A model generated the notes under the pieces. That model saw only the letters and a list, made by a program, of their open reading frames with translations, had not been told where the DNA came from and did not search any database. From Microbotryomycetes sp. JL201 (lineage: Eukaryota; Basidiomycota; Microbotryomycetes), in NCBI GenBank assembly GCA_033819885.1, contig JAQYUZ010000032.1, positions 124,001-188,000 of the forward strand: DNA of 64,000 nucleotides. The letters run 5' to 3'. Positions 1 through 64,000 of the stretch are shown piece by piece. The position numbers were made by a program, and so were the translations under genes. Position 1 is the stretch's first letter. The number at the start of each line of letters is the position of its first letter.

Positions 1-855
1 CGACATTTACCGTGCACAATTGCAGAGGCTAGTCACAGGGGGCGGTGCGCATCGGTCACTCGCATAATCTCGCGACTGCTTGTGCTGACGCGCATCATGG
101 TGCGCAGCTCGACATTTCCTTCTGATGCCGGTGCCGCCGTTTGACCGCACACCACTCGCCATGAACGGGGCGCACCACTCCAAATTCGTCGAATGGGTCC
201 ATATGTGGAATTTTCGATTCTTCGACGTCGTGTCTACCTTTCAAACCGACAATCCAAAGCTCAATGTTCAAGTCTGGGACTGGCATTCCGTTCTAGACGA
301 GATATTGGACAATGCCAAGAGCGCGTACGGATTCAAAGAGACGAGCACAAGCTGTTGGCCATATGCTCGTATAAATCATTACGCGCCGGCGGCAAAGGAC
401 GACGAGTGCAGAGTTCCGGTCAGCTCCAACACCGTTTCATCTCAAGCTCCGACAAGGTCTGATGCTGACTGAACTTTCGCTACGTAGATGTCAGAGTATG
501 TTTGGAAGGACTCGGCCCACCCAACTTGGAGGGTACACGAGTTGTTGTCTGAATCAGTCATCAAGGTTGGTCGCGGCGGGCTGTTTCTTTTTGGCCTGTG
601 CTGGGTGCATGGAGGCTGACACTGTGATCCCCCGTTTTGCACAACTCGTAGCTGCTTTCTGAAGACTTGTCAGAGCAAGTCGTGCAGACCAAGCGAGAGC
701 TCGGCAACTCGAACTCGTCCACGGCTTTCGAGCGACATCGCAGGCGAGGACTGAACAAGATGCACTTTGCCAAAAAGTCAACCAGTTCGAGTCGAGTCCA
801 ATTGAACAGGAGGAGCGAGCCTCTGGTGGTGGAAGCAGGCTTTGACAGGCTGTAA
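1..855 (+). CDS. GDSL-type lipase/esterase, 3' part (5' end outside window)
   Basis: Four exons can be joined in frame: 1-44, 108-418, 488-565 and 652-855, with GT-AG introns of 63, 69 and 86 nt. The protein reads GGARHFLLMPVPPFDRTP across the first junction, as in fungal GDSL/SGNH esterases (CE16-like). A central stretch follows with WDWHSVLDEIL and YGF. The third exon holds the catalytic Asp-His block (KDSAHPTWRVHELL, the DxxHPT block V). The catalytic serine block I lies upstream and is not in the window. The last exon is a basic, serine-rich tail of about 60 residues, longer than usual for the family. Members hydrolyse acetyl or acyl esters and many are secreted; no signal peptide can be judged here because the N-terminus is missing. 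Family assignment is firm; substrate is unknown. Confidence 0.75.
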
Positions 856-1216
856 ACGAGAGAATCATATGTACAGAACGTTGTCAAATCAATTGTTGTA
901 ATTTTCTCGGATGCAACCAACATGCAACTAGAGCGGTAATCGGTTTTGGGCCTCCTGTGATCGGAGTTCGGCGTTTTGGCCGTAGGTTGGTATCCCCGCA
1001 TTTTGCTCGAGAAAGCGATGGCAGCAGCAGACTCGAAGACGGCATTGCGGTTGAGGGAAGCAGAGTTGTCCGACTTGGCCGTGACGGTGAGCTGCATGGG
1101 CGGCGACGTTCGACCTTTGTTTTCACGTGACGCGATCGCACCGACGTCGACTTGCCCCACACGGAACTTGCAGGGAGAACGCGCTTGCTGACTTAGACTC
1201 GAACAGGCGGCTCTCA
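856..1216. other. intergenic region upstream of the SCP2 gene
   Basis: No coding signal is convincing here; open frames in this stretch have no family resemblance. A CACGTG hexamer sits at 1124-1129, about 90 nt before the proposed SCP2 start, and could be a bHLH/Cbf1-type site (inference). Confidence 0.4.
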
Positions 1217-1912
1217 ATGATCCAGCTCTCAACGCGAAAGGTTTCGAATCATCCAGGGCAAGTCGATACCCGACGGATAACTCGAGACGAGTTGGATTTG
1301 GCTGATTTCGCAGAAACAGGTGTTTGCCTTGATCTCACTGCTGTTGGCTAGTCCATCAGCTCCGACAAAACATTTGGTCAAGGTGATGAAGACGTGCTAT
1401 CGGTTCAACGTCAAGAACGAATCCGGCCAAGAAGTTTCGTGGTACGCAGACATGAAGGTGCGCAACCTCATCCGCGATGATAACACACCCTCGGACGGGC
1501 TACTAAATAATGACGACTCGTTCGCCGTGATTGTGCTTAGAAACGCGGCAAGGTGGCCAAGATCGGGCCGAAAGAGAGGCCACCAGTCAAGGCCGACGTG
1601 ACAATCTGGATCGACGACAAGGACCTTGTCGGGCTTGCGACAGGTAAACTGAACCCACAGAAAGCTTTTGCTGCCAAGCGCATCAAAGTTCGAGGTAATC
1701 TCGACAAGGCGTTGCAAGTCGAACGGTCAGTCGGGCTTGTCGTCAAACTTCTTCGTCTTGGCACTGACCGAAAGGTCTCCGAATTTCATAGTATACTGTC
1801 TCAGGAACGCGCGAAACTCGAGGGATTAGGAAACAGCGAGAGTGCTCCACGAAAAGTCGAAAGCGGCGGACGGTGGATCGCAATGAAGGAAAAGGTCAAG
1901 TCGAAACTGTGA
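1217..1912 (+). CDS. SCP2 sterol-carrier domain protein with C-terminal peroxisomal signal SKL
   Basis: Exons 1314-1457, 1541-1725 and 1792-1912 join in frame through GT-AG introns of 83 and 66 nt. They read YRFNVKNESGQEVSWYADMK, then PPVKADVTIWIDDKDLV, ATGKLNPQKAF and VERILSQERAKLEG, the standard SCP2 lipid-binding fold. The last three residues are Ser-Lys-Leu, a PTS1 signal, so the protein is predicted to enter the peroxisome matrix. There it would bind or transfer lipids or acyl-CoA. The first exon is uncertain: an ATG at 1217 with an intron 1241-1313 keeps the frame and gives about 157 residues, close to stand-alone SCP2 proteins. A linker of about 35 residues between the SCP2 fold and SKL is longer than typical. 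Domain and PTS1 are clear; only the N-terminal few residues are inferred. Confidence 0.8.
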
Positions 1913-2098
1913 ACCATGCCGTGCGGAATTGATCCGGAGATACCGATATGGGAATATCTCCAACCCATGGCATTGTTCCGTTGCAGACCAAGTGGCCTGG
2001 TGCATGCTGCATACAATTTTGCAAAGGAAAATCTACAGCCAGTCTATGTCGCTTTCACGTCGGACACTGTCCCAATTCTTCAAGTCTTTCGTGCGAGC

Positions 2099-3830
2099 CT
2101 AGTTGAACTTCCAGAAAATGACATCGCCGTCCTCGACTTCGTAAGGCTTGCCCTTTTGTTGCAGTTTGCCAGCAGCCTTGGTTGCAGCCTCGGTGCCATG
2201 CTCCTTGAGGTCGGGGAAATGCATAACTTCACCGCAAATAAAGCCCTTTTCAAAGTCGGTGTGAATGACACCGGCTGCCTGAGGCGCCTTTGTGCCTTCG
2301 CGAATGGTCCATGCTCGAACCTCGTCAGGGCCGGCGGTAAAGTAGCGGATCAACTACAACGCCCTTGTCAGTCTCGAGGCAGACACGACAGAACCAGCAG
2401 CAGAAAACGGAGACTGACGTGCAGAGCTTGATAACCGGCTGTGGTGATCTTGCCCAGAGCTGAAGTTGTGCCCAACTTTTCCAACTCTGCCTTTTGGGCC
2501 TCTTCGTTACCAAATTCGGCAGCAACGCGCTCTTCCAAAGCGACAGAAAACGGAATCAACAAATCTCCAGGGTTGTTCTCGTCGATCCAAGCCTTGATCT
2601 TGGGCAACCACTTGTTCTTCTTGCGAATGTAGTCGCGCTCTGACAAATTGACGAGGTAAATGACGGGCTTGGCAGTCAAGAGGTGAAGCTCGTTGATGAC
2701 ATCAATCTGTGCAACAGGTGGTTCGAATCATTGCTCATCAGAATCAGATGGACAAACAGTGCGTACCTCTTTGTTAGTCCAGGTGCCTTTGCGAACATCC
2801 TTGTTCTCCGTCGTGAGGCATTCGAGCACCTTGGTGACGCAATCCTGTGTACCATTGGGCAGTCAGCATGTGTCAACGACAGCCTCCAATATTCGGAGAA
2901 CGCTCAGCTCACCAACTCTTCCTTCTTGGCCTTGTCAGCCAGGTTGGCGGTGCCCGTCGCGCCACGCAGCTTCTTCTTCAAAGCGTCCTGGTGCTTCTCG
3001 ACCCACTCGATGTCTTTCAAACTGATTCAAAGGATTGGTTCGCCATCAGCTACGTGATTCTCTTGGTCACTTGCCTGACTGTGCTCACCGCAACTCGGTT
3101 TGAATCACCTCCATGTCTCGTACCGGGTCGACGTCACCCTCGACGTGGATGACATCGGCATCGTCGAATGCACCTGCGGCGCCGGAGAAGTTGAGCGATT
3201 GCCGTGCGCGAACAGTCGTGAGACCTTACGGATAACTTGGAAGATACCGTCGACATTTCGGACGTTGCTCAAAAAGTTGTTACCCAAACCAGCTCCGGTT
3301 GAGGCACCCTTGGTCAAACCAGCAATGTCGACGATTGTGAGGAAAGCTGGCACCTCGGACTTTGGCTTGTAGACGGAGCAAAGCCAGTTGAAGCGGTCTG
3401 CACGGGCGGAATGACTGTCAGTCCAGGCCCATGGACGAAGCTTGGAGTTGACTTGCCATCGGGAACGTAAACGCGGGCTGCGAGATGAAGAGTCAGCTTG
3501 TGAATGCGTTGCAGTTAACTATTTGTACGCACTCTCTTCCGGCTCGATGGTAGCACTGATCAGTCAAGTCAGTTTGTGCGGGCTGGGAGGTATCGTGCAT
3601 CTGGTGCTTACTAGGGAAAGTTGGCAATCTTGCCCAAGTCTGTCGGCACGAAGGGTCAGCTTCAGTCGGATGAACCTCGAATGGTTGAACACGACTGACC
3701 GCACTTGGAGAGAGCGTTGAACAGTGAGGATTTGCCGACGTTTGGCACACCGACAATGCCCATCTGCAAGTTGTTCGAGGGTCGGCCGAGCAGGGCCTTC
3801 TTCTCGGTGGCGGCGGCCTCTGTGCATGAT
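2099..3830 (-). CDS. OLA1: Obg-like ATPase 1 (OLA1/YchF family)
   Basis: Reading the minus strand from about 3820: [20 protein letters not shown], then the P-loop [14 protein letters not shown]. Next come the switch region [19 protein letters not shown] and [23 protein letters not shown] replaces the usual NKxD, the hallmark that gives this family ATP rather than GTP preference. The C-terminal TGS domain ([34 protein letters not shown]) ends FWKFN with TAG at 2099-2101. Several short introns interrupt the gene. OLA1 is a conserved translation and stress-linked P-loop ATPase in the cytosol. The very first exon with the start codon could not be placed: the first readable residues, EAAATEKK, follow an AG acceptor near 3818, so the start lies upstream of that. 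Family identity is certain; the 5' boundary is not. Confidence 0.92.
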
Positions 3831-3839
3831 GGCAATTCG

Positions 3840-4543
3840 CAAGATGCCGGCAGGTCAGCGTTTTATGCTCTGGGACTGAACGTGTTGTAGCTTCCGGTTG
3901 CTCTGCACACGACACGCCTGATTACTCTGCGAGCTCGGGCCTCAACGCGTCGCCGTGTACTGAGCGCCACGGCACAGGCAGGCCGGGACTCGGAGCTGTA
4001 GTGTGCAAACAGAGATGCTCTCGCGCAATTCTGCTGAGCTCCTTACGCCCGTTGCGGAGCTCGTCCAGACATTGCGTCCTTTCGCGCGAAGCAGCTCGAA
4101 AATGTCCACAGCAGCTCGGTGAGGCGGCAGATCTAGCTCGCAATGGCTGGTCCACTTGTGTATTGGTCTCGTCGCATCGGGAACGTACTCTTTGGTGGCA
4201 TCTTTGAGCTTTTGCGCTTGGGAGCGGCACAAACGACAGAAGTTGAAACGAGGGCAGCGGCGCAAGATGACCGCAGCAGAGGTTGAACAAGCGTGTGTGG
4301 TCTTGCGACGAGCAAGAACAGCTTGGCTTGAGGTTCGGTGTGCGCCCTGTCGGAAGAATGCACGCGTTCTCCAAAAAGTGCCGACAGGAGTTTCTGCTCA
4401 CGAATACAAGCAAAGAATGAGCTATGTCTGGCAGTGTGGACCAGCTTGCGCAGTGCGAGGCAAATTGTACCCTTGCCGCTCAGTCTGTGCACTCGGATGT
4501 CTGCTAGTGGCGCCGCTCGGGCCCTCTGTTGGTATCGCCCACA
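3840..4543. promoter_or_regulatory. divergent spacer between OLA1 and SART3/PRP24
   Basis: About 0.7 kb separates two divergently transcribed genes. It should hold both promoters and probably the small first exon of OLA1. Long antisense open frames occur but match nothing recognisable. A 47-codon open frame at 4143-4286 on the plus strand encodes one hydrophobic segment (IGNVLFGGIFELLRLGAA); it is reported separately as a weak micro-ORF candidate. Confidence 0.35.
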
Positions 4544-6562
4544 ATGGCGCCTCGCGGCAATGGCGGCCCCGCCAGCAAGGCCGCAAAGTCTGACAATCAT
4601 GCCGAGCCAGTGCCAGAGACTTCCGAGGGCATGATGGAGCGATACAGCGCCCTGATCGACCAGCTGTCGACATTCCCATACGACCGCGCACTGCACGAGC
4701 AACACGTTCAAGTGACAGGCAAGCTGGGTGACGCCAGTGGACAAGACGCTGCGCTGCAGATGCTGGCCGAGCATTTCGCATTGCACGAGCGTGAGCTTCA
4801 AGACCATCAGCGGAGGGATCCTCGCCGAACTGACACCTTACCGTCATGCGACAGACGAATGGCATAGCTGGATCAATCTAAAGAAGCAGCAGCTGGACCA
4901 TCCGGCAGAAGATGACGACGGCGTGACGAAGCAGGTCGAGCTGCTCGAGCTATATCAACGAGCCATTGACAGCATGTTGTGTAAGCTAGCAGCAGGTCTC
5001 ATGATATTCTAAAGGAGTGCTGAATGAACGATGGCTCCTCAGCAATCGACCTCTTGCAGTCATACACCGACTGGATGACGTCGAATTACTTCTCGGCTCA
5101 CGGTCTCGCTGTACCGGCCTTGGATGAAGACGGAGAAGCCATGCAAGTCGACTCGGTGACACTAGAGGCAGACCCAATCAAGAGTACCATCTTTAGTCTG
5201 GACCAGGTCAGGCAAGCCAGTCGAGACACTCTCGACAGTGGCGGCCATCATCTCACGCAGGTGAGGGAACTCCACAAAAAGCTGGACTTTTAATCTTGCT
5301 CAGCTTGGGGTTTTCTCCTTCTTTGTCCTCAGAGCCATCGAATATGGAATTTGTGGCGAGATTTCGAGCTTGGCCTGCTCAAAGTGAGTCGACCTCGATA
5401 GTCCAATGCGTTCTGAAACTAACCTACTGCTTCTCATTGATCAGCTTAAACCTTCGTGAGTCGCTTTCCGTCCCTCCCGAATGACCGAGAAACTGAACAT
5501 GCCGTCATTGCAGACCGGAGCAACTCGAATTTGTTGACAAATTGTTCCTCGATCGATTGACTGTGCCCCACACGGGTAAGAGAGAGCGGTCATGTCAGCG
5601 CACAGCTCAGGATCCTCATGTCCATTTCCTCTCCTCAGAGATGGACAGTACATTTGCAGCATACTCATCTTTTGTCACGAAGCATCGGAATGATGATTAC
5701 GACACCCTGCTGCCCAAAGCAAACAAAATTTATGGACAAGCCAAACAAAAGATGAACGAGAGGGAAGAAGAAGAGGCCAAGCTGGTTCGTGCTTTTCGGC
5801 TTCACGGTATGCTGTCCACGACTGACGAAATAACTTGACCCGATCAGAAAGCGCAGGACTACAGCGAATCGGCGTACATCGACTATGTCTCCTGGGAGCG
5901 AGAAGTCAAGAAGCCGGATGTTGTGCTCACCCGCGCTCTGCTTGAGAGAGCGGTCAAAGACCATCCGTCAAGTCTTGCGCTTTGGGAAGAATACATTGAT
6001 TTTGCTGTGGGTTGGTGCGTCTCGTCGATTAGCAAGCTCTTTGCTAAGTCTGCATCGTGTCATAGGGCTTGGTGGGCAAGAAAGCGCCCTTGCAGTTGCA
6101 AATTTGCGAGCGAGCGGTGCGCCATCGCCCCTCATCTGCAGCATTGTGGTCATCGTACGTGCGAGCAGCCGTGAGTCGATTCTTCCGCAGACCATCCTTA
6201 GTTGATAGCAAATGACCGTCGATATGCCACCTAAATAGGAGAAAACCGCGACTGAGGTGGACGTAGACCAACTGTACCAACGAGCCATCGACACGAAATT
6301 GTTTGACAAGGACGTAGACGAGCTCGTTATGCTCGTCGAAGCTAGAGCAGGCCACCACAGGCGGCAGATCGACGAGGCTCGTAAGCTGGACCTGCGGGAG
6401 AGCATAACGCGGTTGCTGACACCAGACTGCAGTGCCGGTTGGAGCTGAGGCCGAGAACCCAGATCTGGCAGAAATTGTCGTGCTTGTCTTGACAGAAGGC
6501 ATCGAACTCACCAAGAAAGGTTTGCCCCGTTCTTTGTGTCTCGTCAGTCGTAACCTCACTCA

Positions 6563-6600
<38 letters not shown>

Positions 6601-9319
6601 CTTTTTTTGCAACAGCCAAAAAAGGCGGTGACCCTCAATTGCGGCTCGAGAAGTACCTCGTCAGAATTGTCAGTCCACTGTCATCATCACTGTCGTGCGC
6701 GATGCGCGTTGATCAATATCTCGCAGTTTGAACGGTTTGGCCGCCTCGAAGAAGCCGCCGAGGTCTGGAACTCGATCGTAGAACGCAGACCCAACAATTA
6801 TGCATCGTGGTACGGTCAGGCTGATTTTGAAACGTCAGTTGGTCCAATGCTGCAACCCTTTATTCTTCAGACTGACCCGCCCGCTGCGTAGGCGACGCAA
6901 TAACCCGCAGCGAGCGCATGAAATCTACTCGAAAGGATGCTCGCAGCGCGGTCTTGACTACCCAGAGTATCTCTTGGAGGCTTGGCTGACCTTTGAGAAG
7001 CAAAATGGCAATCTGGCCGACCTCGAGTACTCCATGAAGAGAATCAGTCGACAAAGGAAAGGTTTGGAGAGGAAGCGATACAGGGTGCGTCCGACTCGTG
7101 CTCGCGTCGAAATTCATCTGGACGAATACTGATTTGCTCTGCAGGAAGCGATGGAAGCTGCTCAGCGCGTTCAACAGCAACAAGCGGCGTCTGCCCAAGC
7201 AGATGCATTCATCACCGGAGCCGTTCAGGGGCAAGCGAGCGGAAATTTGACAGCAACCAATCCTGAGCAAGACAGTGGAGACAAGAAACGCGAGCGGAGT
7301 CCTGCAGCTGCTGACGGAGAGGGCCAGCAAGATCAGGCAAACAAAAGACCACGCATTGATTCGAGCACGGCGGCAGAAACACATGCTCAGGTTGCCTCGA
7401 CGAGTCAGATCCATGCCGCACCAACTGGAAACCAAGACGACGTCAAGCGGTAAGCACGATACAAGCCCCTTTATGATAGTCTCGCATGCTCATCGTGACC
7501 GCAACAGGGACCGCGAGAACGCAACCGTGTTCGTCATTGCACCAGAGGCATCGAACATGACAGAGTCAGACCTGTATTCTCTTTTCAAAGACGTGCGTAT
7601 TTCCAGCTTGAGCTATTGCGCGCTTGACATGCATCCGATAGTGTGGCGAGATCCGAGAGGTCAAAGTCAAATCGATTGGCGACCGTATTTGTGCAATGGT
7701 CGAGTTCACGGATCGAGTGAGTCACAGGCCGACTTTGACTGTAAGGCCGTCCTGCTGAATTACTTTCTATTCAGGAAACGGTCTTACCTGCGCGAACAAA
7801 GGACAAGAAGCGCGTCAATGGACAGGAAATTGACGTGCACGTCGCCGTCAAGGCTTGTCTTTACGTCACCAACTTCCCCGAATCGTATGACAAGGCGGCA
7901 ATCGAGCAACTGTTTTCTCAAGCAAGTTTGAACGATGCGCAAAACCCGGCTGGAGCTGATCACTTTGTTTCGCAGTTTGGTGTCGTCTTTGATACGCGAT
8001 GGCCAAGCAAGAGGTTCAAGTCGACGCGACGGTTCTGTTACATTCAATATACTTCTCCTGCACGTCATCTCGTGTTGAACGGGTTTGCCTTTTCTTACTG
8101 ACCTTCGCTCGCTTGACGTTCAGGACGATGCTCAAGCTGCTCTCGCATTGCACAACACTGAAGTCGAAGGCCACAAGCTGTCCGTCATGGTTTCCGATCC
8201 GTCCCGCAAAAAGGACCGCACCGACCTCAACGCGAATGACAAGGAATTGTACGTTGCGAACCTGGCGAGATCGACCAAGGAAGACGATTTGCGAGCGTTG
8301 TTCAGCCAGGTGCGTGAGACGTCTACACGTCAACTGCTGTCCTAACTCTGACCGATCACGTCGATACAGCACGGTGCGCTCAAAGGCGTCCGCGTTCCAG
8401 TAGACGAAAAGGGCATGTGCAAAGGCTTTGCCTTTGTCGAGTACGAAAGCGAGGTGAGGGCGAACGCCGGGAGACCCTTTTTTCTGGACTTACCTTTCAT
8501 GTCCGAACCGCAGACGTCTGCTCAAGCTGCACTCGTTCTCAACAACCATGAGCTCAAGAAGAGACACATCTCTGTCACGATTGCCCAATCCCGAGCCCGC
8601 GGAACCCATCCAAAGTGCGTGTTATTTTCTGGGCCTTGTGCTTGCCCCTCCTCATCCTCGTTTCTACGCACAGTGCTTTTGACAAGCCAACAAAGGAACC
8701 AAAGTCTTCTTTGATCGAACGTCAAGTTCGAATCACAGGCTTGCCGTCAAACATTGAAGAAGCGATCATCCAACAAAGTATCGAGAAGCTACTTCCAGTC
8801 AAACAAGTCTTGTTTGAAGTTGGTTCAAGTGAAGCTGTCGTCGAGTTTGACAGTGCTGCGGTCAGCTTGCATATCGCTCTGCTTTCATGTGCATGTTTCG
8901 TCATTTGACTGATGAGAGGCGTGTTGCGGACTTGTTAGGATGCTGGCAAGTTGTTGATACTGGCATCGACGAACCCGATCGAGATTGATGGGACTGTCGT
9001 TCAAGTTGCCGCTCAAGGACGTCAACCACGCGTTTCCGCTGACGGCCGAATCATCAAAACTCATTCAGCAACAGGTTCTACATCGACTACAAATGGTGCG
9101 GAACCGAGGTTGATGCCAAGACAGGCTCAACGGGGACGTGGCAAATTGGGTCTAGGAATGAGAGGAAGAGGTGGATTGGGCAGAGGCGGTCTCGGGGGTT
9201 CGAGTGTCTCGAGGTCCAGTGCTGCTGCTTCTACAACACTTCAGACTGCCGAATCGAGCGAAAAGCCTCAAGCTGGCAAGAGTCAGGACGATTTCCGAGC
9301 TCTGTTGAACAAAAAATAG
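4544..9319 (+). CDS. Prp24/SART3-type U6 snRNP recycling factor (HAT repeats, four RRMs, LSm-binding tail)
   Basis: Starts at ATG 4544 (MAPRGNGGPASKAAKS) and ends TAG 9317-9319, with many short introns; the first is 4791-4854. The N-terminal half is helical HAT repeats (HEWHSWINLKKQQL, LYQRAIDSML, VDQLYQRAIDTKLFDKDVDE, WNSIVERRPNNYASWYGQAD, AHEIYSKGCSQRGLDYPEY). An acidic/basic linker with a KRERSPAA nuclear-signal-like patch follows. Four RRMs come next: near 7520-7830 (ATVFVIAPEASNMTESDL), 7850-8200 (CLYVTNFPESYDKAAIEQLF), 8240-8600 (ELYVANLARSTKEDDLRALF; KGFAFVEYES) and a degenerate one near 8720-9010. The last residues QDDFRALLNKK match the C-terminal LSm2-8-interaction motif. HAT plus RRM plus this tail points to SART3/Prp24, which anneals U6 to U4 snRNA in the nucleus. 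An RG-rich stretch precedes the tail. Confidence 0.92.
6565..6608 (+). repeat. 36-nt oligo(T) tract followed by C and T7, inside a SART3/PRP24 intron
   Basis: Positions 6565-6600 are an unbroken run of 36 T, followed by one C and seven T. The AG acceptor of the intron ends at 6615 (GCAACAG). The tract acts formally as a very long polypyrimidine stretch before the 3' splice site. Its length may also be imprecise if the assembly came from error-prone reads. Confidence 0.9.
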
Positions 9320-9412
9320 GCCTCCACCAATTTGATCAATGCAACACACAATCTTCTCTCAGAAAGACAAAGCATTTTGTTGAAGATACGGAAAGCATTG
9401 ACGTGATATTGA

Positions 9413-12148
9413 TTAGGTGATCGTGTGTGATGATGGAATCGGTGGCAAGGCAGTTGAAGGCGGCGGCAACTTTGGCGGCGGAAGAGGCGCGCTTGACAGC
9501 CTCGAGCGCAAGCTTGATGTACAACTTGATGCACTCGTAGTCGTCGCGGACGTATTGACCGATAAGCGCCTGAGAGTTGTCGGCAAGGAAAACGTTGAAT
9601 CGAACGTGTCGCAATGCGCGTCCGGACGGCTCAAGTCTCCTCTCGGAGGAAGAGGCGGTAAAGGCAGATCGTGGGCCGGTGCAGGCGGTGGTTCTGGCAC
9701 ACTCTGGCGTGACACAATCGAGAGACGCTTATGCACCCGACTCGATTCGGGCATGGACTCTGGAGGAATGCCGCCGTGCCACGTGGCATAGTAGGTACCG
9801 AGAGCTACCTGGGTGGGGGACAATGGACCATTCTCTGGGGGAGATGTGAATTCTTCGAAAGCGAAAGGTTCGTTCTGTGACGTGTCCTCGGCCTGAGCGC
9901 TCCATATCGCGAACGGATGTCGGAACTGAGGTCTTTGGTCGTTTTCTGTCTCGGTGTCGAAATATTCTTCTTCCTTTCTTGACACATCTCGGGCCTCCGC
10001 TCTTGCCTCGACCACTCCAGCCTTCGTCCGGTCTGAAGAGTATGGCAGACCAGACTCCTTTAGGTTCTGCTGCTGCAGGCTTGTTTGCGTATCGACTCGT
10101 CTGACGCTTCTCATAGGGGATGAAGACACCGAAGATATGTCCGCCCTGTAGTGCCTCGCACTCTGCCGCTCGTCGCTTTGCCGCAACCTAAAGACGGCCT
10201 CTTTCAGAATCTTCAACCATTTTGACATTTGCTCGCTCGTCTCCATTCCTAGTGTCCACGATATGCTTGAACCGTCTTGCGTGTTGATTCCAGTAACGCG
10301 CAAAGCATGTCCGATGTCGGGCGCCAACAGACCGTCTTCCTCGGGCACGTAGACTTTCGACTCGTTCGTCAACTGCAGCCGGCCCAGCTCGACATCGGCT
10401 GACGCTGGGGGAGACCTGAACTGGTGCAAAACCGGGCTCGCGTCCCAGTCTTGCGCAAGCAGAATGAAGCGGAGGTGCCAGCGTGTTTTGCTAGCCCGGA
10501 TCAAAGACTTTGACGAAGTGGTCGTTGGCATGTGAGTGAACAAGGTATCAGACGCGCTGTATAACAGTTCGTACAGTCAGCTTCTGCAATCCAGCTCACA
10601 TGTCCTGGTCACTCACAGCTCGCATGGCATCAAATCCGCAAGCCGTACTGCATCGATTGCCCACTCTTGTCTTGATGCAGGCATGCTACTCTGTCGATGC
10701 GCGCGAGCTCGCTTGCCCCTCTCGTCAGCAGTCGAACGGCTATTCGGGTCTAGACCGAGCAGGGTCATCGCCTTCGAGTTCATCCTCAAAGACCGGTTTG
10801 ATCCTTTCGATTTGACCGAACTTTCCTCGTCGCCGAATACATCCTCGTCAACCTCATGGAGCGTCTCGGCACGTCCGTGACTGCTCGTCGTCGTTCGATA
10901 GGAGGACGTTGAGGTCCACGTCTGAGTACTTGTCGCAGTCGAATTTGAAGCGGCAGAATCTCTGCGTTTCAACGACTTGAGCGAAGTGAAACCGCCAAAG
11001 AAAGAAGTCCTTCGAGAAGAGGAGACGGCGTCTCTGAGAGGCTCTTTTACGACTGGCTCAGGCAGTGCTCGCAATGCTCCGTGTGACGATGTCCTTGGCA
11101 AGCGCGTGACGCGCTCTGCTGCGGGAGATTTGACGGGTTCCAGACTTTGAGGAGTCATTGCCGGCGCTGACAATTTCCATGACACGTGAACGGCATGAGT
11201 TTGGTGACCATGGCCGCCGGCAAGTGCGGATGGCGATGGTCGCAAGTCATGGTGCGATGATACAGAAGGGAGACCTCTCAGCGCTAATGAAGAAGGATCG
11301 GGACGATGAAAAAGAAGTCCTGCGACTTGTGGCTGACGAGATCTGGGTGCTTTTCGCTCCTCGAACGAGATGGGACTGCCGAGTCGTGGTAGCCTCGCAT
11401 TTTCCAGTCCTGGCACGGACAATGCCGGTATTCCTCGCATCAAGCTCGAACTGAGATCTGGCGTTGTAGGCAAAGATCCTTCTGACGACGATACGGCGGA
11501 CGGTCGCCTTGCGTTGTTTCCTTCGAGTTCAGGTGGCGACAGAGGAGTGCGCGGCGTCGTTGGCGATTCTGGAAACAACAATCTCGGGGAGATTGTCATA
11601 CTTGGATTATCTGACTTGTCTGCTACAGTCAACTGCTCTCGTTGAACGTAATTGCGACTTTGAAGCGGTGTCGCCACTGCGCAGACAGACCGTCAGTGAT
11701 GACACAGGTTGCGTTCAGAATAGCTATTGGCTCGCGACTAACATGCGTCTTTTACGGCGTAAACTCCATGCTTGGCTGTCCCTTGCAAATCTTGTGCCAC
11801 CGTTCTCTGGTCATGTTGGATGACCATCCTCAACACATCCAGGGCACCATCGTCTATTGGTATACGCGCACCTCTCGGCTCATGCCTTTGTGTTGCCATG
11901 TCGTTGTACGAAGCGCTCCGCCTCATGCTCGTGTGCACAGTTCGTTCGGTCGCCTCAGACTTCTTCGCAAACGGGGGCATACCATCGAGCAGCGACGAGC
12001 GCGGCACGACAGGCACATCTTGTCGTTCGAGTAGCCCCAACATGGCGCGAAGCAGACCATTGGGAGCGTGATTTGCAGAAAAAGAACAGGCGGTCTGAGC
12101 GCGACCGTTGCAATCCGCAGCAACCGCTGCAACGAGGCCCGAGCGCAT
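9413..12148 (-). CDS. large PH-domain protein, fungal type
   Basis: Three exons on the minus strand: 12148-11756, 11632-10617 and 10556-9413. The introns are 123 and 60 nt and the total is 2553 nt (850 residues). The first 470 residues are low-complexity and rich in Ser, Pro, Arg and Thr (SPTTPRTPLSPPELEG, KSLKRRDSAASNSTATST), with many possible phosphorylation sites. Residues about 470-590 form a PH-like domain: FTHMPTTTSSKSLIRASKTR, then WHLRFILLAQDWDAS, and WTLGMETSEQMSKWLKILKE at its end. The C-terminal third is acidic, then proline-rich (PPPAPAHDLPLPPLPPRG, LPPPKLPPPSTALPPIP), so SH3 binding is plausible. A role in phosphoinositide-linked signalling or polarity is inference only. Start chosen at the first in-frame ATG, 52 nt past the stop of the upstream DUF1264 gene. 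The 3' end faces SART3 with 93 nt between stops. Confidence 0.7.
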
Positions 12149-12199
12149 CACGTCAAACAAAAGAACGGGCTCACATTACAAGCAAGCGAGCGAAATCTC

Positions 12200-13073
12200 T
12201 CAAACACTCGGTCGTGACTGATCAGACACCCCACGCAAGTCACCTGGACCTCCCGTTCTTTGACCCACGTTACTAGCCACCACGAACTCGACTCCGTCCC
12301 TCGAATCTGCACCAGGCTTGGGCTGGTACGACAGATCAAGGTACTCTTGACGGAAATCCTGCTTGTCTCGAATTTTTGTACCTGCCATTTCTTCATACGT
12401 CTGTTGTAGACCTGGCGCGATCTTGTCGTCCGCTTGTAGCGACATCATCAGGTGTGGCGGACCCAGTGGCAAATCAGGGTACTTGTCATAAGCCCAAGTA
12501 TGAATTGTCTGCAAACAGACCTGACGGTCAGCTACATAAAGGGGCTCCACAATGAGGCTTTGGTCTCACCTTGCCGTAAGTCTGGTGCAACTCGGTCATC
12601 GGTCCCTTCTCAGCTAAATCTTCGCCTACTTGAGGGACCAAAGATTTCGTTCCGAGTTGCAAGATCCCACCCTCGACTTCATGCTTGTGCGAGTGCCAAA
12701 ATCGCTTCTCCTCTTTATCCAAGCTTTCAAACACTTGTTCTGGAACTACGTATTCGATACCGATCAAACGAGCGTCAGGACCGGTGCTATCGAAGATGAT
12801 GCATTGACGAAAGCCTTTGAATTTCGACGACTCGGGACCGCAACTACAATAGTGGACGCTAGGAACGAGACGTGTGCGATCCGTGCTGTAGCAATGCAAG
12901 CCAACGAGACATTGGTGGATCCGGTTGACTGGTCCAAAGCTGACAGCGCAGGGAAACAGGTCACGTGACCATATGGAGGTGTGGGAGGTCTTGACTCACG
13001 ACATCAATGCAGAATGCGAGAGCAGCTCTGCCGTACCACCCGAGGCGTTGGAGGATGGCTCTGTGACTTGCAT
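12200..13073 (-). CDS. DUF1264 / oil body-associated protein (OBAP) family
   Basis: Exons 13073-13000, 12939-12570 and 12508-12200 join with introns of 60 and 61 nt to 753 nt (250 residues). The protein reads [95 protein letters not shown] and PHLMMSLQADD. The HYC box, the WHSHKHEV box and LGPPHLMMS are the conserved blocks of the plant oil-body-associated proteins and their fungal relatives. In plants these affect lipid-droplet stability; the fungal role is unknown. No membrane segment or signal peptide is seen. The C-terminal 30 residues after KPGADSRDG are not conserved-looking. A perfect 12-bp palindrome containing CACGTG lies in the first intron at 12959-12970. The gene lies 116 nt downstream of urease on the same strand. 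Confidence 0.85.
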
Positions 13074-13189
13074 GGCAGCATTCGGTAGGAAAGGAAACCT
13101 AGACGCTCGCGCACGTCAGGTGAGCTCGCGTTTCTCGCTCGCTATCATTACAACCTCAGAGATGCTCTGTCCATTAACCTGACAAACAA

Positions 13190-16100
13190 TCAGAATAGCA
13201 TGTAATTTTGAGAAAGCGGCAAAGTCGTCGCAGGCTCAACCGTGCAATGAACACCATCCGCTTCAACCTGCAGTCTTGGTCAGATACCGGCACGTCTGAA
13301 CACGCAATGAGAAAAACTGGAAAACTGACCCTATAGGTTTCAGGATCTACCGTCAAGCGCGGTTTTGTTGAATTGTTCTTCATGTCCTTTTTGCCAATCG
13401 AACGACAACCCTTGACGGCTTCAGCGCGCTTCTTGAGATTGTAGCTGGCAATGGTACCTGTTGTGTGCGTCAATTATTCGGCATGTCTCAAAAACGCAAG
13501 AGACTAGCAGATCTAGCGGACCTGACGAGATTGACAATTGGGAAACAAACACGAACGACGTAAGCGCCGCCGCTTCTGCGTGACTGGCCCACATGGGCCG
13601 ACCAATCACAGGCTGGACCGTAGGGATGCTTGCATTGGCGTCGCCAATCTACAAAGGGAATTTACAATCAGTATGAGGTAGAACCGAAGACGTGCTCGTA
13701 ACTCACGTTGGCCCATGCGATGAAACCTCCTTTGATTACGCTTTCGGGTCGAACACCAAAGTTGCATGGTTGCCACAGAACGAGATCGGCAAGTTTACCG
13801 ACGGCAATGTCGCCGATCACGTGAGCGACACCGTGCGAGATGGCGCTGCGTCGAAATTGAGGTCAGACTCCGAAATCGACGAAAAAGACGGCGACTCTGG
13901 CTCTTACGGATTGATAGTGTACTTGGCAATGTAGCGCTTCCGAGCCAGAAGGATCTCGATGTCAGCAAAGCAAATCTCTCCTTGACTAGACCGAGCTGAC
14001 CTTGACCCGTTCGTTGTCGCTGCCGTCCTTGTCTTCCTTCAAAGGTCCTCGGTACTGCTTCATCTTGGAAGCCGTTCTCCAGGTCCTGGAAACAACTTCA
14101 CCGATACGACCCATGGCCTGAGAGTCTGACGAAATCATGGATATTGCTCCCAAGTCTTGAAGCACGTCTTCGGCGGCAACCGTTTCCGCTCGGATACGAG
14201 ACTCGGCAAATGCAATGTCTTCGGCTACAATCACGAGCGGCTCAGCGGCCGTCTGAATGCAAACCCAGTGCGAGCGAGCGACTTACGGATGGATCTTTGC
14301 AAATGATGGCATACCATGAGCATCTGTCAAAAAGATCAATTAGTCAAAGCACTCGATTCAATGAGTGGCCACGCACGTCAAGGTGTTCATCAAGGGTATT
14401 GGCGCAGTATGGCCTCGTCGGGTTCGTCGAACTTGGCAAAACATTTTCGTGGCCTGCGACGACAATGATGTCTGGGGCGTGTCCGCCGCTGAGCCATTAA
14501 CGAAAAGCGAGTCAAAGTCAGACAAGCCTATGCATCATTGATGGTGGACGCACCCTGCGCCTTCGGTATGGTACGTATGAATTGTTCTACCCTTGAACGC
14601 CTCGATCGAGTCCTCAACGAATCCACTCTCGTTCAGAGTGTCGGTGTGAATATTGATCTGGACATCGTACTCGTCTGCTACTTTCAGTGAAGCATCGATC
14701 GCAGCGGGCGTCGCCCCCCAATCTTCATGAATCTTGAGACCAGCAGCTCCAAACTTGATCTGGTCAACGAGGCCGAGCGGTCCGCTATCGTTGGCTTTGC
14801 CGGTAAAGAGGAAATTGAGCGGGACGTCGTCGGTAGCAGCCATCATCATTTGCATGTAGGTTTGAGAAGGAGTGCAAGTCGTCGCGTTTGATCCGGCCGT
14901 CGGGCCGGTGCCGCCTCCAATCAATGTCGTCTGGTGTGACAAGCGTTAGTTGGACGAGATGATGCTATGCTTGAGATGTCTCACAATGCCTGAGGCAAGA
15001 GCCTGCAGGCAAAGATTGAATTCAGTGAACGCTCGCCGGAGCGCCATGAGTTGCTCCTCACCTCGGTAGCTAGCTGAGGACAAATGTAGTGTACTACGGA
15101 GCGATTGTCATTCGTATGAGAAGGAGACGCCGCCTATTCTAGGAAAGCTCACCGTGGGCATCTACCGCACCGGCAGTAATGATGAGCTTCTCGCCGGCGA
15201 TAACTTCCGTATTGACACCGACGACCATGCCCTCAGTCACGCCTTGCATCGTGTCTGGATTTCCTCCTTTGCCAATGCCGACGATGTATCCCTTCTTGAT
15301 GCCGATATCCGCCTGTTCCAAGCAATACAAGAGTATTGACTCCCAAACTTGCCCCCAGAGTAAGCCGCCAAACACACCTTGTAGATACCCGACCAGTCCA
15401 CTATCAAAGCGTTCGTGATGATGAGATCCAAAGTCTCTTCATCCTTTCGATTTGCCGCCTGGCCCATACTCTCCCTCACGACTTTGCCTCCGCCAAACTT
15501 GAGCTCGTCGCCGTACACAGTCCGGTCGTCCTCGACTTCGATCCACAGCTCGGTATCACCTAGCCTCACTTTGTCGCCCGTGGTAGGTCCGTACATACTC
15601 GCATATGTTTCTCGGCTGAGGACTTCGCCCTTGACGCCGCTCGTTTGAGCGTCCTCTTGCTTCTCGTGCTGGAACCCTTTGTGTATCAAGTTCGACATGA
15701 TTTCGGCTTTGTCTTGATCAGACATTTCGTATGGCGACCTGTTGACGAGATAGTTGCCGCCGGCGACAATTTGTTTGCCTCCGATGGGCACGAGCGAAAC
15801 TGTCTTCGAGTCTCCGGGCTCGAAACGGACGGCGGTTCCAGCAGCAATGTCGAGCCGACGAAATAATGATAGTTCTCGATCAAACTTGAGCGCCTTGTTG
15901 ACTTCTGTGAAGTGATAGTGCGATCCGACCTGCAGCACATTCTTTTGTCAACAACGTCAAACGTCCGAGAGATTGTGCTCTACGCACCTGGATCGGCCTG
16001 TCGCCAGTGTTGGTGACTCTCACTCTAATTCTGTCTCTACCCTTGTTCAACTCGATTGGCGAATCCTGTCTCAAGACGAGAGCACCTGGTCTCTGGTCCG

Positions 16101-16778
16101 GTTGCAGCTCTTCTGCATCTTCCGAAAAAGTGCCCGGCTTTGGCACCGGTAGGAATGAGCCATACAAGGCCAGTTCGAGGTCACCCTGGGCGGAAGCGAT
16201 TGGGTCGTGCCTGCGCGAGATCAAAGCATGAGCAAGGTGGCGGCGGTTCACTCGCTTGGAGACAACTGACACTGTTACGAGGAAGACGCCATCCAGAAAT
16301 GCGCCTTCTACTTGTATCTCGTGGAGCATTGATGGCACGGACTGCGCGGTGCTCGAACGTCAGAGCCTCGTGTCGCTGTTTGTGTCCGCTCAAAGGTGGG
16401 GCCGACGACTCACAGGCAAGACTTGAGCGCGACCCAGGATCTTTTTCCCTGCAGAGAGGACGCACATGGGCGAAAGAGGGTCAGAAGAGGGTATCCCGAC
16501 GGCAGGATGCATCAATTGCGCTACTGGCAGCGCCATCGCGGCCTATCTGTTGCAGCGACGTCGGCTGCGAAGCGTTTCGAGCAACGCGCAAGCTCACCGA
16601 TGGCCATGAGCTCGGCCACCGAGTGCTGACCATCGCGGATGAGCTCTTGTAGAACGGTCGCGAGCAGTGCGGTCGCTTCTGTCATGTTTAATCGGACGCC
16701 GCGCGCTAATCGCTTCTGTGCCAAACTGCCGGCCGCATGCAGCTGCAGCTTGTCCAGCTCGCGCGGAAGTAAGTGCAT
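13190..16778 (-). CDS. URE1: urease, single-chain (gamma-beta-alpha fusion)
   Basis: Starts at ATG 16778 with [20 protein letters not shown], the classic urease N-terminus, and ends SQNYMLF with TGA at 13192-13190. Domains in order: gamma-like ([20 protein letters not shown]), beta-like ([39 protein letters not shown]) and the large alpha domain ([20 protein letters not shown]). Catalytic features visible include the carbamylated-lysine segment [42 protein letters not shown], and the mobile-flap CHHL block. The protein hydrolyses urea to ammonia and CO2 in the cytosol and needs Ni loading by accessory proteins, none of which is in this window. At least ten short introns split it, as in other basidiomycete ureases. 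It is divergent from the dioxygenase gene at 16894 with a 115-nt shared promoter gap. Identity is certain; individual exon edges were not all fixed. Confidence 0.95.
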
Positions 16779-16893
16779 AGCGATTGATCAAAGCCGCCGA
16801 GCCTGTGTATGAGGCTGGCTGCAGAGTAGACGGGCTTGCGGTCGAGTTCGAAAGCCTGAGCGCGCGGCACTTTGGTCTCTGACGATACGCACG

Positions 16894-17925
16894 ATGCCGT
16901 TTCACCTCTCGCAAGAGCAAAAGCTGCAGTTCGACCGAGATGGGTACCTCGTCATCAAGTCCTTCTTGTCCCCTGACACGGTCGAAAGACTACTTGAGCG
17001 TTCACACCAACTGCTGCGCGACTTTACACTTGAAGGACACCCAATGACGACATTCTCGACCGAAGACGATGACAGTGGCAAAGGAAAGGGAAAAGGGACC
17101 GCCCCATCAGATACCTATTTTCTCGAATCCGGCGACAAGGTCCGATACTTTTTCGAAGTCGACTCATTCACCAACGGCCAGCTCAACAGGCCAAAGGAGC
17201 TGGCAGTCAACAAGATTGGTCACTCGCTACACACCGAGGATGACGCATTCAGGCGAGCGACGCTCGAGAACCCAGACATCCAGAACTTGATCAGAGAATT
17301 GGGCATGCACAAGGATCCACGTGTTGTGCAGAGCATGGTGATCTGCAAGCAACCCGGGATCGGAGGAGCGGTGACTGTACATGATGATAGCACGTTTTTG
17401 TACACCTCGCCACTGTCGGCAGCCGGGCTCTGGTTCCCGCTGGAGGATGCCACCGCGACGAACGGCTGTCTCTCGTTCGTTCCCGGCTCGCACAAGACAA
17501 ATCAAATCACGCACAGGCTAGAGCGGATAGACGGAGGCAGGCAAGGCACGGCCATTCGAGAGATCGAGGGCATGGCCGACGCGAAGATCACAGACTGGGC
17601 TGGACCGCACATCAATTGGGTGTCTGAACCCGTCAAAGCGGGAGGTATGCGCAAATGACCCGGGCGTTGTTTCTTCTTGGCTGACTTGCGGGGCTCATAG
17701 ATCTCGTCTTGATCCACGGAAGCGTCATTCATCGATCGGAACGCAATGCATCACCGCGTTCACGATTTGTGTACACGTTTCACATCATCGACGGCGCATG
17801 TGACTGGCCCGAGACAAACTGGTCAGTGGTAATTCGAGAAAGTTTCATGCTCGAGCGTTGACATTTATCTCGAAAGGCTGCAACCTGTCGAGGGAAAACC
17901 GTTTACAAAGCTGTTACACGACTGA
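16894..17925 (+). CDS. phytanoyl-CoA dioxygenase domain protein, PHYHD1 type
   Basis: Exons 16894-17644, 17701-17821 and 17877-17925 (introns 56 and 55 nt) total 921 nt, 306 residues. It begins MPFHLSQEQKLQFDRDGYLV, a typical PhyH opening (FxxDGYLVI). The Fe(II) ligands of the double-stranded beta-helix are visible as H-x-D in GGAVTVHDDSTFLYTSP and the distal His in LVLIHGSVIHRSERNASP. The 2-oxoglutarate-binding Arg is in PRSRFVYTFHIID. GLWFPLEDATATNGCLSFVP and GSHK are also family signatures. Length and motif order fit PHYHD1-like 2-oxoglutarate oxygenases rather than peroxisomal PHYH; the C-terminus (KLLHD) carries no PTS1. The substrate is unknown. The gene shares a short divergent promoter with urease. 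Confidence 0.9.
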
Positions 17926-17991
17926 AAGTGCTGTATTGGGCAAGCTTGTTGCAACGTACTCGAAATTTTCGTTGAGATCGACTAAACAAAC

Positions 17992-18170
17992 GGCACCGAG
18001 CGGCGAGCCTTGTGGCTTTCGCTCCTCCGACCAGCCAGTGGAATGCTTCGCCTTCGTCCGTCCAGAAAGTCAGCAAGTTGACGATGGAGGGCTAGAGAGA
18101 TGCCTTTAACTTTCCGCTCATTGGTTTTCGCCCAAGTGCAACCGCAATCATTAACGTCACAAGTGCATAC
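17992..18170 (+). repeat. left terminal direct repeat
   Basis: Shares an extended match with 21577-21750 in the same orientation, starting ACGGCACCGAG and continuing through GGCTTTCGCTC, CCGACCAGCCAG and GTCAGCAAGTTGA. Small gaps and substitutions are scattered through it. It could be an LTR remnant or a terminal repeat of a non-autonomous derivative. Outer ends are approximate. Confidence 0.65.
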
Positions 18171-18349
18171 GCAATCGAGTGTGTCAAAAAGTCCGCGGCA
18201 ATATTCACTGAAATGGCCGATTGCGAAGCTCTCTCGGCACACAAGCGAAAAGCTCCTGAGGATTTATATTACAAAGTGCTTCGAAGTGACCAGTTTGCTG
18301 CTGTCGACGGTTGGTGCTGCGCGCGCTTCTCGGATTGTGAATGGGCAGG

Positions 18350-19425
18350 GCTAGCCGTGGTCGACGCCCTCGTTGCAGGTGACGTTTACGCTGCTGTCCG
18401 AATTTTCGACGACTTGAAAGACGTAGACATGCGACGCTGCCATCGGCTCGACGATCGCGCATCATAAATCAAAGCTCGCGAAGCCGTACTCGCCTTTCAG
18501 GCTACCATGCAAGTCGTCACCGGCGCACATCAAGGAGCAGTCGTCGTCCAACGAGGCGAGCTTGTGCTCCGCGACGTAAGGCTTGCCTCAGACGAAATTA
18601 TTCTCGGACACCCTGTCGTCCCAGGCTTGCAGCCAATCGTCCGTGGACAAGTCTCCGAGGAAGCGCAACGCTTCACCTTTAATGGCCCAGCGGCAACAGT
18701 CAACACGTTCCGCCACGCGCGCTCAAAGATCCAGGAAGACCTCGTCGAAGGTGGTATCGTCGCGCGCACGTTCCGCCGTCGACCGCCGGCGCCTCCAAAT
18801 GACGAGGAAGCTATAGCCCGTCGCAGGGCGGCCCAACCTCCTCGAGCCGCTCGTCTAGCCGGCGTCTGTGGACGACTTCAAGACGTCTCCGAGTCCGAAA
18901 GCGATGAAGACCTTCCGCAGAGCGTCAACAGGCTCGCACGAGCAAAGCTCACGAAAACGGTGCTTCTCGTCGGACACAATGCGCTTGCAAACGGCGCTCT
19001 GCACACACTGTGCGAGGAAGAAGGTGAGTGGCATTAACCGCACATGACAGCTCTCGTGGACTGACTGTACTCCTACGTAATCAGTAAATCAGCCAGCAGG
19101 TCGTCGCTCGGCATTAGAGGCCGTATTTGAGTTCCTGTGGGAAACATTTTCTTTTGCTCTAGGTCAAGCTTTGACCGCAGTCCTCGTTAAGATCCGACGG
19201 ATCCTTGCCACGCAAGAGTACAATCTCACACTGTACCATCATCGATGGACCAGCCCTGCTCGTCTGAAACCACTTATCAGTGCTGTACTCTGGCTACTGG
19301 GGACTGTAGAGGATTTACAGAAGCTGGACGCCACCGAGCAGCGCATGCCTCGACAGCGGTCAATATGGCACTGGTCTTTAGGTCGAGCCAAAAACTTTGA
19401 ACCGCGCGAGACAGGCCTACCCATC
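18350..19425 (+). repeat. left arm of the long imperfect inverted repeat
   Basis: This arm matches the reverse complement of roughly 19440-20500. It includes a still-open frame of 176 codons at 18507-19037 containing VSESESDEDLPQSVNRLA, mirrored on the opposite strand of the right arm. The inner ends of the two arms are separated by only a few tens of bases near 19430. Confidence 0.7.
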
Positions 19426-19439
19426 CCGGCGCGCTCAAG

Positions 19440-20500
19440 GATGCGACCTGGTTCTAAAGACCAGTACCATGTTGACCACTGTCGAGGCATGCGATGCTCG
19501 ACGACGCTCAGCTTTTGCAAGTCGTCTACTGTGGCCAGTAGCCAGAGTGCGCCACTAATCAATTGTTTAAGACGAGCAGGGCTGGTCCATCGATGCTGGT
19601 ACAGTGCGAGCCGGTAATCTTGCGTGGCGAGGATTCGTCGGATTTCGACCAGGACTGCCGTCAAAGTTTGGCCGAGAGCAAAAGAAAGGTTTCCCTCAAG
19701 AATTTCAATAAGGCCTTCAGTGCTGGGCGACAACCTGCCGGCTTTTCAAACGATTACGTTGGAGAACACTCAGTCCACAGTAGCTGTCATGTGCGGTCAA
19801 AGTTATTGTCCTTCTTCCTCGCACAGAGTGTGCAGAGGGCCGTTTGAAAGCGCCTTGTTTCCGACGAGGAGCACCGTTTTTATGAGCTTGGCTCGTGCGA
19901 AGCGAGTCTGTTGATGTTGTTCGAAATGTGTCCATCGCTGTCGGATTCGGAGACGTGCTCAAGTCGACCACGAACGCCTGCCAGATGAGCGGCTCGAGGA
20001 AGTCGGTCGGCGATGTGACTGGCTATAGCTGCCTCGTCATTTGGAAGCGCCGGTGGTCGAGGGCGGAACGTGCGCGCGACCATTACACCTTCCACGATGT
20101 CTGCCTGGACATCCGGGCGCGCGTGCTGGAAGTGTCGAGTCTTGTCGCTGGGCCGTGAAAAGGAAAGCGTTGCGCGTCCTGGGCGACTTGTCGATGAACG
20201 ATTGCCTGCAAGCCTGCGACGAGAGGGTGTCCGAGAATGATCTCGTCTGAGCCAAGCCTTAAGTCTCCGAACACAAGCTTGCCTCGTTGGACCTTGACTG
20301 CTTTTGGATGGGCGCCGATGGCGGGGTGACGAGTTGCATGGTAGCCTGAAAGGCGCGCATGGCGTCGCGGGCCTTGATTCCTGATGGGCGGCCGTCGAGC
20401 CGATGGCAACGTCGCATGTCTATGTCGCTCAAATCGTTGAAAACTCCTACAGGAGCGTCAACGTCTCCTGCATCGAGGGCGTCGACTGCTTACAGTCCTA
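19440..20500 (-). repeat. right arm of the long imperfect inverted repeat
   Basis: Inverted counterpart of the left arm. Landmarks on the minus strand include DIDMRRCHRLDGRPSG and AFQATMQLVT, matching DVDMRRCHRLDDR and AFQATMQVVT of the left arm. Beyond about 20500 the right side continues with minus-strand coding-like sequence (to about 21400) that has no partner on the left. Confidence 0.7.
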
Positions 20501-21576
20501 AGAGTTGCTGGGAGACCGTTATGCCGACGCATTTTGGAACCTTGTAGTATCGATGACCTATCAAAATCACCGCGGCACAGAACTTGGATATAGGCCGCGT
20601 GTGGATCCGGCCCACCTCGTCCAGGGGGAGTCGGACGTCCGCCTCATGCTGTTCCGGAACGATTCGGGTATGGCCTTTGGGCTCGCTCGGTCGGGGCTCG
20701 AACCCGATGGAGTCGTCCCAGATTTCACGCCTGCCGCCTCCACACTCGTATACAAGGTCTTTCGGGTTGGAATTATCAGTTCGCTGGTCCGGAACAGATA
20801 GACAGTTAAAAACATACTCGTGCCTGCGGCGAGCTTGGTTAGGTCTTGCTCGTGCCGCCAATCCTAGTGCTCTACTAGTATTGGATTGAAATGTCCCGCA
20901 GAGGTACCGGGATATAGACCCGCTCGACAAATTGAAAGAGCATCTTGATGATGCCTTTGAAACTCCTGGAGACTTTCGTCAGAGGCGCTCCTCAGCAGTT
21001 TTCTCAGGGACGATCGAAAGAGCCGGCGTGGCAACTGCCGCGACAAAACATGAATAATCCCTGAAAGAGCTGTTGACAGCAAGCGATGAGAGGCTCCAGC
21101 CAACTTGCCCAGGCTTGCGTGTGCGCGCTGTAGAAAGGAAAGCGTTTTCTAACGGTGGTGGCACCGCCTCAAGCGTTCGTCTTTTCTCCCTCGGACTTTG
21201 AGAAAAGCTCCTATGAGACATTTTGACACTTGCCGAGCAGTCCAATCGTACACAGGGAAAATTCGACAGCACATGAAGTGGTCGAGCGCGTTGCATTGCC
21301 ACGTGTGGCACCACCTCGTGAGGAACGACTGCTTCTTTCGTCGGCTTACGTGCTGAAAGAGCATCCTGTCGCGCGTGAGTGCCGAGGCCATTAGGCACAT
21401 ATGAGTCTGATTCAGCCTGAGTAAGCTCAGGTATGTTCCGCCTTGCTATTTATAGGTGTGCCGTTCTACCTCTTAAGGGACGACCGAGGCGAACGCGTCG
21501 CTGTAGGGTGAGGTGATTTGACCACATGTCCATGATCCCCAGGACTGACCGGGACGCTGTATGGCGACGTCAGGCG

Positions 21577-21750
21577 TACGGCACCGAGCTGCAAGCCTTT
21601 TGGCTTTCGCTCTTCCGACCAGCCAGCGGAATGTATCCTTCGTCCGAAACGTCAGCAAGTTGAACGATGAAGGGCTCGAGAAATGCCCTCAATTTTCCGG
21701 TCATCGGCTTCAGCGTCCAAGTGCCACTGCCAAGTGACAAAAATTGTCAT
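21577..21750 (+). repeat. right terminal direct repeat
   Basis: Direct-orientation copy of the left terminal repeat. Together they bound the element at both ends, the basis for calling it LTR-like. No clear target-site duplication could be picked by eye. Confidence 0.6.
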
Positions 21751-21760
21751 AACAGGCAAA

Positions 21761-22410
21761 AGACAAGCTCAAGACACTGCATTCGACAAGGTTTGTGATG
21801 CAATCTTAGCCTAGTGAGCAATCGAGCCGGGGCTGACGACTTGATTCTTGCATTGAAAGCGGCTGATCAGGCTCTTTCGACTCCACAAGACCTCGAATTC
21901 GGGGTCTCGTGGATCAGGCGTATGGTAATCAAAAGGCATGATGCAACCACTTGCTGCATTTCGCTTGAGCCTGGTCCACTTTACGGCTCAATCAACCAAC
22001 TGCCCAAAGCGGCAGTGTTTAGAGCGTTCGCAATTCTCTGTATCCCGCTGCGCTGCGTGCCGCAAAGTAGGTAACACGAAGGTCAGCACTCATCTATCTC
22101 ATTACTTGGCATTTGCACACTGGTTTCAGGCCCTTGATTGTGGCAATTTTGTTGAAAGGAAAGGGCCGCAAGATCGTCGGACGTCGATCGCATTAGAAAG
22201 GGCAGGTGCCCAGTCTCTTCTCGTGTTGAGCTTGTTCCACGCCGGGTCTTATTCCACCCTTGGATTCGTGTGCAGTCTGTGGGACGTGTGCTGCAGTTCG
22301 CGGTAAAGCACTCGGAGCTCCTGGTGCGCGCACAGGCCCTTCCTGGAGCCAGAGCAGCGGAACCGGTCCAATTTGCCCAGATTCGCGCTGTGGTCTGACC
22401 ATCGAGGACC
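21761..22410. other. intergenic, upstream of the multi-pass membrane protein gene
   Basis: About 650 nt. Several medium-length open frames exist on both strands, but none shows family resemblance or good splice continuity with the gene starting at 22411. I see no RNA gene here. Confidence 0.35.
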
Positions 22411-24236
22411 ATGAGTGGTATTGGGGCCTTGCCGACAGTGGCCCCTGGCGCAAACCCATGGACAGCATACATCGGCGCATTCGAAAGTGCGGTCACGAAG
22501 CCAGCTCCGCCAGGCTTCCGAGGAAGGCTCATTGCTCTCATCGCGCTGACAGCTTTGTGAGTGCCTGAACGCAAGTGAACACAGTGTGCTGACATGCATC
22601 GACCTTCAGCACAGCGTTACTCGGTCTCGTATACCTTGCGATCCTGCTTCGAGACGCACTTGATCGTGACAAAGAAACGGACAAACGCAAGGGGATTTGG
22701 CTGTTTCGCAACGTGCAACGGGCGAACGGAAGGTTCATCATCACAAACACCCGGCTGGCCATGACATTGTGCACGTGAGCCCGTTTGAGGATAGTGGCGA
22801 GAGCAAGGGACTGACTTGAACGTGCTATACACAGCTTGCTCAAGTGGGTGCTTGACCGCGATGCCGAAGCTGGCTGCAGCTGACACCATTCAACGCTTGA
22901 CTCTAGTTGCGCTGTTCAATTTGGCTACCTTCAGGATATTTGGTCCGTCTCAATCCTTGGACAATCGCAAGCACAAAGCACGAGCTGGAGGTCGCTCTCC
23001 TTCATTCCGCTATTTGTACATGGATGGGTCGTATGCTGGGCATCGCTTCAAAGCTTTCTTCTGACAACCGATCATCATCACAAGCAATTGCTCTCTCCAA
23101 AGCTTGCAAACCTGCTGTTTGTCGGCCTCGGCGCTGTGTTATTTTTTGCCAGTCTTGGTGTCGCAATCGCAAACATTGCCACCAACAACAAGCTGTTTGA
23201 TACATATACTGCTTTATTGCGCCAGCTCAGAACGAACGAGGCCGCGTGGCGACCGAGCGACAACTACCTCGTTCAGCTCGTCAATCTCTCACCGCAAATA
23301 CAGAAACTGCTGCAGAATGCTCGCAGCGTCAGAAAGTGAGCAGTCGAAATCTTACAGGCGCTTTTGAGCGATACTGACACCCTTCCTCGTAGATACAATC
23401 TTATACAATTGTCTGTGATGATTCTCGTTCCGCTTATCGTTATGAATATCTGCGCAAATTCCTTACGTCTCGCCTTGGTCATCCGGACGCAAATCATCTT
23501 CAACATTAACCAGTGTCGCAAACACGCTGATGCCTCTCGCACGATCAACACCGTGCAAGGTTTGCCGCCGCCGCCGGTAGAGGACGAAAAGTCTTCTCGC
23601 TTCCGAGGGCCTCGTCAATCCGTGGTGTCCATCATGTCGATCAACAAGCAACACTTGTCGAGGGCCGAACTGCGTCAATTGGCGCATCGCCGAGGCTCCG
23701 GACCAGAAGACCGCGAGCGCCTTCGCCACATCCAAGCCTTGCAGAAGGCAGAGAACGACCTCATTACCATCAATCTTATCTTGTTTGTTGCTATCAGCGC
23801 AATCACTGCCATGTGCGGCTACGCTCTTGCCGCACTTGCAAAGTACTCGACATTGACTGCAATCCCGTGGAGCGGTTACGAAACTTTGCTCGTCGGAGTT
23901 CAATGGTGCTTCGTTCTCGCTGTATCCGCAGTGTTGATTGGCCTGTTATTCAGCACTTGGTCTTCAAGAAGCTTGTCTGATCAAGACGGCAGCAATTTTT
24001 GGTCTTCGACGTTTTCGAACCCCCTCACTTCGCACCAGAAGGAAACGAATGCGCTTGGTTCGTTCGTTCAAGGTCCTCGGACAGCGACAAATGAAGGAGA
24101 ATGGAGGGATCAAAGCAATCCATTCTTCCACGTTGACGGCAGGGTCGAAAGATTGCTAGAAGAGGACGAAAATGACGGCTCGAGTGATGGGGCCGTGTCT
24201 CCGTTGCACGAGAAGAAGATCCAAGAGAGTGCTTGA
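22411..24236 (+). CDS. multi-pass membrane protein of unknown function, 512 residues
   Basis: Five exons (22411-22556, 22610-22774, 22845-22946, 23054-23335, 23393-24236) sum to 1539 nt. The start MSGIGALPTVAPGANP is followed by about six hydrophobic segments: LIALIALTAFTALLGLVYLA, TLVALFNLATFRIFG, ANLLFVGLGAVLFFASLGVA, LSVMILVPLIVMNICANSL, LITINLILFVAISAITAMCG and LVGVQWCFVLAVSAVLIGLL. A charged cytosolic loop (RRGSGPEDRERLRHIQAL) lies between the fourth and fifth. The C-terminus is a hydrophilic, acidic tail of about 90 residues. The layout recalls fungal seven-helix or tetraspan-like plasma-membrane proteins, but no signature decides a family. The third and fourth introns are the least certain: an acceptor at 22844 and a donor at 22947 were chosen to keep the frame. 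Confidence 0.6.
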
Positions 24237-24391
24237 ACATTCTTGTACCTTTACAACTGATACGCTAGTACTTGTTGTTGAATGATGTAATGTAGCCCCG
24301 ATTTTAGGACAATTAAATTCGGCTGAGTGGACGAAAAGGCTTTGACTCTCGCTTTTCGCCGACCGGTTCTCACTAACTCACAACTATCGCG

Positions 24392-25356
24392 ATGAGCCAG
24401 TCGATGAATGTACAGACTACGACGACCACTCGAGCGTGTTGGGCGATTGAAAAGATTAGCTTTGGCGAGCAATCAGAAAACGGTGGCACAAGCTTTGTTC
24501 CAAAAGCCAAACCAGCCTGGCAGTGGGAGCATAGGTACGCAGGCGCGATGTCTAAAACCTACACAAAATGTCTTACGCTGATCGTTGAACGAATTTTCCA
24601 TGGACTAGAAATCAACGGCAACACTTTCTTGAGCTGGAAACAATCTCGACGCCGTCAATCTCTGGTCGACCGTCCTTGCCACACCAAATGCATCTTCGAG
24701 TTCTGTTCGATCCACTGCAAGACAGTCAACTTGCCACTCAACACCAGCCTCTACTTCTGCGCTCGCTTGACCTTGCGGCTTTCTCTTCCAGAAAAACAAT
24801 GACGTGGATGCCAATTGATAAAATACCAATCAAGGCAGTGTACAGAGATACAATGTTGGCGTTGCAATATCTCGAGCCGACGACTGTCCAGGGCAAAGTC
24901 AAAGCAAGGAGGTTACAAGTCGTGTTTCAAAGTGCGAGAGACACGGAAGAGTTGGTCGAAATGGTCAAACTCATTTGCCCTTGTCGTAAAGAGGACAAAC
25001 AATTGGATGTTCTGCGTGGTGAACATTCTCAGTTGGCGAGTCAGGGCGGGTTCGTTCAGGCGGATCAGACGCAAGAGAGAGTGACGAATGGTCATCAACA
25101 GGCCACGGGCGAGTTTCGTACAACGGCGTTGACCAAAGTCGACACTGTGTTACCAAGCTTGTCGCACCTAACACCGCCTGCTGCCACCGCTACGCTTCGC
25201 GCCGGCTCAAACTCACAAGCGACTCCGACCTTGTTGTCGATGAGCGCCTACGAATTTGATAGAATGTTGCTGGATGTACTTAACGACGACGGTTTCACGC
25301 AATTAATCGACCGCGTAGATCACAGTTTGCGTCAAATGAAAGGGCGAGACTGGTAA
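24392..25356 (+). CDS. probable REC114-like meiotic recombination protein
   Basis: Exons 24392-24534 and 24609-25356 (intron 74 nt) give 891 nt, 296 residues. The N-terminal 150 residues alternate beta-strand-like segments (QHFLELETISTPSISGRP, LPHQMHLRVLFDPLQ, MTWMPIDKIPIKAVYRDTML, KARRLQVVFQSARDTEELVE) and end in KLICPCR. This fits the PH-like domain of REC114/Rec7, whose last helix often precedes a similar Cys-Pro-Cys. A disordered linker follows, then a short C-terminal helix, FDRMLLDVLNDDGFTQLIDR, like the REC114 C-terminal helix that binds MEI4. REC114 with MEI4 and MER2 activates SPO11 double-strand breaks in meiosis. The family diverges fast and this call rests on layout and motif style only. 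Confidence 0.5.
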
Positions 25357-27384
25357 AGCAGCCAAGATAGCTGGGCATTGCAAACCGAGGAACATGTCTA
25401 CGATTTCGTCCCATTTCCTCGAGCTCTGACGAGCTACGCTTCAGCACTGTGCCCTGACTTTGGCGATCTGTGCATCAGCATCACGCCCTGACCGGTCTTT
25501 TGCTAAATAAGGTCTTGTTCGCGCAATGAAGCCGACGTGACCACTGGGAATTCTGCATGAGCGCACAGGAAGAGGACGAGCCTAGAAGCTACATTCTGTA
25601 GTAGGTCAAACATGTGTCAGCCAGAGCTTAGGTTCTAGATGATGTGACGTGTCGGAGAGCAAGCGCAGGTCGGCATTTGACAGGACATCAGCGAACCTCG
25701 TATAATCAGAGCCCAGGAGAGGGAGAGATGTCCTCGGAGAGGTAGTCGGGGCAACTCGTCGCTTGTCAGCTCAGAGAGAGCCCGTTTCCCAACCCCGGAA
25801 CGCATTCTCCCCGCGAAAACCTCATTCAGAAGTAGACGCTGCAGGCATGGTCATACGGCACTTCCTAATGTAAACGAGTTGTTTTTCATCATCTGTCATG
25901 TCGCGCGGCTGGACGCGGTTTTGAATGCAGTCTCGAGTGGCGGAGGCATAGCCGTCGGAGGAGAGCAAAAAACTCACACTAAATTACAAACAGGACCAAC
26001 TCAATGTCTACCGTCTACCGCCGGGGAACAGTAAACGAGATACTGGACGCGGAAACGAGTTTCGAATTAGCGCTGAACTTTTGACAAAAGGCGACGATTT
26101 GCAGACAACGAAGCGTAGCGAGAACCTCAGACGAAATTAAGGCCGTCACAGGAAGGACCCCCAGCTGCTCAACGGTCGGCCCCAGTCCAACGCCTCGCCA
26201 AGAGCCCTCTCCGCCTCTCCCCTGTCGCCCGAACAGAACTCTGTCCGTCTCGACTCGCCCCGAAAGGCGAGGAAACAAGGACCGAGTGACGAGGCAACAG
26301 CAGGTGGAGTGAAGATGAAAGCGGGAACCAGCGAGGAGGTTCGTTGTTAGACTGTTTTTCTGCTCTGACTCGTAAGAGAAAGAGTGGCAGAGCCTGTCGG
26401 AGCTGCTGAAAAAGGGCCGCGACAAGTTCCTACAGTGAAAACTGCGAATAGTAATGGTACTATAACCGTCTCATCACGGGTTCTCGCGGAGCATTCGCCC
26501 TCGTGCTTGCGAACTGAAAGAGCGCGCGCGGCGGCGACTGGAAAAAGTGCCAGTGCAAGCTGACAGAGCGGTGGCTGTCGACCAGAGACGAGATAATGGG
26601 AAGGCAACACTCACAAGTTGTGTGGAAGCGCGAGTCGCTCGCTAAGCACCTGATCGCGACCAACATCAGATGTGAAACCGCTGCGAAACATGCCCTGCCA
26701 TAATCGACAGGTCACGAAGTGCAGGATTCACACCTTTTGCGAAACATCGTATTTGCTGCCTGAGCGAGCGACACACGCTTCCAAAGCCCGAGACCGATGG
26801 AATGGGAGAAAGTGGAAGAAAACGCGCAGCTTCGCGCAAGTTGAGCGACGAAAAGACAGGGGCTCCATCTTTGATCCTAAATGCGGAGCACGGATAGGCA
26901 ACTCGTTGTGTGGTTCTAGTCTGCATGAAAGTTTCGACTGCCCCAAGCAAAGGGGCGCGCGCCGGCTCATTGCCTCGGCGCTGTCGCCGGCTTAGGCTCT
27001 TGCGTCATCCACACATACACGCGCGGAACTCTGCGCCCGGTTTGCGTCCAAGTAAGTCTTGAGAGGTCTTGGCGTCGGTCTCGTTGGGATTTGCAGGATG
27101 GTCGCGATATGCACACGGCAGCTGTGGCGAGGAACGCCTCCATACCGCACTGTCCTCACGCACCATGGATGCTTTTGATCAATCTTTCGACTGACTTCTA
27201 TGGTCATGACTCAGCCGTCGACTGGCCGACCCACGCTACACAGAGTGTCTGTCGGCATTGGCAACACGCTCGCTCTCGCGCATCTCGTTGCTTGGTCATC
27301 CATTCCGTAGGACAGCCGTAGCTCAGCCAAATCTTCGCTCTACGTCAACGAGCCTCACCTGGGCTGCCAGAGCCTGGCCAGTGC
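25357..27384. other. 2-kb stretch without a recognisable gene
   Basis: No open frame here resembles a known family and no tRNA-like secondary structure was found. The longest open frames are on the minus strand (for example 26015-26425) and look like chance. Part of it must be the promoter and leader of the RING gene at 27385. A non-coding RNA or fast-evolving gene cannot be excluded. Confidence 0.4.
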
Positions 27385-29101
27385 ATGTTTAGTGGCCGTC
27401 CCGGGCTCACCACAGGCTCGCGTGTGCCGGTCACTGTCCATACGAGAGTGACCGGCCCACCGACGGGCAGCACAATTCCCGGGACAGATCCGTTGGCTCT
27501 TCAATCGCCTTCGGAGATGCCGCACTCGACGAGATCAGCATCAATGGCTCAATCTGGCAGCGTCGCCACCGCCGGTCTCTCGCAACCTCCCCCTCAGCCT
27601 ACGACAATGACGACAGCCTTAATCGATCTCACGTCCTCATCTCCACCACCGGGGAACAGACGGCTTGCTCTGCCACGAGCGTCCTCAACAAACGCAAATG
27701 CCCAAGCCGGACCTTCAAACGCATCCGCCCGCGCCAGATCATCTCGCGCCACCACGAGCACAGCGGCGACGGACGAGGCGATCGTGCTGTCTTCAGATTC
27801 AGAAGGAGATGCTGACGCCGACATTCTTGTATTTGAACCTACTTCAAATGCTGGCGCACGAGTACCTGGGGGTCCGTTAGCGGGCCATGGCCCACAAATA
27901 AACCTCAGACGTGAGTGTTCTGAGTATGGTATTCAATCGACGGAGCCGCCATGCTCACACGCGAGAGCGCTTCTCACCAGGCTCGACCGCACGGAGATTG
28001 CTCGCGGGCGCAGCAGCAACAGCGCCTGCTTCGAGGGCGGGCTCGCCCGACCTCGACGCCGACTTGCGTCTCGCACGAGAGCTGCAAGCCGAAGAGAATC
28101 GCAACTTTGGTATACCGATAGGATTGCCGTACAACGCTCCGCACGCACGTGCGCCTCCGCCTGCACCAGCCTATCGAGGATCACTTTTCGCGCGGCTTGG
28201 CGAACTGGTCCGACAGGGTTTCTATGGCAATCGAGGCATTGCACCTGCCCCAGCAGGAGCACGTCGGCATCGACCTGCCGTTCACGACGAAGACGATTTC
28301 GTCGGACTCGGCCAAGCTCTTTTCGCCGCCAACGGCATTTTCGACAACATTGCCGGCGAACCTAATGGTTTTTGGCCAGGCGCGCCTCGTCAACCCAAAG
28401 TCAAACCTGTCAAGCGCTACACTGTCAAGACATCTCACCCTCGCAAAGTCGAGCCAGGATTTGCCAGAGACATTGTCAGTGAAGAAGACGCTCTTGAAAA
28501 AGTCGAATCGCTCAAAGGCAGTGCTGGACAACCGATCGCACAAGCTGGCAGTACTGCCAAAAAACGGAGACGAGGTGGGGCAACGGCCATCAAGAATGCC
28601 CAAGCTCAAGCCGAACTCGAGCCCGTCTGCGCATCTTGCCTTGACCCTTTGTACCTCGCCCAGTCGGGTGATCAGAGGATATGGGCACTCAAGTGCGGTC
28701 ACGTCGTCTGTGGTAAATGCTTGACGTTTGCTCAAAGTCGTTGTCGGGACATTCGCAAGCAGGAACGAGAGAATAGGTGGCAGTATGACGTGGATGGACC
28801 AATGGCAAAGGCAAAACGGTCCATCATGCTCGACAGCAGTGATGATGAGAATGACCTCGATTTTGTCAACTCTGATGAGGAAATTCACAAGCCCAAGAAG
28901 CGTCGTCGCAAACAGGATTCCATCGAGCATGTCGAACCAAGCGGATCGTCATCAGACAAGGGCAAAGCCAAGAGTCGGTCTGATGAGACTGGTATTGAAG
29001 AAGAATGGACGACCTGTCCAGTCGTCTCTTGCTCGGGAGAAGGGACGAATTTGTTGGCGCCGCCGGGAAGCAACGCTGGTGCGTTTCCGATATTTGTCTG
29101 A
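27385..29101 (+). CDS. RING-finger protein with SUMO-interaction-like motifs
   Basis: Exons 27385-27910 and 27981-29101 (intron 70 nt) total 1647 nt, 548 residues. Two hydrophobic-acidic motifs early on, ALIDLTSSSPPP and EAIVLSSDSEGD, look like SUMO-interaction motifs; a third candidate is SIMLDSSDDEN. The RING-type zinc site begins VCASCLDPLYLA and continues with ALKCGHVVCGKCLTFAQSRC. The last ligand pair appears only about 130 residues later (TTCPVVSC), after an acidic and lysine-rich insert with KPKKRRRKQ, a probable nuclear signal. The protein ends GSNAGAFPIFV. RING plus SIMs suggests a SUMO-directed ubiquitin ligase in the nucleus, similar in principle to Slx8/Rnf4. That is inference; the long split in the RING is unusual and could instead mean a non-catalytic zinc site. 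Confidence 0.7.
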
Positions 29102-29250
29102 AGATCCTACGTGTTGTTTTCTGAGTAGCGTGTTGTCTCTTTGTGGTTCCTTTTTTCACATTGCATGCCTTTTCATTGATTTTCGCTTCTCGCTAATGAC
29201 GGCATTGCGCGGCCAAGGCCTTGCTCCTTCCTCCAGAATTCTGACCCAAC

Positions 29251-30147
29251 ATGTCCGGGACTAAAAAGGTGTGGCTGACACGCCACGCTCAAGCGTATCA
29301 CAACGTGGTGAGCACGCGCACATGAGCCCGCGACGACGTCATAGCGATGACAAGCCCGAGAACTGAGCAAACGGCGCTGTTGTCGTGCTTGCAGGCAGAC
29401 GATTATTCAAGTGATTGCTCCTATGCTATGCGATCCTGATCTCGGCTGACACATGGCACCCTTTAGTCCCAGACGCGGCATTGACGCCCGACGGTCTGCA
29501 GCAAAGTAGAAAGCTGCATGATGACACTAAGGACAGTATCCAACAGCAAGCTCAAGTCTTGCTCGTCAGTCCCGTGAGTCATTCTCATCCTCCCAATCCC
29601 AAACGAGGCAACGCATTGGCTCACCAGAATTGCGATATCGATCCAGCTTCGTCGGACGATGCAAACTGCCTTGATAGGCTACTCCACTTTACGCGAAAGA
29701 GGAGTCGAGACGGTTCTCGTACCTGAATTGCAAGAAGTCAACGACTTGCCTTGCGACACTGGTAGTTCTCGAGAACAGCTAGAGATGGATCCTACGTTTG
29801 CTTCTCTCGACCTCAGTCCTTTGGACGAGGCTCCGATCAAACACGACGGAGCCAGTTGGACGAGCAAGAAAGGATTCTTTGCTCCCGAAAAGGCAGCAGA
29901 GAGAGCCGCATGGGTCAGAAGGGCCTTGCGAGACAGACCAGAAGACAAGATCGTGGTCGTGGCGCATGGGGACATTTTGCGATATTTGGTCTACGGCAAG
30001 AATACGCACGAGCCGTGGGGCAACACCGAGACGCGCTTGTATACCTTCAAGGGTGACGACATGGATAACGACGCATGGTTGATTGAGATTGAGCAAGTCG
30101 CAAAGGAGGGAGCCAACGAGCCTACAAGCAGTGACATGAAGAACTAG
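29251..30147 (+). CDS. histidine phosphatase (phosphoglycerate mutase-like) family protein
   Basis: Exons 29251-29307, 29395-29410, 29467-29573 and 29647-30147 give 681 nt, 226 residues. The second exon is only 16 nt. The N-terminal motif KKVWLTRHAQAYHNV carries the catalytic RHA/RHG histidine as L-T-R-H-A. DAALTPDGLQQSRKL and SPLRRTMQTAL with the second Arg follow. The acid/base Glu region is near LVPELQEVNDLPCDTGS, and the second catalytic His is in KIVVVAHGDILRYLVYG. The family includes fungal cytosolic phosphatases of unknown small-molecule substrates (YMR027/PMU1-like). The DDYS-to-IPDAALT exon junction falls exactly where the family has the conserved D-x-x-LT-xxG block, which supports the micro-exon. 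Confidence 0.85.
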
Positions 30148-30243
30148 AGTTAATACATCACATCATTATTTTCAATCCTTGGTTGATATAGAAAAGAATT
30201 GTTCAAGTCACGTGCTCGACCCAAGTGGGGCCGTCCGATTGTC

Positions 30244-33200
30244 ATGCCTCGCGCGCTCAATCCACGTCGCTGCCGCATGTCATCAGGCTTGCGACGAGTC
30301 GAGAATGCGCTGAGCTCTATCTTCTTGGCTCGTGACAGCGTGTACCATGACTTGGACGAGGCAGGGCCGTCAGGAACGCCGTTATCGCCCGACAGCCATA
30401 CCCAAACGCAACGACATGGGCATCAGACTGGACTCTCACAATCTCAAGATCCGTTCGGTGGCAGCGCGGTCTCTGTAGAGAGCCAATCTACGGCTGACAA
30501 TGGAACGCAAGCGATGACCGCTGCGCACGTCACGAAGTCGAGACCTGAAGAGACAGATGAGTCAAGCCCGTTCCATTCGGATGTGCTGGACGCCGAAGAC
30601 GCCCGCATGAACGACGATCCGAGCCAGAGTCTGCGGCAATCGGCGCCTCACTCAACCAGCGCCTCTCGCTGGGCCACACAAACTTCGCAAATCAGCTCAA
30701 AGCTTGATACACAGACAGAGACAGTTGGGCAGACGAGCTTGATGGCACTGCTAGGAGGCAGTGATTCAATCATGCCTCGCCAGAGTCTGTCGAAGCCTGA
30801 GCTCGGCTCAAGCTCAAACAGGTCGGGCAGGGCATTCAGACAGGGTCAGCGGATAAAGGGAATGTCGCTGTAAGTCGTGAGAGGGTGATCGCAGGCGGCC
30901 GCTCCCTGACGCTCGATGAACAGTCGAGAGAGCCAGGCTCTATTTGAAACACTGCCTTTGCCACCTTCAGCTATGGCTGGAGCAGGACAAGAAAGATCGG
31001 CCGGTCGGGAGAACGAAGAGGAAGATGACAATGAAGATGATGAAGAAGAGGACAATCAACCTCCCGATTTCACGTCTCGGGTGCCACTAACGGCGGGCGC
31101 AAACAAAAGGCGATCAAGGATATTGCAATCCCCTCCTTATTCGACAACTTCCACACAGCAATCGCAAGGCTGGAATGGACTGAGGCTAGGCGGAGGTCCT
31201 GTTGGCGGCATTCTTGGATCCAGAAGGGCCGCGGGCATGTCGGCTCGCGAGAGAGCGCTGTGGAGATGGGTCAACGTTGAAGATCTGGACGTGTTTCTTC
31301 AACAAGTCTACGTGTACTTCGTCGGAAAAGGTATATGGGCCATCGGCCTCAGCCGGTTGTTGAATCTCTTGTCAGTCTGCACACATGCGGTTCGAGTGCG
31401 CCGGAACGTGCGAGCTAACGATAGACGTCAACTGATCAGGACAATTGGCTGGGTAATCGCATTTTCCACGTTCCTGATCGGATGCATCGACTACGACGTC
31501 TTGTGGCAGTCGCACTCGCTCGCAGAAGTAGTCGTGCCGCGGTGTATTTCAAGGTGCGCATTGTCCGATCAAAACTGCTCCGAGCTTGCGCTGACCGACT
31601 CCCAATCTTTAGGTTTTCCGGCTTGACGCTTTTGATCACTGCATCTGTCGGCACGTTCTACTTGTGGCGAGTGATCCGGTTCGGTCTCGGTGTGCGCAAG
31701 CTGTGGGAGATGCACGAATTTTACACCGAGCTACTCGAAGTGCCAGAGGTGCGTGTTCAGTACAAACGATGCCTCATTCGTACCTGATCCTCGCGACTGT
31801 CCGCAGAACGACATCCAAACGATTCCGTGGCATTTCATCGTTACAAGGTTGTCGGCATTGCGCGCGTCGCATCCTTCGGCTTTGTCGATGCGTGCAGGCG
31901 GTTCCACGACAGCTCTCAAACTTGACGCCCACGATATCGCCAACCGCATCATGCGTGAAGAAAACTATTTGATCGCGTTGTTTAATAAGGATCTGCTCGA
32001 TTTGAGCATGCCAGTGCCTGCCGCAATGCGAAGAATCGCACCTCGTCTTAGCGCCTGGATGTCCAAGAGCATGTTGACAAAAACGCTCGAATGGAATTTG
32101 AGCTTCTGCTTGATTGGGTTCTTGTTCGGCAGAGACGGACAAGTTAGGCGCGCATTCTTGTCGGACAGGAACAAGGCAGACTTGACGATGGCGTGGGTGA
32201 TATTTTGAAACCAGGACTGATAGTCCGCTTCGCTGATTATCGACCGACAGCCTTCGTCATCGTTTCATGCTGATGGCGTTAATCAACGCCGTGTTTGCGC
32301 CGTTTATCGTCCTGTACTTGCTCATGTGGTCGTTCTTCCGATACTTTGAGGTGCGTTCTGATACAGCTCACTACGTATCGTGGGTCTGACGATCGCCCGC
32401 TGCTCGAAGGAGTATCACAAAAATCCATCAACGATCGGATCTCGTCAGTTTACTCAACTTGCTCGTTGGAAATTTCGCGAATTCAACGAATTGCCTCACC
32501 TGTTTCAACAACGTCTCAATAGAGCTCATCCGATCGCAGACCAATACGTCAATCAGTTCCCAAAGGAAAAGACGGCTCTCGTGTCGCGTTTCATCGCGTT
32601 CTTGGCTGGCTCTTTCGCGGCGGTCTTGATTCTGTTTTCGTTGATTGACCCGGACGCATTTTTACACTTCGAAGTGACGCCTGGTCGAACAGTCTTGTTC
32701 TACATTGGCATTTTCGGAACGGTATTAGCGGTGGCGAGGGGGATGGTTCCGGACGAGAACAAGGTGGTCGACACGGAAGAGCTTATGAGGTCAATCGTCG
32801 AACACACACACTATCTGCCTACCGAGTGGCGAGGCAAACTTCACTCTGCAGAAGTGAGTCGTTCCTGCAAAATTGACATTTCAAGATCCTGCTGATGACA
32901 TTGGGAAAACAGGTCCACGCCGCGTTCGGCCAACTGTTTCAAATGAAAGTCGCATTGTTTGTTCAAGAGGTCTTGTCGGTGATCATGACACCTTTCGTAT
33001 TGTGGTACACGTTGCCAGAGTGCGCCGGCAGCATCGTCGATTTCTTCAGAGAGTTCACGGTGCACGTCGATGGGCTCGGACATGTATGCAGTTTCGCAGT
33101 GTTTGACTTCAAACGGCACGGCGATGTCAGAGTGAGTCGCCCGCGCCCCCTTTTGGCCGAAAGATCCCCGGCCCAAGGCCCTTATGCTGAATCCATGTCT

Positions 33201-34011
33201 GCAGTTTGGCGCCCCCGTGCAAGGTCAAACGGACGTACATAACCGATGGAAATCGAGCGAAGGCAAGATGGAAAAATCGTTCCTGACTTTTGCACAACAC
33301 CATCCGTCCTGGGTCCCACGGGATCAAACGCAATCATTGTTCCTGAGTACCGTCGCGTTGCAACATCCTCATTCAAACAACACTTCTTCAATGGTAGCGA
33401 CGAATGGGTTGCACGGGAACCATCACACATCGACAAGTCAGCATGTTGGAATGAGTATCGGAGCAGGTCACCCTGTCTTGCACTCGGCTACTCTCCAGTC
33501 GACGACATCCACTGCAAACAGACATCATCCTTCGTCACTCGGTCTACATCCAAGATTCGCACCAATGTCGAGTTCTCATCTTGGATTCAATCCAAAATCG
33601 CCTCACGCCCTCAAGGTGTCTTCTGGTGGCGGCAACAACCATGCCTTTAATTCGACGCTGGTGGAAGAGGATGACGCAGAGAGAGAAGATGAACTGTTGT
33701 ATCGCTCGTTGCCCTTACGTCAAGTACAAAAGGACAATGGACTGAAACAAACGACGAGCGTTCCAGAAATCGAGGAGGAACACAGTCAGTTGGACCACGA
33801 ACCGTTCGTAACGCCGACGGATGATGCGCCGTTTGGGTCAATGAGTCCTAGACGAGGGGCTGATGATGACGAAGAGGACGAAGACGAACTTTTGAGACGA
33901 CATTTGAGTGGTGAAGGCGGTCAAGACCCGTTTGTTAGAGAGAGTGCCAAAGACGGCGGGATCGGAGGAGTCTTAGGAGAGTTGTATGATATGCACGGTA
34001 AACGTTGGTGA
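30244..34011 (+). CDS. ATG9: autophagy protein ATG9 (lipid scramblase)
   Basis: Nine exons (30244-30869, 30924-31370, 31440-31553, 31613-31748, 31807-32192, 32251-32350, 32410-32853, 32913-33131, 33205-34011) sum to 3279 nt, 1092 residues. After a serine- and acid-rich N-terminus comes the ATG9 core: ALWRWVNVEDLDVFLQQVYV, a first membrane segment, NDIQTIPWHFIV, and DAHDIANRIMREENYLIALF. Next are LRHRFMLMALINAVFAPFIV, FFRYFEEYHKNPSTIGSRQF, ARWKFREFNELPHLFQQRL, and EVLSVIMTPFVLWYTLPECA. ATG9 is the only multispanning core autophagy protein; it scrambles lipids and seeds the phagophore from Golgi-derived vesicles. The C-terminal 270 residues are disordered. The start was set at the first ATG of the open frame; an internal ATG at 30277 is an alternative. 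CACGTG lies at 30209-30214. Confidence 0.96.
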
Positions 34012-34102
34012 GGCCTTGTTGTACTATATAAGCTTGTGCAGCTATAGCAATGACAACATGCCCGGTTGGAGGGTAAACATTGCAAGCGTGTCTGGCATGC
34101 CT

Positions 34103-37100
34103 CTACCAAAAGCCGTCGTCTTCCCCGCCACCACCGCCGCCTCGCTTGCCATACTTGCCGGGCTTTGACGTTGTCGCCTGACGTCTGTACGCTTCCGCCA
34201 CCTGTAAAAGCCTCCTGTCAGCTTCGTACGCTTTCACGCAATGCGCAAGGCCCTCATACTTGTTCTGAATCGGTTGCGTCCTCTGGGTTCTTGTCGTCAC
34301 GAATCCGTAGGAAACGAGGGAAGCGCAGCGAAATGCCACGGGAAGGATCACACTGTTATACGATCAGATGAGACATTCTAGCGCTGCAAATTCGCTGCAG
34401 GAACGAACTCACCTTGCCGATAGCAGCGTGGTATACCGGACTGAGACTGAGATCAGCAGCCAAGACTTCCCAGACCATCGATGTTGATGGGTTGAAGTAG
34501 ACATCTGCAATGTATCACCATCAGCGCGAGATATCAGACGCTGCCAACAGATGTGTGCGTACCTGGCAGATTTGCAGGCACGACGGTTCCCATGTCAACG
34601 TCCGAAGGCTTCTTTTTCAACTCGCCCGAGCTCTCTTCCAGTTGTTCCTCGTCAATCGGTTCACCGCTTTTCTTGCCTTGTGACAGTCTCTCGTGATGAC
34701 TCTTCAGAGCCTCGTCACTGAAACCGGTACCGATTTTGCAGACGGCTTGGTACGTCTGTGTTTCTTCGTCGTAGCAAGCGAGATGGAAAGCGCCATACAC
34801 TCCTGTACGTTTACCCGAACCGAAATCTGCACCGATCACGACGAGGTCGAAAGAGTCTCCAACGCCGGCAAGGTAGTCCTTCTTGAGCTGTATATCATGT
34901 GTTTCAGTGCCTTCGTCGGATAGTAATGAGGAGAGCTGGATAACTGACCTTGAGCCAATGGATGGACCTACGACTCGGTTCGTACGTCGCTCCTTCGCCT
35001 TCGAGCATCTTTACCATCAATCCTTCGCAACCTTCTTTAACACTCTTATCCAGGAAAGCCTGAATGTCTTCGACGCTTGAAGCATCTTCCGACTCTGCGA
35101 ATGAGAACTCTTCCGGAACGTGTTGCAAATGCTGGCGCAGGAGCTGGCGACGCTCCTCGAGGTTTTTCTCGAGCAAGGGCTGCGAATCGAACCACACCGG
35201 TAAGTTACAGAATCCCAAATCGACAGCACGATCGACTGACCTCTCCGTTCAAGTAAAGCATGTCGAAAGCAAACAAGTGCACTTTGACCTTGATATCTTC
35301 GGTCTTTACGTCTTTGCGCTTCCTCCTCGACAGTTCTTGGAACGGTAATAGGCGCTTCTCTTCCTTATCCCAGGCGACAGCCTCGCAATCGATTACAAAC
35401 GACGTGGTACCCGCTTCCTTGTTGAGAGCCTGTGTCGATATGACCGGTCAACCTTGCACATCTCCACTGCCTCAGTTGGATACTGACCGAAGGCAATTGT
35501 TCAACAATATCCGGATACTTGACGCTCATGTCTTCAGAATTCCGACTGAAAACCTTGATTTTGCCATTGTCCATGTAATGAACCTGAGCTCGCTCTCCGT
35601 CGTATTTGTACTCGCACGTAAATTTTTTGCCTTCAAATCTGTCTAGTACTTCCGAGATGGCTTTTGTAGGCTTAGCCAACATGGGTTTCAGAGGAATGCC
35701 TGGCGTCGACGACGACAAGTGTCAATGGGCATCAGGGCGCAACGTTTGCATTGGAGACATGCCTGGTGTGAGCTTGCAGTGCTCGTGCAGGTTCATTATG
35801 CTGTCCTTGAGCAGTGCCGGCACTACGAGGTTGTACGACGGCAGTTCCCTGAAAGTCTTGCAATCAGTTGGTATGTTCCTCGCAGCTCATGGCGCGCGAC
35901 GTACGAAAAAACGGATTTGAGAACGTTGCAGCCTTCCTCTAGCTTCGACGCCGTCTTGTCTTGCGACAACTGCTTTCCAGATTTTTCGATCTCGACCGTG
36001 ACAACTGCGTGAGCAAGAGCGACGATGACCTGAAGGTCGCCTGAATCAGCAAATCGACACGTTCCGTAAGTGACACAGTCGTCGTACACTGCGCTCGGCG
36101 AGGCCAATGCGAAGCTTGCCCTCCAAACTGCGGATCAAGTACTTTGTCTCCTGACCGACGCAAGCGGCGAGCAAACCCTTGATCAGGTCGCCTTTCTTCT
36201 TCTGAGACTGGAATTGTACAGATCTTCGAGTCAGTGACAATGAATGTTGACAGCGAATCAAAGCTCACGCCCTGTCCGGACGCCTTTGCAATTTCTGTCA
36301 ACTTTTGAAACACGTGATTGACCGTCAAAGGTTTGGGCTTGAACAAGGTACGCTGCTTCTCGCGAGAGGCTTGAGCGACAGTTCCTAGGTCGCCAGTCTC
36401 TTTGAAGTCGGCTTTAATTTGGTCAAGCTTGCGGCCGCAACTCTCGCCGATGGCCTTCATGAGGATGCTCTCGCCGATGCCGAGCTCGAGAGGTTCATAT
36501 TCGGGGCAGAGCTAACGCAGCATAGATGAGCGGCACGTTTCGATCGGCCGTCGGGGGATTGCAGTGAAACTCACTCGATTGATGCACAAATAGACCGTTT
36601 TGAGCAAGTCCTTTGGCGTCTTTTTGACGACGTCGACCAGAAATCGAGTCAGGTAGCGAGAGATCTCGAGGCGTTTGGTCGTCTTCTCAATGAGCTCAAA
36701 TGTACCAGTGAGCACAGCATATGGCACGCTGTCGAAGACATGTGTCAGGATGATCAGAGACCGTTTAATGATGGTCGACTCACGGTTCGCCGTCCCTCCA
36801 CGTGAGTTTGCTATCTTCCGTCGAATTTGTTCGAGTAAAGATTTCGGCGCTGTCAGAGACGATTATCAGCTCCTATCGCCTGCACGTGCGACAAATTGGA
36901 ACGGACAGTTTGACGGCCGTCTGCGATTCTTCCTCTTCTGCTTCGCTGTCGTCCTCATCGTCTTGCTCATCAGGTTCACCCTCGACTCCTGACGGTGGCG
37001 TCTGATTTTCTGAACCTGCCCTGTCCAGATTCTTCTGTCGCTCTTCCGGCGTTTCGTCCTTTTCTTTGCCCTTGCCGTTCACTGCCACGGTCTTGCCACT

Positions 37101-37762
37101 TGTGCCTTCGGGCGCCGTCTTTGCTTTGGGTTTTGCTGGCTCGCGGGGCTTGAAGAAGTCTGATACTGGTGGTTTCGGTTTCGAGGACGAGGCTGCGGGC
37201 TGCTTGTCTATCGAGAGCGGAGGCAAGAGAGGGAGCGATGTGAGGGTTGGCGCGTTGGTCTAATAAACGTATCACTTGAAGCGTGAGTCTCACTCGTGTG
37301 CATGTCATCATTGCCACTGTCTGCGCTCGTCTTGAGCTTCTTGCTGGGCGACGTTGGCTTGTGGTCGTCTGCCGGCGAGGATGACGGTGCTGCACGTTTG
37401 CTGCCGCTCTTTTCGCCATCTTGAGTAGGTGCTAGTGCGCACGAAATGTCAGCTTTTGCGGAGCGTGTGGCTGCAGACGTCGACGCGTCGCAACGTGACG
37501 ACTACGCGTCGATCGCCTCGCGTGCCTTTGATCGGAGCGTTTGGGCGAAGATTGACTCACCGCTGCTGTCAATATCCATCTTGCTCATGTTGCCGGTTGC
37601 GTTCCTGGGCGTGTCGCTTGCAAGTGGTGCGCCGCCGCGTCCGCCGTCGTCGCTCGTCGCCGTCTGTGCCCTAAAGTGCAGTCGCTGCTGCCTCGGCTTG
37701 CTCGGCAGACCCAAGAATCTGTTCAAGTCTCGCTGATCAAGGTCGATGTGCTTCGAGGACAT
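34103..37762 (-). CDS. CDC9: ATP-dependent DNA ligase I
   Basis: The first exons are 37762-37561, 37431-37294 and from 37207; about ten follow. The N-terminus is disordered and contains [13 protein letters not shown] and acidic runs. The DNA-binding domain includes [20 protein letters not shown] and [20 protein letters not shown]. The adenylylation site is [16 protein letters not shown] with the reactive Lys in KYDG. The OB-fold half contains [20 protein letters not shown] and [20 protein letters not shown], and the end is [20 protein letters not shown] then a glycine-rich tail ([14 protein letters not shown]). It joins Okazaki fragments and seals repair nicks in the nucleus, and in yeast also in mitochondria. 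Start chosen at ATG 37762 ([18 protein letters not shown]), whose exon phase matches the next exon. It converges with ATG9 (91 nt) and diverges from SPE2. Confidence 0.95.
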
Positions 37763-38131
37763 GCACCGCGTGCGTTTGACCTGAACAATTGCATTTAGTC
37801 CGCGTACTTATCCCCGATTGTAATGTGAATTATCGACATCACGCAACAGCGCATTTTGCTCTTCAACACATTTCACCATCGTCGCTTGAACCTTTGTCAG
37901 ACCCACTCAACATCTGTAAGCTGTGCCTCGGTGCCTCTCACCGCAACAAGAGCCCCTTAGAGGACTGCAGAAGCTCAGGCGGCTTTCTTTTTTTGCGACG
38001 TTCGCTCGGCGCAGCTCTCTGCAGCTTGTTACGCCTGCTTTTATAGCAAACACGAGCTGACAGGGTCATTCATGCTTCCATAGGACGTATCTTGAAGCTA
38101 AACTTGTGCTGCAGCCCTCCCGCAAGCGTTG
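37763..38131. promoter_or_regulatory. divergent promoter of DNA ligase I and SPE2, with SPE2 leader
   Basis: A 369-nt gap between two divergent start codons; it must carry both promoters. A candidate upstream ORF of SPE2 lies inside it at 38072-38083. Confidence 0.5.
38072..38083 (+). promoter_or_regulatory. candidate tiny upstream ORF (Met-Leu-Pro-stop) in the SPE2 leader
   Basis: ATGCTTCCATAG lies 48 nt before the SPE2 start codon. S-adenosylmethionine decarboxylase mRNAs of animals and plants use short upstream ORFs for polyamine feedback. Whether this one is transcribed and works that way is inference; the transcription start is not visible. Confidence 0.3.
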
Positions 38132-39637
38132 ATGAGCACAACCGAGCCGATCACCGTCCTCGACGACAGCTCGCCAGGCCCATTCGAGGGCCCAGAGAAG
38201 CTGCTCGAGCTCTGGTTTGCACCCTCCGAGCACGATGTCCAGCCAACGTCCAATGGCAGCGCTTCACGCAAGGGCAAGCAAAAGATGACGGGCCTGCGCA
38301 GCGTAGACAAGACCGTATGGGACAGCATGCTCGACGAAGTCCAGTGCAAAGTCTTGAGCATCATCGAGGGCGACGACGTTGATGCATACTTGCTCAGGTT
38401 AGCTCGACGCTTGTTTCCTGCCTGAGGTAGGCTCGAGCTCACAACGTCTCGGTTGTGCTCTCAGCGAATCGTCCATGTTCGTATGGCCGCACAAGCTCAT
38501 TCTCAAAACATGTGGAACCACTACGCTGCTGCTCGGCATTCCCACCTTGCTCCGTATTGCATCGGAAATGTGCGGGTTCAGGGGCGTGTGGAGGTGTTTC
38601 TACTCGCGCAAGACGTTCATGTTTCCTGAGCGCCAGCGGGGGCCGCACAAGGACTGGACGCAAGAAGTCGAGTTCCTGGACCAGCTCTTCCGTAAGCGTG
38701 TAGCTTTTTGGACGTTTGATTCGCGCTCACAGCAATACCCGGCTTGCTAGAAAACTCGTCGGCCTACACTGTCGGCCGCATGAACGGCGATCACTGGCTG
38801 TTGTACTTGACGCCACCCCAAGATGACGTGCTCAACCCGAACGCACTCGCTTCATCGAAAGCCCTTCCGCCATCGAGCCCGTCTGTACCGCTCGCTAGCC
38901 TGTCTACGTCTTTGTCAAAAGAGCTCAGCATTCCTCATCCAAACCACATGGGTTCTCCTCAACACTTTGCTCCCCGCCTGCCATCTCGACCTGATCAGAC
39001 GCTCGAGATTCTCATGACTCAGCTTCATCCTTCTGCATGTGCGTCTTTCTACCACCCGAGCGCAACGACCACGACGCCATACAAGTCGCCTTTGCTCGCC
39101 ACCGACCCTTCAGACGCTGATGCACATGCTCTCGGAGCCAAATTGTCTGACGAGCTCGGCATCACTGCGCTCATGCCCGAGGCAACGATCGACTCTTTCC
39201 TGTTCACGCCATGCGGGTACAGTGCCAACGCCGTTCAAGGGGACCGCTATGCCACTATTCATGTCACTCCAGAGCCCGAATACTCTTACGCCTCGTTTGA
39301 GACGAATCTCGACTTTGCTGAAGACGACAATGGCGTGTCGAGATCGAGGTCCGGTGACGTCCTCGGCCCTCAGAGCTTGCAAGAACTCGTCAGCAAGGTC
39401 CTGGGCATCTTCAAGCCTGCAAAAATGAGCATCACGCTGTTCGTATCTGATGACGAAGCGGCAGAGTCTGATGACTTGGACGAGTTCAGTCAACTCGGTC
39501 AATCGAAGCGCCACGATGACCTCAAGATGATCCTCAAGCCAGACTTGTTGACGGACTACAAGAGGACTGACAGGATCATTTACTCGTACGATGGATATTC
39601 GTTAGCATACCTCTGCTTCGAAGCCAAGCATGCGTAG
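38132..39637 (+). CDS. SPE2: S-adenosylmethionine decarboxylase proenzyme
   Basis: Exons 38132-38397, 38465-38691 and 38733-39637 total 1398 nt, 465 residues. Conserved parts are FEGPEKLLELWFAPSEHD with the catalytic and putrescine-site glutamates, and the self-cleavage site LLSESSMFVWPHKLILKTCG. There the chain is cut before Ser to make the pyruvoyl group, and the Cys of KTCGTTTLL is the proton donor. GRMNGDHWLLYLTPP and the processing histidine/serine region PEYSYASFETNLDF follow. The enzyme supplies decarboxylated SAM for spermidine synthesis. Intron 1 splits the codon for the Ser just before the cleavage-site Glu. The protein is longer than the yeast enzyme because of Ser/Pro-rich inserts near residues 195-235 and 330-390. 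Confidence 0.95.
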
Positions 39638-39764
39638 ATGACGGTCTTTTTCTGCGACTATGGTTCTTTTCTTGGTTGTAGACATTATTAGAATATGTGA
39701 TAATACCCAGAACTCTCTCCGGCCCATGTCTTGTATGCTACAGCGAGATGATCCAGTATTTCGG

Positions 39765-40471
39765 TCAACGCTTTCGTGGCGACGTCGAGCTGCCTCCCCC
39801 AGATGATGCGTTGCCTCCCCCAAACCCGAGCATCTCGACTCCACTTGACATTCGTTTCATGAAACTAGGTCTCTTTGTCGAACCTTCACCCGATTTGAGT
39901 CTATCGATCCGAGCTCGTTCCTTTGCTTCTCGCTCTTCGCGACTCAAGACGGGTTCAGGTGGCACGACGGGTGAGAACCAACCCGTGCCTGGTTGCATCA
40001 TTACCGTGAGCAAAAAGGCGCTGCGGTCCGACATTGATAACCCTCACCCGTTCTTAATTGGTGCCACAGACCATCTTTCGAGTCGCTCGTTCTCCTTCTC
40101 GATGACGACGACGAAGTTGTTGTCGATACAGCCTTGTCACGCATCCTCTCTGCCTTGAGCATTTCTCTATCACTCGGATTGTGATCCAACTCTTGACTTA
40201 ATGCGTCACTAATGTCGTTTGAGACTTGTAAAGTGTTGCCTCGAGGTCTCGTCGGAGTGTTCGAGCTGATGATAGGTGTCTGTTGGTTCGTCGTGTCGGT
40301 TGAAGGTCTCGAAATGAAAGATGACGATGCCGTCGTCGTTGTCGTTCGTGTAGTGTGTGCAGGGTTGGAAGACCAAGTCGAATCGAGTGACACGCGAGGA
40401 TCGACGAACGGGTCTTTGGCCCATGCAGCTTCTCCTGGATTCGTTGGATGTGTGTACGTTGTTGATGACAT
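39765..40471 (-). CDS. small uncharacterised protein, 215 residues
   Basis: Exons 40471-40048 and 39988-39765 (59-nt intron) sum to 648 nt. It starts MSSTTYTHPTNPGEAAWAKD and has a Ser/Thr-rich middle. The best-conserved-looking block is LWHQLRTGTGWFSPVVPPEP, then VLSREEREAKERARIDRLKS, a basic-acidic helix. It ends in a Gly/Ser-rich tail, SSTSPRKR. I recall no named family. The block after the intron has the style of short fungal proteins annotated only as hypothetical. No signal peptide or membrane segment. It converges on SPE2 with 127 nt between stops. Confidence 0.6.
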
Positions 40472-40808
40472 GGTGATTGTACGGGTCTGCGTGCTTGAGC
40501 GCGTTCGAGTCGCCGAGCAATTAAACGCCGAGCGAGCAAACTAGCGCGCAGAGGCAATGTGCTATAATGGCAGGCAAGCTTGCCTGATGATTGGATCGTA
40601 GGAAGGCACTGCCCTTTGCAGGCAGTAATGGCGTTGTGCTGGCAGGTTGGTGATCGATGACGTCCTTTCACCTGTCGGGTTTTCCGGAAAGTCCTACATG
40701 AGACGTAATTACTCGACTTGATCAAGAGCAGTCAAGAGCTGTTGCAGTCATCTTTTTACACAGTCTCTGGCCCAATTGTTTTTTTGTTTTTTTTTTTACA
40801 TCTACGGT
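40472..40808. other. intergenic, with a T-rich run
   Basis: 337 nt between the hypothetical gene and the tandem family. A T-rich run (T7-G-T11) at about 40780-40798 lies just beyond the stop of gene D. Nothing else seen. Confidence 0.4.
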
Positions 40809-42069
40809 TCAAGTGTAGCGCTCACGCTGCCGACGAGTCCACAATCCGCCGCGCCTGTCCTTATCGAGAATGTAAGGATCATGGCCAAAGGCGCGTTCAA
40901 CGGGCTCGTCTTGCCACCCCGGTCCTGGTGCTTCCAGGTTTCGATTGAAGTAATGCTCGACGCCATTCAGAGAATTAAGAACTTGCAGCAATTGGCCTTT
41001 CGCAAAGTGGCTGTCGGTGTGCAGGTGAGCATACCAGAAAGGCTCGCCCGAGTTGTCTCGTTCAAACTTCTTCAAGATCTGATAAAGTGTCCATCCAGGG
41101 CCGGCTTGAGGACCTCCTTTGGCGTCATTCATGACGTGGCCAAACCTGGAATCACGCTCGCCGGACGACGGAGGCAAGTGATCAGGCGTGATGGTCCAGC
41201 GCTGCGAAAGTATACGATATAGTCATTCCTGAATGTTGTCTTTGCAGCTATCGCAAAACTCACTGTCATGTACTCAAGTCTGATGGGACTATTCAGAGCC
41301 AAGTCCAATGTGACAAACCACTGTTGAAAGCTACTGTAAACCCCTCATTTGTCTTGAACCCTGCCAAACTCACGTCTAGAACAAGCATAACTGCATACTG
41401 CAGTACCAATATGGTTTTATTGAGATATTGTGCCGCATATGAACCGTGTTGGCATTGAGAATCGAAATTTGTCCGAATATTCGCGAGCACAATGCTCAAC
41501 TCCCGCTTGACAGACAGTCGCATGAGCTCAACAGCAGATCCAAATTTGACCCCAGGTTCAGAGATGCGGAAAGAGGTTACGCATCCCTCCATAAAGGCTA
41601 CGATTTCCGCTTTCACGGTCACGAGCTAAACCGCATCAGGTCCAAGAAGTGAATGATCAATTAGCCAAGGGACGGCTCACCAGATGTTCGAAGATTGTCG
41701 CTCTTCGCACCGCATTCACATTCTCACAGTGAGAAAACCCTACCTGGACGAACCGGCAAAGCAAGTTCTGTTCGATTCGGAATGGACGTAGCAAGCGCAC
41801 ATTGCCCGGGTGAGCGCCAAATTTAGACGCTGACTGCAGGCACGACTCACTGCCGCAGATGTCCTAGCACAATCTTGTAATCGCTTGTGGGACAAACCAA
41901 TCACAGTCCTAGAATGTGTCGCCCTCCCAAAAACGTCGCACGTGGTATGAAAACTAGTCTGCAGCTCGTCAACGTCATCGTCGCGAAGCAAGCCCAATTT
42001 TAAAAGCTCCTCATAACGAGGCCCTAGCCGGTTCCATTCTTGAGCGATGATAGACACCGGCGCCGTCAT
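40809..42069 (-). CDS. tandem family gene D, unknown function (TRRQ-tail family)
   Basis: Fourth and most downstream member of the array. Exon 1 is 42069-41851: MTAPVSIIAQEWNRLGPRYE to GLSHKRLQDCARTSAA. Later exons hold LMRLSVKRELSIVLANIRTN, the short exon WFVTLDLALNSPIRLEYMT, and a last exon beginning RWTITPDHLPPSSGERDS. The end is GGLWTRRQRERYT with TGA at 40811-40809. D is closest to gene C: both have the W-x-x-TLD exon, a PGxxxYQI block (WTLYQILKKFERDNSG) and the tail WTRRQ. The exon between 41851 and about 41630 was not fixed. No signal peptide, membrane segment or known domain is seen; it looks mainly helical. Confidence 0.65.
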
Positions 42070-42354
42070 CAACTTCAAGAAAATTGAGAAGGCTAGCAAC
42101 GCCCGACTCGATCTACTCCTTGGATTTAGACCCGGGAAGCTCCTGTTGTCGAGTGCCGAATGGCACAGGCAAGAGTCGCCATCTTTTGCACTAAGCTTGT
42201 AAAGCGCTTCTCTGGAACAGATTGCTTGTTTTGAAGAGGCTGCGGTTTCAAATTAATATATTGGCCGCAATGTTCTTGGGAAAAGTCGAGTTGACTAAGA
42301 GTGTAGATACATTGTTCCTACCCATAAGGTCCCGAAATACCAGAAGCTGTCAAG

Positions 42355-43688
42355 TTAACGCAGGACTGGCCCATAACGTTTGCATTGGCGACGTGTCCAA
42401 ATTCCATCTCTTCCTTCCATTTGAACAATATTCGCATCATGCGTGTGACCAAGTGAGCCTTGGTAAAGCCCATCTTGCCAGCCTGCACGCGGCACCGTGG
42501 TCCATCTAGCTGGGTAGTAATGGTGCAGAACGCCATTCATGGTGTTCTGAACTCGAGACAGCTCGCCTTTTTCGAAACCCATTCGTTCGCTCGCGATTGT
42601 GCTCTGGTGCGAGATCCAGAGATGAGGCTTGGGCTGCTCACGAGAATGAGTAATTGCTTGAATGATCTGGTAGATACCAAAACCAGGTCCCGGTTTGCCA
42701 TTCCCAGTGGTGGATGTGGAATCTGCTTGAATACGCGAACGGCGCTCTTGTTCGGCCTTGGCTTTGAGATCGACCGTCGGTATCGTGTCTGCGACCCAGC
42801 GCTATACAGCCGGCCCGCGATCAGTTCCAGTGACTCTTCGTTCTTTTTTTTGAGCCTGAAACTAACGACCATGTACTCGCACCTAAGAGGACTCTGCTCG
42901 GCTTTGTCCAGCGTCAAAGCCCACTAGGCAAGTTTGACAGACTGTCAGTAAAGAGTCTATTCACTGCTTGTGCTCAATGACTGACATCCGTTATTAACCA
43001 GACAAGAGACGTGAGACTTTGTTTGACCAAGACGACATGCTCGGCGTGACGACGACTCTCCCGCGCATTCACTCCAAGCTGTGCATGCTGGACCAAATAC
43101 GTTTTGGAACAGCTAATGACAGTCAGCGTCTCGCGATCAAGAGTCAGATCCATATACTGCATTATTATTCGGGCCAAACCTCGCGCAGAAGCATCGGGCG
43201 ATTGTCGGATTGCATTTCTCAGCACTCCGAAAACCTTCTCGTACGTGGTGAGCTATGCAGCAGGTCCACCAAACGTGTCAGCACGTCCACGAAGAAATTC
43301 ACAATTAAACATACGAGATGTGATATAGCGTTGAGGCGCTGTGAAGGTTCCAGCTGATCGTATGCAACAAGGCTGTCCTCGACGAGCTGACAAACCAAAG
43401 TCTGATGATTCCAGGTCAGAAATAGGTAACGAGTTCATTTACACAGCAATTGAAGTGACGAACCGCTTCAAAACATTTCATGGAGTCCTGCAAACGGCGT
43501 TGGGATATTCCCAGTGACGCGTCGTTGCCAGCTCGCGTGAACAGCTCGTGACCGGCGGCGAATGCTTCAGTGAGAGCAGTGTACTGAGCGTTGGTGAGAA
43601 GGCCTGTACCCCAGAGATACGTGACTCTAGGATGGACAGTCATCCAGAAAGGGGCCAATACATCTCCTGGTGTTGCGAACGAACTCAT
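42355..43688 (-). CDS. tandem family gene C, unknown function (TRRQ-tail family)
   Basis: Starts MSSFATPGDVLAPFWMTVHP at 43688. The first exon ends at GISQRRLQDSMKCFEA, matching D's GLSHKRLQDCART. Internal exons read TLVCQLVEDSLVAYDQLEPS, LTTYEKVFGVLRNAIRQSPD, MDLTLDRETLTVISCSKTYL, and WALTLDKAEQSPLRCEYM. The last exon begins RWVADTIPTVDLKAKAEQ, continues PGPGFGIYQIIQAITHSRE, and ends GRDGIWTRRQCKRYGPVLR with TAA at 42357-42355. Exon order and the phase-0 junctions follow the other three genes. Sequence identity to A and B is low, so the duplication is old or the genes evolve fast. No known domain recognised. Confidence 0.65.
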
Positions 43689-43910
43689 TTGTTGAGTGGT
43701 GACTCGGCAACGAGAGCGCCGAGGAAAAAGTTGTTTGGAGGCAAGCGGGAGGAGCGGTCTGGTTCTACCAGAGCTCCTGATCGTGCAATGCTGTGCAAAG
43801 CTTGTATTCATTGTCACAGACTTGTAAAGCACACTCAGTCATTTCTACGTGTCAAGAAGCAAGGCTATCCAGACCATCTTGATGGGTCTAATCTCTCGTT
43901 CACAAACTTG

Positions 43911-45099
43911 TCAAAAGCTGTATCTCGCATGCTGCCTGCGCGTGACGATGCCCCCATTTTCCATCCGCACCAAGTGATGGTCCATACTCAACGTATGAAT
44001 CACATGCTCCTTCTTCCAAAGCTCCGGATCCTTTTCGTCGAGCATTCGTATTAATTGCTCACACAGTGCATTGATTTGACCAAGAACCGAGTGAGATGTC
44101 CATTGCTCTCCTGACTTCCATCCGGCGCGTATATTGCTGGCGATACTTTGATCCTCTGGAGAGAGTCTGAGCTGATCCTGGGCTAGGGTCCAACGCTGTC
44201 AAAGCTGGCACAGTCAGCATGCATCCATGTAATAGGCTAAGTGCACTTGCACCAATTTGTTCAGGGCTAGCACGATGCCCTTCAGAGCAGATCGAGACCT
44301 GCAGCAGCGAGGAAAGTTAACGGATTCAAAAAAGATCAACAAGAGATCGTACAGCGCGTTCGACGGCTCACATCGGCTATCAGAAATGCCAAAGCACATA
44401 TTATAGAAGAGATGCTGATATCAGTGGTGCGACCAGTCTTGCTTGCCTCGTGCTTTGCCAATTGATGAGCAACTGCAATTTCTCTGTCTATCGTAGTGTT
44501 GGCATGGATGGAGTGCTCAAGGCCGAAGAAGCTGCGAAAGTTGGGCATCACTTTGTCGAACATGAAATTGTTCTTTCACGTAAAGTCGTCAGCAGTCGCC
44601 TGAAGCTCGCTACAGGCGTGATTTTCACTGACGAGATTGTCTAGCTCGTTCTTTTTCTGCGTCAGGTTTGCATGGTCAGCCACATTTTAACATCAGCCGA
44701 CGAAGCTGACTCACGGCGGTCGGGGAAGAGTTTGCGTAGTGTTGCGCGAAGTTTGCGTACAGACTGCGTGCTTTTTCTGTGAAGAGCACCTTTGAGATGA
44801 CGAAAAAGGTCAGAAGTGCAGATCAGTAGCCCGTGGAAAGCTGTTGGACGCACGACGCAAAAAGCAAGAGCTCGCAAATGGAGAATGCTGTCGTCCGCCA
44901 CTCTCCGAACACCGGCGGGGGCGTGGACGTGCAAATGTCTGACCTCGTTAAAGATCTTCATGCCGGAGTGGTACTTCGACAGAAGCTCCTGCCGACTTTC
45001 TTGCGAAGTGAAGAAGAAGCGATGAGGATCATCCAATGCGAACAAGACCGAATTCCAGAACCTCTCGATGGTTTGATGCGCTTCCGAATTGTTTGGCAT
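43911..45099 (-). CDS. tandem family gene B, unknown function (TRRQ-tail family)
   Basis: Exon 1 is 45099-44857 (81 residues): MPNNSEAHQTIERFWNSVLF to SILHLRALAFC. Exon 2 is 44789-44715 (VLFTEKARSLYANFAQHYAN). Then come a short exon KKNELDNL, an exon FMFDKVMPNFRSFFGLEHSI followed by TIDREIAVAHQLAKHEASK and CALAFLIAD, and a very short exon GIVLALNKL. The last exon opens RWTLAQDQLRLSPEDQSIAS and ends VRMENGGIVTRRQHARYSF (TGA 43913-43911). All introns fit phase 0. B pairs with gene A in length, in the FW..V opening and the LRA.AFC end of exon 1. No domain, signal peptide or membrane span is recognised. An upstream in-frame extension to 45327 exists but has no counterpart in A. Confidence 0.65.
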
Positions 45100-45418
45100 G
45101 TCGAGGTTGGAAAAATGATTGGATGGATCAGAGTTTGGGCGTTCCTCTATTGCCGCGGCTTTGTCCGATTTAACCTCCTGAGCGTGCCTCCGTGCGGTGC
45201 AAGATGCCGCCTCGGGGAACGACCGAGCATAAATTTGCTTCGTTGGTTCGCGCAAGCCGCTGTGTAGTCTCATGTTACCAGAAAAAAGACAAATTTTTTG
45301 CTTGTAATGATCTGCATCCGCGGGCAATCAAGCGCAGAGCTTGGCCAAAACGAGTTCCATCACATGAGGCCTCAGACCGTCACGAGACTTGAGGAGATCT
45401 CTCAATACACAAGCTACT
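45100..45418. other. spacer between tandem family genes A and B
   Basis: 319 nt, the presumed promoter of gene B and terminator of gene A. No motif stands out. Confidence 0.3.
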
Positions 45419-46677
45419 TTATTCCAAGCGATATCTTTCAAGCTGCCTTCTCGTCATTATGGCGCCGTTTTCAAGTCGCAGAACATGCCGACTCTCGTGG
45501 GCCGCTGATTCTGCGCTAGCCCTGTCAGCGGGTTCGATCGGTAGCGATGGACGATTGCCTGGCTCATGCGTGAATCGATTGTTGATAATCTGTCGTCTAC
45601 GATTGGCTGATTGCAGCGGAGCCTGGGTGGCAGAGGGAGGCTGAAAGCTTCGAAGCATGGCAGATGTCTCCACAAGGACTCTACAAATCTGGCCCACATG
45701 CTCATGTGAGATCCACGACGACGTGAAACTTGGCCCTTGAGCTCGTCGCTGCTTGCCGCTTTCGATATCGTCAGAATTTGGGAGTGCCATGATCCACAGC
45801 TGCTTGGGAAGGTGTATCAGCGCCAGCCTCAAAGCTCAGTCCGTTGGTCTTACCCTCATCTGGGCGGGATCAGCCGCATTTCGTTGTCGGCAAAGCACGA
45901 TCTGTTGAGAGCGTCTGTCAGAATGCTCTATCCAATATGCTGAAACAGCGGGTAATCAATGTCGGATGAGAATGAGGACAAAGAAATCGCACAACAATGA
46001 TGAAATAGCCGAGGGCCGCACATATGCCGCTTAACCGCGAGGCCGTTACTCCTCGGGCTTCCGAGCCCGATTTCTCAAGGTGATCGCGCACTAGTGAACT
46101 CGCAATCGACATTTCTCGATCAATCACACGCTCAAACTCGGGATCGGTGCGGAAATGTTGACGAAAAAGTGGCAAAAAGCGATTAAAAATGTGATTGAAC
46201 TGTATTGATGGCGAACCTGTCAGTGCGGATGTTACTGTCTCAATTTGCGTCACACACCACGTTGTCCGCAGTCAGCTTGGTCTGGAAATGCACGGATCAG
46301 TCGGGCTTGAGCATGCCGTGAGCTGACGGAATCCCACCTTGATGATATCTGGGTAACACTCATATATGTATCTGAAATGGCAGAGTACTTTGCTGGCGAA
46401 AAGCATCTGCAAGTTGACGTTGAGCGTCCGGGGACGAAAAGTTTTCGAGAGCCAGACTGACACCACAGAATGCAACAGCACGCAAACGCAAGACTGCTTC
46501 AACAGTTTGGCCCCGATTTTGGCCAGCAAAAGCAGCTAGTCCCTTGGAAAGCACGGCTTGCAAGTACCGCCCGTCCTGGACAGTCAAGTAGTCGAGCTGT
46601 CCACGACCTGCAGCCGGGAACATGACAGAGTCCCAGAAGCTCTGAATTATGGTGCGATAGGTACTCGGACTGGACAT
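45419..46677 (-). CDS. tandem family gene A, unknown function (TRRQ-tail family)
   Basis: First gene of the minus-strand array. Exons: 46677-46462 (MSSPSTYRTIIQSFWDSVMF to LRLRAVAFCG), 46406-46338 (MLFASKVLCHFRYIYECYPD), 46281-46258 (TKLTADNV) and 46199-45996 (FNHIFNRFLPLFRQHFRTDP, VIDREMSIASSLVRDHLEK). A short exon IVLCRQRNAADPAQMR follows. The last exon begins LWIMALPNSDDIESGKQ, contains FTSSWISHEHVGQICRVL and ends RLENGAIMTRRQLERYRLE (TAA 45421-45419). The coding exons are multiples of three, so every intron is phase 0, at the same places as in gene B. Function unknown; likely intracellular because no secretion signal is present. The start is 183 nt downstream of the YTH gene stop. Confidence 0.65.
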
Positions 46678-46860
46678 TGTGAAAGCTCGAGATTCTCGGC
46701 CTTGGCTTCTCGGCGTCTCGAGTCCCCACGCCACGGACTTGCGCCTCCGGCTCACTTGCGGTGCCGGCGAGTCATAGAGACAAGCTGCATCAGATTTACA
46801 ATAGCTACAATATGTCTTCTGCAAAGGCTACATGCAGGTATCGACAAAGTGTCCTTGGTA

Positions 46861-49800
46861 TCAAACGTCATGCGTGGTCTGTTCTGATTCGAAGAAGGCA
46901 TTAAACAGCGCTTCGCCCGCCGAAGGTTCAAGCTCGGTACCTGCAAGGTGGTCTCAGCATCAACATTATAGATACCGCACACAAGACTTGCCGTCACGAC
47001 TGATCTTGACCTCCCGGCCCGCGTTGAAATGATTTCGTATGTGCCGAGTTTGAGAGAACGGCAGAGGGGCACTGCTTGCAATCGACGTTAGCTCTATTAC
47101 ATCGACCATATACGTACGACTCACACTTTGATCCACTCTACCTTGAACGGCTTGCCCCATCCGGCCGACAAGCTGCGCGACCCTGGCTCGGCAGTCCTGC
47201 ACATGGCTGTCAATATCGAGTCGCTACAGAGAGAAGAAAGACCTCCTCACTTGTCTTCGATGTTCTCAAGTCTGGCGTTCCTCTCTGCTGGCGTTGGCAA
47301 CGTATCTTTTCGCCACACGCCGTCATCGTCAACTTTGCCGTCGTGTCCACTCGATCCGGCGATGCGCTGCAAGTCGACAGCGTTTGCTCCCACCGGCCCA
47401 TCGGACGCAGACTTTGGATCTTGCTTGAGCAGTGCAGGGTCCAGAGTCTGTCTGCGAACAACAGGCTCCGACTTGGACACATTGGCGGGTAACTTGAGAC
47501 TGGAGGCGACCGCTACGGCCGCAGGCAAAGTTTCCGCTCTCGAGGCTTGGGCAAATTCAAGCGTTGCATCGTCGAGCGCAGGCGGCGGAGCCGACACCAT
47601 GCCATTTGGTCGAGCTTCAGGTGCATCATCATCGGGCACAGGTAGAGGCGACATGTCGGTGAAACGGTCCTCTGCTTCGGGAAACAACAAAGTCGACTCT
47701 TGAGAAGATGCCGAGCCAGCGAGCTCTTCCTTGATCGTCGCCGGTCTCACAAGCGAATTGGAGTGGGTAGGCGGAAACGATTCGTCAGAACGCGACGAGT
47801 TTGTGGCTTTGGAACCGCATGATGAGCTAGTGTTGTCAGCGTGAATAGACGAAGCCATGCGAGCAACACCAAAGAAGCAGCCCGTCCTGTTCGCGCTGAA
47901 GATCAAATACACGTCTTTGGCCGTGCGGAATGCTTGATCAAGAATAGGCTGAGCAAAAAAAAAGAGGAATCAGTCTAGTATCTTGATGACGAAGAAAAGT
48001 TAATCACCTCGTTGTGAGCCTGAGTCGCCCAAATTCCTCGCTCAACAGACAGCTGTAGGTCACTCTCGTCATGAGACTTGAGCACGAAGAAGCGTTTGGC
48101 AAAGTTTTGCCTGAGGAACGAGCTTGACGTGCTCGCAGTGGACACTGATCTCAGTGTCTCGGACGTCGAGTGTCGCAAAGCATGCAACTTGTTCATCTGT
48201 TCAACGTTTGGCGAATCATCAGAATCGTCCATCATGCTTGTAGTCGTTGCTTGTGCTTGAGCGTCCCGCCTTCGTTTCTCACGAACAAACTCTTTGTGCA
48301 TGCCTCCAATCCGTTGAGCTCCGACACCAGATTTTGTGTCTTCGTCCTTCTTCCGTTCTCGGCAGACGAGGTCTTTGCAGCGAGGATCAAAGCCGCGCAG
48401 AGGAATCCCGTTGGACACCTCAATGGCATGCTGCAAGTGGATCGCTGACGCATAGTTGACAAACGCGCAGTTCGAGCGATTGATCAAATGAATCGAGTCG
48501 ATGCCAACCGAGTTGAGATCGACTGACGGATCGAGATCAACCGGTCGGTGAGCATACTTTGGGTTGGCAGAGGGCGGTGGCCGAGTGTTGAAGAATGCCC
48601 ACAACTCGGCATGGGTCGCATCGGAAGGCACATTGCCGACCCTGAGCACGACAGCGTCAGCGTCCAGCGCCTTTCAAATCGGAAGAAACAAAGTCGTCTT
48701 ACCAGAGCGCGTACGGAGAATGCGCTGGGGGTTTCGGCAAAGCAGAACCTCTGTTGACACTGGGAACGCCCCGTTTGTGCTCTCCATAAACGGCATCGTG
48801 AAAGCGAGCTTGCGCAAGGTGGCCTCGAGCCAGCTCTGGAGGAGGCGCATACACTTGTGGCGGCGGAATTGATGAGGGAGAGGCCGGATTATGCATGCCC
48901 ATCGCCATCGGAGGCACAACATATCCCGGGACGGCGACAGGTGGCAATCCAAGAGCATGGTAAGCTTGTGGCAGTGGCATGCCCGGTCTGTACGCCATCG
49001 CCGCAAACTGATTCGAAGGACCAGGCGGGTGCGAGGACACCTGATAGTGTCTGGCATCTGGCGCCTGAAACGCTGTAGCGAACTGTACGTACTGTTGACC
49101 GTACTGAGTCGACATTGGGTCGAGTGCACTGAAATGCGTGTATGTCATATACGGAGCCGTCATTGCTTGTGCGACATACGGCGGGCTCTGTCGTTGTGCG
49201 AGTCCGTCTGCAAAATGCTCCGCCGGCGAATCATGAGCGTAGGAGCTCGCAGCAAAGTCGGGAGACGTAGCTGTAGACGGTGAATGATAAGTTGAAGATG
49301 AAGTCGGAGAAAAGAAGGTGTGGGACGACATGGGACTGGTTGGCGCGGAAAACTGCTGAGACGGGTCGACAAACGGAATTTGGCCGTGAGGGGTATTGGA
49401 CAGCGCCAGGTGGCTCGGTGAGGCGGCGAATTGATATGAAGATGGTGCGACTTCCGGAGACATGCCTCGCATGTGACCCACATTGGAGATGCCGAGCGCC
49501 GATTGTCCGCCAGACCAATTCGGAAATTCGGCATTGCCAGTCCGCGGGCTGTGCGCTCCGTACGCAGGTGCACTCGAATTATATGAAGATTGACGCTGGC
49601 GCGTCGACCGAGGCAGTGGTCTTTTCTGGTTGGCGTCTGGGGACCTTTGCGCTGCTGCCGCTCGAGTCTGGGACAGAATCTTTGTTGGCTGAGTACAAAC
49701 GAAGATATTTCATTGAGTGTCGCTAGTAAGTCACACAGGAATTTGCTAGAGATGGCTCACCGAATGCATGCTTGGCGAGGATGGAGGTCGCAGAGCAGCC

Positions 49801-50472
49801 AAGTCTGTCGTGATTGACGACACTGCAACGTCAGCTCGGGCACGCGCGAGTTCGCTCGCGTGCTGATCCCCGTCTGCGAAGCCTGCAATGCGCCGTCGCC
49901 GGATGCGGTTGCGGATGCAAAGTGAAGCAAGCGCCCGGCGGAGAAATGAAGGCTCCCCAATCAGGTCACGTGACTGAAAGTGTCAAAATCTAGTACCCAC
50001 CTGGGTGCCCTCGCAATGTATGTTGCGAGTCCTTTTGTAAGGTATGCGAGCTCGAGAAGCCATTTGGTGGCACGTCCGCCGCCTTGCCTGGCTTCTCTTG
50101 TCGCGCGTCGTGTCCGCGTTTGATCGCTTCAGCGGCAGGCGATTCGCCGACACCTGTCACATCCTTTTCAGTTCGATCTCTGGTGGAGCTTGCGCTCGAT
50201 GATGTGCGAGATGACGGCGCAGTGCTCGTTCTGCGCAGGCCGGACGCTCCTTGAGGCTCGAGCGCGCCGACGGCGGCCAGCTCCTGCAGCAGTTGTGCTG
50301 TCGGTAATGGCGGATCGCTCTTTGACGGCTGCCGCGTGATGACCACAGCCTCGTAGGCGGTGACCGGCAGCGGCAACGATCGCATGGCCAAAGTTTGTTT
50401 AGGCAACGCTCGATCTTGCGCTGTTGCTGAATCGAGCACGTCTGCGCTTGCCACGCTTACGACGGCCGCCAT
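46861..50472 (-). CDS. RRM and YTH domain RNA-binding protein (m6A-reader type)
   Basis: Starts MAAVVSVASADVLDSATA at 50472. After a disordered Ser/Pro/Gln/Tyr-rich half (QQFSAPTSPMSSHTFFSPTS; PPGPSNQFAAMAYRPG) comes an RRM (MLRVGNVPSDATHAELWAFF; SNCAFVNYASAIHLQHAIE). The YTH domain follows: KRFFVLKSHDESDLQLSVER, GIWATQAHNE, DVYLIFSANRTGCFFGVARM. A low-complexity insert of roughly 170 residues is next, then GWGKPFKVEWIK and LPFSQTRHIRNHFNAGREVK with SRDGTELEPSAGEAL. Trp of GIWATQ, Trp of GWGKPF and Leu of LPF fit the m6A cage positions. RRM plus YTH is an architecture known in fungi; the role is probably mRNA fate. The last intron, 46991-46941, starts with GC. TGA is at 46863-46861. Confidence 0.88.
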
Positions 50473-50919
50473 GGTCGATCTGTCGGTCTGCTACAGCCGG
50501 CCTGTCGACGCCGTCTGCAGTTTGCGTTTGCTCGAGGTATCCGCCCGTCTATCCTGCGAAGTTCGCACGAGGACCGACCCCTTCGTTGGCAAGACGGCTG
50601 CGCCCAGAGCCAATGCGTGTTCTGCGCGCCGATATAAAATCGCGCGTCTGTGTACGATGCAAGGTGCGACCTGTGACTTGATCTTAGACAGGGGTCGAGG
50701 CTGTGTTCAACTGCGAAACACTTGCTTTCCCACATAAAAGATCGGTGCCGTCATGGGTGCGCAGCCGTCCGCGGAGGCAAGACAGCTCTAGCCCACGTGC
50801 CACGTGGATAGCCCGATCACCGGCACCCACGTTTAAATCGGCACGTGACCGAAAACAATGGTACATGGCTCATGAGTTGTGACAATGTCAATGTCCATTG
50901 CATGGCCAGATTTAAACGC
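50473..50919. promoter_or_regulatory. YTH gene upstream region with three CACGTG hexamers
   Basis: 447 nt between the YTH start and the JJJ1 stop (both minus strand). CACGTG occurs at 50794-50799, 50801-50806 and 50842-50847, the first two separated by one base. In fungi CACGTG is bound by Cbf1/bHLH-type factors; use here is inference. Confidence 0.45.
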
Positions 50920-53403
50920 TCAGCCTTTGCGCCGTCTTCGCGCTCCGCTTCCGTTCGCTTCTGGTTCAGCCTGAGCATGTCCCTCGTCCTTGACGTGCTG
51001 AAACAGCTTAGACCTCGACGAGAATGACTCGGAACAGACGTTGCATCTCTAGAGCTCGGCACCATTAGCTTGCTGCTCGCAAGATTTCTCCAACAACTCA
51101 CGAACGCGGTTTCATCCATTGTCGCGGATGCTGCCTGTTGCTTCTTTGCCGCCTCTCGTAACCGTCGTTTGTCTCGTTTGCTCAGCTCTGGTACCAAATC
51201 GCCTGCTACGCTCGCATCGCGGCTGACATCAACGAGTGTTGGCGCGCTCTCGCTGTCAATCAAGGCCTGCTGATCTCGCTGGTCTATCTTGGCGGAGAGG
51301 ACGGCCGGATCATCGGCTGCAGCAGAATCGTCCTCATCACGCGGATCGAGCGGCGTTGAAAGCCCAGATCGGCCACGATTCTTCCCTCGTCTGAACTTTT
51401 TCGCCATGCCCAAAGCTTCAAAGCCATCCGATGTCGCGCCATCGTGCTCTAGCTCTTGTGCGAGCTCTTGTCCTGCTTTCCGACGCTTGGCCTTTTTGCT
51501 TTTGGCTTTCTTTGTCCCCGTAGCAAAATTCGCGTCGTCATCCTCCTCGAGCGCGCCCTCTGTAAGATCGAGGGTAGCACCTTCAAGATCGCGAGCCAGC
51601 TGGGATGCCCGCTCGTTGTCGGCTCCTATCGGATCCGGTGAAGGTGATCGAGAAGTCGATGCAGTCGGCTGCCCAGAATCGCCGCCGAGTCCCAATGCTT
51701 CATCCTCGAGCTGCATCTCGCGCACGAGTCTGCGACAGTGGTGTCAGAGGGTCAATCGCGAGCTCACGAGAAATTGACCCACCTCTCAACGTTCTTGACG
51801 TGCTTCCGACTTCGCTCATGATTTTCCCACGCACCACCGCTCCTGAATCCCTTGTTGCATGCGACGCACCATTGTTCCTCTTCCTCTTCCTCTTCTTGTA
51901 CACTCTCGTCTTCGCTCCGCTCTCTCCACTCGGCAGTCGCAGTGCCGTTCCCTCGCTGCCATTCTTGTTCTCGGTAATTAGCGGCTTCTCGCTCTCGCTC
52001 TTGAGCGCGCTCTTTCGCCGCTTGCAGCATTTCTGCCTTGATTTTTGCGGCTTCTGCGGCGCGTTGAGCATCATCATTCTGCGCCGCTTTGAACCTCGGA
52101 TCTCGCCTCCGAACAAACAAAACCAAATTCTGGACCATCCGTTCGTCAGAGATTCTCCCTCATTCTGAACAAACGTCAATGACTTACTCTGACAGTCTCA
52201 CTGTACTCTCTCTTTTGCGCCGATCTCTCTTTCTTGTTTTCCTGCTCCATTGCCCTCTTCATCCTCCTCTCCATTCCTTCCTCCGGGCGAAACACGTCAG
52301 CCCAAGCGAAATCTTTTTCTGTGCTGAAACCCATCCAACGAGAGTAGAATGCTCGGATGTCTGTAGGTTGTGCAGGCGACGAAGCGTAGGTCGAAGACGA
52401 GTCTCCGAACGACGGATACTCGGTTCGAGAACCATGTTGGGCCTCCTCTGCTGCCAAGATGGCAAAAAGCGTTCTAAAGGTCGAATAAAAGCCCTATTGT
52501 GCGTATGAGAGTCAAATATCTCCCGGTATGCACAACATCGTAGAACTCACAGTCGGAGAATCGTCAAAGCCAGTCCATGCGCTCGTTGTGAAGAATTTCA
52601 TCAATTGTGCGGCTGAAGAGCTGTATCAGCATGCAGTGATGGTTTCTGGCTACGAGAGCTCACTTGTGACGCCACGGCCGGCAGACCGTGCTTTCGGAGG
52701 TTGCTTGCCCTGGCGAGCCTGTTCAAAGTATTGCGCGTCTGCCGCTGAAGCTGAGTAAGCGCGTCAGTGTTGCATTTCGCCACGTATGCTGTTCCGCTTA
52801 CTGCCAGCTCCACCGGACGCAATATCTTCTCGATGGTCATCGTACCAGGCTCGCTCTTGTTCGTCAGATAGGCACTGGTCCCGAATGTCACGTCAGCTGC
52901 AGTGATGCGACGCTCAGCATCAGCTGTATACCTCGTATGCTGCCTGAATAGCTGCAAAGCGCTTGGTTGAACCCTCTACAAGCGGTCCTTCAGCTCTCGT
53001 GTGACTCGTCATCAGAGGTGGCAAATTTAAGCTCACCAATGTCGTTGGGGTTCTTATCAGGATGGTGGACGAGCGCAGCTTTGCGGAAACTGATGCAAGT
53101 GGTGTTGTGAGCAATTCTGAAGACTTGGATGACGCTGTAGCGCTCGCATTAGTACTCACGCCTTTTTGATCTCGTCTTGTGAGGCGTCGAAAGCCACTCC
53201 GAGCACTGCAAAGACCTTTATTAGCGCTTTTGAGCATTAGCAATAGATTAGAGTCGCAAGTGGAAACCGCTCAGCCCGCGCAAAGGGTGGCACGGGAGGT
53301 CAGAAGGTCCTTTTGCTGCTTACTCGCCTTCGTAATGGTCCCTCGGTCCTTGTGCTGCAGCCTGTTGGCTTGTACTATTGTCTGTCGAGGCGTTCGCCCC
53401 CAT
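50920..53403 (-). CDS. JJJ1: J-domain protein JJJ1/DNAJC21 (60S ribosome biogenesis)
   Basis: Start ATG 53403 (MGANASTDNSTSQQAA). The J domain reads DHYEVLGVAFDASQDEIKKA, then FRKAALVHHPDKNPNDIG with the HPD triad, then AAYEVLSDANERAWYD. The JJJ1-specific middle follows (AFYSRWMGFSTEKDFAWADV; DPRFKAA), then a long charged helix. The first C2H2 zinc finger is WCVACNKGFRSGGAWENHER. An acidic and Lys-rich region comes before a second C2H2 finger, RCNVCSESFSSRSKLFQHVK, with DEGHAQ, near the end. The gene stops at TGA 50922-50920. Jjj1 acts with the cytosolic Hsp70 Ssa and Rei1 to release Arx1 from 60S subunits. The first intron, 53327-53206, appears to begin GC rather than GT; only that donor keeps HYEVLGV in frame. 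Confidence 0.9.
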
Positions 53404-53568
53404 GTTGGAGGCTGACGCGGTGTCGTTCGAGTGCAACCTTGGCCACTCGGCCTTTGCGCTTTGACCACATTCACCCCACCGCCAGCCAGTCCGCAGCAGT
53501 CCGTAAAGGGCAAGCTCTGATAATCGACTCGTCTCAGCTTGAGCTAGACCGGCTCAAACTCGCGCAAG

Positions 53569-54852
53569 ATGGCCAATCCGCGCGTGTTTATGGACATTGC
53601 CGTTGAGGGCACCTTGCTCGGCCGGTACGCTCACAAACAGCCCTCACATGGCCACGATGCTGCTCTGTTGCCAGTCACTGACGCTACCCTTGTCCGCCTG
53701 CAGCGTGATCTTCGAATTGTTCGCCGACAGAGTGCCTCTCACGGCCGACAACTTTCGCCAGCTGTGTACAGGTTCAGCAGGCGTATCATCGACGGGCGTA
53801 CCCTTATGGTACAAGGGCAGCATCTTTCACCGTGTCATTGCTGGTTTCATGATACAAGGAGGGGACTTCACTTTGAGGAACGGCAAGGGCGGAGGTCAGT
53901 CTCGGCACCCAATGTCTAGTACTTTACTTACAATGAGCCTCCCTCAGAGTCCATATACGGTGGAACATTTGCTGATGAGGACCTCAAGCGCGAAATCGAC
54001 TCGGAAGGCCTCTTGTGCATGGCCAATCGAGGCAAAGATACAAATGGTTCGCAGTTCTTCATCTCGTTGAGGCCGTGTCCGCATCTCAAGGGCAAACACG
54101 TTGTATTCGGCAGAGTCGTTAAAGGTCCGCATAGCTACTGCACTAAGTTGCTCATACTTGGCGCTGACTCGGAGCTTGCAGGCTTTGACATTGTCGAGGC
54201 TATCAGCAAGATGGCTGTAGACGATAAGGATCATCCTTTGCAACTGATCACCATTTCACATTGTGGAGAGCTTGAAAGGCGAGGTATGTGATAGGGTAAA
54301 GCTCCGCATTTCACTTGGCTTATCTCGTTCGTACGAACAGCACCGGCCAAGAAGGCGCCCTCGCCCTCGCCCTCGCCCTCGCGGTCTCGGTCAGTCAGCG
54401 TTTCGTCGTCACGGTCGAGGTCACGAAGTAGGTCGCCATCGCGGGATCGCACACGTTCTCCCGCCCGAGAACGATCTCGCTCGCCCATTCGCGACGACCG
54501 CTCCCGTTCGCGTTCTCGAACAAGGTCGCGCTCGCCCGACCACAGGCGACACAAACGATCAAGAGACGAGCGCTCCTCTCGCAAACGCAAGCACAAATCA
54601 TCAAAGCGACATCGCCGGACGCCTTCGCCTGAAAGCTCTCCAGAGCTGACTGAAGAGCAGATCGAAGTTCTCAAGAAACAAGTCAAGCGAGAAGAAGAGG
54701 AAGCCCGAAGAAAAGCCGAGGATGTCGATCGGTTGAGGAGGGAGAGGCAAAGGGAGGCGGATGAGCTCAAGAAACAACAAGCGGGTGTCGTCTACAAGGG
54801 ACGAGGTAGGATGAAGGCGCCAAGCATGGGTGGCATGAGAGGGTGGTCTTAG
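53569..54852 (+). CDS. RS-domain cyclophilin (nuclear peptidyl-prolyl isomerase, SR-cyclophilin)
   Basis: Exons 53569-53624, 53704-53894, 53948-54124, 54182-54283 and 54341-54852 total 1038 nt, 345 residues. The isomerase domain starts [19 protein letters not shown] and has [16 protein letters not shown] (catalytic Arg and Phe/Met/Gln), then GTFADE and [26 protein letters not shown] carries His where CypA has Trp121, as in the PPIG/SR-cyclophilin group, so cyclosporin sensitivity should be low. After residue about 175 comes an RS domain ([30 protein letters not shown]), then a charged helix ([19 protein letters not shown]). RS-cyclophilins associate with spliceosomal SR proteins in nuclear speckles. 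The protein ends [12 protein letters not shown]. Confidence 0.93.
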
Positions 54853-55225
54853 TTTGACGATAGGATCTTCAGCTCTCTCGAAGTAGGGGCTGATCCAACG
54901 CGGCATTCAAAGCAATACATCATGTTCGTACTAAACGCTGTTCGGCGTCGGACCTCTTTCTTTGAAGCGCGTGACGTGTGTCAGACGATTTAAAAGGAGA
55001 TACGACGCGACGCGAGCATGCGCATACACGCACTAACGGAGCGGTGCAACGTGCTAAACTCCTGAGTGGACCAATATCTTTTCCTCTTCTCGCGCGCCTT
55101 TCTTCTTCCTTCAGCGCACCTTGGTTGCCCTAGCATGCGGCGCAAACACCATCAGGTGACTTTGAGTCAGCCGACAGTGTGCGCTGCCTACAGGCTTACG
55201 CTTTGTCCCGGACGTTAAGAGCAGG
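54853..55225. other. intergenic, upstream of the first BTB gene
   Basis: 373 nt with no gene seen; a TTTAAA-like A/T patch at 54990 and pyrimidine-rich sequence near 55080-55110 suggest a promoter and leader for the gene at 55226. Confidence 0.35.
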
Positions 55226-56359
55226 ATGACCGAAGAATATACCGCCCCGAAGAACGCCGACTTCAGGCTCGTTGCAAGCGAGTACGTTCATTTTCCACGT
55301 GCTCTGAGACTGATATGTGTACAAATGACTCAAAAGCTCATCATTTGAATCGCCAGTGGCGTGGGTTTCTGGGTGCGCAAGCAGGCCTTGCAAGCGGTCT
55401 CGACTGTATTTGCAGACATGTTCGAGATGCCTGGGCAATCGAGCATCGCAATTCCAGGCGAGATGTCGAAGCGGTTGATACAAGTCAACCCAGACAATTC
55501 TGTCGACCTGACAGAGTCCTCCGACGTGCTCAGCATCTCGCTTGCCGTGATAGATCCAGCTCAACCGTTGAAGTCGCGAGCATTGGAGTGGCTCAAAAAT
55601 CTGCATTTATTCTGGCAGGTTGTCTTGTTTGCGGAAAAGTATCAAGCAAGTCGCAATGGGTGATTCTCGGAAACAAGGAGCTGTACTGGTTTCAGAATAT
55701 ACACAGATGCCAATCCTGACCGGTCGAATTATGATGGAGGCTGCGTGAGCACAGCAAAATCTTACCTGCGCGATGTGACTTGCTCACTTGGCTCGCCACA
55801 GGCTCTTACTTTGCCGATCATTGCCAGAAGGTTCACAGTCGACCGAGATATACTTCAACTTTGCCGCATTTGCTGCACACTGCAAGTTCCCGGATCTAGC
55901 AAATCAAGCGATTGCTCGGACTCTGGACAATGGACCCACTGTGAAACAGCTCGATCGGTGGGCCGCCGAGATTGCGGCAAACTCCAAGGACATGATCGAT
56001 GCAACGCCTCTTGTCCGGCAGATTTCTCAATATCGGGCTGGTTTACGCTCCGCTGAAACTGAATTTGACTGCATCAGGTTCTTGCATGTCTAAAACATTG
56101 GCGGAAAGTCCAGGAAGGACGCTTTGAGATTTTGCAAGATTATGTGGGCGAGGGAGGTCTCGAGAAGACGATCGAGAGAAATTCCAAGGTGTTTGCTTCT
56201 TGGGCGCTACTCGAGTGCAGTTCGACACCCGCTCCTGTGGATAGAACCAGGTTGTCGACTCGTCTTACGCTCCAAGAGGCGACTGCCAAGAACGGGGCGA
56301 GGCGGGACTTGTACACTCCATTGCGCGCTCTCTTGGAGGTGGAGAAGACTTTCAAATAG
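55226..56359 (+). CDS. BTB/POZ domain protein, tandem copy 1
   Basis: Exons 55226-55281, 55357-55645, 55707-55744, 55802-56012 and 56078-56359 sum to 876 nt, 291 residues. The BTB fold is at the N-terminus: MTEEYTAPKNADFRLVASDG, VGFWVRKQALQAVSTVFADM, then LSISLAVIDPAQPLKSRALE and FWQVVLFAEKYQ. A helical C-terminal half (IYFNFAAFAAHCKFPDLANQ; VLACLKHWRKVQEGRFEIL) has no recognised domain. BTB proteins act in dimerisation or as Cul3 adaptors; no partner domain is visible. The second intron (55646-55706) begins GCAAGT; the paralogue at 56793 has a GT intron at the same codon. Exon 3 is 38 nt in both genes. Confidence 0.8.
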
Positions 56360-56792
56360 CATTTTCTGTATGTAGGTCACATTTTCTCGTTTAGTAGTGT
56401 GGTCTTTTGCGTTCTCAAACGATCTTTTTGCCTGGCTCCGTGATTGCACTCTTAAAGAGGAATGTCCTCCGAGGCTCAGCTTCGGCGCTCCGTGCGATGT
56501 GCATCCAACCATCTCAATCACCATGATGAACTCGACTAAGAGCTTGAGTGACGAGCGTTTTCGGACGTGACGGGCGGACATCTCATCGGCGTGCGCGCGT
56601 GATCGACCAATGTTTTGTGAATACAGAGCTCGAGCGGCTCATCTTGCTTCGAATCAATGTCTTTGCTCTTTTCCTCCTTTCACAGCAGAGTGCACCTCCT
56701 CGAAGATTCGCTCCGTCGTCAAAAGCTTTATTATTGAGCATCTGCCAGCCTTTGAGGGGTCGTGCGGAACCAAATCCGGAAGCTTGCGCACC
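56360..56792. other. intergenic between the two BTB genes
   Basis: 433 nt without a supported gene; promoter of the second BTB copy expected here. Confidence 0.35.
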
Positions 56793-57882
56793 ATGTCAAT
56801 CGAAAAGCTCTATCCGTACCAGGCGCCCAAAGATGCCGATTTCAAGATCATCTCGAGCGAGTGAGTACGCGACCTTTTCGCAATATGATGCTACTGAAAC
56901 GCTTTGAAATGAAGCGGCGTCGAGTTTCCCGTGTGCAAGCTCGCCTTGCAAGCTGTCTCAAGCGTGTTTGCCGACATGTTTGCGGTCGTTGGCGCTTGTG
57001 AAACAGATGCAAAAACAGATGCGCAAGCACAAAGTGACTCTCAAGTAACGTTGACAGAGAATGCAGACACGCTGCGGATTGTTCTCGGTGTACTAGACCC
57101 AAGTCAACTTTTTAGCCAACGCCCACTGGACTGGATTGCCCAAAAAGAGCTATTTTGGTCGGTAGTTGTGCTCGTGCACAAGTACGAGGTGAGAAAGTCA
57201 CGAAAAAGTACTGCTGCCCACGAAGGTTGACTTGAGCGGGTGGCGTTCGTTCCAGCTTCCGGTGGTGACGGTCCGCATCCTTGTCGAGGCCAAGTGAGCG
57301 CGCTGAGGTTTCTGAGGAGGAGTGGACGCTCACGATTTGATAGCCTCGCGCTCTTTGCACCTCTGGGCTCGGGCTGGAACAAACCCGAATTGCGTTTCCG
57401 AATCGCAGTATATGGTGCGCATCACGGTCCCAGCCTTCTCTTCAACCAAGCGGTATATCAGATAGTAGACGGAACCTCTGTCAACCAGTTCGAAGCCTGG
57501 AGTAGTGAGATTGCTCAGCTAACAAGCCATTTAATTGACGCCGAACCGACTGTGAGCGACTTCTCTGCCGGTCAGTTTTTGATGGCTGAACGCGGTGTAT
57601 CCTCAGGTGTTGGCATGCCTCAAACTCAAAGCTAGAGCGCAGGAGGCGCGCCGGGTGATATTTGAAAAATACATTCGACCCATCGCCATGACAGCAGAGA
57701 ACGCCGCTATCCTTTTGGCTTGGAGCAAAACGGAGAACCTCTGCACAGTGAGAGGTCTGGATCGGCTACTTCGGTCCGATGGGAGTGCGTACAAAGCGCT
57801 TCAGAAAGTGCCGGATATGAACAATCGGAAGAACAACATTATCCACCTTTTGCGCGAAGCGTTCGAGTCGATCAAAACTTGA
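56793..57882 (+). CDS. BTB/POZ domain protein, tandem copy 2
   Basis: Exons 56793-56860, 56915-57188, 57256-57293, 57344-57551 and 57607-57882 sum to 864 nt, 287 residues. It starts MSIEKLYPYQAPKDADFKII and continues SSDGVEFPVCKLALQAVSSV FADMF, matching copy 1. LRIVLGVLDPSQLFSQRPLD and FWSVVVLVHKYE complete the BTB part. LRFRIAVYGAHHGPSLLFNQ and VLACLKLKARAQEARRVIFE form the C-terminal half. Intron positions are shared with copy 1, so the two arose by tandem duplication and then diverged strongly. A short Asp/Gln/Thr-rich insert in the BTB domain (TDAKTDAQAQSDSQ) is specific to this copy. Confidence 0.8.
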
Positions 57883-58203
57883 CGTGTTCATGGCTCATAA
57901 GCATTGGTTGGCGAAGTCAGGGCCCCCAGCTTAATGATTGCAATCCATCGCGATCGATAGCTAACCAGAGCCCAAAATGCCTGAAATGCGGCTGTCCGGG
58001 ACTGACGCACAGTCGATCAGACACTGAGACAGATGTGGTGCTGCGATTGTCTTCCTATGAGCTGATCCTGAACGTGAATAGCTCAAGCGTCTCTGAGTTA
58101 ATTCCAGAGCTCGTGAGTGCATTGCCACTCGTGCATCTCGCAGTGTCGTTCGTATGTGTCTGCATTTGACGGTGCTCGCGCTCCAATGTCAGAACGAAAT
58201 CTT
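57883..58203. other. intergenic between convergent genes
   Basis: 321 nt between the stop of BTB copy 2 and the stop of the Yip1-family gene; holds both 3' ends. No coding or structural signal seen. Confidence 0.4.
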
Positions 58204-59281
58204 TTATGACAACATTGTCATCCAAGCCAAGAGAAAGTAGAGCAGACACAGCGGATACAATGCCAAGAACGACCTGTCGCCGAGGTTTGTTCCTCCCAAA
58301 AAATTGACCGAGGCTGCTCGTAAGTTTGTGAGCAAACTGATGAATCTCGAATTACGCTCGCTGGCTCACCCCAGATCGACCAAGCAAGCGCAGCTGCGCA
58401 GACAGGAATTCTGATCCACAATAGCTTGATGAACAGCGATATGACGGCAGCAATGTCTAGCGGAAAAATGCAGTATCCGAGCACACAGAGCGACTGGAAG
58501 AAGCTGACTTTGCCGCCGAGCAGTTTTGCGTTCAAGGTGACAACGGACGAGCCGAGCCAGATGATGACAAATACGCCAGTAAAGATGGGTAGCGATTGCT
58601 CAGAGTCGGCTGCAACAAGCGCGGTGAGACGGCGTTCGGGATCCGAAAAGCCTCGCGACGTACCTTCCATTGAGAGCAAGATTGCAAGTGTCAAGCAGAA
58701 CTGGATGCCTGCTTGTGAGTGACGACCTACATGCCAAAGTCTTCGTGCTCACGATCAATGGGCCCCACAAGTCCCAGTCTCGCAGAACCGCATTCTCTGC
58801 CGTCGGGTGCAGCACTTGAACAATCTTGACCCCAATTGCTCTCAGATCGCGCATCTTATCTCAACAGAAGTCAGCAAGATGGAATGCTATACCATCTCGG
58901 GACGCTCACGATTGTTTCGGATACGGGTTCGTCCAGCGTGTTAGATCCCGTGTACCTGCCAGAATAGACATGTGAGGATTGCTGTAAGTCAACAGAAGAA
59001 TCACATGCCGACCTCGTCTCTGTCCTGATGCCTCCAATCGTCGTGGTCGTGGTCCGTTGACCTATGCTCCCTGGTGCCCCGCTGCCAATCCTGCCGCTGA
59101 GGCCACTGCTGCCGTGTGAGCTACTCGTGTCGACGCCGTTCGGGGCGCGTCCTTTGCCCTTGGTGTCGCTGTTGGGCGCTTGCTGCGACTGAGGCGGCAC
59201 GGGGAGCAAGTTTGTGTTTGATGTGGCCACCAGGTCATCGTCATCGTCGTCAGGCGCAATGTGATATGCCTGATGAGACAT
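58204..59281 (-). CDS. Yip1-family Golgi membrane protein (YIPF6/Yip4 type)
   Basis: Start ATG 59281 (MSHQAYHIAPDDDDDDLVAT). A hydrophilic N-terminus is followed by TLDEPVSETI, DLRAIGVKIVQVLHPTAENA and the family motif RDWDLWGPLI. About five membrane segments follow: LTLAILLSM, PIFTGVFVIIWLGSSVVTLN, FFQSLCVLGYCIFPLDIAAV (with the conserved GYxxFPL), IPVCAAALAWSIWAS, and LALYPLCLLYFLLAWMTMLS at the end. TAA is at 58206-58204. DLWGPL and GYCIFPL together are diagnostic for the Yip1 family. YIPF6/Yip4 homologues bind Rab/Ypt GTPases and work in ER-Golgi traffic. The gene is divergent from the LARP7-like gene. Confidence 0.88.
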
Positions 59282-59662
59282 GTCGCGCGGGTTCAGGTTA
59301 CGAGAAGGTCTGTGAAGTGTGCGCGCACGTGAATATGAGCGTGGCACGACGGGATCGTGGTCGATTTTGTTTGTGCAAACCAAATTGAGCACACAACACA
59401 CAGACAGATTAATCTAATTGATCACGTATGCCTGAAAGGGGGCCCCTCTTGCTTACGTGCCTTTAAATTCTGGTCACGTGCTCAAGACGCCTTGTAGTCA
59501 ACAGCGAGGCGGGTTCACTCTTGGCATGGTTGCATGCAGAACAGGTAATGCAGTAATATTTGCGGTCATCAACATGGGAGAATTGCGCTTCGATACGCTC
59601 GAGCCAGCTTGCCCTTCTGCCGAGCGAGAGACGGCAAGTTTCTCGCACGTCGCAGCTCAGCA
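59282..59662. promoter_or_regulatory. divergent promoter, Yip1-family gene and LARP7-like gene
   Basis: 381 nt between two diverg­ing start codons. CACGTG at 59475-59480 lies near the middle and could serve either gene (inference). Confidence 0.45.
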
Positions 59663-61882
59663 ATGGCATTCATGCCACGTGCGATTGCACGCAAGAACAA
59701 GCCGCCTGCTTCGACCACAGCTGGAGCGTCTGGCGCAAAGTCCGGAGGAACGTCTGTTGCTCGAGTCACGGAGGCGGCGGACTCGTCAATCGCCCCTAGC
59801 ATGGCACAAGTCAACACTCAGGCATCGACTGAAGCTTCCACGAGTCGCGGCGCGACGCAAGACGCTGTGTCGGACGCGACCAGGCAGTTGTCGAAAGTCA
59901 AGCTTGATCCTCACCAGGAACAACTACGGGAACAGCTCTTGTCGACAATCGAAAGCTCATTTTCAGACTGGGGGCTGTCTACGTACAAGTCTTCGGGCTT
60001 GTTGGACAGAATCAGAAGTAGCGCGGACGGATGTCCGTCCTATGATGAGAGTGTCATCGAATACGATATGGCTGACTCGGGTCCACATCCTGCAGTCGTC
60101 CACATTCAGCACGTCTTGCAGCTGGCACCAGTGCGAGCACTAACATCGACGCAAGCTGACGTGCAGAAGGCTCTGGCACATCGACCTTCTTTGATCGTCA
60201 AGGCAAGTCCGGGTATATCCAAAGTCATGCTTTGCTGACATTCAAAGCATTTTGTAGCTGTCTCCAACCGGGTTTGGTATCGGGCGAATCGACAACATCA
60301 ACATTGACCGCTTGATCAGCCTCGAACCAGCCGACTGGGACGACATGACGCTGTATCTGGTCAGTCGGCTTGCATTCGAATTCGGTCCGAATCTTTCTGA
60401 TCAATCCGTAATGTTGTTACATTACAGGATAATATTCCTTCAATTCCAGCCTCCTTTGGATCATCTCTCGCTTCGTTTATTTCTGCCATGTTGTCTACGG
60501 TTGTTCAACGCATTATAATCCCCCCGCTCTATGACCCGCAACGCAAGGACAAGGATTCCGAGACTTATGACGATGGTAGTCAAAGCGAGGCCTTTGCAAG
60601 GGCCCAGGCTGCCAAGACGGCCAAACCGCTTCGCACCGCCGCACTGAAACTCCCGGCCGGCGGGGGACCATTCAGAGGTTATGCATTTGTTGTCGTTCAG
60701 AGTCAAGAGGACGCGAACCGGATACTGAATACATGGAAGTGGGAGCGTGCGCCTGTCGAGTCCAGTGGCGACGCCAGGACCGCTGAGGATGGTAATGACG
60801 AAGACGTGAGTATGATGGAGGAGGGGCCTGTCAAGCTGGAGAGTCTAGCGAGGATGTATGGTCTCAGAGCGCTCTCTTAGTAAGTCAGTGTGCTGCTGCG
60901 CAGCCCAATCAGCGCTGACGGGGTTGTTCGCAGTAAACGATGGCTCGAGCTCAAGGCGGAATACTTGCGGTACCGGAAAAGCTTGTATGTTCTTGCTGAA
61001 GCTTACGCCGAGAAGAATCAACTGCAACGACGACAACGTATGCGAGGCAGTCCGTCGCCGCCTCCCGCACTCGAACGAGAGCCATTGCCCTCGGCGCCTG
61101 TGACCAACAAGACTCCGAAGCGACCTGCCGACTCTGGCCCCGAAAACAGTACAAAGCGATCGTCCAAGAAAGCGAAGCGAGCATCGAGCCCGAGCGACTG
61201 GAGCAAACATGTTCGACCGCCGTCGCCCGAGATTCCCCTCGACAGCGAACAAGCTCTCGAGGCCAAGGGAGCATTCCCAAAAGGATGCATCGTATGGTTG
61301 CGCAACATTCATGAAAAGAGCACGAAGAATTCGCTCAAGACTGTGCTCAGCAAGCTGTTGGAAGAGCTCGAGGAGGGAAGTGGCACTGGCGTCGAATTTA
61401 TCGATTACGAGAAAGGGCTCGACAATGTAAGTGGACAATTGCCGATGATCGGTCAGCGATTCACCATGTGTGCGACACAGTGCCATGTCCGTTTCGCGTC
61501 AGCGCATTTGGCGACGCTTATGCACGAACACTTGACGTCCAATCAATGCGTTCAACTGGCTTCAAATTATATCTCGTCTCCCGCACTCAGCTCGACACCA
61601 CCCGAAGGTGTTATATCGGACCCTGGTCGTCGGCCCCTCATTTCTCAAACACTCGAAGGCGAACGGGAACGAATTTACTGGCAACAATTGCCCGAATCGA
61701 CTCGGCGTGGAGCACGCAAGAGTGCCGGCGGGCCTGTGGCCCTTGTGTCAAAGGGCAAGAAGGAGATTGCTCGCGACTTGATCGAGGCGAGGTTGAGCGA
61801 GATGAACGGTTCGACTGAGGGTGCAGAGCAAGAGCAAACCGAGGTCAGAGCAAAGCGGACAAAAAAGCCATCACGAGCTTGA
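59663..61882 (+). CDS. La-related protein, LARP7/Pof8-like (La motif, RRM, C-terminal xRRM)
   Basis: Exons 59663-60202, 60258-60359, 60428-60879, 60934-61426 and 61481-61882 sum to 1989 nt, 662 residues. The La-motif-like part is HQEQLREQLLSTIESSFSDW to ALAHRPSLIVKLSPTGFGIG; it is degenerate. RRM1 has RNP2 TLYLDNIPSIP and RNP1 FRGYAFVVVQSQEDANRI, closing with LSYKRWLELKAEYLRY, a typical La-protein ending of RRM1. A basic linker (NSTKRSSKKAKRASSPS) leads to a C-terminal xRRM: KGCIVWLRNIHEKSTKNSLK and CHVRFASAHLATLMHEHL. LARP7 proteins bind U-tailed Pol III RNAs; fission yeast Pof8 assembles telomerase RNA and also aids U6 methylation. Which RNA is bound here is open. Intron 1 (60203-60257) starts GCAAGT. 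Confidence 0.72.
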
Positions 61883-61898
61883 CCGTCGTCATTTGCAA

Positions 61899-62601
61899 TT
61901 ACAAACGCATTACTTGTCTTTCGGTGGATGTGCCGATGCCAAGTCTGGGATTTCTCTCTCGCCGTCCGGCAAAATTGACTCTCGCCCTTCTGCCTTGTCC
62001 CGCGCCGCTAGCTCTTCTGGTGTCAAATAAATGTCTTTCGTCGCCTGCATCAATTCGTACAGTTGGCCAAGCTGGTCTGCCGATAGCTGCGTTTCGGAAC
62101 AGAGTCAGCTTACAAAATCTCGGTGGCGCCAAGCGAAGGCCATGAGACTGACCTGCTCTAAAACACCTTCTGGTAATTTTTTGCCTATTCGTCTTATTCT
62201 ATCGGCGTCGCTCTCATGCTCGCCTTTGACTTGAGCCAAGTATTCGACTAATTGTTGTTCGTGGTGGTCCAAGTACTTTTTCCACTCGCTCAGGAACCCG
62301 ACAATGTACAAAGGATTGTCTGTTGTCTTTGTTCGTCTAAACTCTGCCTGTTTTCCGAGGCATACACGTCAGTTCTCGCGTCAAGGGTTTGTGCGACAAG
62401 AGTTGATGTCATCTTGGCGAGGTTTGAACTGACTTTGACATATTCGTCCCCCATGACTCTCATCTCGGGCGGCAACAGCTTGCGATGAACTCGTAGTAAC
62501 CGTCTGTACAGAGGTATCGGCGGCAACAGTTGAGCCGCGACTTCGTCCATCGGAGCAGGTCGGACGGTCGCCGCGAAGCGCACGCAACTCGCTCGAAACA
62601 T
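61899..62601 (-). CDS. succinate dehydrogenase assembly factor SDHAF3 (ACN9/SDH7), LYR protein
   Basis: Start ATG 62601 ([19 protein letters not shown]), an Arg/Ala-rich presequence-like N-terminus. The LYR motif and ACN9 core follow: [60 protein letters not shown], and [20 protein letters not shown]. The remaining C-terminus is hydrophilic, ending [10 protein letters not shown] with TAA at 61901-61899. SDHAF3 protects the iron-sulfur subunit of complex II during maturation in the mitochondrial matrix; its loss in yeast abolishes acetate growth (acn9). Two short introns. The stop is 16 nt from that of the LARP7-like gene, so the two transcripts must overlap at their 3' ends. Confidence 0.9.
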
Positions 62602-62882
62602 TGTTCAATCAAAGTCACCAAAGAGTCGTTCTATGAGCTGACGAGAGACGGTGTGGATCGGGTGTCGCAGGTGTCGGGCGTCGGACGAAAACGAATCCGC
62701 GCCACTGGCAGAGGCGTCTTTGTTGTTCACCGCAGACGGTCAGCTTCCCGTGTGATTGTTGATTTGGATGCACTGGATGGTCAACCGCTGTGACAAGTAA
62801 GAATTAAAAACACTTTTGAAATTCAAGTTGAGGAATCATCTCTTGCTATCTACATCTGTCACATCTTTGATCTGCCAACTAG

Positions 62883-63953
62883 TCAAAAAGTCTCCTTGAG
62901 ATGCTTGATTGATGCTTCAAACGCCTCGTCCATAGCCTTCTTGACGGTGGCGTCGTTGGGGTCACCGCGGATGCTCCAGCCGTGCGAGACGCCAGCCCAA
63001 TATTTGCGAGTGTAGTTTTTGTCACCCTTGAATACTTCGTCGGCAATTTTTTGCTGTTCAGGTCCCATCTATTGCGGAAAGTGAACGCGTTAGTCAGCAG
63101 TGTTACGAGACAAGGACCTTTGCGGCATGTACCATGAAGTCGGTCTCGCAGGTGTTCCACAAGAATGGCACAGAATGCGACTTGATCTTTTCTGCGTCGT
63201 CAGGGAATTTGAGAAGCGAAGGATGGTTGACGATGGCGGTTTTGAGTTGGTCCTAGAAGCATCAAAACAGGCTCAGTCTCGTCGAGTCGAGCCGGCTAAT
63301 AGGCCTACAGCGCTACTTACGTCGATGACCAAGTCTGCAACGTAGCGACCACCGAAGCAAAAGCCCGAGGCAGCGAGCGTGGTCACGCCCTTGTCCTTCA
63401 AAGCCTTCATCACATTGTCGATGTGCGGTCGAGTAACGTCTGCGCCATGCTTGCCAATCCACTTGCCCAAGTCAAAGTTGGGATCATTGAGACCGTTCTC
63501 AGGTACTGGGTCGCCGTTCAAATAGTCGATCGAATACGTCGCGAATCCCTCATCCGCAAACGAATCGGCCAAAAGCAAGCCATTGTTGAGTTCGTTGCCG
63601 AAAGCGTCAGGCAACAGCAAAAGGGCCTTTGTCTTATCGTAATCTCCTTTTGGTAGGGCCTCGTCTGCAACGTCGTGCAAGCTTGTCAGCTTTCTCCGAC
63701 GTCGGGAGGTGGGGCAGTAGGGCATCGATTCGATCGACGCCGAATAACTCCATGGATCGTCCATCAGACTCGAACAAGATTCATCTGACTCACAGACCGG
63801 GGTTTCACCGAATTTGATCTTGTTGCCTCGAGGCGTGCCTTCGTGCTGCAAGAACACAACCAAGCAAGATGTGTGTTAGGCAAACGAAGCTGTGTCTCGA
63901 ACGAGGACGAATCGCACTTTGAAGCCAGAGATGCAGCAAGATCCCAGTGACAT
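62883..63953 (-). CDS. dienelactone hydrolase family protein
   Basis: Start ATG 63953 (MSLGSCCISGFK). The first intron is 63917-63846, then HEGTPRGNKIKFGETPVYEA spans the next junction. LLLPDAFGNELNNGLLLADS and GFATYSIDYLNGDPVPEN follow. The nucleophile elbow is ASGFCFGGRYVADLVID, with Cys in G-x-C-x-G-G. FLWNTCETDFMMGPEQQ and the His region YWAGVSHGWSIRGDPND complete the triad; the protein ends KHLKETF (TGA 62885-62883). The alpha/beta-hydrolase fold and length of about 260 residues fit fungal DLH-like proteins, which are widespread and mostly uncharacterised (AIM2-like in yeast). Cytosolic; no signal peptide. The Cys nucleophile argues for lactone or thioester-type chemistry, substrate unknown. 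Confidence 0.9.
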
Positions 63954-64000
63954 GCTTGATGTGGGTTGGCAGGAAGAAGAAGGATGCTGTGCTCCGATGG
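63954..64000. other. upstream edge of the dienelactone hydrolase gene
   Basis: Only 47 nt remain beyond the start codon; nothing can be said about the promoter. Confidence 0.3.

What the first reader, a model, noticed from the sequence alone, without database searches (positions are those of the whole stretch)
40809..46677. Four-gene tandem array of an unrecognised protein family
Genes A-D lie head to tail on the minus strand within 5.9 kb. They share exon order, a FW-type or equivalent opening exon, a central (L/I)DRE block (VIDREMSIAS, TIDREIAVAH, TLDRETLTVI), a very short penultimate exon and a last exon beginning (R/L)W. All end in one C-terminal signature. Overall identity is low, suggesting old duplication with fast divergence. 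A pairs with B, and C with D. I recognise no domain. A clustered, rapidly diverging family in a fungus is often lineage-specific and may concern self/non-self recognition, host interaction or mating; none of these is shown here.
Basis: partly seen in the sequence, partly recalled or inferred. Interest (0 to 1): 0.75.

Follow-up and report, generated by a model that had tools for sequence, protein, structure and literature searches.

The report
Four ancient tandem fungal paralogue genes
Four neighbouring genes in what looks like a fungal genome are old copies of one gene, share intron positions and an identical motif at the protein end, and match no protein family we could search; what they do is not known.

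Summary
Four head-to-tail minus-strand genes (46677-40809) are paralogues. A-B match at blastp E 1e-19 and C-D at 3e-41. The AB and CD profiles match at hhalign score 47.2, E 6e-6, against a maximum of 21.3 in 50 column shuffles. All 18 modelled introns are phase 0; four positions are shared by exon order. A and B have six exons, C and D five.

The strongest family-wide signature is the C-terminal tail TRRQ-x-x-R-Y. All 16 invariant residues that can be spelled by more than one codon are so spelled. Fourfold sites are at random identity. The copies are therefore old and were held by purifying selection. 'Fast divergence' is not shown.

No significant hit came from Pfam, NCBIfam, PADLOC, PHROGs or PDB. 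No fungal collection was available, so 'lineage-specific' is untested and the organism was not identified. AlphaFold on single exons gave a helical middle exon (pLDDT 74) and an unusable last exon (49). Most likely: intracellular, mainly helical proteins whose conserved tail docks to a common partner. That function is weakly supported.

The parts
45419..46677 (-). gene A, 6 exons: 46677-46462, 46406-46338, 46281-46258, 46199-45993, 45901-45854, 45799-45419; 314 aa
   Evidence: splice model with GT-AG phase-0 introns; blastp to B 1.1e-19
43911..45099 (-). gene B, 6 exons: 45099-44857, 44789-44715, 44656-44633, 44572-44372, 44279-44253 (uncertain), 44195-43911; 284 aa
   Evidence: an upstream in-frame ATG at 45273 is also open
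42355..43688 (-). gene C, 5 exons: 43688-43464, 43401-43315, 43252-42986, 42923-42870, 42801-42355; 359 aa
   Evidence: blastp to D 2.6e-41; an upstream in-frame ATG at 43811 is also open
40809..42069 (-). gene D, 5 exons: 42069-41851, 41767-41681, 41625-41374, 41320-41264, 41201-40809; 335 aa
45431..45454 (-). C-terminal tail motif TRRQ-x-x-R-Y of A
   Evidence: coordinates counted back from the stop codon by hand
43920..43943 (-). C-terminal tail motif TRRQ-x-x-R-Y of B
   Evidence: coordinates counted by hand
42373..42396 (-). C-terminal tail motif TRRQ-x-x-R-Y of C
   Evidence: coordinates counted by hand
40815..40838 (-). C-terminal tail motif TRRQ-x-x-R-Y of D
   Evidence: coordinates counted by hand

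Best explanation
An old array of four paralogous, intron-bearing protein genes made by successive tandem DNA duplications: one ancestor gave the AB and CD ancestors, then each duplicated again. Each copy has been kept by purifying selection on its protein. The products look like intracellular proteins of 32.6-40.5 kDa with a mainly helical first two thirds and a C-terminal region ending in an invariant tail, TRRQ-x-x-R-Y. Most likely mechanism (inferred): the helical body binds copy-specific partners and the common tail docks onto one shared partner or packs as a fixed part of a common fold, so that the four act as variants of one adaptor. Shown: homology, old age, conservation at protein level, and a splice model for each gene. 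Inferred: that transcripts follow these models, cell location, helical nature beyond the one exon modelled, the adaptor role.
For: Homology and controls. Intron positions: 18 of 18 modelled introns phase 0; three of the positions lie within 6 alignment columns in all four genes, and 0 of 20000 random placements gave three. Invariant residues: 16 of 16 that can vary in codon do vary. Saturated fourfold sites with retained amino-acid identity. In-frame codon score is the best of six frames for B, C and D, though not for A. Middle exon of C modelled as three helices, mean pLDDT 74.3, pTM 0.48. No signal-peptide-like start by hydropathy. The tail block is the best conserved part between the pairs: 7-8 of 14-16 columns identical, against 45-58 of 260-278 over the whole length, in the four cross-pair comparisons.
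Against: The adaptor role rests on conservation pattern alone; no structure, partner or expression was tested. The last exon did not fold with confidence (pLDDT 49), so whether the tail is exposed is unknown. A hydrophobic stretch in the middle (Kyte-Doolittle mean over 19 residues: 2.20 in A, 2.37 in B, 1.19 in C, 1.91 in D) could be a membrane segment instead of a buried helix. Codon score is negative in all six frames of all four genes, and for A an antisense frame scores higher than the coding frame (-0.072 against -0.131). Between the pairs, A-C and B-C do not clear all of their shuffles (5 and 1 of 60). The splice sites of A and the fifth exon of B were chosen with the other copies in view, so their phase agreement is in part built in.
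Confidence: 0.35

Rival explanations
1. A diverged branch of a known helical protein family that single-sequence and HMMER searches no longer recognise.
For: Only HMMER-type searches of the libraries were possible; the four are barely linked to each other by blastp across pairs, so an outside relative at similar distance would be missed.
Against: 0 Pfam families at E up to 10 for each of the four; best PDB profile match E 1.3; best Foldseek match of the middle exon E 1.6, on a partial model.
Confidence: 0.35
2. A rapidly diversifying self/non-self, mating or host-interaction family.
For: Tandem clustering, low identity between copies, no known domain.
Against: Divergence can be explained by age: fourfold sites are saturated. 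No signal-peptide-like start by hydropathy. No mating-type, NLR-like or HET-like domain among the 28 ORF stretches of the window given to Pfam; the other ORFs were not scanned.
Confidence: 0.15
3. Membrane-associated proteins anchored by the hydrophobic segment that spans the intron after the (D)RE exon.
For: Segments such as LSGICAALGYFIIVIVLCR in A and ISSIICALAFLIADGIVLA in B.
Against: Weak in C (mean 1.19); an acidic residue lies inside the segment in B, C and D.
Confidence: 0.12
4. Decaying gene copies or chance open frames.
For: Weak codon preference; B may have lost an original donor site at its fifth exon.
Against: All four have complete splice models without an internal stop; 16 of 16 degenerate invariant residues vary only in codon; C-D E 2.6e-41.
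Confidence: 0.03

Closest known systems
Tandem arrays of lineage-specific (orphan) paralogues in fungal genomes, as a general kind
   Same: Head-to-tail copies, shared introns, no recognised domain
   Different: Here the copies are very old (saturated fourfold sites) and share one tail motif; clade restriction could not be tested. The comparison is from general knowledge, not from a call
No named protein family
   Same: No match with E below 0.02 in Pfam, NCBIfam, PADLOC, PHROGs or PDB
   Different: Best non-significant matches: EfeO models in NCBIfam (E 0.025, one of four members), a PHROG of unknown function (E 0.051 for one exon), a bacterial cadmium regulator in PDB (E 1.3)

Membership tests
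one paralogous family (the four genes themselves) | sequence homology of all four | tested here: met
   A-B 1.1e-19, C-D 2.6e-41, AB-CD profiles 5.9e-6; profile score above 50 of 50 shuffles; A-C and B-C alone do not clear all shuffles
one paralogous family (the four genes themselves) | shared intron positions and phase | tested here: met
   18 of 18 modelled introns phase 0; four positions shared by exon order, three of them within 6 columns of one alignment in all four genes, the fourth not
one paralogous family (the four genes themselves) | common fold | tested here: inconclusive
   only one single-exon model each of D's last exon and C's middle exon: pLDDT 49 and 74
secreted effectors | N-terminal signal peptide | tested here: not met
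   best 10-residue hydropathy near the N-terminus 0.85-1.23; hydropathy only, no signal-peptide predictor
lineage-specific fungal family | absence outside a narrow clade | not testable with these tools
   no fungal proteomes or genomes held; no whole genome held for the window
known domain family | match above curated cut-off | tested here: not met
   0 of 4 in Pfam at E up to 10

The most novel reading that the evidence does not exclude
A hitherto undescribed fungal protein family in which four anciently duplicated helical proteins, barely alike elsewhere, share an invariant TRRQ-x-x-R-Y C-terminus that acts as a docking peptide for one common partner, giving a set of interchangeable adaptors encoded side by side.
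Probability: 0.12. Interest if true: 0.55.

Novelty: new member of a known kind. Interest (0 to 1): 0.3.

Why it matters
If the family proves absent from named families in fungal databases, it adds an uncharacterised, long-conserved gene set with a testable motif. The codon evidence shows that these are real, selected proteins and not annotation noise. Otherwise it is an ordinary old tandem array.

Tried and rejected
Whole-genome search: no genome is held for the window. Relatives in viral contigs: 7 pattern matches, none confirmed. Relatives in bacterial and archaeal genome contigs: the first call returned an error because the alignment had no conserved stretch; repeated with D's last exon alone, 25 pattern matches, none confirmed. 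Plasmids: no match for D. DNA repeats of 16 nt or more across 39600-48800: one 17-nt direct and one 17-nt inverted pair, taken as chance. tRNA and Rfam (gathering score): none in the window. Foldseek of the middle exon: 98 matches with E up to 10, none with E up to 0.001; 50 rows were shown, of varied proteins. The last-exon model was not searched because of low confidence. Paper searches: I saw the listings and the starts of abstracts only and opened no paper; one search followed a guess at the organism (Mixia osmundae) that I could neither support nor exclude, so I name none. Considered and dropped: positive selection as the cause of low identity.

Full report
What was checked. I rebuilt the four genes from the sequence with GT-AG introns. 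Moving the first donor to 46461 and the acceptor to 46407, and shifting the next sites, gives a 6-exon gene whose introns are all phase 0 and whose second exon (MLFASKVLCHFRYIYECYPDIIK) parallels that of B (VLFTEKARSLYANFAQHYANSSPTA). The A-B blastp score is 73.9 bits with the refined models and was 63.9 with the first ones; B's start had also been moved. The choice used similarity to B, so the gain is in part built in.

Homology. E-values by blastp, one pair each: A-B 1.1e-19, C-D 2.6e-41, B-D 5.4e-5, A-D 7.9e-4, B-C 0.006, A-C 0.09. In 60 shuffles per pair, none reached the observed score for A-B, A-D, B-D and C-D; 1 of 60 did for B-C and 5 of 60 for A-C. An earlier run with the first models gave 0 of 60 for five pairs and 3 of 60 for A-C. 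A+B against C+D as profiles: hhalign E 5.9e-6, score 47.2; 50 column shuffles, all parsed, reach 21.3 at most. The four-gene profile finds no further copy in the window.

Gene structure. 18 introns, median 61 nt, range 53-92, all modelled in phase 0. By exon order, intron 1, the intron before the (D)RE exon, the one after it and the one before the last exon are common to all four; A and B have one more, which sets off a micro-exon of 8 residues that is fused to the preceding exon in C and D. In a sequence-only alignment three of the common positions fall within 6 columns in all four genes (0 of 20000 random placements gave three); the fourth does not, because the short penultimate exon of A and B aligns poorly. 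B's penultimate exon is the least certain part: with the donor I used it has 9 residues, while reading on would give a stretch ending in YYM, like EYM in C and D, with no GT donor behind it. This reading of B is from the sequence by eye.

Selection. Nineteen columns are invariant in the alignment of the four. Three are M or W. The other 16 are each encoded by more than one codon among the four genes, including all six fixed residues of TRRQ-x-x-R-Y. Fourfold third positions with the same first two bases agree in 6 of 33 (A-B) and 16 of 53 (C-D), close to the 8.4 and 13.6 expected from base composition. dS could not be computed (NG86 returned no value, YN00 failed); dN by NG86 is 0.75 and 0.77. 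The copies are old and were conserved as proteins. A claim of fast divergence needs orthologues, which were not available. Codon preference trained on 5104 codons of the window outside the array is negative in all six frames for all four genes; the coding frame is the best of six in B, C and D but not in A.

What the proteins look like. Sizes 314, 284, 359 and 335 residues, pI 7.2-9.7, no strongly hydrophobic N-terminus. Upstream in-frame ATGs exist in B and C; I prefer the ATG that lines up with A. The middle exon of C, aligned with its three counterparts, is modelled as three helices with mean pLDDT 74.3 and pTM 0.48. The last exon of D, likewise aligned, gave pLDDT 49.4 and is not used. Foldseek against PDB with the middle exon gave nothing at E up to 0.001.

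Known families. Pfam at E up to 10: none for any of the four, with the first models and the refined ones. NCBIfam: best E 0.025 in one of four members. PADLOC: none at E up to 1. PHROGs with 7 single exons: best E 0.051. PDB by sequence: none for C, E 1.3 for the profile. No fungal collection could be searched. So 'unrecognised' means unrecognised by these libraries only.

Surroundings. Upstream of A on the same strand are stretches with RRM and YTH domains; a reading frame that I take for the end of that gene stops 183 nt before A's start. Beyond D lies a short same-strand stretch with no Pfam match above cut-off, and then S-adenosylmethionine decarboxylase on the other strand. That the host is a fungus, probably a basidiomycete, is my inference from short dense introns and gene content; it was not tested.

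Mechanism. I commit to a set of helical adaptors with a common docking tail at about one in three. The helical body is supported for one exon only. The tail is the best conserved block between the pairs, which fits either a docking peptide or a structural end piece.

Changes on checking. Shuffle controls were rerun with the refined models: B-C now has 1 of 60 shuffles at or above the observed score and A-C 5 of 60. The profile result stands.

Noticed in passing
18096-20489: Open frames on + (18096-19614) and - (19242-20489) match each other as proteins over stretches of 25-167 aa (56-79% identity): an inverted repeat, perhaps two opposed gene copies or a palindromic element. No Pfam match at E up to 1 in the five stretches of it scanned.
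   Followed up: partly
17990-18145 and 21578-21730: A direct DNA repeat of 159 alignment columns, 80.5% identical, on either side of that inverted repeat.
   Followed up: no
55349-56090 and 56913-57632: A second tandem pair on the + strand (44% and 36% protein identity in two stretches), with a BTB/POZ match below the cut-off in one copy, E 0.013.
   Followed up: partly
60884-61879: Protein with an xRRM domain (Pfam E 1.1e-22), a domain known from La-related telomerase proteins (recalled).
   Followed up: no
47250-48673: RRM and YTH domain stretches upstream of the array on the same strand, taken as one gene.
   Followed up: no
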